This document shows, one piece after another, positions 1-64,000 of a DNA stretch of 64,000 bases (position 1 is the stretch's first letter; every line of letters starts with the position of its first letter). Source of the stretch: Luteolibacter yonseiensis (GTDB taxonomy: Bacteria; Verrucomicrobiota; Verrucomicrobiia; Verrucomicrobiales; Akkermansiaceae). The stretch lies in assembly GCF_016595465.1 (NCBI RefSeq), contig NZ_JAENIK010000009.1, positions 62,001 through 126,000 on the forward strand, read 5' to 3'. Below the pieces are notes generated by a model. That model saw only the letters and a program-made list of their open reading frames with translations. It was not told the origin of the DNA and did no database searches. The translations under genes were made by a program, and so were the position numbers.

Positions 1-2
1 TC

Positions 3-695
3 GAGGAGCAGAAGATCTCCCTCGGCGTGCGCCAGCTCGACTCGAACCCATGGGACGAGATCGAACTCCGCTACCCGGTGGGCGCCACCATCAAGGGCCC
101 TGTCCGCAACCTCACCGCCTACGGTGCGTTCGTGGAACTGGAAGAAGGCATCGACGGCATGATCCACGTGTCCGACATGTCCTGGACCCGCAAGATCAAC
201 CACCCTTCCGAAGTTCTCAAGAAGAACGACGAAGTGGAAGCCGTGGTGCTCGCCATCGACAAGGCGAACCAGCGCGTCTCCCTCGGCATCAAGCAGACCG
301 AAGGCGACCCATGGAGCCTCATCGACAGCCGCTTCAAGGTCGGCGACCTCGTCAAGGGCACGGTTGCGAAGATCGCATCCTTCGGCGCGTTCGTCTCGCT
401 CGACGGTGACATCGACGGCCTCATCCACATCTCGCAGCTCAGCGAGGACCACGTGGAGAAGGTCAAGGACATCATCAAGGTCGGCGAGGAGATCGAAGCC
501 CGCGTCATCAAGGTGGACAAGGTCGAGCGCCGCATCGGTCTCTCGATCAAGGCCGTCAACTACTCCGACGAGCAGTTGAAGAAGGAAAGCGCCAGCTTCG
601 AGTCCCTCCGCCCATCCAGCGAGATGGTCGGCCTCGAGCAAGCGTTCAACCTCGCCGCCGCCGCCTCCGAAGACTGGAGCCCGGGTCAGGACTAA
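3..695 (+). CDS. rpsA: 30S ribosomal protein S1, C-terminal part (5' end outside window)
   Basis: The reading frame is open from the window edge, so the gene begins upstream. The visible 230 residues hold two complete S1 (OB-fold) RNA-binding domains plus the tail of a preceding one. Each complete domain shows the S1 pattern G-x-V-x-x-x-x-x-F-G-A-F-V-x-L, then D-G-x-I-H-I/V-S. Family knowledge: S1 binds mRNA on the 30S subunit and helps initiation on weak Shine-Dalgarno leaders, which fits this genome, where many starts lack an obvious SD. The acidic, Ala-rich tail after the last domain is typical of S1 ends. Two hairpins, the second a textbook terminator, follow the stop. Other multi-S1 proteins are possible, but the domain spacing and tail favour S1. 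Confidence 0.9.
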   Translation, partial: EEQKISLGVRQLDSNPWDEIELRYPVGATIKGPVRNLTAYGAFVELEEGIDGMIHVSDMSWTRKINHPSEVLKKNDEVEAVVLAIDKANQRVSLGIKQTEGDPWSLIDSRFKVGDLVKGTVAKIASFGAFVSLDGDIDGLIHISQLSEDHVEKVKDIIKVGEEIEARVIKVDKVERRIGLSIKAVNYSDEQLKKESASFESLRPSSEMVGLEQAFNLAAAASEDWSPGQD

Positions 696-703
696 TCAAA
701 ACC

Positions 704-766
704 GCGGCGGCCTCCGGGCCGCCGCGACACCTCAAGGCCGATCCGGGAAACCGGATCGGCTTTTTT
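704..766 (+). terminator. Tandem hairpins ending rpsA; second is a strong intrinsic terminator
   Basis: The first stem has 9-bp arms at 704-712 and 717-725 with a 4-nt loop. The second stem has perfect 10-bp arms at 737-746 and 751-760 with a GAAA loop, followed directly by six T residues (761-766). The second has every mark of a Rho-independent terminator for rpsA. Confidence 0.9.
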
Positions 767-822
767 GTTTCCCGACGGGAATCCGTTTACAAATCCCGCC
801 GATCCCTCCTAACATCGCGGCC

Positions 823-1026
823 ATGAAGAAACCCGTTCTCTGCTTCTGCGCCGCTCTCGCCATTTTCGCCCCTTCATGCGCGCCAAACGCCCGTGAAACG
901 GCGGAAGACCAGGCGAACAAGATGCGCCAGCACCGCATCGCGCCTTCCGAAGATGCCGTGGAAACCAAGCGCACGAGCGAGGGATATCCGCTGCCATCCG
1001 CGAGCGACAGCACGTGGCGGTTCTGA
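823..1026 (+). CDS. Small putative lipoprotein, 67 aa
   Basis: The 67-residue product begins with a basic, hydrophobic signal-like segment (MKKPVLCFCAALAIF) followed by A-P-S-C, a plausible lipobox with Cys19. The mature part is short, polar and charged, with no recognised domain. It is probably anchored in the outer or inner membrane by lipid, but its function is unknown. It starts 57 nt after the rpsA terminator, so it likely has its own promoter. The call rests on the signal sequence and the start context rather than on homology. Confidence 0.6.
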   Translation: MKKPVLCFCAALAIFAPSCAPNARETAEDQANKMRQHRIAPSEDAVETKRTSEGYPLPSASDSTWRF

Positions 1027-1136
1027 TCCCGGTCCGATCGCGATCGGTTGACACGCGTCGCTCCTTGTCCGCCGCACGATTGGCTGGCCAAACGCTCCTT
1101 TTTGATCGATACTTGTGCGCTGTCTGAAGCGCAGGC

Positions 1137-1577
1137 ATGGGAAATTCACCAGATCCATCGACCGACTTTATTCAAACCGGGGATGACCATCACTTCCGTC
1201 GGGAGGATCGGGTTTGCCGTTGGCAACGTATCTCAGGGCACATCGCGGAGCATCCCGAAGAACTTGCCATCGTTCTCGGCAATATCGACCGCTGGCTTGC
1301 GCTCGGCCGGGTTCACCCGGCTCCCCTGCATGAATGGCGGGAGCGCATTCACGCCGCGCGGCGTTCTCCAGACGAATTCCGTGCTTTCCTCGATTTTCTC
1401 TCGGCGCCGAATCACGACACGGAGCGGATCAAATCCTGCTCTCCATTTGTGGGGCTCACCAGCCATGCCGGTTCCATCAATAAGACGACGTGGGAATCTG
1501 AAACGGGTGCTCCTCCGTTTGTAATCCAGCCCTTCAGGGCGTCTTTCGGGCGCACGGAAGACGCCTTAAAAGGCTAA
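1137..1577 (+). CDS. Hypothetical protein, 146 aa
   Basis: No signal peptide or catalytic motif is visible. The central part (about residues 35-90) reads like a real soluble helical protein: N-I-D-R-W-L-A-L-G-R, then H-P-A-P-L-H-E-W, then a segment ending F-R-A-F-L-D-F-L. Both faces are amphipathic and Trp and Leu are well placed. An overlapping frame (1048-1524) is open but has shadow-like composition. The gene is convergent with the large secreted protein that ends at 1655. I do not recognise the family, and the start codon is uncertain because no clear ribosome-binding site precedes it. Confidence 0.6.
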   Translation: MGNSPDPSTDFIQTGDDHHFRREDRVCRWQRISGHIAEHPEELAIVLGNIDRWLALGRVHPAPLHEWRERIHAARRSPDEFRAFLDFLSAPNHDTERIKSCSPFVGLTSHAGSINKTTWESETGAPPFVIQPFRASFGRTEDALKG

Positions 1578-1654
1578 ACTACGTGCGGGAAATCTCTCGT
1601 AAGCATGCGCACCGGTAATTGAGAATCACGTTATTTGCTGGAACCGGTATCCGT

Positions 1655-4600
1655 TCATTCCCCGGAAGATCCGAGGTCCTTCAGCCACGTTTTCGCGTCG
1701 GTGGAGTAGACCGGCATGGGGATCAGCGAGAGAGCGGTGTCGATGGCCTCCCGACGCTGAGGCCCGGGCAGGTTGCGGATCTGGCCGGCGGCGAGATCCG
1801 TGAGTTGTTCCGCTAGAGGAGAACGGTGCTGTTTCTGGCCAAACGAGGTGGGATGGGCCGCGACGAAGCATGTCCACAGCCGTGCCCTGGCTGCGGGATC
1901 GGTCTCGGACCACAGTGCCGTGATCTCCCGGGCGACGTGGTAGCGTTGGCCGACGGGACTCTTGAACCCGCCTCCGTAGTAATCGGCGCCGTCACCGTCG
2001 CGGACGCCGGGACCTTCGGAGGCGAAGGCGGCGATGTCCGGCGCGAGGCTGCGGAGATCGTAGGCGAGGGCGTAAAGAAAGAGATCATTCATCGAGCCGT
2101 TGCTTTTGGTGAAGCGCGGACGGATGAAGTCGGCGAGAAGCCGGCTGCGGTCCGTCCGGTCTTTCGCCATCCGCACGATGGCTTCGAACCCCTCGGCCAG
2201 GGCGTCGTCCACGATGCCGGGGGTGGTGGTGATGAGTTTCAAATGGCCGGCGGTTCCGCCGGCTTGGGAAAGGGCGAGGACGGCGGAGGCCCGGGTGTTG
2301 GAGCCATATTCGCCCCGCTGGGGTTGTTTGATCTCCCGTACGAGGAGCTCGGTGAAATCGTCAAGCTGGGCGGGTGTCAGTGTGAGTCCGGCCAGTTCGG
2401 ACATCGCGCTGCCCCGCCGGTAGAGTTCGGCCTCCTTGTCCTTGATGAGGGAGATGAGGAGGGGGATGTCTCTGGCGATTTCGTCCGCTTCGTGCTCGCG
2501 ATGATAGGAGGTGATTTCAAGGATGAGGGCCTGGCGGTCGGCAGGAGATAGGTCTGCGATGACGCGCTTGGCGAAGGTAGGGGCTCCCGAGACCAGTGTT
2601 TGGAAAATCGTATTGCGGGATTTCTTGTCCGCCTTGTTGAACTTTCCGATCATGATTGCTGCCCACGCTTCGGGATTGTTCCTGAGAACTTGGTTGAGGG
2701 CCCAGCGGGAGTCCGGACCGTCCGCCGTGGCGGCTTTCGCCAGATTGGCGGGATCCCCTGCGAGGCGAAGCTGACGGATGACGCCCGTCAGTGGCTCCCT
2801 GAGTATGGCGGCGGGAAGGAATTTGCGCTTGTCGCCGAGTTTCCAGTAGCGTTCCTGCGCTTTTTCATCCTCAGGACTCTTCCCGTCAAACGGACTGCCG
2901 GAAGGGTCGTCCTGCACACGTTTCCGCAAGGCGTTGTATTCCTTGTCCTCATCGGTGACGGCGGGAAGGGCCGCGAGCAGGGTTTCCAGTGCGGGAAGAA
3001 GATCCGTGAGGGCTTCGTAGCCGGCCGCATAGGCCAGCCTTTCCAGCGCTTGGGGCGGGATGGGTGATCGGGCGTGTTGAGCAAGGATGGCGGCAAAGGA
3101 ATCCGACAGTTGCCGGCGGGCTTTGGCATCGACCCGTGGGGTGAGGCGATCCTTGGTCGAAGTGGCGAGGTTTTGGAAGCCGATGTCCGGTGCGGTTTTC
3201 CACCGGTCCCCGAGTTTCTCCGGGAGGCTTTCTCCGACCAGGAATCCGGAGAGATTGGTAAACACATTTCGTGTGTACCCTCCTCCCCAGTTCCCCGAAA
3301 TGGAAGACGCCGCCCAGACGGTGCCGCTGGCTATTTCACGAGGAGGCTGATCCGAATACAGGGTGAGGGTTCCGTGCCCGTCCGCCGTGGAGCTGACGTT
3401 GCCGTAGCCATCCCTCTCGCTTTTCCGGGGTGAAAACGTGCGGATGCGATCCAGCCAGAAAATGGTGTCCGCGAGGAACCGGGCTTCCTGGCTGGTGAGC
3501 TTGATGACGCGCACATTGTGCATCGGCTGGTCCGCCCAGGGATTCCGCCCGACCGCTCCGATGGTGTTGTAGCCGAAGACGATGAGGCTGGGGTCCTCCA
3601 CTCCGAAGTGCAGGGCGGTGAGGCTCGAGCTGAAACTATAACATCCGGACGACCCCCAATCATATACCAGCCATCCCGATGAGGGCGGCGCGATGCCATT
3701 GCGGTCATCCACGGCGAGCATCCATTTTTCACGGTGGGCGGGGATGCGGTTCTCCCCGGCAAGGGAGAGGGCCGCCTGTTTCGCGGGGAGATCCCAGAAT
3801 TTTTCCGGCAGACGGGTGGGGAATGAATCTTCGGGATAATAGTCATCCCGTCGTTTTTTCCCTAGGAAAAACGCCGCGGTTTCCGTGGTGGGACGATCTT
3901 TGAATGAAGTGAAAGTATAAGGGAGCTGGTTTGAAACGGGAGGAGGTGTTTTTTCCGGGTCCTCGTCCGATGGCTCTTCGTTGACAGGATAGCCAAGCCC
4001 TCCTGCCTTGGCGATGGATGCGAGCGTTTCGCCCGGCTTGACGACACGGATGTGAGACCGGGCGGGGATGTCTCCCGCCGAATAACGTTTTGCCTCCGCA
4101 TCCCAACGGAAGGTGAACCGGCGCTGCTCCCGTGGATCGGTGGCGCCCTCGGGTCCGAAGCCGATTTCAGCAATGCCATCCTTGTCATCGTCGAAACAGG
4201 TGAAGGCCCATTCATTCCCATCGTCGGCGGATTTCGGATGCCAGTTGAAAATGACTTCAAGCAGGGTGCGGGGCGTGGCTTCGAGGGTTCTCAGTTCGAA
4301 CACCGAGACGGAATCATTCTTCGCTCCGTCGACCGAATGGCTCGAGGCATCCGCCCGGTCCAGGATGCCATCCTTGTCGAAGTCGAAATAATAGCCCTCG
4401 CTGGTGTAATCGTCTCCATCGAAGGGACGGATCTCCCCACCCTTGGAATTGAAAATCATCAGGACCGCGTCACGCACCGGATCAAGGTCAGGTGTGGTCC
4501 GGAACGGAGCGGGATTCGCGACGATGGAGAAGAGCTCTTCCGGTTTCTCCGTCTCATATTCACCATCGATGATCGACCCGACGGATGATTGATACTCCCG

Positions 4601-4819
4601 GGAGGCGGTGAGCACCAACAGGGGGGCGGCACCGTTTTTCTGTGGTGCGGTGAGAAGCCTTGTTTCAGTGAGAATATAAGATTCGGAGTCGGTTTTCGTC
4701 AGCCGGATGACTTCCGCCTCGCGTTTGGAAGGATCGCGCAATTTCGCCAGATCCGCGGTTTCGAGGGACTCCGCGTGGGCTGCTACGGAAGCGAGCACGA
4801 GGGCGACGAGAGGTTTCAT
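1655..4819 (-). CDS. Large secreted hypothetical protein, 1054 aa
   Basis: A cleavable signal peptide (about residues 1-16, ending A-H-A) points to export. Two D-x-D-x-D-G-type calcium-loop-like motifs occur near residues 146-157 and 210-216. A LysM-like start (V-V-K-P-G-E-T-L-A-S-I-A) lies near 259-270, which would suit peptidoglycan binding. After that comes a Pro-rich linker, a Trp/Tyr-rich middle domain (about 310-560) and a long helical C-terminal half with Ala/Leu-rich repeats, possibly HEAT-like (about 640-1040). No catalytic motif was recognised. It is a single-gene unit between the convergent gene ending at 1577 and rpiB. Export is likely; the role is unknown. Confidence 0.75.
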   Translation of the reverse strand: MKPLVALVLASVAAHAESLETADLAKLRDPSKREAEVIRLTKTDSESYILTETRLLTAPQKNGAAPLLVLTASREYQSSVGSIIDGEYETEKPEELFSIVANPAPFRTTPDLDPVRDAVLMIFNSKGGEIRPFDGDDYTSEGYYFDFDKDGILDRADASSHSVDGAKNDSVSVFELRTLEATPRTLLEVIFNWHPKSADDGNEWAFTCFDDDKDGIAEIGFGPEGATDPREQRRFTFRWDAEAKRYSAGDIPARSHIRVVKPGETLASIAKAGGLGYPVNEEPSDEDPEKTPPPVSNQLPYTFTSFKDRPTTETAAFFLGKKRRDDYYPEDSFPTRLPEKFWDLPAKQAALSLAGENRIPAHREKWMLAVDDRNGIAPPSSGWLVYDWGSSGCYSFSSSLTALHFGVEDPSLIVFGYNTIGAVGRNPWADQPMHNVRVIKLTSQEARFLADTIFWLDRIRTFSPRKSERDGYGNVSSTADGHGTLTLYSDQPPREIASGTVWAASSISGNWGGGYTRNVFTNLSGFLVGESLPEKLGDRWKTAPDIGFQNLATSTKDRLTPRVDAKARRQLSDSFAAILAQHARSPIPPQALERLAYAAGYEALTDLLPALETLLAALPAVTDEDKEYNALRKRVQDDPSGSPFDGKSPEDEKAQERYWKLGDKRKFLPAAILREPLTGVIRQLRLAGDPANLAKAATADGPDSRWALNQVLRNNPEAWAAIMIGKFNKADKKSRNTIFQTLVSGAPTFAKRVIADLSPADRQALILEITSYHREHEADEIARDIPLLISLIKDKEAELYRRGSAMSELAGLTLTPAQLDDFTELLVREIKQPQRGEYGSNTRASAVLALSQAGGTAGHLKLITTTPGIVDDALAEGFEAIVRMAKDRTDRSRLLADFIRPRFTKSNGSMNDLFLYALAYDLRSLAPDIAAFASEGPGVRDGDGADYYGGGFKSPVGQRYHVAREITALWSETDPAARARLWTCFVAAHPTSFGQKQHRSPLAEQLTDLAAGQIRNLPGPQRREAIDTALSLIPMPVYSTDAKTWLKDLGSSGE

Positions 4820-4914
4820 ATGAAATAAGAAAACCGCTGTGGGGATTTATGGGAAGTGAAACCTTGAAAGGCTTGGAGTCCGTGGTCGCAAGACGCGCCT
4901 TCACATTCCCATGA

Positions 4915-5343
4915 TCATTCATCGATCGCCCGGATGCGGTCCACGTGGCGACCGCCTTCGAATCCGGTTGTTAGAAAAGTGTCCACGATGGCGAGCGCGG
5001 TGGGCAGGTCCATCATGCGTTCGCCGAGGGAGAGCACGTTCGCGTCGTTGTGGAGGCGGGTGAGTCTGGCGGATTCGATGTTCCAGCAGAGGCCGCAGCG
5101 CACGCCCTTCGTCCGGTTCGCGGTGATGGCTTCGCCATTTCCCGAGCCTCCCAGCACGATGCCGCGTTCGTACTGCCCGGCCGCCACCGCCTCGGCGACG
5201 GGCCGGATGTAGGTGACATAGGAAACGGATGCCTCGGAGTCCGTGCCGAAGTCGGTGACATCATGGCCGGTGGATTGCAGGTGCGCGATGATTTCCTGCT
5301 TGTAGCGGAACCCGGCGTGGTCGGAGCCGATTGCGATTTTCAT
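4915..5343 (-). CDS. rpiB: Ribose-5-phosphate isomerase B (mycobacterial-type active site)
   Basis: This is a 142-residue RpiB/LacA-LacB family protein that interconverts ribose 5-phosphate and ribulose 5-phosphate in the pentose phosphate pathway. Visible signatures are the N-terminal G-S-D-H-A-G-F motif and, near residue 65, G-G-S-G-N-G-E in place of the C-G-T-G-x-G seen in E. coli RpiB. The catalytic base Cys is therefore absent and Glu71 sits where mycobacterial RpiB uses a glutamate. The C-terminal region S-A-R-L-T-R-L-H-N-D-A-N is also family-typical. The gene lies 18 nt after the histidine phosphatase gene on the same strand, so the two are likely co-transcribed. Sugar specificity beyond ribose cannot be judged from sequence. 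Confidence 0.9.
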   Translation of the reverse strand: MKIAIGSDHAGFRYKQEIIAHLQSTGHDVTDFGTDSEASVSYVTYIRPVAEAVAAGQYERGIVLGGSGNGEAITANRTKGVRCGLCWNIESARLTRLHNDANVLSLGERMMDLPTALAIVDTFLTTGFEGGRHVDRIRAIDE

Positions 5344-5361
5344 AAGACGATTTGATAAGTT

Positions 5362-6045
5362 TCAATGGGTCCACCATTTCGAGAGACATTTCTCGGTCGG
5401 TTGTGGCAGGGCTTGGCCGGTGGCCGAGTAGTGGGAGGTGTCGTTGAACAACATCAGCCGCGCGCGGACAGGACCCTTGAAGTCCACGATGTTGAGAGCG
5501 GCGGGATCCTGGTCGAGATTGTCACGGTAGCGGCGCGGATCGAAGCCTAACAAGGAACTCAGCAGCAGGCGGATGGTGGCCTTGTGGGAAACCACGATCA
5601 CCGAACCTCCTTCGTGGTGGCGGACGATTTCGATGAGGGCGGGCAGCGCCCGGGCCGTCACCTCCAGGCCGCTCTCGCCGCCTTCCGGCGCGAAGGTGTA
5701 GGGATCTTCCTCCCACGCGGCGGCTTCGGCCGGATACTTTTCCTCCACCTCATGGCGGGTGAGTTGTTCCCAGTGCCCGTGGGAAATCTCGCGCAGTCCG
5801 TCGCGCGGCTGGATCTCCATGTGATGGGGGGCTGCCAGGATGCGCGCCGTTTCCATCGTCCGGCCGAGGGGAGAGGCATAGACGGCGGCGATCGGGATTC
5901 CCGCCAGCCGGTCCGCCAACCGCCCCGCCTGCCGGCGTCCCTCGTCCGAGAGTCGCACGTCGGTGGCTCCTGCGAAACGATCCTCCGCCGTGAGGGTGGT
6001 CGCTCCGTGGCGGATCAGGAAAATGCGGGTCTGTGGCATCGGCAT
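5362..6045 (-). CDS. Histidine phosphatase family protein (phosphoglycerate mutase-like)
   Basis: The 227-residue product carries the branch-1 histidine phosphatase signature L-I-R-H-G-A-T close to the N-terminus. The second catalytic His follows in V-S-H-K-A-T-I, and A-S-P-L-G-R-x-x-x-T-A is present between them. Family members dephosphorylate sugar phosphates, alpha-ribazole phosphate or phosphoserine, or act as cofactor-dependent phosphoglycerate mutases; the sequence does not decide which. The frame stays open upstream to 6318, but that start would run through the divergent gene at 6191. The ATG at 6045, about ten residues before the R-H-G motif, is therefore preferred. It is followed by rpiB after 18 nt, hinting at a sugar-phosphate role. 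Confidence 0.85.
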   Translation of the reverse strand: MPMPQTRIFLIRHGATTLTAEDRFAGATDVRLSDEGRRQAGRLADRLAGIPIAAVYASPLGRTMETARILAAPHHMEIQPRDGLREISHGHWEQLTRHEVEEKYPAEAAAWEEDPYTFAPEGGESGLEVTARALPALIEIVRHHEGGSVIVVSHKATIRLLLSSLLGFDPRRYRDNLDQDPAALNIVDFKGPVRARLMLFNDTSHYSATGQALPQPTEKCLSKWWTH

Positions 6046-6190
6046 GGGATGGGGAAAGGATCGGACGGCGGAAGCTTTAACACAATCCATGCCGGACCGC
6101 AGTGTGAAATCCTCGGAAGGCTCGAATTCCCGACGGCGTTTCATCGCGAGCGGAACGGTGGCTTGCCCATGAGCGGGCGGGCCCGTTAGA

Positions 6191-7711
6191 ATGGAACCGC
6201 CAAGCCTCACTCCTGCCGTGAAACCCTTCCTCGTCTTATGCCTGTTTCTCGCCGCATGCGCTCCCGCGCGTCTGGAACGCCTGTCCGACCGGAACAACCG
6301 TTCATCCTTTGTCAGCACGGATCTCGCCCGTGCGTTCGATGGTGCCGACGATGAAGCCGCCAGCCGCAGCCTTGGGAAATGGATCGCGCGAAACGCCCGT
6401 GGCGGCGCGGCGGATTCCGTGCCCGGCTACCATGTCACATGGCATCCCGGCGGCCCCGGCATTTTCGCGCCGGATTATTTCGACCGGATCGAACCCGCGT
6501 CGCGCTACGAGGTCAACGGGCTGAAGCACCACCGGGTCGATGGCATCGGCGTGGCGCTCGCCGGTTTCCGTGAAAACCGCGGCCGGACCGCGGTCGAGAA
6601 ATGGTATCCGCCGGAAGGCATCACCCGCGCGGTCACCGCCGTGGCGATTCCCGGACCGTCGCGGAACGGCGTGCGGTCCGTGGAGATCCGCCTGATCGAC
6701 CGCATGCGGACCGAGACCTTTGGGAAAAACCGCGCGACCCTCGCAACGGATTTCACCGTGCCATTCACCACGCTGCTGGAGAAAACCGGGCCGCTGCAAA
6801 CCTCCGGCTTCACCTCCATGGTGCGGATGAAATCCGGCCGCGATCCCGGCTTCGCACTGATGGAACCCTATGATCCGAGCCGCACCCCGCTCATCCTCAT
6901 CCACGGTCTGTTTTCCACTCCGCTCGCCTGGGCGGAACTGACGAACGAACTCTGGGCCGTGCCCGCCGTACGCAGGCGCTACCAGGTCTGGCACTACCTC
7001 TATCCGACCAATCCGCCCGCGCTTTACTCCGCCCGGGTCATGCGCGGCCAGCTCGACGAACTCCGCCATTTCCTCGATCCCGATGGCAGCGATCCCGCGA
7101 TGAAGCGCAGCGTGGTCGTCAGCCACAGCATGGGGGGACTGCTCGCGAAGACGCTGGCGGTGGAGCCGAAGGACGCCTTCTGGGATGCTGTTTTCACCCG
7201 CCCCCTGTCGTCGCTGGATGTCACGCCCGCCGAGCACAAGACCTTGGAAGAAGCGTTCTACTGGAAACCGCGCGGCAATGTGGACCGCATCATCTTCTGC
7301 TCCGTGCCGTTCCGTGGCAGCAAGCTGGCCAGCTCGTGGATCGGCAAGGTGGGCGGTCGTCTTGTCGCTCCGAGTCCCAAGTTCCAGGACTTTTTCCGTC
7401 AGGTGGAGAAGAAGAACCCCGGAATGCTCCAGCCGGATTACGCATCCCTCACGAAAGGGCGGGTCAGCAGTGTCACCGCGCTCGCCCCGCACCAGCGGTC
7501 GATGGAAATCCTCGACCAGCTCCCGCTCACCCGCGGCACCTCCGCGCACATCATCACCGGCTCCATGGACTGGATCGTCCACCGCTCCAGCGCCACCGTC
7601 GCCGATGCGGAGTCGAATATCGAGGTTCCCGCCGGGCACGGATCGTTCCATCACCCGAAGGCGGTGGATGAGATCTTGAGGATTCTGGAATTGCCGGACG
7701 CGCGACCCTAG
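6191..7711 (+). CDS. Alpha/beta hydrolase lipoprotein
   Basis: The signal segment ends in a lipobox (F-L-A-A-C), so the 506-residue protein is probably a lipoprotein. A GTG at 6218 would give a more standard short signal and is an alternative start. The C-terminal half is an alpha/beta hydrolase: an oxyanion-loop motif L-I-H-G-L-F, a nucleophile elbow S-H-S-M-G-G (Ser313), then a candidate acid Asp (G-S-M-D-W) and a late His in P-A-G-H-G-S-F. The set resembles serine esterases or lipases of the PGAP1/lipase type. The N-terminal 190 residues are of unknown fold. The stop overlaps that of the convergent lyase gene. Substrate is unknown; an ester or lipid is inferred. Confidence 0.8.
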   Translation: MEPPSLTPAVKPFLVLCLFLAACAPARLERLSDRNNRSSFVSTDLARAFDGADDEAASRSLGKWIARNARGGAADSVPGYHVTWHPGGPGIFAPDYFDRIEPASRYEVNGLKHHRVDGIGVALAGFRENRGRTAVEKWYPPEGITRAVTAVAIPGPSRNGVRSVEIRLIDRMRTETFGKNRATLATDFTVPFTTLLEKTGPLQTSGFTSMVRMKSGRDPGFALMEPYDPSRTPLILIHGLFSTPLAWAELTNELWAVPAVRRRYQVWHYLYPTNPPALYSARVMRGQLDELRHFLDPDGSDPAMKRSVVVSHSMGGLLAKTLAVEPKDAFWDAVFTRPLSSLDVTPAEHKTLEEAFYWKPRGNVDRIIFCSVPFRGSKLASSWIGKVGGRLVAPSPKFQDFFRQVEKKNPGMLQPDYASLTKGRVSSVTALAPHQRSMEILDQLPLTRGTSAHIITGSMDWIVHRSSATVADAESNIEVPAGHGSFHHPKAVDEILRILELPDARP

Positions 7712-9294
7712 TCCCGCAGGCCGATGTAATCAAAAACGAACGCGTTGCTCAGGAATTTCCCCGCTCCCGATCCGCTGCGGTTGTCGATGACCAGGGTGTT
7801 CGTCCCCACCTTGAACGCTGATTTCGGGATGCGGTAGGTGAACACTTTTCCGTATCCGCGGTAGATCCCGAAGGTGATGCTGCGGCTGTCGTAGGACGGA
7901 GGGGCTCCGGGATCGCGGTTGCTCCATTGGTCGTTCACGCGGACCATCGGTCGCGAGCCGTATTGGGAAACGGTGATGCCGATCTCCAGATCCCGGTCCT
8001 TGATCTCCTTGTCCGCAAGCTTGAAGACGATGCGGTTGCCCGCATTCACATCGCCCCACTGCGCGGCGGGGAACTCCGTGAGATTTGAGGGGATCCGGTC
8101 GCGGATGGCGAAGGTCACCGGTCCCCATGGGGCGAGCCGCTTGTCGGAGGGATGCATGTCGGTCATCTTGTCCGCGTTGCGGAATCCCGACGGAGTGCCG
8201 TCCGGCAGCCCGAGACGCCAGAGGTAGGCGGGGAGTCCCGGATCGGCGAGTGTGGTGGCGATGGCATCCGTGCCGACGGCGATGTCGCCGTCCGCCACCG
8301 GGAGTTCCCCCCGCATCAGATAGATCCGGTAGCTTCCCGGCTTGATGGCGGTGGTGGTGAATTTCCCGTCGGGCGTGACCCGCGTCCAGTATTGGGCGGA
8401 TCTGTTGGACAGATAGACGGTGTAGGGCACCCCGGGGATCCGGCCGGTGGCGGTGCCGGAGACGCGTCCGCGTTCGGAAACCCAGCCCTTGAGTCCGAGG
8501 TCCTTCATCCAGCCCATCGCCGGCATCCGGGGGGGCGGCCCTGCGGTGAAACAAAGCGCGTAGGGGCCGTGCAACTGGTTTTTCCGGAACGGCTCCATCT
8601 GCGCGTGGCCGGAGAACATGTAGAAGTAGATTTCCTCCGTATCTCCCGCGGTCTGGCTGTTGATGTCCCGGAAGAACGGCCCGCCTGACGAGCTTTCATA
8701 GGAACCGATGGCGAAATACGCGCCGATGCCGGACCCGCGCGAACCATGGATGGCGTCGTCGATGAATGGCACGCCGGAGTAATACTTCGAGGTCGTGCGG
8801 CCGTCCTTTTGAATGAAGATGTCCTTGGACTCGATGGCTTTTCCCGACGCGTCGTCGCCGGGGCGGTCGAGGTTGCCCTTGTCGAGCACGTCCGAATCCA
8901 GCCGGGCGATGAACCGCATTTCGCCGGGATGGGGGCAGTCCGCCGCCCATGTGGCCATGAAGACGTCGGGCTCGCCCTTTTTGAAGGCGTAGTAGTGGGT
9001 GACGAGCGGGCTGTCTACGGTGACGAGGATGTGGTCGTCGCCACTCTGTTTCGCGGTGACGGTGGATTTTCCAAACCCCGAGTTGATGTGCGAGCCGCGC
9101 GGGTTCGTCTGGAGCTGGGTGCCTTTGACGAGGATGGACTGGAGATTGCCGCTGGCCTTGTTGACCTGGACCACGACGGGAGGCTTGGAGTCGCAATCGA
9201 TGGTGAAATATTTCCCATCGTCCTTCAGCGAGAATTCCGCGTTTGCCAGTTGGGCGAGCAAGAGCAGGGCCGGGAGTGGTTGGAAACACGTCAC
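7708..9294 (-). CDS. Secreted rhamnogalacturonan lyase-like protein (PL4 type)
   Basis: The 528-residue protein has a signal peptide (about 1-19, ending A-N-A) and appears to follow the three-domain layout of polysaccharide lyase family 4: an N-terminal beta-sandwich (about 20-265), a fibronectin-III-like domain (about 268-345, with the G-R-V-S-G-T-A-T-G-R start) and a C-terminal carbohydrate-binding jelly roll (about 350-528) ending F-V-F-D-Y-I-G-L. Family PL4 enzymes cleave the rhamnose-galacturonate backbone of pectin by beta-elimination outside the cell. No other pectin gene lies nearby. The start is GTG. Assignment is from overall domain order and motif resemblance; the catalytic Lys/His pair was not aligned. 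Confidence 0.75.
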   Translation of the reverse strand: MTCFQPLPALLLLAQLANAEFSLKDDGKYFTIDCDSKPPVVVQVNKASGNLQSILVKGTQLQTNPRGSHINSGFGKSTVTAKQSGDDHILVTVDSPLVTHYYAFKKGEPDVFMATWAADCPHPGEMRFIARLDSDVLDKGNLDRPGDDASGKAIESKDIFIQKDGRTTSKYYSGVPFIDDAIHGSRGSGIGAYFAIGSYESSSGGPFFRDINSQTAGDTEEIYFYMFSGHAQMEPFRKNQLHGPYALCFTAGPPPRMPAMGWMKDLGLKGWVSERGRVSGTATGRIPGVPYTVYLSNRSAQYWTRVTPDGKFTTTAIKPGSYRIYLMRGELPVADGDIAVGTDAIATTLADPGLPAYLWRLGLPDGTPSGFRNADKMTDMHPSDKRLAPWGPVTFAIRDRIPSNLTEFPAAQWGDVNAGNRIVFKLADKEIKDRDLEIGITVSQYGSRPMVRVNDQWSNRDPGAPPSYDSRSITFGIYRGYGKVFTYRIPKSAFKVGTNTLVIDNRSGSGAGKFLSNAFVFDYIGLRD

Positions 9295-9431
9295 GTGCCG
9301 AGACTGATGGTTTCCGGGAGTGTTTCCAGATACCCGATCGGGTATGGCGGTTCGGGCGGATGGGTGGTTTCGCGGAGCGGTCGGGCTATTTTTTCTTTGC
9401 CTGCCTCCCGCGGTTTTGCCACCGTGTTGTC

Positions 9432-9788
9432 ATGACAAGTCTTTTAAAGTCATTGAGATTGGGTTTCCTTATCCAACTGGTTGCGGCGGTTTTTCTGCTG
9501 CAGGTGGCGGGCCACGCGCAGACGGAGAAGCCTGCGGATCCGGTGGTGGGCAAATGGTATTGGATCGAGGAGCAGGTCGTGGAGTGTCTTCCGGACGGGA
9601 CGTTCACCGTTTTTCCGACCCAGCGCAAAGGCAAGTGGCGCGTCGTCGAAAGCAAGAATGAGTTGCTGAAATACGAGTTCACCTGGGACGAGGGCAAGTT
9701 TGTGGATGTCCTGCTGATGTCGCGGGACAAGAAATCGCTGTCCGGAAAGAACAAGGATAAGAAAAAAATCACCGCGACCAGGGTCTGA
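9432..9788 (+). CDS. Small secreted lipocalin-like hypothetical protein
   Basis: The 118-residue product starts with a long hydrophobic signal (about 1-29, ending G-H-A-Q). The mature part has alternating strands such as V-V-G-K-W-Y-W-I and G-T-F-T-V-F, then K-G-K-W-R-V-V, and a very basic Lys-rich C-terminus. The pattern of G-K-W near the start and a repeated K-W strand is like small lipocalin or stress-type barrels, but this is only a structural guess. The ATG at 9432 is preferred over the longer open frame from 9243 because it sits right at the signal peptide. It is divergent from the PL4 gene, with 137 nt between them. Confidence 0.65.
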   Translation: MTSLLKSLRLGFLIQLVAAVFLLQVAGHAQTEKPADPVVGKWYWIEEQVVECLPDGTFTVFPTQRKGKWRVVESKNELLKYEFTWDEGKFVDVLLMSRDKKSLSGKNKDKKKITATRV

Positions 9789-10277
9789 CAGGCCGGCGCG
9801 CGCCGGTAGCGGGAAATTCTTGAATTTACCGGTGCCGGGCTTGGGCTGGCGAAGGGAATGGGGGGCTTTCGTCCGGTTGCGGAGCATCCCCTGGGAGGTG
9901 GAAAACCTGCCCGCGCCCCGGTTCAGGCCTTGCCATGGTCGGAAAAACCCCTAGATTCCGCGCCGAGCAGGTTTTTCCCGAACCTCCGACACCCGCAAAC
10001 CGGCCGAGCGCCTATTGATTCACCCCATGCCTTCCAGGGTCGTGAAATCGGCCTGCGGTGCGGAAAAACCGGAACCACCTGCCTCACGGGCGGCGGCGCA
10101 AAGCTGACTTGTCCCGGCACCGGTGAAGTCTCCTTCCGCAAGCTGCGGAGCTTCACCCCGGCAGCAAGAAAGCCGGTATCGCCGGGTGCATGTCGGTCAG
10201 CACGAGGTCCTTCCAGCATTGCCGGACTCCTGGGTCCGCCGCGCCGGGCCGCCTGAAACCACGACCCCACTGACAAC
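9789..10277 (+). other. 489-nt region before the RRM gene; probable leader, no convincing gene
   Basis: A perfect GC palindrome lies at 9793-9806 just after the upstream stop, without a T tract. Several C/G-rich inverted segments follow between about 10080 and 10200. Open frames exist (for example 9858-10256) but their composition is Arg/Pro/Gly-rich like frame shadows. I could not match the region to a known riboswitch, RNase P RNA, tmRNA or SRP RNA. It may be a long 5' untranslated region for the RNA-binding protein. Confidence 0.35.
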
Positions 10278-11420
10278 ATGTCAAACGCAACACAAGATTC
10301 CCGTAACTCGGGAGAAAGCCGTCGCCGCCGCTCACGCGGAGGTTCCAACCGCAACCGTAACAACCAAAACAGCAACGACCGCCGCAGCGGTGGTGAGCGC
10401 GAGCCGCGCGAAAACCGCAGCGGTGACAACCGCGGCCAATCCCAGCACCGCCGTCAGGAGAGCCCCCGCTCCGAAGAGTTCCGCCCCCAGGCTCCGCGCA
10501 AATACGCCCCCGCGAAACTGACACTCTGGCAGAAGATTCTCAAGGCCGTCGGCCTCTACAAGGAACCGGCGCCGCCGTCCCGCCTTGATCGGAGCGACCG
10601 CGCCGAGCGTCCGGAACGGTCGGAGCGTCCGGAACGCAAGGTGGAGTCCACGCCATTCCCGAAGAGCGGTTCCCCCAAGTCGAACACCCGCAACGCCCGC
10701 ACCGGCGATGGCGAGGCACGTCCGCCTCGCGAGCCGCGCGAAGCCCGTCCACCGCGCGAGCCGCGCAAGGAAGGCGAGCCACGCCAGCCCAAGGAGCGCA
10801 CGCCACGCGGCGACCGCCCTCGCGGTGGTGATCCGAGGAGCGTCGAGTCCACCCGTGTCTACGTCGGCAACCTTTCCTACGACGTCACCGAGCAGGACCT
10901 GCAGGAACTCTTCAAGGGCGTCGGCGCCGTGCGGAACGTGGAGATCGTCTACAACCGCAGCACCCACCGCTCCAAAGGCTACGGCTTCGTGGAAATGCTC
11001 CGCATGGACGAGGCGATCCGCTCCGTCGAGGTGCTTCACGACCAACATTTCATGGGTCGCAAGATGACCGTTTCCGGTGCCAAGTCAAAGGGGCAGGACG
11101 AGCGTGAGGACCAGGAGCCGCAGAACGAGCCGACCCGTGTGGTGCTCGCCTCCACCAAGCCTGCCGTCGCCCCTGTGGAAGCAGCCGCCGTAGAAGCCGC
11201 CCCAGCCTCCGAGGCTCCCGCCGCCGAGCCGGTCATCGAGACCATCGTCGAGCAGGTGGCTCCCGCAGCGGTTGAAGCCTCGCCGGTGGCCGAGGTTGCT
11301 CCCGCCGCCGAAGCCGCTCCTGCCGTGGAGTCCGCAACAGTGACGGAAGTCTCCGCCACCGACCTCGAGGCCAAGTATGGCTTCGACAAGTCCAAGGAAG
11401 AAAAAACAGGGGACGCCTGA
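10278..11420 (+). CDS. RRM-domain RNA-binding protein with long disordered tails
   Basis: The 380-residue protein has three zones. Residues 1-190 are rich in Arg, Asn, Ser, Pro and Glu with R-E-P-R-type repeats and are probably disordered and RNA-binding. Residues about 192-270 form one RNA-recognition motif with RNP2 (V-Y-V-G-N-L) and RNP1 (K-G-Y-G-F-V-E-M). Residues about 280-380 are Ala/Pro/Glu-rich. Typical bacterial RRM proteins are only about 80-110 residues, so both extensions are unusual. A short amphipathic stretch (L-T-L-W-Q-K-I-L-K-A-V-G-L-Y) lies near residue 80. It may act as an RNA chaperone. It is followed by a terminator at 11455 and preceded by a long non-coding leader. Confidence 0.85.
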   Translation: MSNATQDSRNSGESRRRRSRGGSNRNRNNQNSNDRRSGGEREPRENRSGDNRGQSQHRRQESPRSEEFRPQAPRKYAPAKLTLWQKILKAVGLYKEPAPPSRLDRSDRAERPERSERPERKVESTPFPKSGSPKSNTRNARTGDGEARPPREPREARPPREPRKEGEPRQPKERTPRGDRPRGGDPRSVESTRVYVGNLSYDVTEQDLQELFKGVGAVRNVEIVYNRSTHRSKGYGFVEMLRMDEAIRSVEVLHDQHFMGRKMTVSGAKSKGQDEREDQEPQNEPTRVVLASTKPAVAPVEAAAVEAAPASEAPAAEPVIETIVEQVAPAAVEASPVAEVAPAAEAAPAVESATVTEVSATDLEAKYGFDKSKEEKTGDA

Positions 11421-11454
11421 TCCGCTTTCCTGATTTTTCCGAAAATCATTCCAG

Positions 11455-11489
11455 CCCCCGTCCGGTCCGCCGTGACGGGGGTTTTGTTT
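11455..11489 (+). terminator. Intrinsic terminator after the RRM gene
   Basis: An 8-bp GC-rich stem (11455-11462 with 11474-11481) is followed by TTTTG-TTT. Its position also argues against the longer kdsB frame that would start at 11472, inside the stem. Confidence 0.75.
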
Positions 11490-11582
11490 GGGAGAAAGTG
11501 TATGACGTCGGGATACTTTTTCCGAAACCGCTCTTGTCCCCTGCCTAATCCGTGCCATACGCTCGCCCAACTTTTGCCAAGC

Positions 11583-12341
11583 GTGTCCTTTTCCTCCACT
11601 CCCACCTACATCCTCGGCGTGCTTCCGTCGCGCTGGGGCTCCACCCGTTTTCCGGGGAAGCCGTTGCATCTCATCGCCGGAAAGCCCCTGATCCAGCATG
11701 TCTGGGAGCGTTGTCAGAAATGTTCCAAGCTGGATGAGATCATCGTCGCCACCGACGACGAGCGCATCCGGGACGTGGTGACCGCCTTCGGCGGCAAGGT
11801 GGCGATGACCTCTCCCGACCACCCGACCGGAACCGACCGGATCGCGGAGGCGGCCCGGGCCGTGCCGCAGGCCACGCACATCGTGAACATCCAGGGTGAC
11901 GAACCGCTCATCGATCCCGCGCTCATCGACGAGCTGGCCACCGCCATGGCGGAGGACGCCTCGCTGGACATGGCCACCGCGGCGAACCCGCTGGACCCGT
12001 CCGATCCCGCGGTCCAGGACCCGAATGTGGTGAAGGTCGCCCTCGCCCTGGACGGGCGCGCGTTATATTTTTCCCGCTCGGCCTTGCCATTTTTCAGAAA
12101 TCCTGTCCAAGGACTGCCCGTGTTGCGACACAAGGGGATCTACGCCTATCAACGCAGCTTCCTCGAACGATTCATCACCTGGCCACCATCACCATTGGAG
12201 AGGGCCGAATCGCTCGAGCAGCTGCGTGCGCTTGAAAATGGAGCGACCATCAAGGTCCTCATCACCTCGGATACCTCCCCCGGAGTTGACACCCCTGAAC
12301 AGGCGTTGGAAATCGAACGCCTTCTCGCCGCTGAAAACTGA
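11583..12341 (+). CDS. kdsB: 3-deoxy-manno-octulosonate cytidylyltransferase
   Basis: KdsB activates Kdo with CTP to CMP-Kdo for lipid A-core assembly in the cytoplasm. The 252-residue product has the nucleotidyltransferase start L-P-S-R-W-G-S-T-R-F-P-G-K-P-L, then I-V-A-T-D-D-E-R, the N-I-Q-G-D-E-P metal/nucleotide motif and H-K-G-I-Y-A-Y. All are hallmarks of KdsB at the usual length of about 250. The GTG at 11583 gives this length; the frame is open back to 11472 but that would begin inside a terminator. pyrG follows after 25 nt, so the enzyme that makes CTP is expressed together with one that uses it. Confidence 0.93.
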   Translation: MSFSSTPTYILGVLPSRWGSTRFPGKPLHLIAGKPLIQHVWERCQKCSKLDEIIVATDDERIRDVVTAFGGKVAMTSPDHPTGTDRIAEAARAVPQATHIVNIQGDEPLIDPALIDELATAMAEDASLDMATAANPLDPSDPAVQDPNVVKVALALDGRALYFSRSALPFFRNPVQGLPVLRHKGIYAYQRSFLERFITWPPSPLERAESLEQLRALENGATIKVLITSDTSPGVDTPEQALEIERLLAAEN

Positions 12342-12366
12342 ATACTGAACACATCAACTTCACACC

Positions 12367-13983
12367 ATGAAATACATCTTTGTCACCGGCGGCGTCGTTT
12401 CCTCACTTGGGAAGGGGCTGGCTGCGGCTTCCATCGGCACGCTGCTCGAGCACCGCGGGCTCACCACCCTGATGCAGAAATTCGACCCGTATCTGAACGT
12501 CGATCCGGGCACGATGTCGCCCTTCCAGCATGGTGAGGTCTACGTGCTCGACGACGGTGCCGAGACCGACCTCGACCTCGGCCACTACGAACGGTTCACC
12601 TCCGGCGTGCTCTCGCGGATGAACAACCTGACCTCCGGGCAGGTGTTCGACTCGGTCATCAAGAAGGAGCGCCGTGGCGAGTTTCTTGGCAAGACGGTGC
12701 AGTTCATCCCGCACGTGACGGACGAGATCAAGCTGCGCATGCACAAGGTGACGGAGGACAATCCGAACACCGACGTGCTCATCACCGAGATCGGCGGCAC
12801 GGTGGGGGACATGGAGGGCCTGCTTTTCATCGAGGCGCTGCGCCAGTTCGCCCTGGAGGTCGGGAAGGAAAATGTCTGTTTCATCCACGTCACGCTGCTG
12901 CCCTACATCAAGGCGGCGGGCGAGGTGAAGACCAAGCCCACCCAGCAGTCCGTGGCGAAACTCCGCGAGCTCGGCATCCAGCCGGACATCGTCATCTGCC
13001 GGACCGAGGCGGACCTGGACGAGGACAACCGCAAGAAGATCGCGATGTTCTGCAACGTCGAGCGCAAGAACGTCGTGGCCTTCCGCGATGTCGCCCACAC
13101 CATTTACGAATGCCCGCTGGACCTGCGGCGCGACAAGATCGACCGCCTCGTGGTGGACAAGCTGGGCCTCGGCCACACGCCTTCGCCCGCGCTGGAGGAT
13201 TGGGAGCGCTTCGTGCAGCGCGTCATCCACCCGAAGCACAAGGTGACCATCGCCGTCGCCGGCAAATACATCGAGCTGCAGGACGCCTACAAATCCATTT
13301 ACGAATCCCTCATCCACGCCGGTGCCCACCACGACACGAAGGTGCAGATCATCCGGGTCGAGGCGGAAGCCATCGAAGACCGCGGGGCGAAGGAAGTGAT
13401 CGGTGACGTGGACGGCATCCTCGTCCCCGGCGGTTTCGGCGACCGTGGCATCGAGGGCAAGGTCCTCGCGGCCAAGTACGCGCGGGAAAGCAACATCCCT
13501 TACTTCGGAATCTGCCTGGGCATGCAGATCGCCACGATCGAGTTCGCACGGAACGTGTGCGGCCTCAAGGACGCGAACTCCACCGAGTTCGACAAGGCGA
13601 CGAAATATCCCGTCATCTGTCTTCAGGAAGAGCAGAAGGGCATCGAGGACATGGGCGCGACCATGCGTCTCGGCTCCAGCGAATCCATCCTCTTCACCGG
13701 CACCAAGGCGGCGGATCTCTATGGCAATGTGGACCGCATCCATGAGCGCCACCGCCATCGTTATGAGTTCAACTCGGACTATCAGGACCGTCTCCAGGAG
13801 GCAGGACTGGTGATTTCCTCCGTCTCGGCGGAAGAAGGATTGGTAGAAATCGTCGAGCTGCCGGACCACCCGTTCTACGTCGGCGCACAGTTCCACCCGG
13901 AATTCCAGTCCAAGCCGAACCATCCCCACCCGTTGTTCGCGGGCTTCGTGGCCGCGGCTCTTGAGAAGTCATCGAACGCCTGA
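12367..13983 (+). CDS. pyrG: CTP synthase
   Basis: The product is 538 residues, the standard length. It aminates UTP to CTP using glutamine and ATP. The N-terminal synthetase domain opens with the family-typical [16 protein letters not shown]. The C-terminal class I glutamine amidotransferase domain has the nucleophile Cys383 in F-G-I-C-L-G-M-Q and a late H-P-E-F motif for the His-Glu pair. Downstream of kdsB on the same strand with a 25-nt gap, it is probably translated from the same mRNA. Nothing unusual was seen. Confidence 0.97.
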
Positions 13984-14055
13984 GGCTTCTTCTCGGCTTT
14001 GTGATTCGATAGTACGGGGGCTCGACGCCGGTTCTGGCCATTGGATCCACCTGAC

Positions 14056-16509
14056 TCAGTCCTTGCGGATCTCCAAGCGGTGCCCGCCTTTCGGGATCAT
14101 CACAGTTTTGCAATCTGCCAGGGCGGTGTCGATTGATGCTGCGGGCTTTCCATCCAAGTAGATTTGTGACCCGGCCGGGATGCCGCTGACGATGGCTTTT
14201 CCGGCCCGGTGGGCGAGTAGCGAGGCCGGCAGCGAGCGATTTCCCACCGGCCCTGATTTTTCGCAATTCGTGAACAGCAATTGCGGTTGGTCGATCTGGC
14301 GGGTGACGTGCAGCAGCTTCAGCGAACGCCCTGAAAGGAAAAGCTCCAGCCCACCTCCGGCGTTAGTCTTCCGGCTGGCCACGGTTTCGGCCAGTTGATC
14401 GTGGATCAGGTATCGGGTGTCTGGCTCAAGTTCGAGTGACAATTTTGATGCAGGGTCCATGGAAGAGGTTTCTTCCGTGAAGCGCTCCACCTCCACCCGT
14501 CTCCGGTCGAGGAGGAAATAGGTATGACCACCGGCGACGTCGTAGCGGGCGCAGGCCCAGTCTGCGGATCCTTTCGCTTGGGCCTTGATCCCGTTTTTTC
14601 CCGCGATCATTTCCATAACCGCGAGATAGAGCCGGCTGGTGTCAGTGTCCGCACCAGCATGACGTTCCGGCGGGGTGAAATTCAGATAGATTACGGAGCC
14701 TCCTCCTTGGGATTCGATGAGTGAAACCAAGGGGTGTTCATCCAGTTTTAACAAGACTGTGCCGGGAGAGGAGGTCAACGGTCGATCCAGTTTCAAATGG
14801 GTGCCTGCGGGGATCGCGAACCTTGCAGTCCATCCGGGATCGATCAAATCGATTTTCCCCTCCGAAACAGAAGTCGTGCCGATCCCCTGAAGTCCCAGTT
14901 CCTTTGCGGCATCCGGTTCATCCACGGTGGGGTTCGGTTTGCCGTCCAAGCCTTTGCATGGTCTTGTCGGGACAAAACTGTGGGTGACCAAAATGCGTGC
15001 CGGATCTTCCAGCAGCCATCTGCGAAGGCTTGGCAAAACGTCGCGAGGATAATCCCAAGGGGCGAAAAGAAGGATCTTGCGCCCTGCCAACATGTTATCG
15101 CCAAGTGGAAAGCAAGCCTGCTCGAAGTCGATGTGCAGATCCACCAATGCCGGAGCCAGGCTGAACTTCTGCCGCACGGATTGTTCCGAATTGTCAGTCT
15201 CGTGGAGGATCGACCGGTTCACGATCGAGAGGATGGGAGCGACTGGGCGGGATGGTGAGTCCAACGCGTATTGCCAGAAGCCATCCATCGCCCTTACCTC
15301 GCCTCTCCAGCAATCGGCGTGAGGGCCGGCGGGATCGAAGGTTTCCTCCGGAGAGGCCCATATGTAGTCTTCTTCTCTATCATCAAACTGTCCGGCGGCG
15401 CTGATCGCCCATGTGATGGCGTGGTTGCTATTGGGGTCCCAATAGTGGGGACGCGCCGGTCCGAATCCCGAGTCCGGGTGTCCGCCTGCGGCTGCGGTTT
15501 CGCCGATGAGACCGAGCCTCTTGTTTCCACGGTAAGGTTCGGAGAAATAGCGATAGGTGTGGTAGCCGGTGATTGCGTTCATCGGACTGCCCCATTGTTC
15601 CCACCATGCCGCGCCGGTGTCTCGCAGCCGTCCCCATGTGAGGAGGTCGGTACCATTCGCCATGTTCTCCGGATTGAGCGATGCTTGGAGTTCTCCTCCC
15701 AACGATTTGGCATGGGCGCCGGCTTCTTGAGCATACTTCAACCAGCACCAGTGGATCAATCCGCGGTAGACGAACTGGTTCCTCTTTTGGGAATCGGTCG
15801 GTCGGTCACCTACCAAATTTGGACGGACAGGCTCGTATTCCTTCCATGTTTTCATGCCGAGATCAGCCGGTGTGAAACGCAGACCGGAAAGTTCGGCGAA
15901 GTAATCCCAGAAGGAAATCGTGCGGTTGCTCCCGGACTCCTTGATCCGGAGGCCGCCATCGGTTCCATCCAACGCCGCGCGATAAGCTTTGAAGCATGAT
16001 TCGGAATATCCCCATTGGCCACCGACCCAGGGCCATACGAAATCGACCATGGTGAAGGATTTCGCACCGACTTTGGTGATGGCGGTGTCGATGTTCTCCT
16101 TGATCGCCGCGATGGTCGCCGGATGGCAATAATCTGCAGCTGGATGTCCGAATCCGAGTTCCGGAGGCTTCCGGTTCAGAAAATCCAGAGCCCACGCACC
16201 CTGGCGATCCAGGTAACCTTCAGCCACCACCGGTCCGGCGGCTTGCAGCGAGAATTGCATCGACCGTTCCCGGGTTTCCGAAGAGAGGGCGGCCATATCA
16301 GGAACCTTATCCCGGTCGTAAGCCCTGCAGTAGTCCAGGTTCGGCCACATGGCCGACAACGCATCCAGAAGTTCTCCATTCCCGCCGAAACCACAGAAAC
16401 GCATCCGATGTTGCCGGGGATCGTCTCCCGCGGGGGCGTACTGTGCTCCTATCTCCAAAGGAATGAATGAAAGCAGCAGGGTGGGGAGAATGATTGGAAG
16501 GCAACGCAT
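14056..16509 (-). CDS. Secreted glycoside-hydrolase-like protein, 817 aa, family uncertain
   Basis: A signal peptide (about residues 1-23) precedes a large domain rich in Trp, Tyr and Gly that reads like a TIM-barrel glycosidase, for example M-V-D-F-V-W-P-W-V-G-G-Q-W and later A-A-W-W-E-Q-W. A middle region with I-L-L-F-A-P-W-D-Y and I-L-V-T-H-S-F resembles the glutaminase-like domain found after the barrel in GH42-type proteins. The last 45 residues contain G-I-P-A-G-S-Q-I-Y-L-D-G, typical of a PEGA-like surface domain. I place it near the clan-A glycosidases without a family. ATG 16509 is preferred; a GTG six codons upstream is possible. It is convergent with pyrG. Confidence 0.7.
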   Translation of the reverse strand: MRCLPIILPTLLLSFIPLEIGAQYAPAGDDPRQHRMRFCGFGGNGELLDALSAMWPNLDYCRAYDRDKVPDMAALSSETRERSMQFSLQAAGPVVAEGYLDRQGAWALDFLNRKPPELGFGHPAADYCHPATIAAIKENIDTAITKVGAKSFTMVDFVWPWVGGQWGYSESCFKAYRAALDGTDGGLRIKESGSNRTISFWDYFAELSGLRFTPADLGMKTWKEYEPVRPNLVGDRPTDSQKRNQFVYRGLIHWCWLKYAQEAGAHAKSLGGELQASLNPENMANGTDLLTWGRLRDTGAAWWEQWGSPMNAITGYHTYRYFSEPYRGNKRLGLIGETAAAGGHPDSGFGPARPHYWDPNSNHAITWAISAAGQFDDREEDYIWASPEETFDPAGPHADCWRGEVRAMDGFWQYALDSPSRPVAPILSIVNRSILHETDNSEQSVRQKFSLAPALVDLHIDFEQACFPLGDNMLAGRKILLFAPWDYPRDVLPSLRRWLLEDPARILVTHSFVPTRPCKGLDGKPNPTVDEPDAAKELGLQGIGTTSVSEGKIDLIDPGWTARFAIPAGTHLKLDRPLTSSPGTVLLKLDEHPLVSLIESQGGGSVIYLNFTPPERHAGADTDTSRLYLAVMEMIAGKNGIKAQAKGSADWACARYDVAGGHTYFLLDRRRVEVERFTEETSSMDPASKLSLELEPDTRYLIHDQLAETVASRKTNAGGGLELFLSGRSLKLLHVTRQIDQPQLLFTNCEKSGPVGNRSLPASLLAHRAGKAIVSGIPAGSQIYLDGKPAASIDTALADCKTVMIPKGGHRLEIRKD

Positions 16510-16553
16510 GAGCCCAAGGAACGGCACGGAAAAACGAATCTTTCTTCCTCACG

Positions 16554-16586
16554 AAAAAAGGCACAGGAATGGAACTCCAGTGCCTT
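16554..16586 (-). terminator. Intrinsic terminator after frr
   Basis: Read on the minus strand, a 7-bp outer stem (16558-16564 with 16580-16586) with additional inner pairing is followed by a run of T. It lies about 40 nt after the frr stop. Confidence 0.75.
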
Positions 16587-16626
16587 CTGAGGGTCCGGAC
16601 AACTTGCCGGGCGTGCCGCGTGCCGA

Positions 16627-17193
16627 CTAAACCTTCATCAGATCGGCTTCCTTCGCCACGGCGTGGTCGTCGATCTTCTTGGTGTATTTGTTCGTCAGCT
16701 CCTGGACTTCCTTTTCGAAGGTCTTCTGGGTGTCCTCGGTGAGGAAATTGTCCGCCTTCATCTTCTTCGCGGTGTCCATGCCGTCCTTGCGGGCGGCGCG
16801 GAGGCGGACCTTGGCTTCCTCGGCGAGCTGCTTGATCATCTTCACCATGTCGCGGCGGCGTTCCTCGGAGAGTTCCGGGATCGGCACGCGGATCGAGCGG
16901 TCCGCCGCGGCGGGGTTCAGGCCCAGCTTGCACTCGCGGATGGCGCGCTCGATGTCACGGGTGGTGACGGGATCGAAGGGCTGCACCATGAGCATGCGGG
17001 GCTCGGGAGAGTTGATGATGGCGAGGCTCTTGAGCTTGGAGACGGCACCGTAGGCATGCACGTGCACGTCGAGGTTCTCGATCAGCGCCGGGCTGGCCTT
17101 GCCGGTCCGGACGCCGGCGAACTCGTGGATGAGGTAATCCACGCACTTGTTCATCGCGTCTTCGACTTCGAAAATTGCTTCTTCTGGATCCAT
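16627..17193 (-). CDS. frr: Ribosome recycling factor
   Basis: RRF splits post-termination ribosomes together with EF-G. The 188-residue product has the conserved R-T-G-K-A-S-P-A-L near residue 30, then M-L-M-V-Q-P-F-D, the L-N-P-A stretch and the highly conserved R-V-P-I-P-x-L-x-x-E-R-R-x-x-M-V-K segment. A helical, Lys-rich C-terminus closes the three-helix bundle. It follows pyrH by 18 nt on the same strand, the very common pyrH-frr pair. A terminator follows. Length and motifs are fully regular. Confidence 0.96.
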   Translation of the reverse strand: MDPEEAIFEVEDAMNKCVDYLIHEFAGVRTGKASPALIENLDVHVHAYGAVSKLKSLAIINSPEPRMLMVQPFDPVTTRDIERAIRECKLGLNPAAADRSIRVPIPELSEERRRDMVKMIKQLAEEAKVRLRAARKDGMDTAKKMKADNFLTEDTQKTFEKEVQELTNKYTKKIDDHAVAKEADLMKV

Positions 17194-17211
17194 GATGGCG
17201 GTGGTTGAAAA

Positions 17212-17949
17212 TTACTCGCCGTGAACGAGCGTGCCGATGGGCTGGCCGCGCAGGGCGTGGGAAAGGTTTCCATGTGGCGCGAGATCGAAGACCACGATGG
17301 GCACGTCATTGTCCATGCACAGGCTGAAGGCGGTGGCGTCCATCACGTTCAGACGTTGGGAAAGGCACTGTTGGAAGGTGACTGTGTCGTAGCGCTTGGC
17401 GTCCGGGTTTTTCCGCGGGTCGCTGTCGTAGACGCCGTCCACCTGGGTGGCCTTGAGGATGACATCCGCACCCATCTCGCTGGCGCGGAGGGCGGCGGTG
17501 GTGTCGGTGGAGAAGAACGGATTGCCGGTGCCGGCTCCGAAGATGACGACCTTGCCCTCGTCGAGCTGCTTCTCGGCCTTGCGGCGGATGAAGGTCTCGG
17601 CCACGTTTTTCATCTCGATGGCGGACTGCACCACGCAGGAAACGCCGTGGTGTTCCAGCGCGCCTTCGAGCGCGAGGGCGTTCATGACGGTGGCGAGCAT
17701 GCCGACGTAGTCCGCGGTCGCACGGTCCATCCCGCGGGCCGAGGCGCTCGCACCGCGCCAGAAATTCCCACCACCCACGACGATGCCGAGCTGGAGCCCG
17801 CCTTGGACCGCCTCGCGGATTTCCAGGGCGATGCGATCGACGATTTCAGGCGCGATATTGTCCCGCGAACCCGGCCCGCGCAGGGCCTCACCGCTGAGTT
17901 TGAGAATGGCGCGTTTGAAAGGACGTGGATCTTTAGGAGGGGTGCTCAT
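17212..17949 (-). CDS. pyrH: Uridylate kinase (UMP kinase)
   Basis: PyrH phosphorylates UMP to UDP, the step before CTP synthesis by PyrG, which is also in this window. The 245-residue hexameric-type kinase shows L-K-L-S-G-E-A-L near the N-terminus, the [10 protein letters not shown] phosphate-binding loop, D-x-x-G-M-L-A-T, and the [11 protein letters not shown] motif. Length is normal. It starts the pyrH-frr unit. In many bacteria rpsB-tsf precede this pair; they are not here, so the ribosomal cluster is split. Confidence 0.96.
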
Positions 17950-18012
17950 GCGTGGTTGGTGCTGACGGATGAAAGCGGAATCCCCCCCGGCTTGAAAAGG
18001 GAAAACACGGAA

Positions 18013-18576
18013 TCAATTTGTCCCCGCCTCTTCGGTGATGACAAATTTCGTCCCGAGATCGCGCAGGCTGGCCTTCGCCTCGTCCGCACCGTCGATGCCG
18101 ATCTCCACATCGAGCGGCTGCGTCTGGCCCCGGTGGTACTCGTCGAGCGTCTTCCGCAGCGCGAGGATGGCGAGCTTCAGGATCTGCCGGGAGGTGAGGT
18201 CCACATCCTGGGGAATGGCGAGATCCGCCACGTTCAGCTTCACCTGCAGGACATTGTCCTGGATTTCCCCGCTGATTCCGATGTTGCAGAGCACCAGAAG
18301 ATTGGTTTCCTGGACCTTGTAGTTCGGGTTGTTGGTTGGAACCAGGTGGGGGGTGCGGATGGCGTCCACCAATACTTCGGGAAAAGCGCCCGTCAGCGCC
18401 ATCGGCCGCGACATGACGGACGCCTGGAGAGTCTCGCCGATGTCGCTGATGGCGTCGTCCACATCGGTGCCATGGAGGCTGAGGGGTTCGAAAATGGGTA
18501 CCATCGAGATCGTGGAGGCCATGCCGAGGCAGCCGAGAAATCCGCTGAGAATAACCGAAGTGATCGCAGTTTTCAT
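18013..18576 (-). CDS. Secreted or periplasmic hypothetical protein, 187 aa
   Basis: A signal-like N-terminus (M-K-T-A-I-T-S-V-I-L-S-G-F-L-G-C-L-G) precedes a soluble domain with no recognised motif. A central strand/helix pattern includes N-L-L-V-L-C-N-I-G-I-S-G-E-I and L-K-L-A-I-L-A-L-R-K. The longer frame from 18666 would run into the divergent kdsD start, so ATG 18576 is chosen. Its C-terminus is 63 nt upstream of the pyrH start on the same strand, so it may be expressed with pyrH-frr. Function unknown. Confidence 0.65.
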   Translation of the reverse strand: MKTAITSVILSGFLGCLGMASTISMVPIFEPLSLHGTDVDDAISDIGETLQASVMSRPMALTGAFPEVLVDAIRTPHLVPTNNPNYKVQETNLLVLCNIGISGEIQDNVLQVKLNVADLAIPQDVDLTSRQILKLAILALRKTLDEYHRGQTQPLDVEIGIDGADEAKASLRDLGTKFVITEEAGTN

Positions 18577-18664
18577 ATCGGGATACTGGGAGGGGATTCC
18601 CTCACTTGCGAGAGCAAAGCTCGCGGGACTTGCAAAGCGTCCGGTTCCGGGTTTGTCATGGGCC

Positions 18665-19636
18665 ATGGATTATCTGGCCCGGGCCCGTTCTGTGATAGAG
18701 ATTGAAATCGATGGCCTCAGCCGCGTGGCCGGACGTTTGGACAATTCTTTCGTCGTGGCGGTGAAAATGCTCCAATCCACCCTCGACCAGCGGGGGAAAA
18801 TCGTCGTCATCGGCGTCGGCAAATCGGGGAACGTCGGCCTGAAGATCGCCGCCACCCTGAATTCCACGGGTGCCACCGCGGTGGTGCTGGACTCCCAGAA
18901 CGCGCTGCATGGCGATCTCGGGCTGGTCTCGGACGGGGATGTCATCATCGCGCTTTCCTACTCGGGCGAGACCCGCGAGCTCCTGGACCTGCTGCCGTTC
19001 ATCAAGCGTTTCGACGTGAAGATCATCTCGCTGACCGGCAAATTGAATTCCACGCTGGCCCGTCTCAGCGAGGTGACGCTGGACACCTCCGTCGAGCGAG
19101 AAGCCTGCCCGCTCAATCTCGCGCCCACCTCCTCATCCACCGCCATGCTCGTGATGGGGGACGCTCTTGCGATGGTCCTGCTGGAGTCGCGCGGTTTCAC
19201 TGAAACGGACTTCGCCCGTTTCCACCCCGGCGGATCGCTCGGCCGCGCGCTGCTCACCCGGGTGTCCGACATCATGCGGGCGGATGCGGAGGTGCCGACC
19301 GTGGCGGAGGATGCGGATGTTTTCGCCACGCTGGACGTGATGAACCGCGCGCGCGCCGGTGCCTGCCTGATCTTGAAATCCGACGGAGACCTCGCCGGCA
19401 TCTTCACCCACGGCGACTTCGCCCGCAGTTTCCGGAATGACCCGCTGCTCGGGGAAAAGCCCGTGGCCTCCCTCATGACGCGCCAGCCCATCACCGTGCA
19501 GGCGGACGCCCTCGCGGTGGAGGTGCTCAGGACCATCGGGGAGAACCGCATCGACGACATCGTCGTGCTGGATGAAAACGGCAAGCCGGTGGGGCTGATC
19601 GACACCCAGGACTTCGCGAGGCTCAAGATCGTCTAG
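18665..19636 (+). CDS. kdsD: Arabinose-5-phosphate isomerase (SIS + two CBS domains)
   Basis: KdsD/KpsF converts ribulose 5-phosphate to arabinose 5-phosphate, the first committed precursor of Kdo. The 323-residue protein has an N-terminal SIS domain with V-G-K-S-G-N-V-G (51-58), H-G-D-L-G (82-86) and the sugar-phosphate loop S-Y-S-G-E-T (98-103). H-P-G-G-S-L-G-R follows, and two CBS repeats fill about residues 205-320. These are the standard features and length. The frame is open upstream to 18329, but that would read through the divergent secreted gene. Together with kdsB it shows that LPS is made. Confidence 0.94.
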   Translation: MDYLARARSVIEIEIDGLSRVAGRLDNSFVVAVKMLQSTLDQRGKIVVIGVGKSGNVGLKIAATLNSTGATAVVLDSQNALHGDLGLVSDGDVIIALSYSGETRELLDLLPFIKRFDVKIISLTGKLNSTLARLSEVTLDTSVEREACPLNLAPTSSSTAMLVMGDALAMVLLESRGFTETDFARFHPGGSLGRALLTRVSDIMRADAEVPTVAEDADVFATLDVMNRARAGACLILKSDGDLAGIFTHGDFARSFRNDPLLGEKPVASLMTRQPITVQADALAVEVLRTIGENRIDDIVVLDENGKPVGLIDTQDFARLKIV

Positions 19637-19661
19637 GGCAAAGGGCCCGGGTTTTGATTCG

Positions 19662-19697
19662 AAAAAGAGGAAGAGCCGTGTGGCTTCCTCTTTTTTT
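19662..19697 (+). terminator. Terminator after kdsD
   Basis: The A-rich arm at 19662-19677 pairs with 19682-19695 around a GTGT loop, with a 2-nt bulge, and ends in seven T residues (19691-19697). The A-run on the other side means it could also act on the minus strand. Confidence 0.75.
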
Positions 19698-19726
19698 GTG
19701 CCGCCCCGGCGGAGCGGATGTCCGCA

Positions 19727-19761
19727 AAACAAAAAACCGCACCCCGTGAGGAGTGCGGTTT
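19727..19761 (-). terminator. Terminator after rpsI
   Basis: Perfect 9-bp arms at 19734-19742 and 19753-19761 are followed, reading on the minus strand, by a TTT-rich tract. It lies 17 nt beyond the rpsI stop and closes the rplM-rpsI operon. Confidence 0.85.
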
Positions 19762-19777
19762 CTTGAAAAGCTGAAGA

Positions 19778-20173
19778 TCAACGCTTGGAGAACTGGAAGC
19801 GTGCGCGTGCGCCCGGCTGACCTGGCTTCTTACGCTCCTTCATGCGAGGGTCGCGGGTCAGGAAGCCGAGAGGCTTGATCGTCTTGCGGTGTTCCGCGTC
19901 CACCAGGGTGAGGGAGCGGGAAACCGCATGGCGGATCGCGATGGCCTGGGCTTGCTTGCCGCCGCCCTTGACGACGACGTTCAGGTCGAACTTGTTCGAG
20001 AGCGAGACAGCGAGGAACGGTGCGAGCACGGCGTTCTGAAGCTCGATGGTGGGAAGGTATTCCTCGAACGAGCGGGAGTTGATCGTGATCTGGCCGGATC
20101 CTTCGGTCATCCAGACGCGGGCGACTGCGGTTTTGCGGCGGCCGGTGGCGCTTTGAGTGGTGGTGGCGGACAT
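19778..20173 (-). CDS. rpsI: 30S ribosomal protein S9
   Basis: The 131-residue protein begins with a short Ser/Thr-rich lead, then G-R-R-K-T-A-V-A-R-V, the S9 signature opening. It ends in the basic C-terminal tail G-A-R-A-R-F-Q-F-S-K-R that reaches the ribosomal P site. G-G-G-K-x-x-Q-A-x-A-I-R-H-x-x-x-R is also present. It follows rplM by 18 nt in the universal rplM-rpsI order. Regular in length. Confidence 0.97.
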   Translation of the reverse strand: MSATTTQSATGRRKTAVARVWMTEGSGQITINSRSFEEYLPTIELQNAVLAPFLAVSLSNKFDLNVVVKGGGKQAQAIAIRHAVSRSLTLVDAEHRKTIKPLGFLTRDPRMKERKKPGQPGARARFQFSKR

Positions 20174-20191
20174 TTTGGGAAATGGATGGGA

Positions 20192-20623
20192 TTATTTGAC
20201 GACGTACTCGGCTGGTGCTTGTGCTTCGTGCGGGTGTGACTCACCGGCATACACCTTGAGCTTGCCGAACTGCGTGCGACCAAGGCGGGTCTTTGGCAGC
20301 ATGCCCCAGACAGCGCGCTCGACGAGGAGGATCGGACGGCGCTCGCGGACGATGCGGGGAGTCTCGACCTTCTGACCGCCGACATAACCCGAGAAACGGG
20401 TGTAGATCTTGGACGTTTCCTTGGTGCCGGTGAGGACAACCTGATCGGCATTGATGACCACGACGAAATCGCCGGTATCAACGTGGCTGGTGAAAATAGG
20501 CTTGTGCTTGCCGCGGAGGAGGCGTGCTGCCTCTACAGCGACTTGGCCGAGGACCTTGCCCTTGGCGTCGATCACATACCACTTGCGCTCGACTTCGTGC
20601 GGCTTGGCGGAAAACGTCTTCAT
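20192..20623 (-). CDS. rplM: 50S ribosomal protein L13
   Basis: The 143-residue protein contains the L13 features W-Y-V-I-D-A near the start, [17 protein letters not shown]-x-K-x-x-x-K-x-Y-x-x-x-S-G-Y, and V-W-G-M-L-P-K-T-x-L-G-R. The start at 20623 (M-K-T-F-S-A-K) gives the standard length; the longer frame to 20659 adds an unlikely leader. It is first in the operon with rpsI. Confidence 0.97.
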
Positions 20624-20725
20624 GTGCTTGTAATAAAAAATGACTTCGGACACACGCAATGTGCGAAGGGGTGGGGAAACTAGGGAGCCGGTTTCCGGGT
20701 GTCAACCGGGAAATCTGGAGAAATT

Positions 20726-21112
20726 TCACGCCTCATAAAGTTCGACCGGCAGGCCGTCCGGGTCCGCGAAAAAGGTGAACCGCTTCCCTGTCAGCTCGTC
20801 CACGCGGATTTCCTCCACGGCGACGCCCTGCCGCACGAGCGAGGCGACCTCGCCGTCCAGATCCTCCACCGAGAAGGCGATGTGGCGCAGCCCCTGCGCT
20901 TCCGGATAGGAGGGGCGGGGTGGCGCGCCGGGGAATGAGAACAGCTCGACCTGCGTCCCACCCGGGATTTCGAGGTCCAGTTTCCACGAATCCCGTGCGG
21001 CCCGGTAGACCTCCGAAATGACGCGGAGTCCGAGGATTTCGGTGTAGAATCGCTTGGATGCGGAATAGTCCGAGCAGATCACGGCCACATGGTGGAGTCC
21101 GGAAATTTTCAT
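20726..21112 (-). CDS. VOC-family protein (YaeR/GloA2-like)
   Basis: The 128-residue single vicinal-oxygen-chelate domain has the expected four metal ligands: His8 (G-L-H-H-V-A), Glu56 (V-E-L-F), His77 (L-R-H-I-A-F) and Glu124 (P-V-E-L-Y). The closing D-P-D-G-L-P-V-E-L-Y-E motif is shared with E. coli YaeR (GloA2). Members bind a divalent metal and act as glyoxalase-like lyases or dioxygenases; substrate is not evident. It stands alone between rplM and a divergent GNAT-VOC gene. Confidence 0.85.
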   Translation of the reverse strand: MKISGLHHVAVICSDYSASKRFYTEILGLRVISEVYRAARDSWKLDLEIPGGTQVELFSFPGAPPRPSYPEAQGLRHIAFSVEDLDGEVASLVRQGVAVEEIRVDELTGKRFTFFADPDGLPVELYEA

Positions 21113-21214
21113 GACACCAAACTGCGGACCCGCCCGGGACGCGTCAAGGCTGCGGAGCCCGGAGGCCGCGTTTGTCTTCTTTTCGTCCGCCGGAGCTTGT
21201 GTTAGGAGATCCGC

Positions 21215-22144
21215 ATGAGCACCTTCGCCATCCGTCCCTACCGCCTGGAAGATATTGACGAGGTTTACGCGGCTTCGGTCGAGTCGCGGGCGGAGATCGC
21301 TCCATGGATGGGGTGGATGACTCCGGAATATTCACGGGAGGACACCGCGAAGTGGGTGGCGCAGGCGATCGCGACCCGTGAAAACGGGGAGGCCTACGAA
21401 TATCTCATCGTCGACAGCGCGGACGGCGCCATGGTCGGGTCATGCGGGCTGAACCATCTGAACCTCGTCAATGGAACGTGCAATCTCGGCTATTGGGTGC
21501 GGACCTCCCGCCACGGCGAGGGGGCGGCGTGCCAGGCGGCGTTGCTTTTGCGGGATTTCGGATTCGGGACGCTGGGCCTGAACCGTTTGGAAATCGTCGC
21601 CGCCGTCGGCAATGAATTCAGCCGGAAAGTGGCGGAAAACACCGGAGCCGTCTACGAGGGAGTCAACCGGTTGCGGTTGAAAGTCGGGGAGATTTCCCAC
21701 GACGCCCACATGTTCGCGCTGCTGAACCCGACTGCCAGACGTCCGGAATCCGCCGCCGACGCTGCCACCACCGCAACGGTCAACTGGCTGGACATGATCG
21801 TGGGGAATCCTGATCGCGTCTCACGATTCTACACCGAGGTCGCCGGACTGTCCCGCGTGGCGGTGCCGGAGGATGAGAGCCACACCTCGTATTCGCTGAA
21901 AAATGCAAACGGCCGGGAGGTGCTGGGGATCTGCGATGAGGCGATGTTCCCGGACTGGCCGCACGGCTGGCTTCCCTACATCGATATTCCGGACTTCGAA
22001 GCACGCGTGGCCAAGGTGGAGGAAACAGGTGGCGAAATCCTTCGGCAGATGAAGATGGACTATCATTGGAAAGGCCAGCGCTTCTGCCTGGTCCGGGATC
22101 CATCCGGTGCGCCGTTCATGCTGTGCGAGGAGAAAGGGGAGTGA
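21215..22144 (+). CDS. GNAT acetyltransferase fused to a VOC domain
   Basis: The 309-residue protein joins two domains. Residues 1-170 look like a RimJ/RimL-type GNAT acetyltransferase: I-R-P-Y-R-L-E-D-I-D-E-V-Y start, G-S-C-G-L-N, L-G-Y-W-V, and a terminal N-R-L-E-I-V-A-A-V-G-N-E-F-S motif for acetyl-CoA binding. A linker rich in Ala/Thr (about 172-190) leads to a VOC/bleomycin-resistance-like domain (about 190-309) ending R-D-P-S-G-A-P-F-M-L-C-E. A GGAG ribosome-binding site precedes the ATG. Such a fusion suggests modification or sequestration of one small molecule, but the substrate is unknown. Confidence 0.85.
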   Translation: MSTFAIRPYRLEDIDEVYAASVESRAEIAPWMGWMTPEYSREDTAKWVAQAIATRENGEAYEYLIVDSADGAMVGSCGLNHLNLVNGTCNLGYWVRTSRHGEGAACQAALLLRDFGFGTLGLNRLEIVAAVGNEFSRKVAENTGAVYEGVNRLRLKVGEISHDAHMFALLNPTARRPESAADAATTATVNWLDMIVGNPDRVSRFYTEVAGLSRVAVPEDESHTSYSLKNANGREVLGICDEAMFPDWPHGWLPYIDIPDFEARVAKVEETGGEILRQMKMDYHWKGQRFCLVRDPSGAPFMLCEEKGE

Positions 22145-22235
22145 ACGCCTTTATTCTGAGGAAGGGCAGGACGGTAGGGATTCACGACTCTCATTGACAT
22201 GGGAGCTGTATAAAACCACTTTTTGAGGCATCAGT

Positions 22236-22571
22236 ATGAGATCCTCGAATTCCGTGGAAGTTCTCAGGTGGAGGGAGATACCGGTGTGGCTTCGCGTGAT
22301 CGTTATCGTCGGAATCGCTAATTTTGCCACATTTTGCGGTACGGACATCTATTTCGGAGGGAGTGCTTTGAATGGATACCACAGAGACAATCAGTTCTAT
22401 ATCGCCAGTCATGGCCGCCACACCCAAGTGACGGAGCGATTCTGGACCTTCAATTATGTTCATGGAATTTCGACGTATGTGACCCATTTTTCCATGTTCG
22501 TCGGATTGGCGGTATTCCTGAACACAGGCAGATCAAAAATCAGAGAAGGCCGACCTTCGATCACCGGTTAA
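22236..22571 (+). CDS. Small membrane protein, 111 aa, unknown
   Basis: Two hydrophobic segments are visible: about residues 17-35 (V-W-L-R-V-I-V-I-V-G-I-A-N-F) and about 78-95 (F-S-M-F-V-G-L-A-V-F-L). Between them is a His/Tyr/Asn-rich soluble loop (about 40-77). Local base composition is lower in GC than in neighbouring genes, which may mean later acquisition. No family is recognised. An earlier in-frame start is not evident. Confidence 0.55.
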   Translation: MRSSNSVEVLRWREIPVWLRVIVIVGIANFATFCGTDIYFGGSALNGYHRDNQFYIASHGRHTQVTERFWTFNYVHGISTYVTHFSMFVGLAVFLNTGRSKIREGRPSITG

Positions 22572-22685
22572 ATCACTTGAGCATTTCGGCCGCATGACTG
22601 GGATACTGATCCGAAACCCCTCCGATTAAACGCGCGACCGAAAGATTCACTGGCATCGTCACGGGCTTCGTGCTGTTTTTCCGCC

Positions 22686-24470
22686 GTGTCCGCCGTCACG
22701 AACATTTCCACCTACCGCTTCGCCGAACTTTCCGGTCTCAAGGATCTGCGCGAGGAGCTGATCGCCGATTGCAAGTCCTGGGAACTCAAGGGGACCATCC
22801 TGCTGAGCATCGAGGGTATCAACATGTTCGTCGCGGGCGATGCGGCGTCGATCGACAGGCTGCTGGAAAAGCTCCGGAGGATTCCCGGCCTCGAAGGGTT
22901 GGAGCCGAAGGTGAGCATCAGCGACAAGCAGCCGTTCAACCGGATGCTGGTGCGCATCAAGCGCGAGATCATTTCCTTCGGCATGGAAGGCATCCGCCCG
23001 GCGAACTACACCTCTCCGAAGCTCCCTGCGGCGGAGCTGAAGCGGTGGCTGGACGAGGGGCGTCCGGTGACGCTGCTCGACACGCGCAACGACTACGAGG
23101 TGAAGCTCGGCACCTTCAAGGGGGCGCTCATCCCGAACATCAACACCTTCCGTGAGTTTCCCGATGCGGTCCGGAAGCTGCCGGAAGAGCTCAAGGACCA
23201 GCCGGTGGTCATGTTCTGCACCGGCGGCATCCGCTGTGAGAAGGCCGGGCCCTTCATGGAGCGGGAGGGATACAGGAACATCTACCAACTGGACGGCGGC
23301 ATCCTGAAATATTTTGAAGAAGTCGGAGGAGATCACTACGACGGCGAGTGCTTCGTCTTCGACCAGCGCGTCGGAGTCGATCCCGCCCTGCGCGAGACGG
23401 ATCACGCCATCTGCTACGCCTGCCAGGCACCGCTCGACGCCGCGGACCAGGAAGATCCGCGCCACGTGGAGGGGGTGAGCTGCCCGCATTGTTTCAAGAG
23501 CGCGCCCGAGCGCATGGCGGAGCGGATTTCCTTCCTGCACGAGGCCATCGCGAAGGTGGCGGATCCGCTGCCCGGCTCGATCCCGCAGGAAAACCGCCGT
23601 CCGGTGAACATCCCCGCCGCCCAGGACCGCAAGACGCTGTTGGAAGCGCTGGTGGAGATTTTCCCACAGATTTCCGCAGGGGAATGGGAGGCGCGCTGCG
23701 ATGCCGGCCGCTTCGTCAATTACGGCGGCACCGTGCGCGGCAAGGACCACGTCGTCCGTGCGGGCGAGCGCGTGGTGCAGATTTTTCCGGCGGACACCGA
23801 GCCGCCGGTGTCGGCGGACATCCGGGTGGTTTACGAGGATGAGGCCATCGTCGTGGTGCGCAAGCCCGCGCCGCTGCCGATGCATGCCAGCGGCCGGTTC
23901 CACCGGAACACGCTGCAGCACATCCTGAACGAGGTCTATGCGCCGAAGTATCCGCGTCCGGTGCACCGGCTGGACTCGAACACCACGGGGCTGGTCGTCT
24001 TCGCCCGCACCCGGAACTTCTGCCGGGTGCTGCAGCGGCAGTTCCTGGACGGTCTGGTGGACAAGCGGTATCTGGTCACGACGCAGGGGTTGCCGGAGCA
24101 CGACTCGTTTTTCTCCGAAGCCCCCATTTCCGCGGAACCGGACGTGATGGGTACCCGCGTGATCGATGAAACCGACGGCCTGCCCTCGCGCACCGACTTC
24201 CAGGTGCTGGAGCGTCGCGCCGACGGGACCGCGCTGCTGGAGGCGAAACTCGGCACCGGCAGGACGAACCAGATCCGCGTGCACCTTTGGCAACTGGGCC
24301 TGCCTGTCGCGGGCGATCCGGCCTATCTGCCCGGTCATCAGACGGGCGACACGCAGACGCTCGATCCGGCGGCGGCACCGCTCCAGCTTCATGCATGGAA
24401 ACTTTCCTTCCGCCACCCGGCGAGCGGGGAAATGATGACCTTTGAGACGGAGCGGCCGGACTGGGCGTGA
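22686..24470 (+). CDS. TrhO (tRNA U34 hydroxylase, rhodanese type) fused to RluA-family pseudouridine synthase
   Basis: This is a 594-residue fusion. Residues 1-105 form the acylphosphatase-like N-domain of TrhO/YceA. Residues about 115-215 form a rhodanese domain with F-C-T-G-G-I-R-C-E-K (Cys178, Cys184), the typical TrhO active-site loop. C-x2-C pairs at 243/246 and 266/269 suggest a zinc knuckle. Residues about 318-370 resemble the S4-like domain of RluA enzymes. Residues about 375-594 form an RluA pseudouridine synthase with H-R-L-D-S-N-T-T-G (catalytic Asp430) and G-R-T-N-Q-I-R-V-H. TrhO makes 5-hydroxyuridine at wobble U34; RluA enzymes isomerise uridines in rRNA or tRNA. The reading frame is continuous. 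Confidence 0.9.
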   Translation: MSAVTNISTYRFAELSGLKDLREELIADCKSWELKGTILLSIEGINMFVAGDAASIDRLLEKLRRIPGLEGLEPKVSISDKQPFNRMLVRIKREIISFGMEGIRPANYTSPKLPAAELKRWLDEGRPVTLLDTRNDYEVKLGTFKGALIPNINTFREFPDAVRKLPEELKDQPVVMFCTGGIRCEKAGPFMEREGYRNIYQLDGGILKYFEEVGGDHYDGECFVFDQRVGVDPALRETDHAICYACQAPLDAADQEDPRHVEGVSCPHCFKSAPERMAERISFLHEAIAKVADPLPGSIPQENRRPVNIPAAQDRKTLLEALVEIFPQISAGEWEARCDAGRFVNYGGTVRGKDHVVRAGERVVQIFPADTEPPVSADIRVVYEDEAIVVVRKPAPLPMHASGRFHRNTLQHILNEVYAPKYPRPVHRLDSNTTGLVVFARTRNFCRVLQRQFLDGLVDKRYLVTTQGLPEHDSFFSEAPISAEPDVMGTRVIDETDGLPSRTDFQVLERRADGTALLEAKLGTGRTNQIRVHLWQLGLPVAGDPAYLPGHQTGDTQTLDPAAAPLQLHAWKLSFRHPASGEMMTFETERPDWA

Positions 24471-24629
24471 TACCCATCTCCGCCCGGGCGGCGGGATCTG
24501 CGTGCGGCATGAGGTCCTGCCGGAGCTGGCGGAGCCGCTTGGCAGCGGCGGCATCTCAGCACCACGGGTGAGGAATGGGGCAGCCTATGGAAACGCCACG
24601 GTCTTATACATACACCATTTCGGGCACCG

Positions 24630-24670
24630 GCGCATCGATTGACGACAGGCACCAAGCGCATCGATTGACG
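24630..24670. repeat. 15-bp direct repeat pair
   Basis: The sequence GCGCATCGATTGACG occurs at 24630-24644 and again at 24656-24670, separated by 11 nt. It lies just outside the large palindrome. Confidence 0.8.
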
Positions 24671-24686
24671 GCCATGCGTCTTCTCC

Positions 24687-24890
24687 AGCACCAAAGGTGC
24701 GGAATGGGAGAGCCCGGGGTGAGCGAAGCGGAACCCCGGGGCATGGACCGCCCCATTTCCCAAGTCCTGAAAGGACGAAATCAAGGGTGCTGCTGCGCGC
24801 CATGGATGCCGTCCTTTCAGGACTCCATATGCTTTGTGGTTCACTCCCAGGGCGTTGCCCTGGGCTCTCCCATTTCGCACCCTTGGTGCT
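24687..24890. repeat. 204-bp imperfect palindromic element (REP/MITE-like)
   Basis: Outer 29-nt arms (24687-24715 and 24862-24890) are reverse complements at 27 of 29 positions. Inside lie an 8-bp stem (24713-24720 with 24733-24740), an exact 13-nt inverted pair (24764-24776 and 24811-24823), and a hairpin at 24846-24864. No transposase is adjacent and no target duplication was recognised. This could be a non-autonomous or RAYT-mobilised element. Confidence 0.75.
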
Positions 24891-24962
24891 GAAGATGACA
24901 CCTTTGGTGCTGGAGATGACACCCTTGGTGTTGGAGATGACACCTTTGGTGGTGAAGATGAC
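24879..24962. repeat. Four tandem 21-bp units
   Basis: Four consecutive 21-nt units (starts 24879, 24900, 24921, 24942) share ACC-Y-TTGGTG...GATGAC with a few substitutions. The first overlaps the right arm of the palindrome, so the array seems to have grown from that end. Confidence 0.85.
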
Positions 24963-25049
24963 ACCGCGCAGGACCGTCGTATGAGACGCCGACTTGGGAT
25001 GGAGGAAACGATGCCACCAGGCGATGCCATCTGGCACCACCGCGTTTCC

Positions 25050-25080
25050 AAAAACAAAGGCTTCCGGAATGGAAGCCTTT
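25050..25080 (-). terminator. Terminator after secDF
   Basis: Perfect 10-bp arms (25056-25065 and 25071-25080) with a 5-nt loop are followed on the minus strand by GTTTTTGG. It lies 33 nt past the secDF stop. Confidence 0.75.
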
Positions 25081-25112
25081 GTCGGTTTTGGGAATTCGAG
25101 CCGCTTGCCGTC

Positions 25113-27551
25113 TCAGGGCGCGGCGGACATCGCTTCGGCCTTGGCTTCGGTGGCGAGCACCGAATCCCGGATGTTTCCACCCTTCCGGTTGCTCCACCAC
25201 AGGGCGACGGGGGAGGCGATGAAGATGGAGGAGAAGGTGCCGACGACGATACCGATGAAGATGATGACACCGAAGTCACGCAGCGAGGAACCGCCGAGGA
25301 CGCCGAGGATGAGCACGCTGATAAGTGTCGCCGAGGAGGTCAGCAAGGTCCGTGAGAGCGTGGCGTTCACCGCCTCGTTCATGATCTTCTCTTCCGAATC
25401 GTTGCGGATCAGCAGCATTTCACGGACCCGGTCGAAGACGACGATGGTGTCGCTGATCGAATAACCGGCGATGGTCAGCACCGCGCCGACGTGGATCAGC
25501 GAGAGCTCCCCGCCCATGAGGACGACGAAGCCGACGCAGATGATGATGTCGTGGAAAATCGCGACGAATCCACCGAGCGCGAAGGAGAACTCGAAGCGCA
25601 TCGTCATGTAGATCATGATCCCGATGAGGCCGAGGATGATGGCGATGATGGAGTCCCTCATGACGGAGCCGCCGATGAGCGCGGAGACCTCCGTCTGGCT
25701 GGCGTCGATCTTGTAGTCCTGCGAGTCCGCCTTTTTCTCGGCGAGCGTGGGGATGGACTCACGCAGTTTCGCGATGATGGCGGGGGCGTCCTTGGTCGCG
25801 CAGCGCACGGTCATCAGGGTGCCGGAGGTCGGGTTGTATTCCTGCTGCGGGTAGGCTTCCTTGGAAAGGGTCATTCCCTCCACGGACTTCTTCACGTCGT
25901 CCAGCACGACCTTGTTGTCCTTGCCGAGCTGGAAGGTGATCATGGTGCCGCCGGTGAAGTCGATGCCGAAGGCCTTCTCTCCGCGGAAGGCGAAGGCCGC
26001 GACGGAGATGAGGAGGGTGACGACGGCGAAGGTGATGGCCGCCCGGCGCTTGCCCATGAAGTCGAAATTGCGGGACTTGATGAGGTTGAGGAAGGTGAGC
26101 TTCTTCAGGATGCCGAGGTCCACACCCCAGCGGAAGATCACGCGGGTGACGAGGATGGCGGAGAACAGCGAGGCGGTGACACCGATGAGCAGGGTGACCG
26201 CGAAGCCCTTCACCGCGCTGCCGCCGAAGTAGAAGAGGATGCCGGCGGTGAGGATGGACGTCACGTGGGAGTCGAAAATCGCGGAGAACGCGCGGTCGTA
26301 GGATGCCTCGATGGCGTTCTTGAGGGTCTTGCCGTGGGCGATTTCCTCACGCAGGCGCTCGTAGATCAGCACGTTCGCGTCCACCGCCATGCCGATGGTG
26401 AGGATCATCCCCGCGATGCCGGGAAGCGTGAAGGTGAAGCTGAACATCGCCATGATGCCGAAGAGCATGATGGTGTTCACGATGAGGCCGATGATGGCGA
26501 TGAAGCCGGACATGCGGTAGTAAGCGAGGACGAAAAGGAAGGTCATCAGCAGCGAGAGCACGCCGGCGTAGAGACCCTGCTTGACGACGGCCGAGCCGAG
26601 GGTGGGGGAGATGTTGCGCATCTCGTCGATCGTCAGCGCGTTTTCCAGCGGGTTCATCAGCGAGTTCGCGAGCTTCTGGGGTTCGCCGGGATCACGCAGG
26701 CCGGTGATCTCGAACTGCTTGCCGAGGGGGACCTGGTTCACGACCGGCGCGCTGAGCACGGTGCCGTCGAGCACGATGGCGATGCGATCCACCTTTTCGT
26801 GCATGTGCTCGGTGAGGGCGATCATCTTGTCCGTGCCCGCGTTGTTCAGGGAGATGCTCACGGCGGCGGAGTCCATCTGGGAAGGGTGCGCCATGGCGAT
26901 GTCCTTGCCTCCGAGGGCGGGACGGCGGTTGAGAAGGATGTAGGAGGTGATTTCCGTGCCGTCCTCGGTCTTGTGGACCATGGGGAATGCCTGATAGCCG
27001 GGAACGATTTCCAGTTTTTCATGCACGCGCTGGGCGAGCGACTTGCGCTCCGGCGCGGGGCCGGGCTCGTCGGTGCGGGGGCTCACCTCGCGCAGTTCGA
27101 GCTTGGCGACCTTCGCGAGCTCCTTGCGGATGCCTTCCGATTCGCTCGGCTCGACGCCGGGCATCTGCAGGATGATGCCGTTGGTTCCCTGGCGGGCGAT
27201 GAGCGGCTCCTTGTTGCCAAGCCCGTTCAGGCGTTTTTCGATGACCTCGATGGCTTTTTCAACCTGCTCGTTGGTGATCGGCATCTCCTCGCCGTCCGAG
27301 CCGATCTTCGGCTGGATGTGGAGGGTGAACGACGAGCCCCCGATGATGTCGATGCCGCCCTTGAGCCGCTCCTTCGGCGGTATCACCGCGGCGATGCAGA
27401 GGGCGCAGACACCGATGAGCAGGACGGTGCCGATGTTCCGCCTCCGGTTCTCGATTTCTGTGGCGAAATACCAGAAAAACAGGATCAGCAAGGTAAGTCC
27501 CGCGAGGAACAGGGTCAATGCGTCATTGTAGAAGGCGTAGGCGGCGAGCAT
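25113..27551 (-). CDS. secDF: Fused protein translocase subunit SecDF
   Basis: The 812-residue membrane protein joins SecD and SecF, which use the proton gradient to help SecYEG finish export. The SecD half has the D1-type motif G-G-I-D-I-I-G-G-S-S-F near residue 65, a large periplasmic domain with E-K-R-L-N-G-L-G and V-P-L-G-K-Q-F-E-I-T-G, then six membrane helices with G-M-A-V-D-A-N-V-L-I-Y-E-R. The SecF half has F-G-I-D-F-T-G-G near 525 and a mirrored G-Y-S-I-S-D-T-I-V-V-F-D-R-V-R-E. It follows yajC by 52 nt. Fusion of SecD and SecF is known in other bacteria and is not itself unusual. Confidence 0.96.
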   Translation of the reverse strand: MLAAYAFYNDALTLFLAGLTLLILFFWYFATEIENRRRNIGTVLLIGVCALCIAAVIPPKERLKGGIDIIGGSSFTLHIQPKIGSDGEEMPITNEQVEKAIEVIEKRLNGLGNKEPLIARQGTNGIILQMPGVEPSESEGIRKELAKVAKLELREVSPRTDEPGPAPERKSLAQRVHEKLEIVPGYQAFPMVHKTEDGTEITSYILLNRRPALGGKDIAMAHPSQMDSAAVSISLNNAGTDKMIALTEHMHEKVDRIAIVLDGTVLSAPVVNQVPLGKQFEITGLRDPGEPQKLANSLMNPLENALTIDEMRNISPTLGSAVVKQGLYAGVLSLLMTFLFVLAYYRMSGFIAIIGLIVNTIMLFGIMAMFSFTFTLPGIAGMILTIGMAVDANVLIYERLREEIAHGKTLKNAIEASYDRAFSAIFDSHVTSILTAGILFYFGGSAVKGFAVTLLIGVTASLFSAILVTRVIFRWGVDLGILKKLTFLNLIKSRNFDFMGKRRAAITFAVVTLLISVAAFAFRGEKAFGIDFTGGTMITFQLGKDNKVVLDDVKKSVEGMTLSKEAYPQQEYNPTSGTLMTVRCATKDAPAIIAKLRESIPTLAEKKADSQDYKIDASQTEVSALIGGSVMRDSIIAIILGLIGIMIYMTMRFEFSFALGGFVAIFHDIIICVGFVVLMGGELSLIHVGAVLTIAGYSISDTIVVFDRVREMLLIRNDSEEKIMNEAVNATLSRTLLTSSATLISVLILGVLGGSSLRDFGVIIFIGIVVGTFSSIFIASPVALWWSNRKGGNIRDSVLATEAKAEAMSAAP

Positions 27552-27603
27552 GGTGTGAAACTACGGGTTTGGCTCCAGGACGGGGAGGAAAAATGGAGAA
27601 TGG

Positions 27604-27945
27604 TTATTTCGCGGAGTCCTTCTTGTGGACGATGGTGATGGCGGCCTTGTCGAACTCGAGCATGGTGCCCTCCGCGACCTTCACGATCACGGTGTGCTCC
27701 TTCACGTTGTGGACGATGCCGTGGATGCCGGCGGAGGTGACCACCCTGTCGCCCTGGACGAGAGCGGCGACGCGTTCGGCCTGCTCCTTGCGCTGTTTCT
27801 GCTGCGGACGGATGAGCAGGAAATAAAACACGACCACCATGACGACCATCATCACCATGGGATTGCCCAGGATGCTTTGCGGGCCTGTCGGGGCGGCGGC
27901 TTGCGCGACGAGATTGGTGGCGAAAAATGCGAGAATCGGTGTCAT
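27604..27945 (-). CDS. yajC: Preprotein translocase accessory subunit YajC
   Basis: The 113-residue single-span membrane protein has a hydrophobic helix (about residues 30-45, M-V-M-M-V-V-M-V-V-V-F-Y-F-L-L) followed by the YajC-typical I-R-P-Q-Q-K-Q-R-K. V-Q-G-D-R-V-V-T-S-A-G-I-H-G then opens the small beta domain. The ATG at 27945 overlaps the tgt stop (ATGA), so translation is probably coupled. The longer frame from 28161 would lie inside tgt. Confidence 0.95.
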   Translation of the reverse strand: MTPILAFFATNLVAQAAAPTGPQSILGNPMVMMVVMVVVFYFLLIRPQQKQRKEQAERVAALVQGDRVVTSAGIHGIVHNVKEHTVIVKVAEGTMLEFDKAAITIVHKKDSAK

Positions 27946-29075
27946 GGGGTGTCTGTTCGGGTGTAGCGCCTGATGAAGGAGTCCTTGTAGGCGGGGAAGT
28001 TCCCCGCGGCGATGGCTTCCCTCGCCCCGGCGACGAGGGACAGGTAGAAATGCAGATTGTGGAAGGAAAGCAACCGCAAACCGAGGATTTCCCCCGCCCG
28101 GAAAAGGTGGCGGAGGTAGGCGCGTGAGAATCCGGCCACGTGGGGATGGGCGCTTTCGCACAAGGGGCGGGGGTCTTTCGCGTGGATCAGGTTCTTGATG
28201 TTGATCGGTCCGTCCAGCGTCATGGCCATGCCGTGGCGGGCGATCCGGGTGGGCATGACGCAGTCGAACATGTCCACGCCGCGGGAAATCATCTCCAGGA
28301 TCTGCGGGGGAGTGCCGAGTCCCATCGCGTAGCGGGGCTTGTCATGCGGCAGGAACGGCACCGCGTTTTCGATGGCGCGGAACATCTCATGCTCCGGTTC
28401 GCCCACGGAAACCCCGCCGATGGCGTATCCGTCGAATCCCAGTTCCACCAGCTCCCGCGCGGACTGTTCGCGCAGGTCCGCGTAGATGGAGCCCTGCACG
28501 ATTCCGAAGTGCTGTTGCCGGCCCTCGCCGGAGCGGGGCTCGTTTTCCGTCACCCAGTCCTTGCAGCGTTTCGCCCAGCGGGTCGTCAGCGCGAGGGATT
28601 TCGCCGCGTAGGCCTCGTCGCAGGGGTAAGGCGGGCATTCGTCGAAAAGCATCGCGATGTCCGAGCCGAGGGCCCCCTGGATTTCCATGCTGAGCTCGGG
28701 GGTGAGCAGCATTTTCGAGCCGTCGAGGTGGTTTTGGAAGCGCACGCCTTCCTCGGTGATCTTGCGGAGCTTGGCCAGCGACCAGACCTGGAAGCCGCCG
28801 GAATCCGTCAGCATCGGCTTCCGCCAGGTGCTGAATCCATGGAGTCCGCCCAGTTCGCGGATCAGTTCATGGCCTGGCCGCAGCCACAGGTGATACGTGT
28901 TTCCCAGAATGATTTGTGATCCGAGCTGCTCCAGTTCGGCGGGGTGGAGCGTTTTCACCGTCCCCTGGGTGCCGACGGGCATGAAGATCGGCGTTTCCAC
29001 GGTGCCGTGGGGCAGAACCAGCCTGCCACGGCGGGCGGAGGTCGTCGGATCGGTGGCAAGAATGGAAAAGGACAC
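27942..29075 (-). CDS. tgt: Queuine/preQ1 tRNA-guanine transglycosylase, altered zinc site
   Basis: Tgt exchanges wobble guanine 34 for preQ1 in GUN tRNAs. The 377-residue protein has M-P-V-G-T-Q-G-T-V-K, the base Asp91 in L-T-D-S-G-G-F-Q, G-I-V-Q-G, G-G-V-S-V-G-E, and the nucleophile Asp271 in D-M-F-D-C-V-M-P-T-R. The C-x-C-x2-C zinc cysteines expected near residues 308-315 are missing; the stretch reads L-C-E-S-A-H-P-H-V-A-G. The fourth ligand His339 (S-F-H-N) is kept. Catalytic residues are intact, so the enzyme may use His ligands or need no metal. It heads tgt-yajC-secDF, a conserved order. Confidence 0.92.
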   Translation of the reverse strand: MSFSILATDPTTSARRGRLVLPHGTVETPIFMPVGTQGTVKTLHPAELEQLGSQIILGNTYHLWLRPGHELIRELGGLHGFSTWRKPMLTDSGGFQVWSLAKLRKITEEGVRFQNHLDGSKMLLTPELSMEIQGALGSDIAMLFDECPPYPCDEAYAAKSLALTTRWAKRCKDWVTENEPRSGEGRQQHFGIVQGSIYADLREQSARELVELGFDGYAIGGVSVGEPEHEMFRAIENAVPFLPHDKPRYAMGLGTPPQILEMISRGVDMFDCVMPTRIARHGMAMTLDGPINIKNLIHAKDPRPLCESAHPHVAGFSRAYLRHLFRAGEILGLRLLSFHNLHFYLSLVAGAREAIAAGNFPAYKDSFIRRYTRTDTP

Positions 29076-29154
29076 GGGAAGAGCGGCGGGGAATAGGCTA
29101 AATGTCCGCCCCGGCCAAGCGCAATCGAAAGCGGTGCCGGGGATGGCCGGGGGA

Positions 29155-29427
29155 TCAGCGGGCGGCCCCGATTTTTTTCAGATCGAATACGTGAACCGAC
29201 CGGTTGAAGGAGCCGGCGATGATTGGTGCCTCATCCGGGGAGGGATTCAAGGTGGTCGCATTCCATCCCGGCGGCAGGTCGGAATTCAGGAAATACCGTG
29301 TGAAATCCGTCGAAAAATCGTGATTTTCCCGAAACCTTTCGGGTTTTGTGGCGTTGATGTTGCAAATACCGACATTTTTTATCGCGGGCTGGGATTTTTT
29401 TCCGAATAAATTCCGCAGGTCCTCTTC
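29155..29427 (-). pseudogene. 5'-truncated gene remnant, about 90 codons
   Basis: On the minus strand a 90-codon frame ends at 29155 and is bounded upstream by a stop at 29428-29430. It has no usable start until a TTG deep inside. Its translation reads like the end of a genuine protein, with P-P-G-W-N-A-T-T-L-N-P-S-P-D-E-A-P and then A-G-S-F-N-R-S-V-H-V-F-D-L-K-K. The last part resembles the final strand of a WD40/beta-propeller blade. It is probably the decayed 3' end of a gene lost from this spot. The adjacent repeat gene at 29478 runs the other way. Confidence 0.45.
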
Positions 29428-29477
29428 TCAATGTCGGGAATTGCCCAAAGAATCGAAATCCAACCAACCACACAAAT

Positions 29478-29972
29478 ATGAAACTGCTCCTCACCGCGCT
29501 CTGCGCGTCATTCATGGTCGTCCCAGCCTTCGCCTCCGAGTGCGAGAAGGGCAAGTGCGACAAGGAAAAGAAAGAAGAAGGCACCGTGCTCCTCGCCGGT
29601 GACTGCGACAAGTGCAAGAAAGGCGAAGAGAAGAAGGAAGAAGGCGCCCTCGCCCTCGCCGGTGATTGCGACAAGTGCAAAAAGGGCGAAGAGAAGAAGG
29701 AAGAAGGCGCTCTCGCCCTCGCCGGTGATTGCGACAAGTGCAAGAAGGGCGAAGAGAAGAAAGAAGAAGGCGCCCTCGCCCTTGCCGGTGACTGCGAAAA
29801 AGGCAAGTGCGACAAGGACAAGAAGGAAGAAGGCACCCTCGCCCTCGCCGGTGACTGCGAAAAAGGCAAGTGCGACAAGGACAAGAAAGAAGAAGGCACC
29901 CTCGCTCTCGCCGGTGACTGCGAAAAGGGCAAGTGCGACAAGGACAAGAAGGAAGAAGGCACCCTCGCCTGA
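29478..29972 (+). CDS. Secreted Cys/Lys/Glu tandem-repeat protein, possible metal binder
   Basis: A signal peptide (about residues 1-19, ending A-F-A-S) leads into seven 21-residue units. The order is B-A-A-A-B-B-B: type A is D-C-D-K-C-K-K-G-E-E-K-K-E-E-G (C-x2-C), type B is D-C-E-K-G-K-C-D-K-D-K-K-E-E-G (C-x3-C). Units are joined by hydrophobic A-L-A-L-A-G. The last unit is cut short by the stop. Fourteen Cys in pairs, set among Asp, Glu and Lys, suggest binding of a soft or transition metal, but no family is recognised. It has its own terminator and a divergent remnant upstream. Confidence 0.75.
   Translation: MKLLLTALCASFMVVPAFASECEKGKCDKEKKEEGTVLLAGDCDKCKKGEEKKEEGALALAGDCDKCKKGEEKKEEGALALAGDCDKCKKGEEKKEEGALALAGDCEKGKCDKDKKEEGTLALAGDCEKGKCDKDKKEEGTLALAGDCEKGKCDKDKKEEGTLA
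29538..29972 (+). repeat. 63-bp tandem repeat array inside the Cys-repeat gene
   Basis: Unit starts are 29538, 29601, 29664, 29727, 29790, 29853 and 29916 (last partial). Neighbouring units are nearly identical at DNA level, with mostly silent changes, so the array probably expands and contracts by recombination or slippage. Confidence 0.9.
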
Positions 29973-29995
29973 TTTTTCCGGACCACCATCCCTCT

Positions 29996-30029
29996 CAAAA
30001 ACCGCTGGAACTTCTCCGGCGGTTTTTTT
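29996..30029 (+). terminator. Terminator after the Cys-repeat gene
   Basis: The arm ending at 30010 pairs with 30014-30025 (A-A-A-A-C-C-G-C-type stem with one G-U pair) and is followed by a T7 run. Confidence 0.75.
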
Positions 30030-30089
30030 GTGCCCGCGCGGAGAGCTCCCGACGGTTGACCCCATCCTCCGGATTCATACTCTGCCCAC

Positions 30090-30476
30090 ATGTTGGAGGT
30101 CGTTTGCGGAGTGATTGAAGATTCGGAAGGCAGGTTCCTCGCCTGCCTCCGCCCCGCCGGAAAGCACCTCGGCGGCCTGTGGGAATTTCCCGGCGGCAAG
30201 ATCGATCCCGGTGAATCACCCGACGCCGCCCTCGTCCGCGAGCTGAAGGAGGAGCTCGCGGTGGACGTGGAGGTCGGTCGCGCGCTTACGCCGGTGGTAT
30301 GGAACTATGGGGAAATCACAATCCGTCTCCAGCCCTTCATCTGCCGCATCGTCTCCGGTGAATTGCGGGCCCTTGAACACGAGGAACTCCGCTGGTGCGC
30401 GCCTGCGGACTTTCCGCGCCTCCCTTGGGCGGATGCCGATATTCCCATTTTGCGTGAAATTTTTCCCACGGGATGA
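30090..30476 (+). CDS. MutT-like Nudix hydrolase (8-oxo-dGTP diphosphatase type)
   Basis: The 128-residue protein has a Nudix box at residues 35-57: G-G-K-I-D-P-G-E, then R-E-L-K-E-E-L (Glu51, Glu54, Glu55 for Mg2+). The preceding L-R-P-A-G-K-H-L-G-G-L-W-E-F-P-G is the MutT/NudG-type start, similar to enzymes that remove oxidised dGTP. The C-terminal W-C-A-P-A-D-F-P-R-L-P-W-A-D-A-D-I-P-I is also typical. Size and motif order match MutT. It lies alone between a terminator and a promoter. Confidence 0.88.
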   Translation: MLEVVCGVIEDSEGRFLACLRPAGKHLGGLWEFPGGKIDPGESPDAALVRELKEELAVDVEVGRALTPVVWNYGEITIRLQPFICRIVSGELRALEHEELRWCAPADFPRLPWADADIPILREIFPTG

Positions 30477-30489
30477 ATAATATGGCAAA

Positions 30490-30518
30490 TTGACTTCGTA
30501 GTCGGGTGCCGCTATTTT
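30490..30518 (+). promoter_or_regulatory. Sigma-70-like promoter for the DUF1549/DUF1553 operon
   Basis: TTGACT (30490-30495) and TATTTT (30513-30518) are separated by 17 nt, 24 nt ahead of the ATG at 30543. The match is 5/6 and 4/6 to the general consensus. Confidence 0.5.
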
Positions 30519-30542
30519 CGGCATCAGTTTCCAAAAACCCAA

Positions 30543-32459
30543 ATGAAACGCGTAACCTCCTTAGCCGTATTGGTCTTGGCCGCATCCCTCGGCGGCCTGT
30601 GTGCCCAGAATCTCAAGCCGAAGGAAGATCCCGCCTACTTGAAAAAAGCCGCGCTGCAGGTGGACCAGTTCATCGCCGCTTTCTACCGGAGCAAGAAACT
30701 CCCGGTGCCCGAGGTCACGGATGACGCCACTTTCCTCCGCCGCGCCTTCCTGGTTTCCGTGGGCCGCATCCCAACCGCCGAGGAAGCGGTCGCCTTCCTC
30801 GAAATCGAGGACCCCACCAAACGCGAGGCGCTCATCGACTATCTCCTGAAGTCGAAGGGCTATTCCAGCCACATGTCGAACTGGGCGTTCGACCTCCTCC
30901 GCATCACCGACGGCCGTCCCGGCACGACGGCGCACAACGAGCCCTACCGGAACTGGGTGCGCACGGCCATGTCCAACGACATGCCGTGGAGCGAGTTCAC
31001 CACCAGCCTCATTTCCGCCAGTGGCGATGGCTGGGACCCGAAGACCGCCGCCGTCGGCTACTATACCCGCGACCGCGGCATGCCGCTGGACAACCTCGCG
31101 AACACGATGCGCGTGTTCCTCGGCGCGCGCATGGAGTGCGCCCAGTGCCATGACGATCCCTTCGGCACCACCGAGCGCCACGATTTCTACGAACTCGCCG
31201 CCTTCACCCATGGACAGGACGAGATCAACCGGGCGCAGATGAAGCCGCTCTGGGATGAACTGGCCGACGACCAGGAGAAGCGCCGCCAGGAATACGAGGC
31301 CGCGCGGATCCTGTGGGACCGTGTTTACGGCATGTCACTTTCGGGTGGCGGCAGCGGCCAGATCAAGCTCCCCGAGGACTACCAATACAAGGATGGAACC
31401 CCGGGCGAGATGGTCGGGGCCCGGACCCCCTTCGGCAAGGGCGTCCGGATGTCGGAGAAAAAGGAAGGGGACGACGGTCGCCTGCAGCTCGCGCAATGGA
31501 TCGTCGGCAAGACCGAAAACCAGTTCCCCAACGTCATCGCCAACCGCATGTGGAAGCGCGTCATGGGCAAGGGCATCTACGAACCCGTCGATGACTATAT
31601 CCCTGCCGACAAAACCGTGCACCCGGCGCTGGTCACCTTCCTCGGCAAGCTGATGATGGATCTCGATTACGACCTCCGCGCCTTCCAGCACGTCCTCCTC
31701 CTCACCCGCACCTTCCAGTTCGGCACCAATCCGAACGCGTCCGTTGTCGAAGGAGGCGACGATTTCCACGGCCGCAAGATCGAGCGGCTTTCCTCCGAGC
31801 AGATCTGGGATTCGCTGATCACCCTTTCGTCGGGAAATCCGGACAAGCAGGCCGGCCGCACGCTGGACGACCGCATCTACTTCGGCAACAAGCCGGTGCT
31901 CGTCGGTAAGAAAAACATGGGCCAGCTTTCGAAGGAGGTGCTCGCGCTCAAGTCGGAGACGGAGGTCCGCGCCTATTTCGACAAGCTCCTGCACGAGATC
32001 AAGACCGCCTCGCCCGGTTCGGACAACTCCTCCGCCATGTCCATGAGCATGGGGATGGCACCCATCCGCAACTTCGACAAGGATGCGAAGGTCCGCGCCT
32101 CCGAGCTTCCCTCTCCCGCGCCGCGCGAACATTTCCTCTACCTGTTCGGAGCCTCGGACCGCGAGGTGGTGGACGGCTCCAGCCGCGAGCCGAACGTCGG
32201 CCAGGTCCTCTCGCTCATGAACGGCTTCGTCCAGCGCGAACTGGTGAACAAGCCCACCGCCCACCTTTACAAGACCTTGGAAGGTGCGAAGAGCGACGAG
32301 GAGAAGATCCGCCGCCTTTACATCGCCATCCTCAACCGTCCTCCGACAGCGGAGGAAATGACATGGATGCAGGAGGAGGTGAAAAAGCAGGGCGAACCCG
32401 GTTACCGCAACATCGTATCCGCCCTCGTGATGTCCTCCGAGTTCCTTTTCCTCCAGTAA
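30543..32459 (+). CDS. Secreted DUF1549/DUF1553-type protein
   Basis: The 638-residue protein has a signal peptide (about 1-21). Residues about 35-230 match the DUF1549 pattern (D-Q-F-I-A-A-F-Y, F-L-R-R-A-F-L-V-S-V-G-R-I-P-T). One heme-c-like motif C-A-Q-C-H-D-D-P-F lies at residues 199-207, followed by E-R-H-D-F-Y-E-L. The second half matches DUF1553 (N-R-M-W-K-R-V-M-G-K-G-I, then a C-terminal A-I-L-N-R-P-P-T-A-E-E). Such proteins are abundant in Planctomycetes and Verrucomicrobia, always near DUF1501 partners. Their role is not established; polysaccharide-degradation links are reported by association. The DUF1501 gene follows after 22 nt. Confidence 0.88.
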   Translation: MKRVTSLAVLVLAASLGGLCAQNLKPKEDPAYLKKAALQVDQFIAAFYRSKKLPVPEVTDDATFLRRAFLVSVGRIPTAEEAVAFLEIEDPTKREALIDYLLKSKGYSSHMSNWAFDLLRITDGRPGTTAHNEPYRNWVRTAMSNDMPWSEFTTSLISASGDGWDPKTAAVGYYTRDRGMPLDNLANTMRVFLGARMECAQCHDDPFGTTERHDFYELAAFTHGQDEINRAQMKPLWDELADDQEKRRQEYEAARILWDRVYGMSLSGGGSGQIKLPEDYQYKDGTPGEMVGARTPFGKGVRMSEKKEGDDGRLQLAQWIVGKTENQFPNVIANRMWKRVMGKGIYEPVDDYIPADKTVHPALVTFLGKLMMDLDYDLRAFQHVLLLTRTFQFGTNPNASVVEGGDDFHGRKIERLSSEQIWDSLITLSSGNPDKQAGRTLDDRIYFGNKPVLVGKKNMGQLSKEVLALKSETEVRAYFDKLLHEIKTASPGSDNSSAMSMSMGMAPIRNFDKDAKVRASELPSPAPREHFLYLFGASDREVVDGSSREPNVGQVLSLMNGFVQRELVNKPTAHLYKTLEGAKSDEEKIRRLYIAILNRPPTAEEMTWMQEEVKKQGEPGYRNIVSALVMSSEFLFLQ

Positions 32460-32481
32460 AAACCCACACCCTTTCAAACCC

Positions 32482-33780
32482 ATGAATCCATTCAACAAGG
32501 CCGACGAACTCACCCGCCGCCAGTTTGTCTCGAACGCCGCCCGCGCCTACCTCGGCGTCCATCTTTTCCCGATGCTCGGCGGCACGCTCGCCAGCGCCGC
32601 GCCGGAAGGAACCGTGGCCGGCGGCGGCAAGGCGAAGAACGTCATCTACCTCTTCATGTCCGGCGGCATGAGCCATGTGGACACCTTCGATCCCAAGAAA
32701 AAGAAGGAGATCATGGGCAAGACCGAGTCCATCGCCACCAAGGCGGACGGCATCCAGCTCGGCCACTATCTCAAGAAAACCGCCGAGGTCACCGACAAGC
32801 TCTGCGTCATCAACTCGATGAACTCGACGCAGGGGGCCCACGAACAGGGGGCCTACATCATGCACACCAGCTATGACATGCGCGGCACCATCCAGCACCC
32901 TTCGCTGGGTTCGTGGGTGGTCCGTCTCGGCGGCCGCATCCACCCGGAGCTTCCGGGCTACGTCGCGGTGAACAGTTCTCCCGAGGTCACAGGTGGCGGG
33001 TTCTTCGGCGCGAAATTCGCGGCGGCGCCCATCGGCAGCCCGGACCAGGGGTTGCAGGATTCCACCCGCGCCGGCGCCGTCACTCCGGAAGACTTCGAAC
33101 GCCGCCTCACCCTCGCGGACAGGATGAACCGCCAGTTCCACGGCCGTTTCCCGAATGCCGATGTGAAAGCCTATGAGGAACTCTACCGCGAGGCCATCGC
33201 CCTGATGAATTCGAAGGACCTCAAGGCCTTCGACCTCCGCCAGGAGCCGGAAGCCACCCGCAAGCTCTACGGCGAGGGCAGCTTCGCCCAGGGTTGCCTC
33301 CTCGCCCGCCGCCTCGTGCAGAACGGCGTGCGCTTCATCGAGGTCCAGCTCGGTGGTTGGGACACCCACTACGACAACTTCACCGGCGTCGAAGGCCGCT
33401 GCAAGCAGTTCGACCAGGCCTACGCCGCCCTCATCACCGACCTGGAGAAAAACGGGATGCTCGACAGCACGCTCGTCGTCGTCGCCACCGAATTCGGCCG
33501 CACTCCTGAAATCAAGACCGAGCACTCGAACGGCCGCGACCACCACCCCGGAGCCTTCTCCTGCGTGCTCGCGGGCGGCGGCGTCAAGGGCGGCATCATC
33601 CACGGCGCGACCGATCCCTCGGGCGGAAAGGTCAAGGAAGGCCAGGTCAGCGTGCAGGACTTCAACGCCACCATCGCCTACGCCCTCGGCCTGCCTTACG
33701 AAACAATCCTCATGTCGCCGACCAAGCGGCCCTTCAAGATCGCGGACAAGGGCGTGCCGATCACCACGCTCTTCGCGTGA
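32482..33780 (+). CDS. DUF1501-type secreted protein (Tat-like signal)
   Basis: The 432-residue protein begins with T-R-R-Q-F-V-S-N-A-A-R-A-Y-L-G, a twin-arginine-like signal, and continues with the DUF1501 hallmark V-I-Y-L-F-M-S-G-G-M-S-H-V-D-T-F-D. Later motifs are E-F-G-R-T-P-E-I and D-H-H-P-G-A-F-S, with a C-terminal G-V-P-I-T-T-L-F. DUF1501 is related to the alkaline phosphatase/sulfatase superfamily fold, but typical catalytic Ser/Cys were not identified. It is co-transcribed with the DUF1549/DUF1553 gene 22 nt upstream. Confidence 0.88.
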   Translation: MNPFNKADELTRRQFVSNAARAYLGVHLFPMLGGTLASAAPEGTVAGGGKAKNVIYLFMSGGMSHVDTFDPKKKKEIMGKTESIATKADGIQLGHYLKKTAEVTDKLCVINSMNSTQGAHEQGAYIMHTSYDMRGTIQHPSLGSWVVRLGGRIHPELPGYVAVNSSPEVTGGGFFGAKFAAAPIGSPDQGLQDSTRAGAVTPEDFERRLTLADRMNRQFHGRFPNADVKAYEELYREAIALMNSKDLKAFDLRQEPEATRKLYGEGSFAQGCLLARRLVQNGVRFIEVQLGGWDTHYDNFTGVEGRCKQFDQAYAALITDLEKNGMLDSTLVVVATEFGRTPEIKTEHSNGRDHHPGAFSCVLAGGGVKGGIIHGATDPSGGKVKEGQVSVQDFNATIAYALGLPYETILMSPTKRPFKIADKGVPITTLFA

Positions 33781-33868
33781 GGGTCCTCACCGAGGTGGGG
33801 TGTTCCTTTTGGCTTCCCTTCGGCCCGCGCGTCGGTGAGTGTGGAAACAGATTGAAACCCCATCTCTC

Positions 33869-34513
33869 ATGAAAATCCCCGCCATCCTTTTCCTCGCGGC
33901 AGCCCCGTTGATCTTTCCCGCCTCGCTCCAGGCGAAAACATGGAAGGAAGCCGGTTCGGAGCGATCGCTGGAAGGCGAGTATTCCAAGACCGAGGGCGAC
34001 CAGGTCGTCATCCTCCGTCCGAACGGGACCACGGTGAAGATCCCGTTGGCGAAGCTCACACCCGAAGACCGGAAATTCGTCGCCGAAGCCTCGGCCGCCA
34101 AGCCCGCTGCACCGGAAGCCGCAGCGGCCGCCGACACCGATGTCTTCAAATGGGAGACGGATTACGAGGTCGCCAAGAAGCGGGCCAAGGATGAGAAAAA
34201 GGACATCCTCGTGGACTTCACCGGTTCCGACTGGTGCGGCTGGTGCATCAAGCTGAAGAAGGAAGTCTTCGATAAACCGGAGTTCCAGGAATACGCGAAG
34301 AAGCACCTCGTCATGCTCGAACTCGACTTCCCGCGTAAGAAGCAACTGCCGGCGAAGGAAAAGGAACAGAACGAAAAACTCTCCCAGGAATTCCAGATCG
34401 AAGGCTTCCCGACCATCCTCCTCCTGAAGGCCAGCGGCCGGGAAATCGCCCGCACCGGTTATCAGGAAGGCGGCCCGGAGAAATACATCGAGCACCTGAA
34501 GGGGCTGAAGTAG
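33869..34513 (+). CDS. SHD1 domain-thioredoxin-fold secreted protein
   Basis: A signal peptide (about residues 1-21) is followed by an SHD1-like beta domain (about 25-65: R-S-L-E-G-E-Y, then V-K-I-P-L-A-K-L-T-P-E-D-R-K-F-V), an Ala/Pro linker (about 68-90) and a thioredoxin-7-type domain (about 95-214). The active site is D-W-C-G-W-C, a redox C-x2-C, with a cis-Pro context G-F-P-T-I. It probably works as a periplasmic disulfide reductase or isomerase. The 88-nt gap from the DUF1501 gene leaves co-transcription open. ATG 33869 is chosen because the frame before it lacks a signal. Confidence 0.85.
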   Translation: MKIPAILFLAAAPLIFPASLQAKTWKEAGSERSLEGEYSKTEGDQVVILRPNGTTVKIPLAKLTPEDRKFVAEASAAKPAAPEAAAAADTDVFKWETDYEVAKKRAKDEKKDILVDFTGSDWCGWCIKLKKEVFDKPEFQEYAKKHLVMLELDFPRKKQLPAKEKEQNEKLSQEFQIEGFPTILLLKASGREIARTGYQEGGPEKYIEHLKGLK

Positions 34514-34582
34514 GGACAAAACGACAAGCGGTGGATATCTCCAAACAATTCGCTGTCTGACTTCAATCTGTTGCGAAGCCAA

Positions 34583-34981
34583 TCACCACTTGATCACTTT
34601 CAATCCATCGATCCTGTCGAAATGGGCATCCCGCGTCGCGAGCGGCATATCCAGCTCCAGAGCTACGGCGGCGATCCATAGATCATTTTCAGGAATCGGT
34701 TGTCCTTTTGCTTCCAGCGCGACGGATGCCTGAGCGTAATGTTCGGCGGTAGCGCTGTCGGGGTTGAGGACTGCGACCACCTTCAAGAGTGATTGGATTT
34801 TTGCCTGATGTTTCGGAGGGTTTGCTGATTTCAGCGCACCTTTCAAGAGTTCCCCCAAAGCCACCAACGGCATGAAAAGCGGTTCACCCGGGCCGATGAG
34901 TTGGAACAAGTCCAGTTTGCCCCGGAAATGAGCGATGATCACGCTGGAATCCAGCAGAATTCCGGAAGTCCGATCAGCCAC
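34583..34981 (-). CDS. vapC: VapC-like PIN-domain ribonuclease toxin
   Basis: The 132-residue PIN domain has all four acidic residues: Asp11 (L-L-D-S-S-V-I), Glu44 (A-L-G-E-L-L-K-G), Asp100 (E-N-D-L-W-I-A-A) and Asp118 (T-R-D-A-H-F). PIN toxins cut tRNA, rRNA or mRNA with Mg2+. A GTG start at 34981 overlaps the antitoxin gene's end by 8 nt. A longer frame to 35083 exists but would lie inside the antitoxin gene. The pair forms a type II toxin-antitoxin module; the RNA target is unknown. Confidence 0.88.
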   Translation of the reverse strand: MADRTSGILLDSSVIIAHFRGKLDLFQLIGPGEPLFMPLVALGELLKGALKSANPPKHQAKIQSLLKVVAVLNPDSATAEHYAQASVALEAKGQPIPENDLWIAAVALELDMPLATRDAHFDRIDGLKVIKW

Positions 34982-35186
34982 AGGTTTCGATCCGGCGTGA
35001 GGTTTCCAATGCCTGCTCGAAGATTTCAGCATCCTCGTCCGAGAGATATCCGTAAGTTTCTTTGAGGACTTGCTCGCGTTCACGTTCCACGGTTTCGCTC
35101 AAGCGATGGACATAACGGGCTACCTCCACCTGCTTGCGCATCGGCATGCCATTGAGATCCCGGACGATGGATTCGATAACCGTCAT
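34974..35186 (-). CDS. VapB-like antitoxin
   Basis: The 70-residue protein precedes and overlaps the PIN toxin gene by 8 nt, the usual antitoxin position. It has a short N-terminal segment (M-T-V-I-E-S-I-V-R-D-L-N-G-M-P) suited to DNA binding or dimerisation, then R-K-Q-V-E-V-A-R-Y-V-H-R-L and an acidic, helical C-terminus that could fold on the toxin. I cannot assign it to a named antitoxin family. Upstream DNA up to the 5' end of its transcript should hold its operator, but none was recognised. Confidence 0.75.
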   Translation of the reverse strand: MTVIESIVRDLNGMPMRKQVEVARYVHRLSETVEREREQVLKETYGYLSDEDAEIFEQALETSRRIETCG

Positions 35187-35242
35187 GCAGACATTCTGGC
35201 GGATGGATGAAAAATTGCGAGCCGAGTTTTACAGATCCCTTC

Positions 35243-37534
35243 TCACCTCGCCAGCATCTGCAACAACTGCTTCGCCTCCTGGAAATCCGGGCGGAGCTGG
35301 AGGGCGCGGGTGGTGGCGTTGAGGGCCTCGTTTTTCTGGCCGAGACGGGCGTGGATGGTGGCGCGGGCGTAGGGGATGGAGGGGTCCGATGGATCGGCGG
35401 CCTCGGCCTTGAGCAGGGCTTCGATGGCGGCGCGGGGCTGGTTGGTGCCGCTGCGGGCGAGGCCGAGGTTGTACCAGGCGCGGGCGTAGCTGGGATCGAG
35501 TTCGACGGTTTTTTCGAGTTCGGCGGTGGACTCGGCGCTGGAGCCGGTTTCGTTGAGCGCGAGCGCGAGCTTGTAGTGGTACTCGGCATTTCCGGGATCG
35601 AGGCGGATGGCTTCCTTGAGCGAGGTGACGGCCGCCTGCGGGTCGCCGGTGGTGCTGAGGAGGATGGCGAGGTCGTGATGGAACGGCGGGGAGTTCGGGT
35701 CCCACTCGATGGCCTTTTTCATCTGGCGGATGGCGGCGGGAGTATCGCCACGACGCATGGCGAACTGCGCGAGTTGCATGCGTCCGGTGGGTTGGTCGGC
35801 ATTGATGTCCAGCATGTGGACCAGCTCCTTGCCGGTGCGGGTGGTGAGATCGACTTGTTCGACCAGGGCCCATGCGGCGGCGATGCGGACGCTGCGGGAT
35901 TCGTCTTCGAGCAACGGCTTGAGCGCGTCGCCGACGGCGGGGTTGTTCTCCCGCACCGTGATGCCGAGAGCGCGCACGGCGGCCTCGCGGACGAGCGGGT
36001 TTTCATGGGAGAGCTGGCCGCGCAGGGCCTGGATCGCGGCGGGGTCCAGGGCCCAGCGTTCGAGCAGGCGGCAGGCGGTGGCCTTCCATGCGGGGATCTC
36101 GTCACTTGCGAGAAGTTTGATCAGGCCGTCGCGTGCGGCGGGTTCGCCCCGGCGGGCGCTGGCGACAAGCAGGGTGCGGGTGCGTGACGGGCGGTCGGGT
36201 TTCTCGCCGTAGAAATTCTTGTATGAGGCGATGGCCCAGTCCGCGTCCTTGTCGGTGTGGCAGCGGTTGCAGGCGTTCGGCACGCCGAGTTCCTTGGTGA
36301 GCTTCGGGTCCGGAATGCTGAAGCTGTGGTCATGGCGCGGGTGGCGCTGCATGTAGGTGGTCACCGGCATATGGCAGGAAACGCACTGGTTTCCCGTGCT
36401 GTCCGCGCCGTGGTGGCTGTGCGAGGTGGGATCGATGACCGGAGCCGTGGGGTAGTCGCCCCGGCCGCCGGTGTGGCAGTTCATGCAGAGCTGGTTGCCG
36501 GTGGAGACGCGCTTGGCGTTGTGCGGGTCGTGGCAGTCCGCGCAGCGTACTCCGGCGTGGTGCATGCGGCTGGAGAGGAAGGAGGCGAATTCGTAGTCCT
36601 CGTCCCGCACCTGGCCGTCGGGGTGGTAGATGTCCGTGCCGTCGGTGATCGTGAGGCTGAAGTGGTCGTAGAACGATTCCCCGGGGACGAGGTCGCCGGT
36701 GAGCTCCGAGCGGCGGGAATGGCAGGCGGCGCAGGTTTCCATCGTCTGGTCGCGGGTGAACTTGTGCACCGTAGGGTCTTTGGTTTTCTTATCCAGCGGC
36801 GGTTTTTCCTGCCACTCGACGTGGGCCTTCATCGGGCCGTGGCAGGCCTCGCAGCCCACGCTCATCTCCGCCATGGACGTGTGGTAGCTGTTGGTACCGG
36901 GTTCGTAGTTTTTCCGCAGGCGGGTGTTGTGGCACGCGGCGCACATGGCGTTCCAGTTCATGCCTTGGCCCGTCCAGTGCCCCCAGTCGCCCGGCGCTCG
37001 CTCGTCGTCATTTCCATAAACGTCGAACCATTCGTTCTTCGCGGGGTCCAGCGAGACATCGAGCGTCTGCAGGCGTCCGCCGGGAGCGGGGATGAGGAAC
37101 TGGCGCAACGGATTGTTCCCGATGACCCGGACGGGCTTGAAGACCTGGCGCTGGTTGTCACGGCCGAGGGTGAGGAATTTCGCCAGTCCATCCGCATCGA
37201 CGAAGGCTTCGGTGGTGTCCTTGCCGTGGGCCAGGGTTTGTTTCGGGGAGAACGCCTTGTGGTCCTCCTCCTTTTTCACATCACGCTCGGCGAGTCCATG
37301 GTTCGAGTTCAGCCACTTCTCGTAAGCCACCGCGTGGCATTTCTGGCAGCTTTGGGAACCCGCGTATTGAGCGTGGATGTGATCGTCCGGCGCGAGGATC
37401 GGGGCGTCCGTTTTTGCGGTGGCGGCGACCGCTTTTGCGGGAGGCCCGGGAGAAGGGCGGAACACGAAGATGCCGACCGCCAGGGCGATGACTGCGAGAG
37501 CGACGGGGATGACAGGCTTTTTCAAGATGTTCAT
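35243..37534 (-). CDS. Octaheme c-type cytochrome with HEAT and TPR repeats
   Basis: A signal anchor (about residues 1-27) puts this 763-residue protein in the periplasm. Eight C-x2-C-H sites occur in order: C-Q-K-C-H, C-A-A-C-H, C-E-A-C-H, C-A-A-C-H, C-A-D-C-H, C-M-N-C-H, C-V-S-C-H, C-N-R-C-H (about 60-430). Ala/Leu-rich HEAT-like helices (about 455-570) follow, then at least four TPR units (about 590-763), for example G-N-A-E-Y-H-Y-K-L-A-L-A-L-N-E and A-R-A-W-Y-N-L-G-L. Multiheme proteins with eight sites include nitrite and hydroxylamine enzymes; no CxxCK site was seen. The helical repeats likely dock a partner. Monocistronic. Confidence 0.88.
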   Translation of the reverse strand: MNILKKPVIPVALAVIALAVGIFVFRPSPGPPAKAVAATAKTDAPILAPDDHIHAQYAGSQSCQKCHAVAYEKWLNSNHGLAERDVKKEEDHKAFSPKQTLAHGKDTTEAFVDADGLAKFLTLGRDNQRQVFKPVRVIGNNPLRQFLIPAPGGRLQTLDVSLDPAKNEWFDVYGNDDERAPGDWGHWTGQGMNWNAMCAACHNTRLRKNYEPGTNSYHTSMAEMSVGCEACHGPMKAHVEWQEKPPLDKKTKDPTVHKFTRDQTMETCAACHSRRSELTGDLVPGESFYDHFSLTITDGTDIYHPDGQVRDEDYEFASFLSSRMHHAGVRCADCHDPHNAKRVSTGNQLCMNCHTGGRGDYPTAPVIDPTSHSHHGADSTGNQCVSCHMPVTTYMQRHPRHDHSFSIPDPKLTKELGVPNACNRCHTDKDADWAIASYKNFYGEKPDRPSRTRTLLVASARRGEPAARDGLIKLLASDEIPAWKATACRLLERWALDPAAIQALRGQLSHENPLVREAAVRALGITVRENNPAVGDALKPLLEDESRSVRIAAAWALVEQVDLTTRTGKELVHMLDINADQPTGRMQLAQFAMRRGDTPAAIRQMKKAIEWDPNSPPFHHDLAILLSTTGDPQAAVTSLKEAIRLDPGNAEYHYKLALALNETGSSAESTAELEKTVELDPSYARAWYNLGLARSGTNQPRAAIEALLKAEAADPSDPSIPYARATIHARLGQKNEALNATTRALQLRPDFQEAKQLLQMLAR

Positions 37535-37650
37535 GGGCGGAAACCAAGGACCGCGGACATTTCCGTCCGCGGGTCCATGTTACGTGAATACGATGAACGA
37601 AGCTCGCCTCTTTTGCGTCGCGTCGGTCGGGAAGACGAGGTGTCCCCCCT

Positions 37651-39219
37651 TTATCTCTTGCGCTGGAGGAACAGGTCAATGCCATCGACGAGCGCCAGCC
37701 AGCTTGCCTCGATGATGTTGTCCGACACGCCGACGGTGCCCCAGGTGGATTCACCATCGGTGGAAACGATGAGCACGCGCGTCTTGGCGGCGGTGGCGTC
37801 GTGACCGTCGAGGATGCGGACCTTGTAATCCGCGAGCGAGACGTTGGAAATTTCCGGGTAGAAGGGCAGCAGCGCCTTGCGCAGCGCGAGGTCCAGGGCG
37901 TTCACCACGCCGTGGCCTTCCGCGACGGTCAGTTCCGGCGTGCCGTCGACCGAGAGCTTCACCGTGGCCTCGCAGACGGGCGGGTGGCCGTCGCGGTACT
38001 GGCGGAAGCTGGTGTGGTATTCCGTCAGGTCGAACGGCTTCCGATAGGTGCCCAGCTCGCGGCGGATCAGGAGCTCCAGCGATCCACCGGCGGCCTCGTA
38101 GGAGTAACCGTCGTTTTCCAGCTCCTTCACGCGGCGCAGGATGGAGCCGGCTTCGGGGGAACCTTTTTCCAAGGGGATGCCGAGTTCCTCCGCCTTGATG
38201 AGGATGTTCGACTGTCCGCTGAGTTCGGAAACGAGGATGTTCTGCGAATTTCCGACGCTGCCGGGGACGATGTGCTCGTAGCTGCGGGCGAGCTTCTGCA
38301 CCGCGTTCACGTGCATGCCGCCCTTGTGGGCGAAGGCCGTGCGGCCGACGAAGGCGGCGCGGGCGAAATGGGGATTGTTCGAAACGTCGTCCACGAAATA
38401 CGAGAGATCCCGCAGCTGTTCGAGGTGCGGGACGACCGGGATGTCCATCTTGAGCTGGAGGATGGGGATGACGGACGTGAGGTTGCAATTTCCCGTGCGC
38501 TCGCCGTAGCCGTTGATGGTGCCCTGGATCTGGGTGGAACCCGCCTTGACGGAGGCGACCGCGTTCGCGACGGCGAGTTCGCAATCGTTGTGGGTGTGGA
38601 TGCCGATGGGGGTGTCCGGCAGGTGCTTTCTCACCGCACCGCAGATCTCCATCACTTCGTGGGGGAGCGTGCCGCCGTTCGTGTCGCAGAGGACGAGGCA
38701 GGCGGCACCGCCCTCGGCGGCGGCTTGCAGCGTGGCCAGGGCGTGGGCCGGAGAATCCTTGTAGCCGTCGAAAAAGTGCTCGGCGTCATAGATCACCTCG
38801 CGGTCGTGCTTCGCCAGGTAGGCCACGGTGTCGCGGATCATCGCCTGGTTTTCCTCCACGGTGGTGCGGAGGACCTCGGTGACCTGGAGTTCCCAGCTTT
38901 TCCCGAAAATGGTGACGACGGGTGTTTCCGCCTCCAGCAGCAGGCGCACCTGCGGATCCTCCTCCACCGGCGTGTCCGCGCGGCGGGTGGAGCCGAACGC
39001 GGCGAGCTTGGCGTGCTTGAGTTTCAGGTTCTTGGCCTCGCGGAAGAACTCGATGTCCTTCGGGTTCGAGCCGGGCCAGCCGCCCTCGATGTAGTCGATG
39101 CCGAATTCATCCAGACGTTTCGCAATCCGCAGCTTGTCGAGGCCGGATAATTGGAATCCTTCGCCCTGCGTTCCATCGCGCAGGGTCGTGTCGTAGAGAA
39201 ATACTTGTTTGGAGCTCAT
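37651..39219 (-). CDS. cimA: (R)-citramalate synthase
   Basis: CimA condenses pyruvate and acetyl-CoA to citramalate for threonine-independent isoleucine synthesis. The 522-residue protein starts Q-V-F-L-Y-D-T-T-L-R-D-G-T-Q-G-E-G, the LeuA/CimA catalytic start, and has the metal motif G-I-H-T-H-N-D and N-G-Y-G-E-R-T-G-N. The C-terminal allosteric domain (about 400-522) is present and ends V-S-D-N-I-I-E-A-S-W-x-A-L. M-S-S-K-Q at 39219 is the chosen start; the open frame beyond it is Arg/His-rich. Length matches CimA rather than LeuA. Confidence 0.92.
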   Translation of the reverse strand: MSSKQVFLYDTTLRDGTQGEGFQLSGLDKLRIAKRLDEFGIDYIEGGWPGSNPKDIEFFREAKNLKLKHAKLAAFGSTRRADTPVEEDPQVRLLLEAETPVVTIFGKSWELQVTEVLRTTVEENQAMIRDTVAYLAKHDREVIYDAEHFFDGYKDSPAHALATLQAAAEGGAACLVLCDTNGGTLPHEVMEICGAVRKHLPDTPIGIHTHNDCELAVANAVASVKAGSTQIQGTINGYGERTGNCNLTSVIPILQLKMDIPVVPHLEQLRDLSYFVDDVSNNPHFARAAFVGRTAFAHKGGMHVNAVQKLARSYEHIVPGSVGNSQNILVSELSGQSNILIKAEELGIPLEKGSPEAGSILRRVKELENDGYSYEAAGGSLELLIRRELGTYRKPFDLTEYHTSFRQYRDGHPPVCEATVKLSVDGTPELTVAEGHGVVNALDLALRKALLPFYPEISNVSLADYKVRILDGHDATAAKTRVLIVSTDGESTWGTVGVSDNIIEASWLALVDGIDLFLQRKR

Positions 39220-39480
39220 CGGGGCAGGGGCGCGGAGACTACGGGCCGGATGGCGGATGGGCAAGGGAGAAGAAAGGGGGTGGGAATTGGAAAAAATCCG
39301 GGTTTGGCATATGCTCCGGCGGTGGTTTGGACGCCTCCGGCACGGTCTGGCGCGGGAAGCGCCGGCCACATGATAAGAACACGCGCCGGTCTCCGTCTCT
39401 ACCTCCTTGATTCGGTAGGATGCGCTAACTTTGTGGCGTTCCTCCCGTTTTTCGTGTTTCTGGAGATTCCTTTCAAACCC
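39220..39480. other. 261-nt divergent intergenic region between cimA and the PSCyt1 gene
   Basis: This short region separates two outward-facing genes and must hold both promoters. No clear -35/-10 pair, operator or hairpin with a T tract was recognised. An in-frame extension of the PSCyt1 gene runs through it, but it lacks a signal peptide at the right place and is not accepted. Confidence 0.3.
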
Positions 39481-41895
39481 ATGACCCTTTCCCAACCGGC
39501 TTCACGCAATCGACTGGTGGCATACGGAACCTGCGGCTTCGCCCTGTTTTCCTCGCTGGCGGCGGCACCGGACTTCGTCCACGAGGTCGCGCCGATTCTC
39601 AAAAAACACTGCACCGAGTGCCACACCGCCACGAAGAAAAAGGCGGGTTTTTCGATGGATACCGAGGAATCGTTCCGCGCCGGTTCGGAAAACGGTGCGG
39701 TCGTCGACGCGGCGCACCCGGAAAAAAGCCTGCTGCTCGAACTGATCTCCACCGACGACGAGGACGTCCGCATGCCGCCGAAGGGCAAGGGCCTGAACGA
39801 CGAGCAGGTGGAGGTCATCAGGGCATGGCTCGCCGAAGGGGCGAAATGGGAGCCGGGATTCGCCTTCAAGAAACCCGCCTACGAACCGCCGCTGCGCCCA
39901 CGGAATCCCGAGCTTCCCGCCGCCGTCGATGGCCGGACGAACCCGATCGACCGCATCATCGACCACTACCTGGCTCAGAAAAACGCACCCCGTCCCGCGC
40001 CCCTCGACGACACCGCGTTCATCCGGCGCGTCCACCTGGACCTCGTGGGCCTGCTGCCGGACGTGGAAACCGTGCGGACCTTCGCCGCCGACACCTCACC
40101 GGACAAGCGGGAGAAACTGGTGGATACCCTGCTCGCCGACAAGACCGCCTACACCGAGCACTGGCTGACGTTCTGGAACGACCTGCTGCGGAACGACTAC
40201 GCGGGCACCGGCTACATCGACGGCGGGCGCAAGCAGATCAGCGGCTGGCTTTATCAGGCGCTCTACGACAACATGCCGTACGACCAGTTCGTCCGCCAGC
40301 TCGTCGCTCCGACGGCGGAGAGCGAGGGATTCGCGGATGGCATCAAGTGGCGTGGCAGCGTCTCCGCCGCGCAGATCACGCCGATGCAGTACGCGCAATC
40401 GGTGGGGCAGACCTTCCTCGGCATCAATTTGAAATGCGCCTCCTGCCATGACTCGTTCGTGGACCGCTGGAAGCTCAGCGAGGCCTACGGGCTGGCGGCG
40501 ATCTATTCGGACGAGCAGTTGGAAATGTTCCGCTGCGACAAGCCCACCGGGAAAAAGGCGGAGCCCGCCTGGCTGTTTCCCGAACTGGGCAGCGTGGACG
40601 CCAGCCTGCCGCGGGCGGAGCGCCTGAAGCAGCTCGCCGCGCTCATCACCCACCCGGAAAACGGCCGCACGCCCCGCGCGGTGACGAACCGGCTCTGGCA
40701 GCGGCTGATGGGGCGTGGAATCGTGCATCCCGTCGATGCCATGCAGTCGGCTCCCTGGAACGAGGATCTGCTGGATTTCCTCGGGGCGAATCTGGCGGCG
40801 AACCATCAGGACCTGAAACAAACCCTGCGGCTGATCTGCCTCTCGCAAGCCTATCAATCCAAGTCCGAGTCGTTCGAGGAAGCGCCGAAGGAACTCGACT
40901 ATGTTTACAAGGGGCCGCGTCCCAAGCGCCTGACGGCGGAGGAATTCACCGACGCCATCTGGCAGATCTGCGGCACCGCTCCGGGGAAAATCGATGCGCC
41001 CGTGACGCGTCATTCCACCGCCGACGGGCCCGGTATTTCCCAGACGGCGGCGTGGCTGTGGTCGGATCTGGCGGAGGTTCCCGCCGGGAAAAAGATCACG
41101 CTGCGGAAAAATTTCCAGCTCGCCAAGGTGCCGGATTTCGCCGCCGCCGTTGCCAGCGCGGACAACAGTTTCGAACTTTATGTGAACGGCACCAAGGCGG
41201 GCGAGGGAACCAGTTGGGAAGACCCGACCTCCATTCCACTCAACGGCCTGCTGAAATCCGGGCAGAACGAGGTGCTCTTCGTGGTGACCAACGGCGGTGC
41301 CGGGCCGAATCCGGCGGGCGGTATTTTCCACGCTTTGCTCAAGCAGGGGGACAAGTGGGCGGAGATCGCCAGCGACACGGGTTGGGAAGCCACGGCGGAG
41401 ATTCCCGACGCCCGGGGCCGCTTCAAGTCACCGCCGCGCGATTGGAAACCGGCGGTCGCCATCGCCGCAAACCCATGGGCGAAGGCCACGCAGCAAGTCT
41501 CCGCCCGGCTCGCCGCGACGGTCACGCCGCTGCCGATGGTGCGTGCCTCGTTGCTGAAGTCCGACCTGCTGATGCGGACGCTCGGCAGGCCGAACCGCGA
41601 GCAGATCGTCAGCACGCGCCCGACCGATCTCGCCACCCTGGAGGCGATGGACCTGAACAACGGCGCCATCCTCGACATGCGCCTGGCCGAAGGGGCGAAG
41701 GCCCTGCTGGATCGTAAATTCGCCTCCTCCGCCGCGCTGGCCAGCTACGTCTGGCAGGCCGCGCTCGCACGGGACCCGACGCCGGAGGAGATGAGGCTCG
41801 CGCTCACCCTGCTCGGCACCAAGCCGGGAGTCACCGCCACGCAGGATTTCCTGTGGGGCATCTTCATGCTGCCGGAGTTCCAGATCGTCCGTTAA
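39481..41895 (+). CDS. PSCyt1-DUF1549-DUF1553-type protein with extra beta-sandwich
   Basis: The 804-residue secreted protein has a signal segment (about 1-25), then a planctomycete-type cytochrome c domain (C-T-E-C-H, R-M-P-P-K-G, I-R-A-W-L-A-E-G-A). DUF1549 follows with L-D-L-V-G-L-L-P and a C-A-S-C-H-D-S-F site. DUF1553 (T-N-R-L-W-Q-R-L-M-G-R-G-I) is interrupted by an extra beta-sandwich-like module (about 515-650) with F-E-L-Y-V-N-G-T-K and G-G-I-F-H-A-L, resembling a galactose-binding-like carbohydrate domain. C-terminal W-Q-A-A-L-A-R-D-P-T closes it. It is followed by a DUF1501 gene after 20 nt. The extra module distinguishes it from the copy at 30543. Confidence 0.86.
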   Translation: MTLSQPASRNRLVAYGTCGFALFSSLAAAPDFVHEVAPILKKHCTECHTATKKKAGFSMDTEESFRAGSENGAVVDAAHPEKSLLLELISTDDEDVRMPPKGKGLNDEQVEVIRAWLAEGAKWEPGFAFKKPAYEPPLRPRNPELPAAVDGRTNPIDRIIDHYLAQKNAPRPAPLDDTAFIRRVHLDLVGLLPDVETVRTFAADTSPDKREKLVDTLLADKTAYTEHWLTFWNDLLRNDYAGTGYIDGGRKQISGWLYQALYDNMPYDQFVRQLVAPTAESEGFADGIKWRGSVSAAQITPMQYAQSVGQTFLGINLKCASCHDSFVDRWKLSEAYGLAAIYSDEQLEMFRCDKPTGKKAEPAWLFPELGSVDASLPRAERLKQLAALITHPENGRTPRAVTNRLWQRLMGRGIVHPVDAMQSAPWNEDLLDFLGANLAANHQDLKQTLRLICLSQAYQSKSESFEEAPKELDYVYKGPRPKRLTAEEFTDAIWQICGTAPGKIDAPVTRHSTADGPGISQTAAWLWSDLAEVPAGKKITLRKNFQLAKVPDFAAAVASADNSFELYVNGTKAGEGTSWEDPTSIPLNGLLKSGQNEVLFVVTNGGAGPNPAGGIFHALLKQGDKWAEIASDTGWEATAEIPDARGRFKSPPRDWKPAVAIAANPWAKATQQVSARLAATVTPLPMVRASLLKSDLLMRTLGRPNREQIVSTRPTDLATLEAMDLNNGAILDMRLAEGAKALLDRKFASSAALASYVWQAALARDPTPEEMRLALTLLGTKPGVTATQDFLWGIFMLPEFQIVR

Positions 41896-41915
41896 TTTTC
41901 ACAAAACCACCCGCC

Positions 41916-43352
41916 ATGTCACCGCTTCCGCTCGACCCCGACCAACCGCGCCGGGATTTCCTGAAAAAACTCTCCGCCGCCTCGGTCGCCGCGTTGATGT
42001 CCCGTGGTCCGCGCGCGTCCGCCGAGACGATCATCCAGCCGAAGGCCACGGCGGATGCCTGCATCCTGCTCTGGATGGGCGGCGGGATGGCGGCGCCGGA
42101 GACCTTCGATCCCAAACTTTACCAGCCGTTTGAAAAGGGCGCGCCCGTTTCCAAAATGCTGTCCACCTTCCCCGCCATCGATACTTCGGTGGACAACATC
42201 AAGATCTGCAAGGGCCTGGAAAAAATCGCGAAGGTGATGGACCGCGCGACGCTCATCCGCTCGGCGGTGCAGCCGGACCTTGGTTCGATTCTGCACTCGC
42301 GGCACCAGTACCACTGGCACACCGGCTACGTGCCGCCGCAGACCGTCGCCGCGCCGCACATCGGCGCGTGGATGGCGAAGGTGCTCGGGCCGAGAAATCC
42401 GGTGATGCCCGCTTTCATCAACATCGGCCAGCGGCTTGAAGGCGTGGGTGAGTCCGAGGAACTCAAGGCCTTCACCACGGGAGGATTCTTCGGCTCGGAG
42501 TTCGGCCCGATGAACCTGCCGTTCCCTTCGGAAGCGATGCTCGCGGTGCGCCCGCCGAAAGGCATGGAACCGGGACGTTTCTCCAACAGGCGGGCGTTTT
42601 TCAAGAATCTGGTGGACCGCAATCCACACCGCGACCTGATGTCCGACTACCAGCAGGAGTCCATGCTGCGCTCGTTGGAAAGCGCGCACCGCCTGCTGTC
42701 CGCACCCGAGGCGAAGGCCTTCGATCTCAGTCTGGAATCCGCCGCGACCCGTGCCGCCTACGGCGACAGCCACTTCGGCCAGGGCTGCCTGCTCGCACGG
42801 AATCTGGTGGCGAATGGAGCGCGCTTCGTGGAGGTCACCACGGAATATGTCCCCTTCCTGAACTGGGACACCCACGCGGACGGCCACGCGGTGGTGGAGC
42901 GCATGCACCGGGAGATCGACTCACCCGTCGCCCGCCTGATCCAGGATCTGGAGGAAAGGAAATTGCTCGACCGCACGCTGGTGATCATCGCCTCGGAATT
43001 CAGCCGGGACGCGATGATCGAGGGCGTGCCCGGGTCCACCGCCAAGGATCAGGCGACGGTGCAATCGGATGTTTTGCTGGAATCGAAACACTACGGACTG
43101 CACCGCCATTTCACCGGTGGTTCGTCGGTCGTCATGTTCGGCGGTGGGATGAAGCGCGGCTTCCTCTACGGTTCCACGGCGGACGAGCGGCCGTTGATCG
43201 CGACGAAGAACCCGGTCTCCATCACCGATCTCCACGCAACCATCTTCACGGCGATGGGCATCAGCCCGAAGATGATGTATGAGGTGGAGCAGCGTCCGTT
43301 TTATGCGACCGAGGACGGCAAGGGCGTCGCGGTGAAGGAGATCTTCGCGTGA
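41916..43352 (+). CDS. DUF1501-type protein, second copy
   Basis: The 478-residue partner of the PSCyt1/DUF1549 gene 20 nt upstream starts with R-R-D-F-L-K-K-L-S-A-A-S-V-A-A-L, a Tat-like signal. The DUF1501 opening follows (A-C-I-L-L-W-M-G-G-G-M-A-A-P-E-T-F-D). E-F-S-R-D and G-G-G-M-K-R-G-F are in the expected places. It differs from the copy at 32482 mainly by a longer middle region. ATG 41916 gives a proper signal; the longer frame to 41853 starts inside the preceding gene. The sequence downstream to 43652 has no gene. Confidence 0.86.
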   Translation: MSPLPLDPDQPRRDFLKKLSAASVAALMSRGPRASAETIIQPKATADACILLWMGGGMAAPETFDPKLYQPFEKGAPVSKMLSTFPAIDTSVDNIKICKGLEKIAKVMDRATLIRSAVQPDLGSILHSRHQYHWHTGYVPPQTVAAPHIGAWMAKVLGPRNPVMPAFINIGQRLEGVGESEELKAFTTGGFFGSEFGPMNLPFPSEAMLAVRPPKGMEPGRFSNRRAFFKNLVDRNPHRDLMSDYQQESMLRSLESAHRLLSAPEAKAFDLSLESAATRAAYGDSHFGQGCLLARNLVANGARFVEVTTEYVPFLNWDTHADGHAVVERMHREIDSPVARLIQDLEERKLLDRTLVIIASEFSRDAMIEGVPGSTAKDQATVQSDVLLESKHYGLHRHFTGGSSVVMFGGGMKRGFLYGSTADERPLIATKNPVSITDLHATIFTAMGISPKMMYEVEQRPFYATEDGKGVAVKEIFA

Positions 43353-43651
43353 GGGGGCAGTGGTTCGGATCGATCCGGAAGTGGTGATGGCGAGGGATGC
43401 CTAGCCGCTCGTTCCCGAGCAACTGAAGTTCCCTCGATACCCGTTTACAAAGAATTTACAGAAGTCTCCGGAGTCTCGGGGGAGGTGCCAATCCCCGCAG
43501 GATCAATCCTTTCTATCAGATTTGCCGTCGCGACGGGTGTCGACCCGCGTGGAGAGATCTCGACAGATCGAATCGTCCCGTTAGTCAACGTGAATGGTTG
43601 AAACGCCCCGCATGATTTGCATCCGGGGAATTTCCGACAACTGATCAAACA
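43353..43651. other. 299-nt intergenic region, nothing recognised
   Basis: No tRNA, hairpin terminator or convincing gene is seen. A 74-codon minus-strand frame (43445-43669) is open, but it overlaps the start of the next gene and its composition is not convincing. AT content rises toward the next gene, consistent with a promoter. Confidence 0.4.
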
Positions 43652-44704
43652 ATGGATACCACGTGTCATTCATGGTGGAAAATAGCCGGCGGTATCGGGT
43701 TGGCCGCGCTGGCGGCGGGCATTGTGGTTTGCATCCGTCTGGCGGCAGCCACCCCGCTGGCGGTGCCGCCGCCCGCGGCCCCCGCTACTAGGGATGGCGT
43801 AGTCGAAAGGACGCCCGAACCGGCTGAGATGCCGCGGGATCTGCTGCTGCCGGAGAAGAATGCGGCGCTGGTAAGATGGATGGAAGAGCACCCGGACCAG
43901 ATGATGGACGGGATCGACAGGATGGAAGACCGTGAGCAAGCCGCCGCCTTGGCGAAGGTGCTGGTGGAAGCGGTGGGTGGAATGCATTACGATCTCCTGC
44001 TGGATTGGCTGGCGCGGCAGAAGGATCCGAAGCTCGCGGCGTTGGTTTTCCGCGGTCTGATTCCGCGATTGATCCGTGAGAACCCGGATCAATGCATTTC
44101 CATCGCATTCGCCCTGGGCCACGGCGAGGAGGCGAGACTCGCGCGAGATGAATTTTTCTTCGCCCTGCCGCTGGAGCAGCGCGTGCGCTTGGTGAAGCGG
44201 CTGGGCCCGGAGGAAAGGGCGTGGCTCCTGAGCCGGCGCGCCACCGGTTTCGGCGAGAGGGCACCCGAGCTCTGTCTGGAAATGATCCGCGAACTGCCGG
44301 AATTCGGGCACACCCGCGAGGCGCTGGCGAAGCTGGTGAAGGCCTGGGCCGGCGGTGCGAATGTCTACCACCTGGCCGACCCCATGTCCGCGGTGAGAGG
44401 TGTGATGACGATCGAGAACGCGGAGATGCGTCGGCAGGGCCTGCGGGTGGCGACCTTCGAGTGGTCAGGACCGGACCCGGATCTCGCTGCGGCATGGGTG
44501 AACAAACTCCCCGCCGGGCCGGATCGGGACGCGGCCATCGAGGGAATGGTAAAACGCTTTTCCGCGGATCATCCGGAGAGGGCGCAGGAATGGGCGGCTG
44601 CGATCACGGACGAAACGCTGCGCCGGAAAGCAAGCGAAGAGGCGGCTCAAAAAAAGACTTCCGCCAAGGATAAGGAGAAGGAGAAGGAGACGGGCAAACC
44701 ATGA
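43652..44704 (+). CDS. Membrane-anchored hypothetical protein, 350 aa
   Basis: A single membrane segment (about residues 10-32, I-A-G-G-I-G-L-A-A-L-A-A-G-I-V-V) is followed by a Pro/Ala linker and a periplasmic helical domain made of short A/L-rich helices with W and P-E-L, P-E-F turns. The extreme C-terminus is a Lys/Glu-rich coil (K-D-K-E-K-E-K-E). No motif is recognised. The stop overlaps the next gene's start (ATGA), so the two are translationally coupled and their products probably interact. The next protein has the same anchor-plus-helical layout. Confidence 0.7.
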   Translation: MDTTCHSWWKIAGGIGLAALAAGIVVCIRLAAATPLAVPPPAAPATRDGVVERTPEPAEMPRDLLLPEKNAALVRWMEEHPDQMMDGIDRMEDREQAAALAKVLVEAVGGMHYDLLLDWLARQKDPKLAALVFRGLIPRLIRENPDQCISIAFALGHGEEARLARDEFFFALPLEQRVRLVKRLGPEERAWLLSRRATGFGERAPELCLEMIRELPEFGHTREALAKLVKAWAGGANVYHLADPMSAVRGVMTIENAEMRRQGLRVATFEWSGPDPDLAAAWVNKLPAGPDRDAAIEGMVKRFSADHPERAQEWAAAITDETLRRKASEEAAQKKTSAKDKEKEKETGKP

Positions 44705-46122
44705 AGACGTCATTTGGAAAAAACCTCAAACACGCGACCGCCTGGATCGCGATTGGCACGGGTGTTCTGACCGGTGTTTTGCTTCCACTCCCGCAACGGG
44801 AAACATCCCCCGGCGACGCGGCGACGAGAAGCGCGTCCGCTCCTGCGCGCGGAGACGAGGTTTCCACCAGAAGCCGTCTGGAGATACCGGAACAAATCAC
44901 CGGCGCGTGGGCCGCCGCCTGTGCGAAATCCAGGCCGGAGGAATTTTTCCGCTGGCTGCTCAAGGCGGATCCCCAGCCGGCGCCGGAGGTGGTGGAGGAG
45001 TTCTTCAGCGCGTGGATCGCGCGGAATCCGGACGCCGCCTACCGCGCCGCCCTCCGCCTTCCCCCGCGCTTCGGCTATGACCGGGAGAACCGGTTTTTCT
45101 TTAACAAGCTGCTCCGGGAAACCCTGGCCAGCGATCCGGCGGCCGCCCTGCGCTGGGCCGGGCGGCTGGACGGGGTCGTCACGGGAGGCTTTACCCTGAG
45201 ATTGGCGGATGAAAACTTCAAGCACCTCGACCGACTGAACCCCGGAGAGGTCCGGGTCGCGCTCGACAATCTGCCCATCGGCGGTCTGACGGTGGCGATG
45301 GCCGATATTTACGCGAGTTTTCTCGCCCGTACGGACGCGGCTGCCGCCCTCCGCTGGGCGACGTCCTTGGGTGTGGACCACCAGAACGCCCTGATGCCGA
45401 TGGCCCTCTACCATCTGTTGAAAAAAGATCCCGCCGCGGCACTGGAATTCATCAAGACCGCTCCTTCGAGCATCCGGCAATACGCCGCGACCAGCGCTTT
45501 CGACACAAGCTCGGCTCCCGCCATTTTCGCCGGAATGAAATGGCTGCAGGAAGAGATGGGAGTCTCCGCCTACACCGGCCTCAGCAACCTGTTGAACCCT
45601 CTCTACAGGGCCGATCCCAAGGCGGCGCAGGCATACGTGGAATCCCTCGGCGAGCGCGGCCAGCAGGTCGCGGCCGTGCGGGGACTGGCGGAGGCCGCAT
45701 CTGACAAACCCGAGGATTTTGTCTCGCTGATCGGCGGTCTCCGGGAGGATATGCAACTGGAGGCGGTGAACTCGGCGATGCTGCATCGCATGCCCTCATG
45801 GTATCCCGCCTTCCTCGGCCCGCTGAACGACGGTTCGATCCGCGAGGAGAATATGGAGGGCTACATCCACCAACTGGCGGTTTTTCTGGATGGAGAGACG
45901 GGCCCGTCCTACGGGGGAACGCAGATGACCTGGAAGGTCACGGACGTCCCTGAGCACCTGGCCGAGTTTCAGGACTGGATCCGGGATCACCCCGGCCCGA
46001 ACCGCGACCGCTTCATCCGCGAGGCCTACAAGGTGCAAAAGGACCAGCCGGAAGTCCTGCAAAAGGCGTTTGAGAAAGTCCCCGCGGAGGAGCTGAAGAG
46101 GATTTTGGACGGCAGGGATTGA
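44701..46122 (+). CDS. Membrane-anchored helical-repeat protein, 473 aa
   Basis: A short anchor (about residues 13-30, A-W-I-A-I-G-T-G-V-L-T-G-V-L-L) leads to a long domain of Ala/Leu helical repeats with recurring D-P-A-A-A-L-R-W or D-A-A-A-A-L-R-W units (near residues 145, 215 and 240). These resemble Sel1/TPR-like or HEAT-like solenoids but match no named family. The start overlaps the upstream gene's stop by 4 nt. The pair looks like a cell-envelope scaffold of unknown role. Confidence 0.7.
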   Translation: MKTSFGKNLKHATAWIAIGTGVLTGVLLPLPQRETSPGDAATRSASAPARGDEVSTRSRLEIPEQITGAWAAACAKSRPEEFFRWLLKADPQPAPEVVEEFFSAWIARNPDAAYRAALRLPPRFGYDRENRFFFNKLLRETLASDPAAALRWAGRLDGVVTGGFTLRLADENFKHLDRLNPGEVRVALDNLPIGGLTVAMADIYASFLARTDAAAALRWATSLGVDHQNALMPMALYHLLKKDPAAALEFIKTAPSSIRQYAATSAFDTSSAPAIFAGMKWLQEEMGVSAYTGLSNLLNPLYRADPKAAQAYVESLGERGQQVAAVRGLAEAASDKPEDFVSLIGGLREDMQLEAVNSAMLHRMPSWYPAFLGPLNDGSIREENMEGYIHQLAVFLDGETGPSYGGTQMTWKVTDVPEHLAEFQDWIRDHPGPNRDRFIREAYKVQKDQPEVLQKAFEKVPAEELKRILDGRD

Positions 46123-46283
46123 AAGGGCGGGTGCCGGGGAACGGGAGCCGAGCCATCACCCGTGGGCGGGCTGGTCCGGAAAACCGTCACCGAGCGCGGC
46201 TTGATCTGCGGACCCCGGCCACTAGAATCCGGTTGTCACATGACGGACTGCTGATTTTCCAGCTGTCCAAAACCCCAAACCCA

Positions 46284-49200
46284 ATGACTCAAAAAACGCC
46301 TTTCGCCGGGATTCTCCGGTGGATGAAATCGTTGCCCGTGATGATCGCGGGCGGGCTTTCGCTTTCGCTCGGTGCGATGGCGGGCACGCCCGGCCTCAAC
46401 GCTCCTGAGGCCGTCGGACCTTTCCTGAACAACGCGTTCCCCCATGCGGAGCCGACCGGTGCCAGCGATTGGACGGTGCAGGAGACCTTCAACGGCATCA
46501 ACATCCGGCTGCCGATGTGTCTCGCGCCCTATCCCGGGACGAACCGGCTGATCTGCGTCGCGAAGGAAGGGCGGGTTTATACTTTTGAAAACGACCCGGC
46601 GGCGAACACGACGCATCTGTTCCTCGACCTGAGCAACATCGTTTTCACGGACAGCGACTGCGGGATGACGTGGCTGGTGTTCCACCCGGAGTTCGGCCAG
46701 CCGGGTTCGCCGAACCGCGACTACGTCTACATCACCTACAAGTGGAAACCCGCCGGGGGAAATGGCAACGAGTCCTATTGGCGGCTGGCGCGTTTCACCG
46801 TGACCACCGGCGGCAACGGCCTGCCGGTCGCGGATCCCGCCAGCGAGCAGATCCTCATCCAGCAGTACGACCAGCAGCAGTGGCATGACAGCGGGTGCAT
46901 GGTCTTCGGTCCCGAGGGGTATCTTTATATCGGCATCGGTGACGAAGGCGGCTCGAACGACCAGTATAATGACGGCCAGAAGATCAACGACCGCCTGTTC
47001 TCCGGCATCCTGAGGATCGATGTGGACAAGAAGGCGGGCAGTCACCCGATCCGCCGTCAGCCCCTGCGCCACCCCGCGACGCCCGCCGCCTGGCCGGACA
47101 GCTACACCGCGAATTACACGATCCCGGATTCGAACCCGTTCGTGGATGCGGGCGGTGGAAACCTCGAGGAGTTCTACGCCATCGGCCTCCGCCAGCCCTA
47201 CCGGTTTTCCTACGACAACGTGTCCGGCCTGATGTGGCTGGCGGAAAGCGGGCAGGACACCCGCGAGGAGCTGGACATCATTACGGCAGGGGCGAATTTC
47301 GGCTGGCCGTTCCGCGAGGGCAGCATCGCCCGGCCGACCGGGCCACAGCCGCCGGTGGTGCCGAGTCCGCTCATCGGGACGCTGAAGGAGCCGATCTGGG
47401 ATGCCAGCCACGCCACCGACGCCTGCACGGTGGGAGGATTCGTCTATCGGGGCACCACCCATCCGGCGCTGGTGGGGAAATATCTCACGGTGGACAATGT
47501 CACCAGCCACATCCGCGCGCACACCTACGATGGCACCATCGCGACCAACGACCTGCTGACGGACATGCCGAGCGGCAGTGTTTACAGCGGGACATCCACC
47601 ATCGGCTGGGATCAGGCGGGAGAACCGATTTTTGTGAAAATCAATGGCACGGGGACACGCGGGCGTTATTTCAAGCTGGCGACCGTCCCTGCGGCGACGA
47701 CGCGCGCGGGCTGGTTCCGTTTCGAGGATCAGGCGGCGGACAATGTTTCGGGATACGTCGCGGACAATCCGGAGCACGCCGCGGAAAACACCGTGGCCCG
47801 GGGAGTGAGGTTGCTGGCGGATGACGACGGGGAGGGAGCCAGTGCGAACGTTTTTTACAATGAGGGCAGCGGCCTGGGCCCGACCGGATTTCCCGCCAAC
47901 ACGCGGGGTGTCCACATGGCGGCGGGGGATGCGGACGGATGGCCGGGCAATCTGGCGGGGGATCTGCACACGGAATCGAAGCTCGGGGTGATCAACGATT
48001 TCACCGTCGAGCTGAGCTTCCGGCCCGCGGCGGGTTCGCTCGGCGGAGGCTACCAGTGTTTCATCGGGCTGGACGGACAGACCGGCACCACACCACCGGC
48101 GGATGGTGAGGACGGTCCGGCGCTCCAGCCGTTCCGCCTCATGCGCTGGGGCCGGAACGATGCCGGTGCCACCACCTTTCCTCTCGCGAACGGGGATCTG
48201 TTCCTGAATGTGCGGACCATCAACCCGGCGACCAACACCTGGACCACCGTGCCGCTCAAGGTGCTGCCGGCCGGGTCATTCACCGGTGACACTTGGTATC
48301 ACCTGGCGATCATCGGGGATGTGGCGGCTGGAACGCTCACCGTTTTCCGCCATGACGCGGGAAGCTACACCCAGATCGCCCAAGCCACCGGCTACGTCGG
48401 AAACCTGCAGTCCGGCGTGTGGTCGGTGGGGCGGGGATTTTACAATGGAAATGCGGCGGACTGGGTGACGGGCGCCGACTTCGACGAAGTCAGGATCACC
48501 GACGAAGCGCTGCCACCCTCCAAATTCCTCTATGGCAGCCAACCGGTCATGCCGATGATTCCGGTGGTGGACCCGCCGCCGTTGCTTTCGCAGACGGGAG
48601 CGTTTTCAAATCTCGCCACGCTGGCCCCCGCGCCGGGCGTGGTGCCCTACACGGTGAACGCGCCGCTGTGGTCGGATCGCGCGGCGAAGATGCGCTGGAT
48701 CGCGCTGCCGAACGACGGCGCGCACGACACCCCGGCGGAGAAGATCGTTTTCCAGCCCGAGGAAAATTGGAAATTCCCGACCGGCACCGTTTTCATCAAG
48801 CACTTCGAACTACCGGTGGATGACGCGGCTCCGTCCGTCCACCGCCGTCTCGAAACCCGCTTCATCATCATGCCCACCGAGGGCGAGCCGTTCGGATTCA
48901 CCTACCGCTGGCGGCCGGATGGCAGCGACGCGGAGCTGCTGCCCGCCGGGCTCGACGAGCAGATCGACATCGCCACCACGGACGGGGGAGTCCGCCAGGA
49001 AACGTGGACCTACCCGGGCAGGAGCGACTGCCGGTTCTGCCACAATGGCAACGCGGGCTACATCCTCGGCGTGAAAACCCAGCAGCTCAACGGCGACATG
49101 ACCTACCCGCTCACCGGACGCACCGCGAACCAGCTTGAGACGCTCGGCGCGCTCGGGTGGTTCGATGGCTCCTACCGGCCGGACCTCGTCGGCTGGATGT

Positions 49201-50948
49201 TGAAAAGCCACAACGTCGCGGAGACAACGGCGGATCTCACCGAACGCGTCCGTTCCTACATCGATTCAAATTGTTCCCAGTGCCACCAGCCGGGCGGGGT
49301 GCGGGCCTTTTTCGACGCGCGGCTCACGACTCCCATCGAACGGCAGGGACTGATCTTCGGCGAACTCGAAACCACCTACGGCGACGACCTCAACCGCATC
49401 ATCCGGCCTGGTGATCCGGGCCGTTCCATCATGCTGCGCCGAATGGGTTCGCTGGCGGAAATCAAGATGCCTCCCATCGCCAAGCACATCGTGGATCAGG
49501 CGGCGATCCAGCTCATGACGGATTGGATCAACAGCCTCGGCACCGGCCCTCTCGTCAGGCTGACCGGCCCGGCCACCACCACGGGGCCGTTCGCGGTGGA
49601 CGTGCGTTTCACGCAGGAGGTCACCGGCCTCACGGTCCAGGACTTCGACATCCGGGGCGGCACCGCGACAGGATTGACCGGGAGCGGGACCGACTACGTG
49701 CTTTCGGTCGCTACCGCCAATGTGGATCAGGTGAAAATCACCCTGCCCGCGGACGCGGCTCGGAATGCGGGGAACGCCGGCAACTACGAGTCCAACAGGT
49801 ACGTGCAGGCGGTGGTCGAGCCGCCGGGCGTCGATCCGGACGGACTGCTGGCCTGGTACCGGCTGGATGACGCCAGCGGCACCGTGGCCAAGGATGTTTC
49901 GGCGTCGGGCGGGCATCATGGAACGCTTGTCGGGACGACACCACCCGCGTGGGGTGCCGGAAATTTCAACGGCGGGCTTGTTTTCAACAACTCGAACCGG
50001 GTGGAGATCCCGAACATCGTCGGCAACGATTTCTCATTCTCCTTTTGGATGAAAACCTCACAGGGCTTCCCGAGAGCCGACTCGGGCGCGCAGGGAGCAT
50101 CGCTGTTTTTCTGCGATACTCCGGGCAATGCCTCGGATTTCATCATCGCCGGCACGCGTTCGTCGGGGGCGACGGGGTCGGTCAACCGGATCACCGTGAT
50201 GACCGGTGTGAACAGTGCGACGGCGTCCATCCAGAATCACGGAGTCACGAGCGTGAACGACGGCCAGTGGAAACATATCGTCGTGACCCGCGCGAAGACC
50301 TCCGGCGAGGTGAGGATTTACATCAACGGAACCCTGGACAAGGCGGGCACCGGCAGCACCACCACGCTGGTGTCGAATCCGGTGATCTCCATCGGCGCCA
50401 CTCCGGGAAACCCCGGCGCCAGCTACGTCGGTGGTTTGGATGAGATCCGGATTTACAACAAGGTGCTTTCCCAAGCGGAAATCACGGCACTCTTGTCCGG
50501 ACCACCGGACCCTCCCGCTCCGACGTTGGCCGCCGCGTCCACGGCCTACGACGACTGGACGAAGGCATGGTTCCCCGGCATCCATCATCTGCAGGGCGAC
50601 CGGACCGCGGGCCTGGATTTCGATCACGACGGGATCACCAACTTCGGCGAGTTCGCCTACGGGGTGAATCCCCAGGTCCATGATGGCATCAGCGTTCCGC
50701 TGACCCGGGCCACACCGGACGGCCCGGTGGTGCTCAGCTACATCGCGCTCAGGGACAAGTCCGCCGCCGGATACCAGGTGATGGTGTCGGACGATCTTCT
50801 CGGCTGGACGGACGCCGCGCCGCACATCATCTCGTCATCCGCCGAGCCTTTGGCGGGGACCGACTACGAGAGGGTGACGGTCACCTACGCCCCCCCGCCG
50901 GACGGGGCCGGAAAACAGTTCTTCAGCATCCGGGCGATCCAGCGTTGA
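46284..50948 (+). CDS. Secreted 1554-aa protein: GSDH propeller, LamG, diheme c, Ig-like, LamG
   Basis: After a signal peptide (about residues 1-34), residues 40-465 form a glucose/sorbosone dehydrogenase-type beta-propeller (R-L-P-M-C-L-A-P-Y, H-P-E-F, G-I-G-D-E-G-G, then N-F-G-W-P-F-R-E-G). A LamG-like domain covers about 473-753. Residues 758-1088 resemble SO_2930-type diheme cytochromes, with C-R-F-C-H (916-920) and C-S-Q-C-H (997-1001). An Ig-like domain (about 1089-1180) and a second LamG domain (about 1181-1409) follow, and the tail has D-H-D-G-I-T-N-F-G. It could oxidise a sugar and pass electrons to hemes, but substrate is unknown. ATG 46284 gives the signal; the longer frame does not. 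Confidence 0.82.
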   Translation: MTQKTPFAGILRWMKSLPVMIAGGLSLSLGAMAGTPGLNAPEAVGPFLNNAFPHAEPTGASDWTVQETFNGINIRLPMCLAPYPGTNRLICVAKEGRVYTFENDPAANTTHLFLDLSNIVFTDSDCGMTWLVFHPEFGQPGSPNRDYVYITYKWKPAGGNGNESYWRLARFTVTTGGNGLPVADPASEQILIQQYDQQQWHDSGCMVFGPEGYLYIGIGDEGGSNDQYNDGQKINDRLFSGILRIDVDKKAGSHPIRRQPLRHPATPAAWPDSYTANYTIPDSNPFVDAGGGNLEEFYAIGLRQPYRFSYDNVSGLMWLAESGQDTREELDIITAGANFGWPFREGSIARPTGPQPPVVPSPLIGTLKEPIWDASHATDACTVGGFVYRGTTHPALVGKYLTVDNVTSHIRAHTYDGTIATNDLLTDMPSGSVYSGTSTIGWDQAGEPIFVKINGTGTRGRYFKLATVPAATTRAGWFRFEDQAADNVSGYVADNPEHAAENTVARGVRLLADDDGEGASANVFYNEGSGLGPTGFPANTRGVHMAAGDADGWPGNLAGDLHTESKLGVINDFTVELSFRPAAGSLGGGYQCFIGLDGQTGTTPPADGEDGPALQPFRLMRWGRNDAGATTFPLANGDLFLNVRTINPATNTWTTVPLKVLPAGSFTGDTWYHLAIIGDVAAGTLTVFRHDAGSYTQIAQATGYVGNLQSGVWSVGRGFYNGNAADWVTGADFDEVRITDEALPPSKFLYGSQPVMPMIPVVDPPPLLSQTGAFSNLATLAPAPGVVPYTVNAPLWSDRAAKMRWIALPNDGAHDTPAEKIVFQPEENWKFPTGTVFIKHFELPVDDAAPSVHRRLETRFIIMPTEGEPFGFTYRWRPDGSDAELLPAGLDEQIDIATTDGGVRQETWTYPGRSDCRFCHNGNAGYILGVKTQQLNGDMTYPLTGRTANQLETLGALGWFDGSYRPDLVGWMLKSHNVAETTADLTERVRSYIDSNCSQCHQPGGVRAFFDARLTTPIERQGLIFGELETTYGDDLNRIIRPGDPGRSIMLRRMGSLAEIKMPPIAKHIVDQAAIQLMTDWINSLGTGPLVRLTGPATTTGPFAVDVRFTQEVTGLTVQDFDIRGGTATGLTGSGTDYVLSVATANVDQVKITLPADAARNAGNAGNYESNRYVQAVVEPPGVDPDGLLAWYRLDDASGTVAKDVSASGGHHGTLVGTTPPAWGAGNFNGGLVFNNSNRVEIPNIVGNDFSFSFWMKTSQGFPRADSGAQGASLFFCDTPGNASDFIIAGTRSSGATGSVNRITVMTGVNSATASIQNHGVTSVNDGQWKHIVVTRAKTSGEVRIYINGTLDKAGTGSTTTLVSNPVISIGATPGNPGASYVGGLDEIRIYNKVLSQAEITALLSGPPDPPAPTLAAASTAYDDWTKAWFPGIHHLQGDRTAGLDFDHDGITNFGEFAYGVNPQVHDGISVPLTRATPDGPVVLSYIALRDKSAAGYQVMVSDDLLGWTDAAPHIISSSAEPLAGTDYERVTVTYAPPPDGAGKQFFSIRAIQR

Positions 50949-51027
50949 GGAAGGTAATTAGCGCATCTTAAATGATTCGCTTTGACCTGCCATGGAACTT
51001 TCGTATAAGAATACATCCTTTCCGACC

Positions 51028-51684
51028 ATGAAATGTCCCCGTTGTGTCCAGCGCATCCACCGAGCCGCGGCGTCCTGCCCGCACTGTGGATTCACGCTCG
51101 CTGACGCCGATGCGAATTTCGGTTCGGAAGACGTTCGGCTCCGTTGTCTCACGGACAGCGCGGGGATTCTCCGCCGTGGCGACCGCCCGACGGTGGAGGC
51201 GGCGATGGAGAAGATTTCCCGCCGTTTCCCGCAGATTTTCGTCGCGGTTTACACCGGTTCGCTCGGTGAGGTCGCGAACATCCGGCAGTTCGGCTTCTGG
51301 CTGCTGAACCGCGCCGCGTTCGAGGACGTGCCGGTGGAGAAACCGAATGAAGCGGGCATTCTGATCACCATCGATCCCGAATCCAAGGCCGCGGGCATGG
51401 TTTTCGGCTATCTGCTCGATCCGTTTTTGGATGAGTCCGATACCTTCGACTGTCTCACCCGCGCCCACTCCCACTGGCTGGAGGGCCGCTATGCGGATGG
51501 CATTTTGCGCGTGATCTCCCACCTGGATGTCGTGCTCCGCAAGCGCAGCCGCCAGGCGCGGCGCGACCCGGAACACTTCGAGCGCAAGGCGGGCCTCCGC
51601 GCTCGTCCGGGGGACGTCGTGCGTGGCATCCGTGCGGGTCACGGCCACGCGGCGGAGGAGAAAGCGGAGGAGGTCCATCGGTGA
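51028..51684 (+). CDS. Zinc-ribbon + TPM-domain protein
   Basis: The 218-residue protein begins with a zinc ribbon (C-P-R-C at 3-6 and C-P-H-C near 18-21). A TPM-like domain (about 30-165, L-T-D-S-A-G-I-L-R, I-F-V-A-V-Y-T-G-S, E-A-G-I-L-I-T-I-D) and a basic, helical tail follow. TPM domains occur in envelope proteins and in photosystem-repair-type phosphatases; activity here is unproven. No signal peptide is visible, so it may be cytoplasmic. It overlaps the next gene (GTGA) and is clearly paired with it. ATG 50992 is an alternative start. Confidence 0.72.
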   Translation: MKCPRCVQRIHRAAASCPHCGFTLADADANFGSEDVRLRCLTDSAGILRRGDRPTVEAAMEKISRRFPQIFVAVYTGSLGEVANIRQFGFWLLNRAAFEDVPVEKPNEAGILITIDPESKAAGMVFGYLLDPFLDESDTFDCLTRAHSHWLEGRYADGILRVISHLDVVLRKRSRQARRDPEHFERKAGLRARPGDVVRGIRAGHGHAAEEKAEEVHR

Positions 51685-52718
51685 AGATTCCGGCCATTGT
51701 TGGTATCACAGCCTGTCTGGCCTCCATCGCGCTGGCCTCCGACGAACCACCGCTTCCGGCATGGGAAACCCGGCAGCGCGCCGAGCGCGAGGCGGACGGC
51801 TGGCTGGCGGGTGCGGTTTTGCTGACAGACGATCCGATCCCCGGAGAACCGGAAAGAGCCGCCGCGGAGGCCTTGGAAGCACCTTCGCCGGATGAGATCG
51901 CGGGGGATGCCACCGTGTTTCCCGAACTGCCGGAAAAGTTCCTGCCCGACTATTTTGCGGAGCGTCCGAAGAGTTTTCTCGTGGATCCCCAAGGCCTGCT
52001 GGCTCCCGCCGACTACCAGGACCGTCTGGGTTTCCTCAATTATCACGCCAGCGACTCGTCCATCGACCTCTTCGTCTACCTGCTGGAAAAGGATCAGGAA
52101 ATCCCGGCGGACGTCAGGGACGAGGAAATGATGGAGCGTCTTTTCAACGAGGGCCGGCCCGCGGCCGTGGTCTTCTATTATCTGGGTGCGCCACAACGGT
52201 CCGTCATCTCGTTGAGTCCGTCGCTCACCGGTTCCATCTCGACGACCGAACAGCGGCGCGCCTTGGAAAGCTCGGTCATGCAGGCGTCCGAACGCACGAT
52301 CCCTGCGGAACAGCTTGAGAAGTTCCTCGGCCAGATGTCGGTCCGCATCTATTGGATGGAGCGCATGCTTTCATCCACCCTGGACATCCGGCCGCATCCG
52401 GGCGCCGAGGGGGCGGCCATTGTTGAAAAGAAAGCGGCGGCCGCGCCCGCGCCCCATGGCAAATTCGCCTGGGTGAAGGAAGCCGCCGCGAAAGCGGCGC
52501 TGCCGGCCTCGGCACTGGCCGGGCTCCTGCTCGCGGCATTCGGATTGACCCGTTGGCTCCGGGCGCGCGCGCGTCATCGTTTCCCCGAGCTTGAGGTGGA
52601 ACCCCGCTTGGGAGGATCGCACGCGGCGGGGGTGGGTGCCGTCATTTCGTTCTCCAGCGCCTCGGTGCCACCCGCCTCCCAGCGGGATCAGATGCCGGAT
52701 TACCTGCGGCGCATGTGA
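51681..52718 (+). CDS. Envelope protein with signal peptide and C-terminal membrane helix
   Basis: The 345-residue protein has a signal peptide (about 1-20), a periplasmic region and one late membrane helix (about 275-293, A-L-A-G-L-L-L-A-A-F-G-L). A short basic and polar tail (R-A-R-A-R-H-R-F) then lies in the cytoplasm. The region about 105-235 (S-S-I-D-L-F-V-Y-L, A-A-V-V-F-Y-Y-L-G) reads like a TPM-type fold. A strong AGGAGGT ribosome-binding site lies just before the GTG start, which overlaps the upstream stop. Partner of the zinc-ribbon/TPM gene. Confidence 0.7.
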   Translation: MKIPAIVGITACLASIALASDEPPLPAWETRQRAEREADGWLAGAVLLTDDPIPGEPERAAAEALEAPSPDEIAGDATVFPELPEKFLPDYFAERPKSFLVDPQGLLAPADYQDRLGFLNYHASDSSIDLFVYLLEKDQEIPADVRDEEMMERLFNEGRPAAVVFYYLGAPQRSVISLSPSLTGSISTTEQRRALESSVMQASERTIPAEQLEKFLGQMSVRIYWMERMLSSTLDIRPHPGAEGAAIVEKKAAAAPAPHGKFAWVKEAAAKAALPASALAGLLLAAFGLTRWLRARARHRFPELEVEPRLGGSHAAGVGAVISFSSASVPPASQRDQMPDYLRRM

Positions 52719-52853
52719 CGGGGCGGTTCCGGGCTTCGGGGAAATCACTTCCGATTTTGGAACTTGTAAAAGATCTCCGGTCACATCATTTGCATGCGCC
52801 GTCATTGCCGCTTTTTCCGCATCCCTGTCATTGTTAGGAATCCCCCTCGGAGT

Positions 52854-55800
52854 ATGTTTTTCAAGCAAATCATCAGTATTGTCTCATCACTTGTCGTAAC
52901 ATCCTCCATCGCCGAGGCTACGCCGGTTCACGATGATTTCGCCAACAGCATCGGGATCACCGCACCTCTTCCCGTCTCGATCGACGGTGATAACAAGGGA
53001 GCCACGTTGGAAGCCGGCGAACCGGACCCGGGCGCGGGAGGCGGGGCTTCCGTCTGGTACCGATGGACAGCACCCTCGAACGGCGATTTCGAAATAAAGC
53101 TTTTGGACAAAGGGCCCGATGCCAACCTGAGGATTTTCACGGGCGGCTCGGTGGACTCGCTCCAGCAGCTTTCGAGAACCCGGACGAGGAGTGTCATCGC
53201 AGCCGTTTCCGGCACGACCTACCAGTTTTCCGTTCATGCGGCATTTGGACAAGAAGGGAGCTTCGGGCTGGCGATCCGTCCCATCACACCCCCGGTGAAC
53301 GATCATTTCGCCAATGGCTTTGTCATTCCTCCGGGGCTTCCCGTCACCCTGTCGGGCTCGCATGTGGATGCGACGTGGGAAACAGGCGAGGCATATCCTG
53401 TCTCACAAAAGGAAGCGTCGGTGTGGTACCGGTGGACCGCACCCGCCAGCGGCAGCTATGAAATCAGCCTTCCCCAGTGGGATTTGAAATCAACGTTTCA
53501 CGTGTTCACGGGAGACGCCCTGGACGCCCTCAAGCCGATCGCGTCGTCCGATTTCCGGGAATCCATCGCCGCCACCGCCGGCACCACCTATCATATCTCC
53601 GTCGTGGGAAAGAGCGGAGTCCAGGGGGCGTTCAAGCTGGGCATCCGGGCGAACGGTCCTCCGGCGAACGACAACTTCGCGAACCGGATCGTGATCCCGG
53701 CGGGACTGCCTGTCTCCCTTTCCGGATCGAACCTGTCCGCGACGCTGGAGACCGGCGAGCCCTATTTCATGGATAACAGGGCGTCCGTCTGGTATCAGTG
53801 GACCGCTCCTTCCACCGGAAATTTCAGAATCAACACCATTTTTCCCCATAATTCGGAACCGGTGATCCGGATCTTCACGGGGAATTCCCTGGAGTCGCTC
53901 CATCACGTGGCTTCCGCTTACAATGGACGGAGCAGCATCGCCGCCACCGCCGGCACGACCTATCAGATCGCCGTCCAGGGATTCCATGGTTATCCGACTT
54001 CGTCCGGGTATGTGGAGCTGGGTACGTTCCAACTGGAAATCCGGGAGCCGTCACCGCCGTTGAACGATCGCTTTTCCCAAGGCATCATGATTCCCCCGGG
54101 GCTTCCCGCTTCGGTGAGGGGATCGAACGTCGATGCCACGCTGGAGCCGGGGGAATTGAGCCCGGACCAGGATGGCGGGGCATCCGTTTGGTACCGCTGG
54201 GTGGCTCCCGCCAGCGGTAAATTCGTCATCAGCCTGCCATACAAGAGTTTTTCTTCCGTCCTGCATGTCTTCACCGGGAATGCGTTCAATCATCTCACCC
54301 CCGTCGTCACGACTTCCTCCAACGCCATCACCATCACGGCCACCGCGGGGACCATCTATCAGATCGCCGTTCATGGATATGGGCCGGAGCTGACGGGAGA
54401 GTTCGAGCTGGCGGTCCGCGCGGTGCTGGCGCCCGGCAACGATCACTTCGCGAACCGCTTCATGATACCGTCCGGGCTTCCCGTTTCTGTCGAGGGCTCG
54501 CAGGTGGATGGAACCCGGGAGGAGGGTGAACCGGATCCGAGCGGCGGTGGAGGGGTCTCCGTCTGGTACCGCTGGACGGCTCCCTCCAGCGGAAATTTTC
54601 AAATCAGTTTCGTGAACCACGATGTTTACGCATCACAACTCAATGTCTACACCGGGAATTCCATCAACTCCCTGAATCCGGTCGCCTCGGTTTTCACCCG
54701 AACGGTGATCAAGGCCACCGCGGGGACGGAGTACCAGTTCAGGATCGAAGGGGCCCGGTTGGGCGAGGCGGGATTCGAGCTGGCGATCCGCCAGCTCCTG
54801 CCGCCTGCGAACGACGATTTCGCCGCACGGATCGTGATACCGGAGGGACTTCCCGCCTATGTCATGGGCAGCAGCGAGGGAGCCGGCATCCAGCCGGGCG
54901 AGCTGAACCCGGAGAATGCCGTCGATGTGGCGTCTGTCTGGTACAGCTGGACCGCGCCTGCGACCGGTAACTATGAATTCAGCGTTCCACGTCTCAATGG
55001 AGTCGGCCATCCGCTGGACATCTATAGCGGGAGCACGTTGGAGACCCTCACTCCTGTCACGAGGATCACTTATTGGGGAACCATCGCAGCCACGGCCGGA
55101 ACCACCTATCAGATCGCCGCCAGTGGAAGTTATGGCGGCCAGTCTCCTTTCCAGTTCGTCATCCGCCGGAAAACCTCCCCGGTGAACGACCATTTCGCCA
55201 ATTCCATCGTAATACCCTCCTCGGTTCCGGTGGATCAGCCCGGATCGAATGTGAATTCCTCCGATGAGTCCGGCGAACCGAAGCACGGCGATTATGAAGG
55301 ATCGACCGTCTGGTATCGTTGGACCGCCCCTGCCGCGGGAGTTTACAAGATCGGTGTGGCGGATGGCGATCTGGACCTCGCGCTCGATGTCTATACGGGC
55401 AGCTTGCTGAGGTCGCTGACTCCGGTGGTATCGAACGCGTCACAAAAACCGTTCATCGCCACCGCGGGCACCACCTACCAGATCGCATTGTACGGAGTGG
55501 GCGGCGACCAGGGTGCGTTCCAGCTTGAGATACGCCAGGCGGCTCCGCCCAAGAACGACTTGTTCGCAAATGGAACCGTGATCCCCGCCGCGCTCCCGGC
55601 CTTCGAGATCGGAACGAACGTGGTGGCGGCCTTGGAAACGGGCGAACCGGCGTCTTCCGGTGGCAAGGCGTCGGTCTGGTATCAATGGAAACCCACTTCC
55701 AGCGGCAGTTTCGAAATCAGGGTGCCTGTGAGCGGCTTCTATCCGATCCTTCGTGTGTTCACCGGAAACGCGGTGAACACTCTGGCCTCCGTGGCGTCCG

Positions 55801-57140
55801 GCAACCGCACGGTCACGATCAACGCCATCGCGGGAACGAACTATCGCATCGCCGTTCTCGGAGACGAAGGCGGCCAGGGCGAATTCCAATTGCAGATACG
55901 GGCGGCGCTCCTTCCCCCGGCGAACGACCAGTTTGCCAACAGGATCGCCATTCCCACCGGAGTGCCGGTCTTTTTCTCCGGGACAAATGTGGCGGCGACC
56001 ATGGAAGCGGGCGAGCCCGATCCTGGCACCGGAAACGTGTCGTCGGTTTGGTACCGCTGGACGGCTCCGAAGAGCGGGAGTTACGAAATCCAGAGCATCC
56101 GCGGCGATTTCGACACGTATCTGCGCATTTTCACAGGGACATCGGTGGGCGGCCTGAGCCCCGTCGCTTCAGGCTCGCTGCGGAAATCCTTCAACGCCAT
56201 CGCCGGCACCACCTACCAGATCTCGGTGCATGGGAGTTATGGAGGGAAAGGACTGTTCAATCTGGAAATCCACGAGAATGTGGCGAGGCCCGGGAACGAT
56301 GATTTCTCCGCCAGGACCGCCCTGTCTGAATCGAATGTCACCACGAACGGCTCCAACCAGAACGCGACACTCGAATCCGGCGAGCCGAATCTTCATCAAA
56401 ACGGCGGCGCATCCATCTGGTACAGTTGGAGACCGCCGGTGAGCGGCTATTTCAGGATCTCAACCCACGGCAGCGGTTTCGATACCATCCTCCAGGTGTT
56501 CACCGGAAGTTATGTCGCCCAGTTGCAGGCCGTCGCCTCCAATGACAATGCCTCGGATGTGATCAACACCAGCGAACTCGAATTTTACGCCCGTGCGAAC
56601 GTCAGGTATAACATCGCCGTTCTCGGATACCGCGGAGCCCGGGGAAATTCCGTTCTGAATATCGAGCCATCGGCTCTCGGGGCTCTCCAGCAATGGTCGA
56701 TGTCGTATGGCTTGGATGGTCCATACCTGATCCCAAGCGCCTCTCCCCGGCAGGATGGAATTTCGAATCTGTTGAAATTCGCGTTCAACATGGACCCGAC
56801 GGTCGCTTCGTCAGGCGCGTCAAGCCAGCTTCAGCCGGGCGAGGGAACGAGCGGGCTTCCTGCCATCAGGCGTGTTTCGGGCGGGCTCAGGATCGATTAC
56901 CTGCGCCGGAAGGATTCGCCGGGATTGAAATACCGTCCGCAGTTCTCGTCCACCCTCGGTGAGGATGATGGCGAGGGTGGATGGTCGGATGCCAGGGAAC
57001 AGGACCAGCAGGTCCAGAATGTGAACTCCTATTTGGAAAGGGTGATCGTCCAAGATCCGGACTCTGGCGCGAACGCTGGCGCGGACGCTGGCGAAACGAG
57101 GTTCGGACGCGTCGTCGTCGAGCTGGAGCCTGCCCGATAA
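52854..57140 (+). CDS. Secreted 1428-aa protein with ten PPC-like tandem repeats
   Basis: After a signal peptide (about residues 1-23, ending A-E-A), ten repeats of about 125 residues run from residue 26 to about 1270. Each opens with N-D-x-F-A-N, has a G-S-N-x-x-A-T-x-E-x-G-E-P segment, A-S-V-W-Y-R-W-T-A-P, an F-T-G-type strand and A-T-A-G-T-T-Y-Q-I-A-V. This resembles the PPC (bacterial pre-peptidase C-terminal) beta-sandwich. The C-terminus (about 1285-1428) has D-G-I-S-N-L-L-K-F-A-F-N-M-D-P, a tail seen in many verrucomicrobial secreted proteins. No enzyme domain is present. Adhesion or matrix role inferred. Confidence 0.8.
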   Translation: MFFKQIISIVSSLVVTSSIAEATPVHDDFANSIGITAPLPVSIDGDNKGATLEAGEPDPGAGGGASVWYRWTAPSNGDFEIKLLDKGPDANLRIFTGGSVDSLQQLSRTRTRSVIAAVSGTTYQFSVHAAFGQEGSFGLAIRPITPPVNDHFANGFVIPPGLPVTLSGSHVDATWETGEAYPVSQKEASVWYRWTAPASGSYEISLPQWDLKSTFHVFTGDALDALKPIASSDFRESIAATAGTTYHISVVGKSGVQGAFKLGIRANGPPANDNFANRIVIPAGLPVSLSGSNLSATLETGEPYFMDNRASVWYQWTAPSTGNFRINTIFPHNSEPVIRIFTGNSLESLHHVASAYNGRSSIAATAGTTYQIAVQGFHGYPTSSGYVELGTFQLEIREPSPPLNDRFSQGIMIPPGLPASVRGSNVDATLEPGELSPDQDGGASVWYRWVAPASGKFVISLPYKSFSSVLHVFTGNAFNHLTPVVTTSSNAITITATAGTIYQIAVHGYGPELTGEFELAVRAVLAPGNDHFANRFMIPSGLPVSVEGSQVDGTREEGEPDPSGGGGVSVWYRWTAPSSGNFQISFVNHDVYASQLNVYTGNSINSLNPVASVFTRTVIKATAGTEYQFRIEGARLGEAGFELAIRQLLPPANDDFAARIVIPEGLPAYVMGSSEGAGIQPGELNPENAVDVASVWYSWTAPATGNYEFSVPRLNGVGHPLDIYSGSTLETLTPVTRITYWGTIAATAGTTYQIAASGSYGGQSPFQFVIRRKTSPVNDHFANSIVIPSSVPVDQPGSNVNSSDESGEPKHGDYEGSTVWYRWTAPAAGVYKIGVADGDLDLALDVYTGSLLRSLTPVVSNASQKPFIATAGTTYQIALYGVGGDQGAFQLEIRQAAPPKNDLFANGTVIPAALPAFEIGTNVVAALETGEPASSGGKASVWYQWKPTSSGSFEIRVPVSGFYPILRVFTGNAVNTLASVASGNRTVTINAIAGTNYRIAVLGDEGGQGEFQLQIRAALLPPANDQFANRIAIPTGVPVFFSGTNVAATMEAGEPDPGTGNVSSVWYRWTAPKSGSYEIQSIRGDFDTYLRIFTGTSVGGLSPVASGSLRKSFNAIAGTTYQISVHGSYGGKGLFNLEIHENVARPGNDDFSARTALSESNVTTNGSNQNATLESGEPNLHQNGGASIWYSWRPPVSGYFRISTHGSGFDTILQVFTGSYVAQLQAVASNDNASDVINTSELEFYARANVRYNIAVLGYRGARGNSVLNIEPSALGALQQWSMSYGLDGPYLIPSASPRQDGISNLLKFAFNMDPTVASSGASSQLQPGEGTSGLPAIRRVSGGLRIDYLRRKDSPGLKYRPQFSSTLGEDDGEGGWSDAREQDQQVQNVNSYLERVIVQDPDSGANAGADAGETRFGRVVVELEPAR

Positions 57141-57173
57141 ACCCCACGAAATCCCGTTGGAATCCGATCGACT

Positions 57174-57635
57174 TCAATAGTCCGCGGGGTCCGCACGGTG
57201 CATGACGATCTGGTAGCCGTCGCGCTTGAAGATCACCCCCTTGGAGGTGGTGTCCAACTGCCAGTCGGCCTTGGCCACCGCCTTGTTGGAGCCTTCGGCG
57301 TAGGTGTTGCCGATCATGATGTTCCCTTGTTTTGGGAAATACTGCCACACCATGATGCGGACGCGGACTTTCGGATTCTCGCGGAGGGAAACGGCGACCT
57401 TGCCGCTCATGGTCCCGCTGGTGATGCCTTTGCCGAAATCAAGGAACCATTCCTGATCGGTGCCCATCGGGAAGATCGGGTCCGTGCTGGAAGCGATCTT
57501 GTAGATGCCCTTGAACTGGCCGGACGAGGAATCCGGGATGTCGGCGTGGGAGAGCGGGGCCACAAGGAACATCGCGGCCACGGTTGGGATGGTGGAGAGT
57601 TTTCCGAAAGAGCGAAGGAGAGTTTGTGTGTCCAT
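57174..57635 (-). CDS. Secreted hypothetical protein, 153 aa
   Basis: A long signal peptide (about residues 1-31, ending S-H-A) precedes a compact beta-rich domain (G-Q-F-K-G-I-Y-K-I-A, G-T-M-S-G-K-V-A-V-S-L, V-R-V-R-I-M-V-W-Q-Y-F) of about 120 residues. The pattern of alternating hydrophobic residues fits a small barrel or sandwich. No family is recognised. It is convergent with the PPC-repeat gene (33 nt between stops). Confidence 0.65.
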   Translation of the reverse strand: MDTQTLLRSFGKLSTIPTVAAMFLVAPLSHADIPDSSSGQFKGIYKIASSTDPIFPMGTDQEWFLDFGKGITSGTMSGKVAVSLRENPKVRVRIMVWQYFPKQGNIMIGNTYAEGSNKAVAKADWQLDTTSKGVIFKRDGYQIVMHRADPADY

Positions 57636-57789
57636 GCCTCCTTCCTAGCGGGTGGCGTGCCCGCGTCGGAAAGCCATGATAATCAATGGTGGATTGGCCG
57701 TGCGACTTAGAGAAAAGCGCATCATGCACGATTATCCGGCTCAATTTGCTCTATCTTGGACGCAAACTCGTTGTCTATCCTCACCCTCG

Positions 57790-58689
57790 TCAAAGACGGT
57801 CGATAATGATTTTTTGGGTGATCTCCACAGGGCCCTCGATATGGGCGGTGACGTCGGGAGCAGGTGTCGCGTCGATGCTGATGTTGCCCGAAGTGACCGT
57901 CCGCAGGTCGCTTAGATCCCCCAATGAGCGATGTGTCGTCACCGTTCCGCGGAGCCGCATGTTCATCTGCCTCTCGTCGGACTTGCTCGCGAGGTCGACT
58001 TCAGCCTTGAGCACCGCGCAGCGGATGCCTTGGTAGTCTTCGATCCCCGTGAACTCCATGGCATAAGTTCCGGTCATATCGTCCAAGATGGCGAAACTTC
58101 CTATTTTTGTGGGATCGACGTCCCATTTGTCGCCCACCTTGCGGGGGTTGTCTCCGTAAAGTTCGACATCAACCTCACGATTGAGGAAGTCCGCCATTTT
58201 TTCAATTTCCGGCACCCATTCCAGTTCGGGAGTTCCGGTTTCGAGTGCCGCGACCCATTTGCCGTCTTTCTTTTCAACGAGGATGGGCCGGCCTTCGAGC
58301 GGAACAGGTTTGACGGGTTCGGGAAACTCCCTGTCGCCGAACACCGTTTTTCCCGTGATCTTCCGGCTGACCAGCATGCGGCGGATTTTTGTGTCCGAGA
58401 GAAATTCGAAAGTTCCCCGGGCCTCGATGCCATGGAAGTAGACACCCTTCGATTCGCGTCCATCCGTATGAGAAAGTATTGTGGCATTGTCGATCGTCAG
58501 GATGCCTTCCGTTTTGCCTCTGGTGCCGGCGGGAGGGATGTGGCCGCGTTTCGCGAGGATGAAACCGGTTTCCGAAGGGGGGGCGGAGGGCGTGTCGGCG
58601 GCGGTGCCGGGTGGCACCGGTTCCTTGCGCTTGCAGGAAATCGAGAGCAACGGAAGGACGATGAGGAGCGGGAGAATCCTGGGAATCAT
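57790..58689 (-). CDS. Lipoprotein, first of three tandem paralogs
   Basis: The 299-residue product has a lipobox (L-L-S-I-S-C, Cys19), then A-K-R-G-H-I-P-P-A-G and the strongly shared segment Y-G-D-N-P-R-K-V-G-D-K-W-D-V-D-P-T-K-I-G near residues 195-215. The mature part is predicted beta-rich with no known domain. It is homologous over its whole length to the two genes upstream on the same strand (58739 and 59732). Function unknown; a lipid-anchored periplasmic role is inferred from the lipobox. Confidence 0.72.
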   Translation of the reverse strand: MIPRILPLLIVLPLLSISCKRKEPVPPGTAADTPSAPPSETGFILAKRGHIPPAGTRGKTEGILTIDNATILSHTDGRESKGVYFHGIEARGTFEFLSDTKIRRMLVSRKITGKTVFGDREFPEPVKPVPLEGRPILVEKKDGKWVAALETGTPELEWVPEIEKMADFLNREVDVELYGDNPRKVGDKWDVDPTKIGSFAILDDMTGTYAMEFTGIEDYQGIRCAVLKAEVDLASKSDERQMNMRLRGTVTTHRSLGDLSDLRTVTSGNISIDATPAPDVTAHIEGPVEITQKIIIDRL

Positions 58690-58738
58690 GATACCTGTCG
58701 GAAACCGGGGGGAGGAGGAATGGGATCTTGCCCGTTTC

Positions 58739-59653
58739 TCAAGGGCGGGTGACGGTCACCTTCTGGGTGAGTCTGATCGGCCCCTCCATATGCATCGAAA
58801 AGCCGGGGGCGGGTGCTCCGTCGAGGTCGACCGAGCCGCTGGTGACGACCTGGAGATCGGTCATGTCTTTCAGCGAGCGATGGGTCATGACATCGCCGCG
58901 GATCCGCATTTTCATGCTTCCGCGACCCTTGCTGGCGGTTGTTCCCTTCAGATCGATCTTCGCTTTCAACACCGCGCAGGGAGTGCCTTGGTAATCCTCG
59001 ACGCGCACGAATTCGACCGAGTAGGTTCCGGTCAAATTTTCCGCCTCGCCGAAGGAGCCGATCTTGGTGGGATCGACCTCCCATTTGTCTCCAATCTTCC
59101 GTGGCGCTTCGCCATAGGTTTCGGCATCGGATTCGTTGTTGAGCGGTTTGGCCATCTTCTCGATGGCCGTTAGCTGTGCTTCTGTCGGGCTGCTGCCGTC
59201 TTCAAGGGCGGCGGTCCATTTGCCGTCGGTCTTGGACAACAACACCGTGCTTCCCTCAAGCGGATCGGAAGAGTCGGGAATCGGTTGGTCCATTCCGTTG
59301 ATCGTCATCTTCCCGGAGATCTTCTTGCTGACGACGGTGCGGCGGATTTTTTCGCCAGGGAGGAATTCGAGTGTTTCGCTTCCTTTTGTGGATTGGTTGA
59401 CCTTGCCCTGCATTTGTTGGCCACCGGCATCGATCTGCACGTTCGCATCCTCCATTGCTATGGAAAGTTCCATTCCGGTCTTGGTGCCCGCGGGCGGGAG
59501 GTAGCCCCGCTTGGCAAGAATCACCGGAGCATCGGCCGGAACGACCGCGGCGACGTTTTCCGCGGAGGATGGCGCGGATTTCTTCTCGCAGGAGGTAACG
59601 AGCAGGGGGAGGGTGATGAAGAGCGGAAGGGTTTTACAAGCGATGGTTTTCAT
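58739..59653 (-). CDS. Lipoprotein, second of three tandem paralogs
   Basis: The 304-residue protein has a lipobox at L-L-V-T-S-C, then A-K-R-G-Y-L-P-P-A-G and Y-G-E-A-P-R-K-I-G-D-K-W-E-V-D-P-T. These match the first paralog, and the conserved P-T-K-I-G-S-F is identical. The gene is 49 nt from the previous paralog and shares its orientation. Divergence among the three is large enough that the duplications are probably old. The common N-terminal A-K-R-G-x-x-P-P-A-G motif may serve in sorting or partner binding. No catalytic residues were identified. Confidence 0.72.
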   Translation of the reverse strand: MKTIACKTLPLFITLPLLVTSCEKKSAPSSAENVAAVVPADAPVILAKRGYLPPAGTKTGMELSIAMEDANVQIDAGGQQMQGKVNQSTKGSETLEFLPGEKIRRTVVSKKISGKMTINGMDQPIPDSSDPLEGSTVLLSKTDGKWTAALEDGSSPTEAQLTAIEKMAKPLNNESDAETYGEAPRKIGDKWEVDPTKIGSFGEAENLTGTYSVEFVRVEDYQGTPCAVLKAKIDLKGTTASKGRGSMKMRIRGDVMTHRSLKDMTDLQVVTSGSVDLDGAPAPGFSMHMEGPIRLTQKVTVTRP

Positions 59654-59731
59654 TTTCGGGATTGCGGTAAACTGAGGGGGCCATGTGGCGGGGTCGATGA
59701 TAAAAAAGCAGATGGGGAACGCCCGTTGTCT

Positions 59732-60625
59732 TCAGGGAGGGGTCACCGTGGTTTGATCCATGATATAAGTGGTCCCTTCGACATGCAGGGTGGTTCCCGG
59801 AGCGGTGGTGCTGTCGAGCGTCACGATGCCCGAGAAGCTCGATTGGAGGTCGAGCATGTCCTTCAGCGAGCGGAGGATCGTCACATCGCCACGGAAGCGC
59901 ATCCGGACGGACTGCCCGCTGAATTCACCGCCTTCGCCTTTGAGGTCGATCACCGCCCTGAGCATGGCGCATGGGGTGCCGCGGAAGTCTTCAATCCGCA
60001 CGAACTCCATCGACTGGCTGCCGGAGAGATTCCTCACCTCGCCGAGGATTTTGCTTCTGGTGGGATGGACGTCCCATTTTTCCCCCACCTTGCGCGGCGT
60101 TTCACCGTAGGTTTCCACATCGGATTCAAGATTGAATGCCTCCGCGATATCATTGATGAAGCGTCTCGCTTGGAGGTCTGCGGTACCGGTTTCCATCGAC
60201 GCCATCCATACACCGTCCTTTTTTTCGATGATGACCGGCTTGCCATCAAGGCGGAAATCCGACACCGAATCCGGAACCGTCCGGGTGGTTCCGCCGATGA
60301 CGGCCCTGCCTGTCTTCAGCCTGCTGGCGATGCGGCGGACTTTGGTATCGGAAATGAATTCGAGATCCTCCGTGTCGGTGCTGATGTTGCTGGTGATGCC
60401 CAACGTCCGTTTGCCACCCGCCTCCACCCGGAGAACGCTGTCGTTCATGACAATGGTCAGTTCCCTCCGGATCCTGCTGCCGGCGGGCGGGATGTAGCCG
60501 CGTTTGGCGAGGGCGACGGAGATTTCAGCCGGAGTTCTGGTGACGGGTGCGGCCGGATTCTTGCGGTCGCAGGAAATCAAGAGCAGGGGGAGAGCGATGA
60601 AAAAAGGGAGGACTCTGGGAATCAT
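59732..60625 (-). CDS. Lipoprotein, third of three tandem paralogs
   Basis: The 297-residue product starts M-I-P-R-V-L-P-F-F-I-A-L-P-L-L-L-I-S-C with a lipobox. It has A-K-R-G-Y-I-P-P-A-G and Y-G-E-T-P-R-K-V-G-E-K-W-D-V, as in the others. Its N-terminal signal is almost identical to that of the paralog at 57790 (M-I-P-R-I-L-P). The frame runs on to 61075, but that would cover the divergent methyltransferase gene; ATG 60625 is chosen. As the gene furthest upstream, it probably leads the three-gene transcript. Confidence 0.72.
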   Translation of the reverse strand: MIPRVLPFFIALPLLLISCDRKNPAAPVTRTPAEISVALAKRGYIPPAGSRIRRELTIVMNDSVLRVEAGGKRTLGITSNISTDTEDLEFISDTKVRRIASRLKTGRAVIGGTTRTVPDSVSDFRLDGKPVIIEKKDGVWMASMETGTADLQARRFINDIAEAFNLESDVETYGETPRKVGEKWDVHPTRSKILGEVRNLSGSQSMEFVRIEDFRGTPCAMLRAVIDLKGEGGEFSGQSVRMRFRGDVTILRSLKDMLDLQSSFSGIVTLDSTTAPGTTLHVEGTTYIMDQTTVTPP

Positions 60626-60771
60626 GGTGTCTAACGGAAGCATGGGGACGTGTCCGGAACAGGTCGATGACAAACGCGGCCTGGGAGCTCTTCCGGGGTT
60701 GTGAAGCTTCGAACGGCGGGGCGGTCGTGAAATGCTTTGCAAGGGTGGGACGGCGGCGGGAAGATCCGGGC

Positions 60772-61371
60772 ATGACGGATTGGGAGAATCGCTATCAGGC
60801 GGGGGACATGCCATGGGAAAAAGGCCGGGCGGCACCGCCGCTGCTGGAGTTGTTGGAGAAATCCGAGCCGGGGATGTGGGGACCCGGACCGGTCCTGGTG
60901 CCGGGCTGCGGCTACGGACATGATGTCCGGGCGCTGGGGGGGCTGGGGGTTCCGGTGGTCGGGCTGGATCTGTCGGAGACGGCGGTGGCGAGGGCGCGTG
61001 AATTTTCCCCGGCGGCATGTGGGACCTACGAGACGGGCGATTTCCTCGATCCCGCATGGCGCGAGGGAAAAACATTCTCGGCGATCTGGGAGCACACGTG
61101 TTTCTGTGCGATCGACCCTGCGGACCGGGGACGCTACGCGGCGGCGGTGGCCGGCTGCCTGCCTGCCGGTGGCCTGCTGGCGGGGGTGTTTTTCCTCAAC
61201 CCCTTCGATGCGGGCGAGGATGCCTCCGGTCCGCCGTTCGGCACGACACTGGCGGAGCTGGACGAATGGTTTTCCCCACACTTCGAGCGCATCGGCGGCT
61301 GGGTGCCGGAGCGGGCGTATCCCGGCCGCGAGGGGCGGGAATGGGTCGGGCTGTTTCGGAAAAGAGCCTGA
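60772..61371 (+). CDS. SAM-dependent methyltransferase (TPMT-like)
   Basis: The 199-residue protein shows the thiopurine-methyltransferase-type pattern: W-E-N-R-Y-Q-A-G-D-M-P-W-E-K-G near the start, motif I V-L-V-P-G-C-G-Y-G-H-D-V and G-L-D-L-S-E-T-A. The later W-E-H-T-C-F-C-A-I-D-P segment is typical of this family. Members methylate sulfur, selenium, tellurium or thiocyanate-type small molecules. Substrate unknown. Divergent from the lipoprotein cluster. ATG 60772 is chosen as the in-frame start at the domain edge. Confidence 0.82.
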   Translation: MTDWENRYQAGDMPWEKGRAAPPLLELLEKSEPGMWGPGPVLVPGCGYGHDVRALGGLGVPVVGLDLSETAVARAREFSPAACGTYETGDFLDPAWREGKTFSAIWEHTCFCAIDPADRGRYAAAVAGCLPAGGLLAGVFFLNPFDAGEDASGPPFGTTLAELDEWFSPHFERIGGWVPERAYPGREGREWVGLFRKRA

Positions 61372-61437
61372 GCTTTGGAATCAGTCCAAGGTTGCGGGAA
61401 GCCAGGGATGCGGATAGGATGCCGTCACCCGAACCCG

Positions 61438-62418
61438 ATGAAGCTGCTCCTGATTCTTCCGATGCTGGCCCTGCTGCCGTGGTGCGCTTCCGCCAGCGAG
61501 GGACGGCCTTATTTCAATGATCTCAAGGCGCCGGAAAGCCGCAAGGACCTGGAGGCCATCCAGAAATCGCTGACGGCGGCCTTGCCCAAGGCGCGGGCGG
61601 CGACGGTGTGCATCGAACTGAAGGACGGTTCCGGCAGCGGCGTGATCGTCTCGCCGGACGGCTTGATCCTCACCGCGGCGCACGTGGCGACGGGGGTGAA
61701 AAAGAAGGTGACCGTCGAGCTTGAGGACGGCACCAAGCTGAAGGCGGAAACGCTCGGTCTGGTGGCGGACAAGGACGCCGCGATGATCCGGATCACCGAG
61801 CCGGGGACCTATCCGTTCGTGGAAATGGACCGCGCGGCGACGACCTTGCTGGGTGATTGGGTGTTCGCGCTCGGGCACTCCGGCGGCTTCAACAAGGAGC
61901 GGGGGTCGGTGGTGCGGATCGGGCGGCTGGTGCGGATTGCGGGCTCTTCTTTCCAGTCCGACTGCACCTTGATCGGCGGGGATTCGGGCGGGCCGTTGTT
62001 CGACATGACGGGCAAGCTGGTGGGGATCCACTCGCGGGTCGGCGCCCAGCTCCAGGTGAACATGCACGTGCCGATGGCGGAATTCATTTCCAATTGGGAT
62101 GGCATGATGAAGGGGGAGTTCATCGGCGAAGGTCCCTACGCGCAACTCCCGGTGAAGGGCAACGGATTCCTCGGACTCGCCACGGAGCCGAACCCCAAGG
62201 GTGGCCTGCGGATCACCAAGGTGGGCAGCAGGAGTCCGGCGGAGGAGGCGGGTGTCAAGGAGGGCGACATCCTCCACAAGCTCAATGGCACCGAGATGAA
62301 GACCCGCGAGCAGATGCAGGATCTGCTCGGGGAGATGTCCGCCGGCGACGAGCTGACGCTGGACATGGAGCGCGGCGGCAAGCCGAAAACCTTTACCCTC
62401 GAACTCGGTGAGCGCTGA
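61438..62418 (+). CDS. HtrA-like secreted serine protease with PDZ domain
   Basis: The 326-residue protein has a signal peptide (about 1-20, ending A-S-A). The trypsin-like domain has an intact triad: His82 (T-A-A-H-V-A), Asp113 (D-K-D-A-A-M-I) and Ser183 (G-G-D-S-G-G-P-L-F). A single PDZ domain follows (about 240-325, G-F-L-G-L-A-T-E and later R-S-P-A-E-E-A-G-V-K-E-G-D-I). Family role: degradation or refolding of misfolded periplasmic proteins. It overlaps the next gene by 11 nt, so the two products are probably coupled. Confidence 0.88.
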   Translation: MKLLLILPMLALLPWCASASEGRPYFNDLKAPESRKDLEAIQKSLTAALPKARAATVCIELKDGSGSGVIVSPDGLILTAAHVATGVKKKVTVELEDGTKLKAETLGLVADKDAAMIRITEPGTYPFVEMDRAATTLLGDWVFALGHSGGFNKERGSVVRIGRLVRIAGSSFQSDCTLIGGDSGGPLFDMTGKLVGIHSRVGAQLQVNMHVPMAEFISNWDGMMKGEFIGEGPYAQLPVKGNGFLGLATEPNPKGGLRITKVGSRSPAEEAGVKEGDILHKLNGTEMKTREQMQDLLGEMSAGDELTLDMERGGKPKTFTLELGER

Positions 62419-63409
62419 CAAATTTTTCATTCCCGCGTTTTTCGCGCTGCTGCTGCCCTGCGCCGGCCAGCAGAACCTGGACTCGGCGTTCCGCACGACG
62501 GGGACGGCGGTGGTGGCGGCCTTCGAGCCGCAGCGCAAGGTGTTGCAGACCTCCAGCGCGGTGATTCTCGACGGCCGCAAGGAGATCGCCTATGGCGTGG
62601 TGATCTCCGCCGAAGGGCACATCCTGACAAAAGCCAGCGAGGTGCTGGACGTCGCCGCGCCCGCGGTCACGGTGGACCAGACGAAGTACGGCTCGGCGAA
62701 GATTCTGATGGTCGATCCCACCTGGGACGTGGCCTTGCTGAAAGTGGAGGCGACCGGGCTGGTGCCGGTGGTTTACGCCCGGACGAGCGAGGTGGGCCAA
62801 GGCACGTGGGTGGTGGCGAACGGCGCGACGACGCGGACCGGACGGCGGCTGATGGCGGGGATCGTGAGCGCGAAAACCCGCGAGATCCCGGCGTCCGGCG
62901 GAGCGGCGTTGGGCGTGGTTCTGAAAGAGAAGACCAAGCTGCTCGAGATCGACAGCGTGAACGAGAAGAGCGGCGCGAAGGAAGCCGGATTGCAGTCCGG
63001 AGACGTGATCCTGAGCATCGAGGGCAGGCCGATGAAGAAGATCGAGGACATGGCCGAGGTGCTGAAGGACCGCAAGGCGGGGACCACCGTGAAACTCACC
63101 TACCGCCGCCAGGAGGCGGAGGCGACGGTCGATGTAAGGCTTGCCGCGAAGGGTGAGCTTTTCGCGGAAGAACCGGACCGGAACGATCAGATGAGCGGCG
63201 AATTCTCCCCCCGGCGCAGCGGGTTTCCCCGGATTCTCCAGCATGACATCCTGGGCAGCCGCGCCATCCAGGGCGGACCATTGCTGGATCTGGACGGGCG
63301 TTGCGTGGGCATGAACATCGCACGGGCCAACCGGGCGGAAAGCTTCGCGATCCCCGTGGAGGATCTGAAGGAGATCGCGGCGAGGCTGATGAAACAGTCC
63401 GGAAATTGA
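62408..63409 (+). CDS. Degenerate trypsin-like protein with PDZ inserted inside the protease fold
   Basis: The 333-residue secreted protein (signal about 1-20) keeps trypsin-like sequence before and after a PDZ domain (about 176-243). The His position reads T-K-A-S-E-V (Ser77 instead of His). Asp107 in W-D-V-A-L-L is kept. The Ser position reads A-I-Q-G-G-P-L-L-D (Gln288 instead of Ser). The Ser-region motif and G-R-C-V-G-M lie after the PDZ, near residues 286-302, not before it. It is therefore probably a catalytically dead regulator or adaptor. GTG start overlaps the active HtrA-like gene's stop by 11 nt. Confidence 0.82.
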   Translation: MSADKFFIPAFFALLLPCAGQQNLDSAFRTTGTAVVAAFEPQRKVLQTSSAVILDGRKEIAYGVVISAEGHILTKASEVLDVAAPAVTVDQTKYGSAKILMVDPTWDVALLKVEATGLVPVVYARTSEVGQGTWVVANGATTRTGRRLMAGIVSAKTREIPASGGAALGVVLKEKTKLLEIDSVNEKSGAKEAGLQSGDVILSIEGRPMKKIEDMAEVLKDRKAGTTVKLTYRRQEAEATVDVRLAAKGELFAEEPDRNDQMSGEFSPRRSGFPRILQHDILGSRAIQGGPLLDLDGRCVGMNIARANRAESFAIPVEDLKEIAARLMKQSGN

Positions 63410-63431
63410 AAGGCGGCTGTCCGGAGCGGAC

Positions 63432-63683
63432 TCACTTTTTCTTGTTGAGGTTGTCGAGGTACTTCTTCGGGTCCTTGTCGAACTTCTTCACGCAGGGCTT
63501 GCAGCAGAACTTCACCTCCTGGTCCCCGTGGGTCTTGGTGATGACGCGGCCCATCGAGCCGAGCTTGTTGTCGCTGACGATGCAGACGTCCTTGGGATAG
63601 GTCTTGGTCTTCGCGGGGGCCGCATGGAGGCCGGTGGTGCCGGCGATGAACGAGGCGGCGAGCAGGGTGATCAGTGTTTTCAT
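63432..63683 (-). CDS. Small secreted YHS-like (metal-site) protein
   Basis: The 83-residue protein has a signal peptide (about 1-22, ending H-A-A) and the YHS/TRASH-type core Y-P-K-D-V-C, then K-L-G-S-M-G, E-V-K-F-C-C-K-P-C-V-K-K-F and D-P-K-K-Y-L. Such domains bind metals, often Cu or Zn, through Cys. It lies 19 nt from the outer-membrane barrel gene that ends at 63703 and on the same strand, which suggests a shared role in metal traffic. Convergent with the pseudoprotease gene. Confidence 0.8.
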   Translation of the reverse strand: MKTLITLLAASFIAGTTGLHAAPAKTKTYPKDVCIVSDNKLGSMGRVITKTHGDQEVKFCCKPCVKKFDKDPKKYLDNLNKKK

Positions 63684-63702
63684 GGTGTTGTCGGTTGGTG
63701 TT

Positions 63703-64000
63703 TCAGAAGCGGAACTGGAGGCCTCCGCCGAAGCCGAAATCAGAGTGGTATTGGGAAATGAGGGAGAACTGTTTGGTCAGGGTGTGGTCCGCGCCGACGC
63801 TCCATTCCCATTTGCTGCCGGTGTCGTACCGGACATCGCCGAAGACGCCGAGCCTGTCGGTGATCTGGATGGATTTTCCAAGACCGGCCCGGAGGTCGCC
63901 CTCGCTGTCGATCTGCAGGAAACTCTCCACCAGCAGGGGCAGCCGGTATTCCACCCCCGCGAAGGCGCGGTCCTCGTCTCCGTCGTGGTCGGTGAAACGC
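63703..64000 (-). CDS. C-terminal part of an outer-membrane beta-barrel protein (start outside window)
   Basis: The frame is open to the window edge, so the N-terminus is missing. The visible 98 residues are alternating-hydrophobic strands with Trp/Tyr (G-V-E-Y-R-L-P-L-L-V-E-S-F-L-Q-I, F-G-D-V-R-Y-D-T-G-S-K-W-E-W). They end in F-R-F, the terminal aromatic signature of barrel proteins recognised by the BAM machinery. The barrel may be a copper/metal-type or lipid-type porin; nothing more can be said from this end. It sits 19 nt before the YHS-like gene. Confidence 0.7.
   Translation of the reverse strand, partial: RFTDHDGDEDRAFAGVEYRLPLLVESFLQIDSEGDLRAGLGKSIQITDRLGVFGDVRYDTGSKWEWSVGADHTLTKQFSLISQYHSDFGFGGGLQFRF

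Follow-up and report, generated by a model that had tools for sequence, protein, structure and literature searches.

The gene at positions 29478 to 29972 (+ strand) of the window, that is, of the whole 64,000-nucleotide stretch of the Luteolibacter yonseiensis genome analysed here, encodes a 164-aa repeat protein rich in Cys, Lys and Glu, which has relatives across its genus and which, judged from its sequence, is probably an exported, intrinsically disordered and modular thiolate metal buffer. In the proposed mechanism, the Sec pathway would carry the protein into the periplasm or outside the cell, where each unit of ~20 residues would offer mostly two Cys, in pairs ranging from C-x2-C to C-x5-C, within a soluble, nearly charge-balanced Lys/Asp/Glu chain with short hydrophobic linkers between the units. 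Neighbouring units would act together in chelating soft metals (Cu(I), Zn, Cd or Ag), and the number of units, changing through tandem duplication and deletion, would set the capacity. What the sequences show directly is the ORF with its repeats, a family with varying unit number, a conserved promoter element, a terminator and, in this genome, an operator core that the gene has in common with a bufferin-type MNIO operon. We infer that the protein is exported, that its thiols are reduced, that it binds metal and is induced by stress, and which metal is concerned; metal or thiol buffering is backed indirectly, by the paired Cys and by the common operator core.

The ORF list and the translation agree with the earlier note on the coordinates, strand and reading frame of the gene. 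The export signal claimed there is present by inspection, in the form of a Sec-type signal peptide (MKLLLTALCASFMVVPAFA, 29478 to 29534, + strand) without a lipobox, which ends in AFA and is presumably cleaved before the SEC that comes next; it is well kept among relatives, as seen for the N-terminal 20 residues in an alignment of 18 members. Seven units then follow on the + strand in the order B-A-A-A-B-B-B, confirmed by translation and repeat analysis: unit 1 (type B, 29535 to 29597), units 2, 3 and 4 (type A, 29598 to 29660, 29661 to 29723 and 29724 to 29786) and units 5, 6 and 7 (type B, 29787 to 29849, 29850 to 29912 and 29913 to 29969). The unit size of 63 bp (21 aa) first described holds for units 1 to 6, while unit 7 measures 57 bp (19 aa) and ends within its linker, as GTLA followed by the stop. 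Type A units read GDCDKCKKGEEKKEEGALALA, with the Cys pair C-D-K-C and hence the C-x2-C spacing previously noted; type B units read GDCEKGKCDKDKKEEGTLALA, with the pair C-E-K-G-K-C, so that the C-x3-C once assigned to them has to be replaced by C-x4-C. A units have the linker GALALA and B units GTLALA or GTVLLA; of the 145 residues in the mature chain, 35 are K, 26 E, 16 D and 14 C.

At the DNA level, the array amounts to 6.8 copies of period 63 (TRF, score 513), and the 63-nt periodic identity reaches 0.88, whereas 2000 shuffles average 0.29 and peak at 0.37. The three A units differ from one another by 4, 4 and 4 codons per pair and the last three B units by 2, 1 and 3, none of them nonsynonymous, where ~0.2 of random changes are expected to be synonymous. 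Between the first B unit and the other B units there are 5 nonsynonymous codon differences. These synonymous-only changes among like units support the gene as coding and count in favour of the metal buffer. They also bear on the view that the protein is a neutral low-complexity by-product of repeat slippage, which would account for near-identical tandem units and which we find hardly credible, given that like units differ only synonymously, that the gene is kept in 67 of the 73 genomes of the genus (a second point for the metal buffer) and that its promoter element is conserved. The gene is single-copy in its own genome, where a search returned one match (1.7e-94), plus three at E 0.24-0.55 that are the gene's own antisense and two chance-level matches.

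No Pfam or NCBIfam model over the cut-off, and among them no metallothionein family, matches the window protein, nor does any PDB sequence at E<=0.1, which upholds the earlier remark that no match to a known metallothionein or bufferin was recognised. Among the titles listed by a literature search, with most subscription papers outside its reach, none concerns such a family. Relatives by sequence (E<=0.001) occur in 62 of the 73 genomes of the genus; a profile search adds G013, G022, G025 and G030 (the matches in G013, G025 and G030 being partial and situated at contig starts), and a search with the operator core adds G011, a divergent member missed by the protein searches, which together make the 67 carriers. 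No copy was found in G005, G010, G023, G031, G041 and G052 (6/73), two of which are <60% complete; these genomes are counted against the metal buffer. In a wider sample of the bacterial family, 94/244 genomes and 5/16 genera match, and in a sample of the order 32/239 genomes and 6/48 genera, with one genome, G255, outside the family; in a sample of the phylum, all 13 matching genomes out of 337 lie within the family, and none of the 20 genomes listed for group g3 matches. Relatives with names are found in Haloferula sp. BvORR071 and in MAGs labelled Akkermansiaceae, Verrucomicrobiaceae, uncultured Verrucomicrobia and, once, Akkermansia muciniphila; plasmids gave no match.

The composition of the family was assessed on the loci of the genus (60) and of other genera (20), from which L219 was removed as an MNIO precursor. 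Statistics refer to the 57 complete proteins of the genus, the window's included, with the loci cut by contig ends (L063, L088, L089, L102) dropped. Behind residue 20, the median protein has a length of 105, 11 Cys and a net charge of -2, and the mature chains consist of 10.7% Cys, 27.4% K, 16.3% E and 12.7% D, with as little as 1.1% His and 0.1% Met. A typical unit joins two Cys to a K/E/D spacer and a hydrophobic linker: exactly two Cys are present in 204 of the 267 Cys-bearing parsed segments, spaced by x2 in 107, x3 in 43, x4 in 35, x5 in 17 and otherwise in 2, and the Cys count is even in 43/57 proteins. This composition and pairing count for the metal buffer. The suggestion that protein length varies by repeat number is borne out, since about 2-9 units are present between species, as counted approximately with a regular expression; G003 has 7 units and G071 has 5, with a nearly identical signal peptide and nearly identical unit types.

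The arrangement of the Cys is also what has to be weighed against the main rival of the metal buffer, a thiol redox buffer or a disulfide-linked envelope or matrix protein, in which C-x2-C pairs would switch between the dithiol and the disulfide state, or link one chain to another, and metals would be irrelevant. Cys pairs placed beside lysines, the export signal and a strongly charged chain for which no fold is predicted suit such a role, and in an oxidising periplasm the Cys could be present as disulfides, which counts against the metal buffer. We nevertheless consider the redox or cross-linking role unlikely: because the Cys of a pair are separated by anything between 2 and 5 residues and unit types mix freely, a flexible ligand fits better than a tuned redox site, and the operator core in common with the bufferin-type operon (see below) counts against it as well. 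AlphaFold2 gives no helix beyond the signal peptide, with low confidence, and since the mean pLDDT is only 42 (18 sequences) no site geometry is visible, a point against the metal buffer; disorder is likely, and a low-confidence model without a fold fits it and proves nothing.

The surroundings of the gene differ from locus to locus. In 31/60 loci of the genus tgt lies upstream and divergent, with yajC and secDF beyond, and in 23/60 mutT lies downstream, some contigs being too short for these genes to be seen; at other loci the repeat gene adjoins what we take to be tlyA, enolase or nuoG homologues. Among the recognised genes at these loci (many single-locus neighbours are not among them) there are none for metal transport or metal sensing, so that metal genes as neighbours were dropped as a candidate, and this counts against the metal buffer. 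An intrinsic terminator hairpin of 13 pairs with a T-rich 3' arm is predicted at 29997 to 30027 (+ strand; fold -19 kcal/mol, z -6.3), and a simple scan finds hairpins 3' of 51/57 loci, against 20/61 control upstream pieces; a consensus scanner does not list the hairpin at 29997-30027. The gene thus looks like a stand-alone gene, placed next to housekeeping genes, whose own control region is kept across different neighbourhoods. Two further features of the window may be recorded here: a 21-bp tandem repeat of 4.2 copies at 24878-24965, between secDF and a fusion ORF (22686-24470) that by its appearance we take to join a TrhO-like protein with a rhodanese domain to an RluA-like pseudouridine synthase, and, 4 kb downstream of the repeat gene, an exported thioredoxin-like protein with a CGWC motif (33839-34513).

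The control region carries a conserved candidate promoter or operator element at 29396 to 29441 (+ strand), with the core GAATAAATTC-N12-TCTCA at 29404-29430. The element, of ~46 bp and ~90 nt before the start codon, has the form AATTTT..GAATAATTTCC.CTGGCG...CTCT.A.....GG.TA and recurs across the repeat loci. When scored with a matrix made from relatives without the window site, the window site reaches 26.4, whereas random 200-mers drawn from the window have a 99% quantile of 1.3 and never exceed 5.8, and in leave-one-out scoring 55/61 loci stand above the 99% level of such 200-mers, these loci not being independent because they are related. In a sequence-model scan of 13 genomes, the repeat-gene site was the best hit in 10, of which all except that of G022 (9 of the 10) lay in the training set of the model; another site came first in G001 and G027, and none in G048. 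A scan for the sigma-70 consensus over 29076-30089 gave no match. Possession of its own promoter element counts for the metal-buffer reading. As to a regulator, the MNIO clusters L164:4880-6373 and L168:18-1057 (genomes G007 and G029) contain an ECF-like gene of the sigma-70 family, and L164 and L168 also contain a Cys-containing protein of ~110 aa without a Pfam match, a candidate anti-sigma factor, with DoxX in L164. This pair was rejected as regulator of the repeat gene: relatives of the small protein occur in only 6/73 genomes of the genus, so that the pair cannot explain a genus-wide promoter.

Outside the window, the same genome carries a bufferin-type operon (L162:2861-5116; G000:C12, L111/L162), which encodes an exported precursor together with a DUF2063 protein and an MNIO enzyme (PF05114, E 1.1e-100). 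Judged by inspection, the precursor carries three DDCPGKDK repeats (CPGK/K-E) with one Cys each and lacks both EGKCG and CxxxxC, two motifs that PMC12452194 names. The control regions of this operon and of the repeat gene have a core element in common. A first pattern, GAATAAWNTYNNCTGGCG with <=2 mismatches, was written from repeat-gene sites only, before the MNIO upstream regions were examined; it has 25 sites in the genome (reversed control, 7), one of which is found 95 nt upstream of the MNIO-operon precursor gene, where the chance of one site in a 150-nt target is about 3e-4 by our arithmetic. At 2 mismatches this pattern misses the repeat-gene site of the window itself, which reads CAGGTC where the pattern has CTGGCG, and this is counted against the metal buffer. 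A core, GAATAAWTTY-N12-TCTSA, was defined afterwards from sites already seen, and at <=1 mismatch it occurs twice in the 5.7-Mb genome, both times exactly (reversed control, 1), once upstream of the repeat gene and once upstream of the MNIO operon.

Across the 73 genomes, the core has 14 exact sites in 13 genomes (control, 0). Seven precede repeat genes (G000, G008, G011, G054, G057, G065, G071) and three precede MNIO precursors (G000, G027, G028), where chance would give about 4e-5 within 150 nt upstream of the 12 MNIO operons; the other four lie before genes we take to be LysM-like, sigma-factor-like and L11-like, and inside a presumed penicillin-binding-protein-like ORF. Since the core was chosen after its sites had been seen and the three MNIO operons are alike, we count it as one event. 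The exact core is absent from 60/67 repeat genes, and its presence at just 7/67 is counted against the metal buffer. In a matrix test on ten MNIO upstream regions (nine precursors plus L165, without L219), 3/10 stand out, with background fractions of 0.0016, 0.0065 and 0.016 (n=618), the other 7 are unremarkable and none exceeds the background maximum (8.3 vs 8.4 in 618); this, too, is counted against the metal buffer.

The common core raises the question of how the repeat family relates to bufferins. Bufferins are reported to chelate excess copper, which counts for the metal buffer, and one oxazolin type contains a variable number of 17-residue repeats with two EGKCG motifs each (PMC12452194). 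Bufferins, including the MNIO-modified Buf_EGKCG/oxazolin type, are Sec-exported and Cys-rich; the repeat family is Cys-rich too, with a Sec signal that is clear by inspection, and resembles that one oxazolin type in its variable number of short repeats. A beta-helix model is reported for bufferins (PMC12452194), while the repeat family has no predicted fold. K/E/D spacers and hydrophobic linkers also set the repeat family apart. Nearly all bufferin genes have an MNIO in the same genome; here, MNIO genes occur in 12/73 genomes of the genus (14 places), all of them carriers of the repeat gene, so that 12/67 carriers, the own genome included, have one and no MNIO was found in the other 55. A tblastn search of the 80 loci with MNIO and DUF2063 proteins hit only the MNIO precursor locus L219 and nothing at the 79 repeat loci, whose flanks cover about 1-11 kb a side, four loci ending at a contig end in or just behind the gene.

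The Cys motifs differ as well. C-x-G-K-type motifs account for 41/44 Cys in ten MNIO-linked precursors (nine of the genus plus that of G090; L165 and L175 were omitted as other types, and L168, L173 and L174 had no clean precursor of this type upstream) versus 9/900 in 76 repeat proteins, in which EGKC is found 10 times and EGKCG never; DUF2282, another mark of bufferins, is not recognised in the window protein at the Pfam cut-off. Because an MNIO is found in only 12/73 genomes and the Cys motifs differ, the repeat protein is not itself a bufferin, and on co-occurrence and Cys motifs the MNIO was rejected as partner of the repeat gene. What the two groups have in common is a plan of signal peptide, Cys module, K/E/D spacer and EGT-hydrophobic linker or tail, and this similar layout of the MNIO precursors is counted for the metal buffer; in G035, the string GTLIAGKD is found in both the MNIO precursor and the repeat protein. 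The tails end in I-L/I in 10/10 MNIO-linked precursors, versus -LA and the like in the repeat family. A profile comparison gives no support for homology of the two outside the linker, matching 10 linker columns only (probability 16, E 0.0016), and this counts against the metal buffer. The repeat family may, then, work like a bufferin, but it fails the tests for being one.

These data also weigh on the explanation that the protein is a bufferin or RiPP precursor without a linked enzyme, modified in trans by an MNIO. Presence in the same genome, the common operator core and a similar layout and linker speak for it, as does the published report of precursor genes unlinked to MNIO genes (PMC12452194). 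Set against the 55 carriers without an MNIO found, the near absence of C-x-G-K-type motifs and of EGKCG, and flanks free of MNIO, we hold modification in trans to be very unlikely. Several other MNIO loci were observed. In L219 (G090, same bacterial family, other genus), an MNIO operon has a precursor with seven repeats, the first five of DKDDCPGKDKEKKEETVLAGK type and the last two lacking Cys, and this is the closest layout link between repeat proteins and MNIO precursors. L174:1379-6909 (G022) holds a second, divergent MNIO gene and a gene for a small Lys-rich peptide, next to what we assume to be a P450-like gene and a long radical-SAM-like ORF, possibly another peptide-modification cluster; in L175:162-1302 (G070), a short exported peptide whose only CEGC lies close to the C-terminus precedes a partial and divergent MNIO match.

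The linkers allow yet another explanation, namely that the product is a polyprotein cut at its linkers (...TLA before D/G-x-C), which would release dithiol metallopeptides of ~20 residues. The linkers resemble the protein's own N-terminal signal-peptidase site (AFA before SEC) and recur at unit ends, and all 76 full-length proteins (57 from the genus, 19 from other genera) have at their C-terminus a hydrophobic dipeptide of the broadly defined linker type, most commonly TLA (40/76). Processing of this kind is nonetheless very improbable in our judgement, since the linkers LLA, IIA, LVA, KLA and FA are also allowed, no dedicated protease gene was recognised nearby and the pattern could come from in-phase duplication alone. 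A wider form of the metal-buffer reading, which we put forward tentatively and expect to be wrong rather than right, would have one operator govern two branches of an exported metal buffer, a near-universal one of enzyme-free dithiol units, with their number tuned by slippage, and an optional one of an MNIO-converted K/E-rich repeat protein. The free-thiol branch would then be an analogue of bufferins that carries no modification, and in the boldest form a free-thiol polyprotein would be processed at every LA linker to yield dithiol metallopeptides.

Among other metal-binding systems, bacterial metallothioneins such as SmtA and MymT are small, cytosolic and Cys-rich proteins with few aromatics and thiolate ligands. 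The repeat family is like them small and Cys-rich, with paired Cys and few aromatics (57 proteins), and differs in its signal peptide, its tandem units and the lack of a match to their families. The Csp copper storage proteins, some of which are exported, are Cys-rich copper stores built as four-helix bundles lined with Cys, whereas the repeat protein has no fold predicted by AlphaFold2 (low confidence). SilE, whose metal ligands are His/Met, and PcoE, which is SilE-like, are periplasmic metal sponges. SilE is described as exported, intrinsically disordered and proposed to soak up metal (PMC5008109), and the repeat family is likewise probably exported and disordered. The presumed ligands of the latter are Cys, not the His/Met of SilE, and no sil, pco or cus genes were recognised beside the repeat gene. 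The repeat family is near bufferins, SilE-type sponges and metallothioneins, without agreeing with the full definition of any of them.

Environmental relatives of Akkermansia have in common an unnamed exported, Cys/Lys/Glu-rich repeat protein that is probably a sponge for toxic metals. If this is true, exported thiolate metal buffers would include an unnamed class, spread across the lineage, that works without a modifying enzyme, and an enzyme-free buffer would stand alongside an enzyme-modified, bufferin-type system, with a core common to both in the genome of L. yonseiensis. Comparing both systems in one organism would be a direct test of what MNIO modification adds to metal buffering, and the variation in unit number between species would offer a natural series relating ligand number to capacity.
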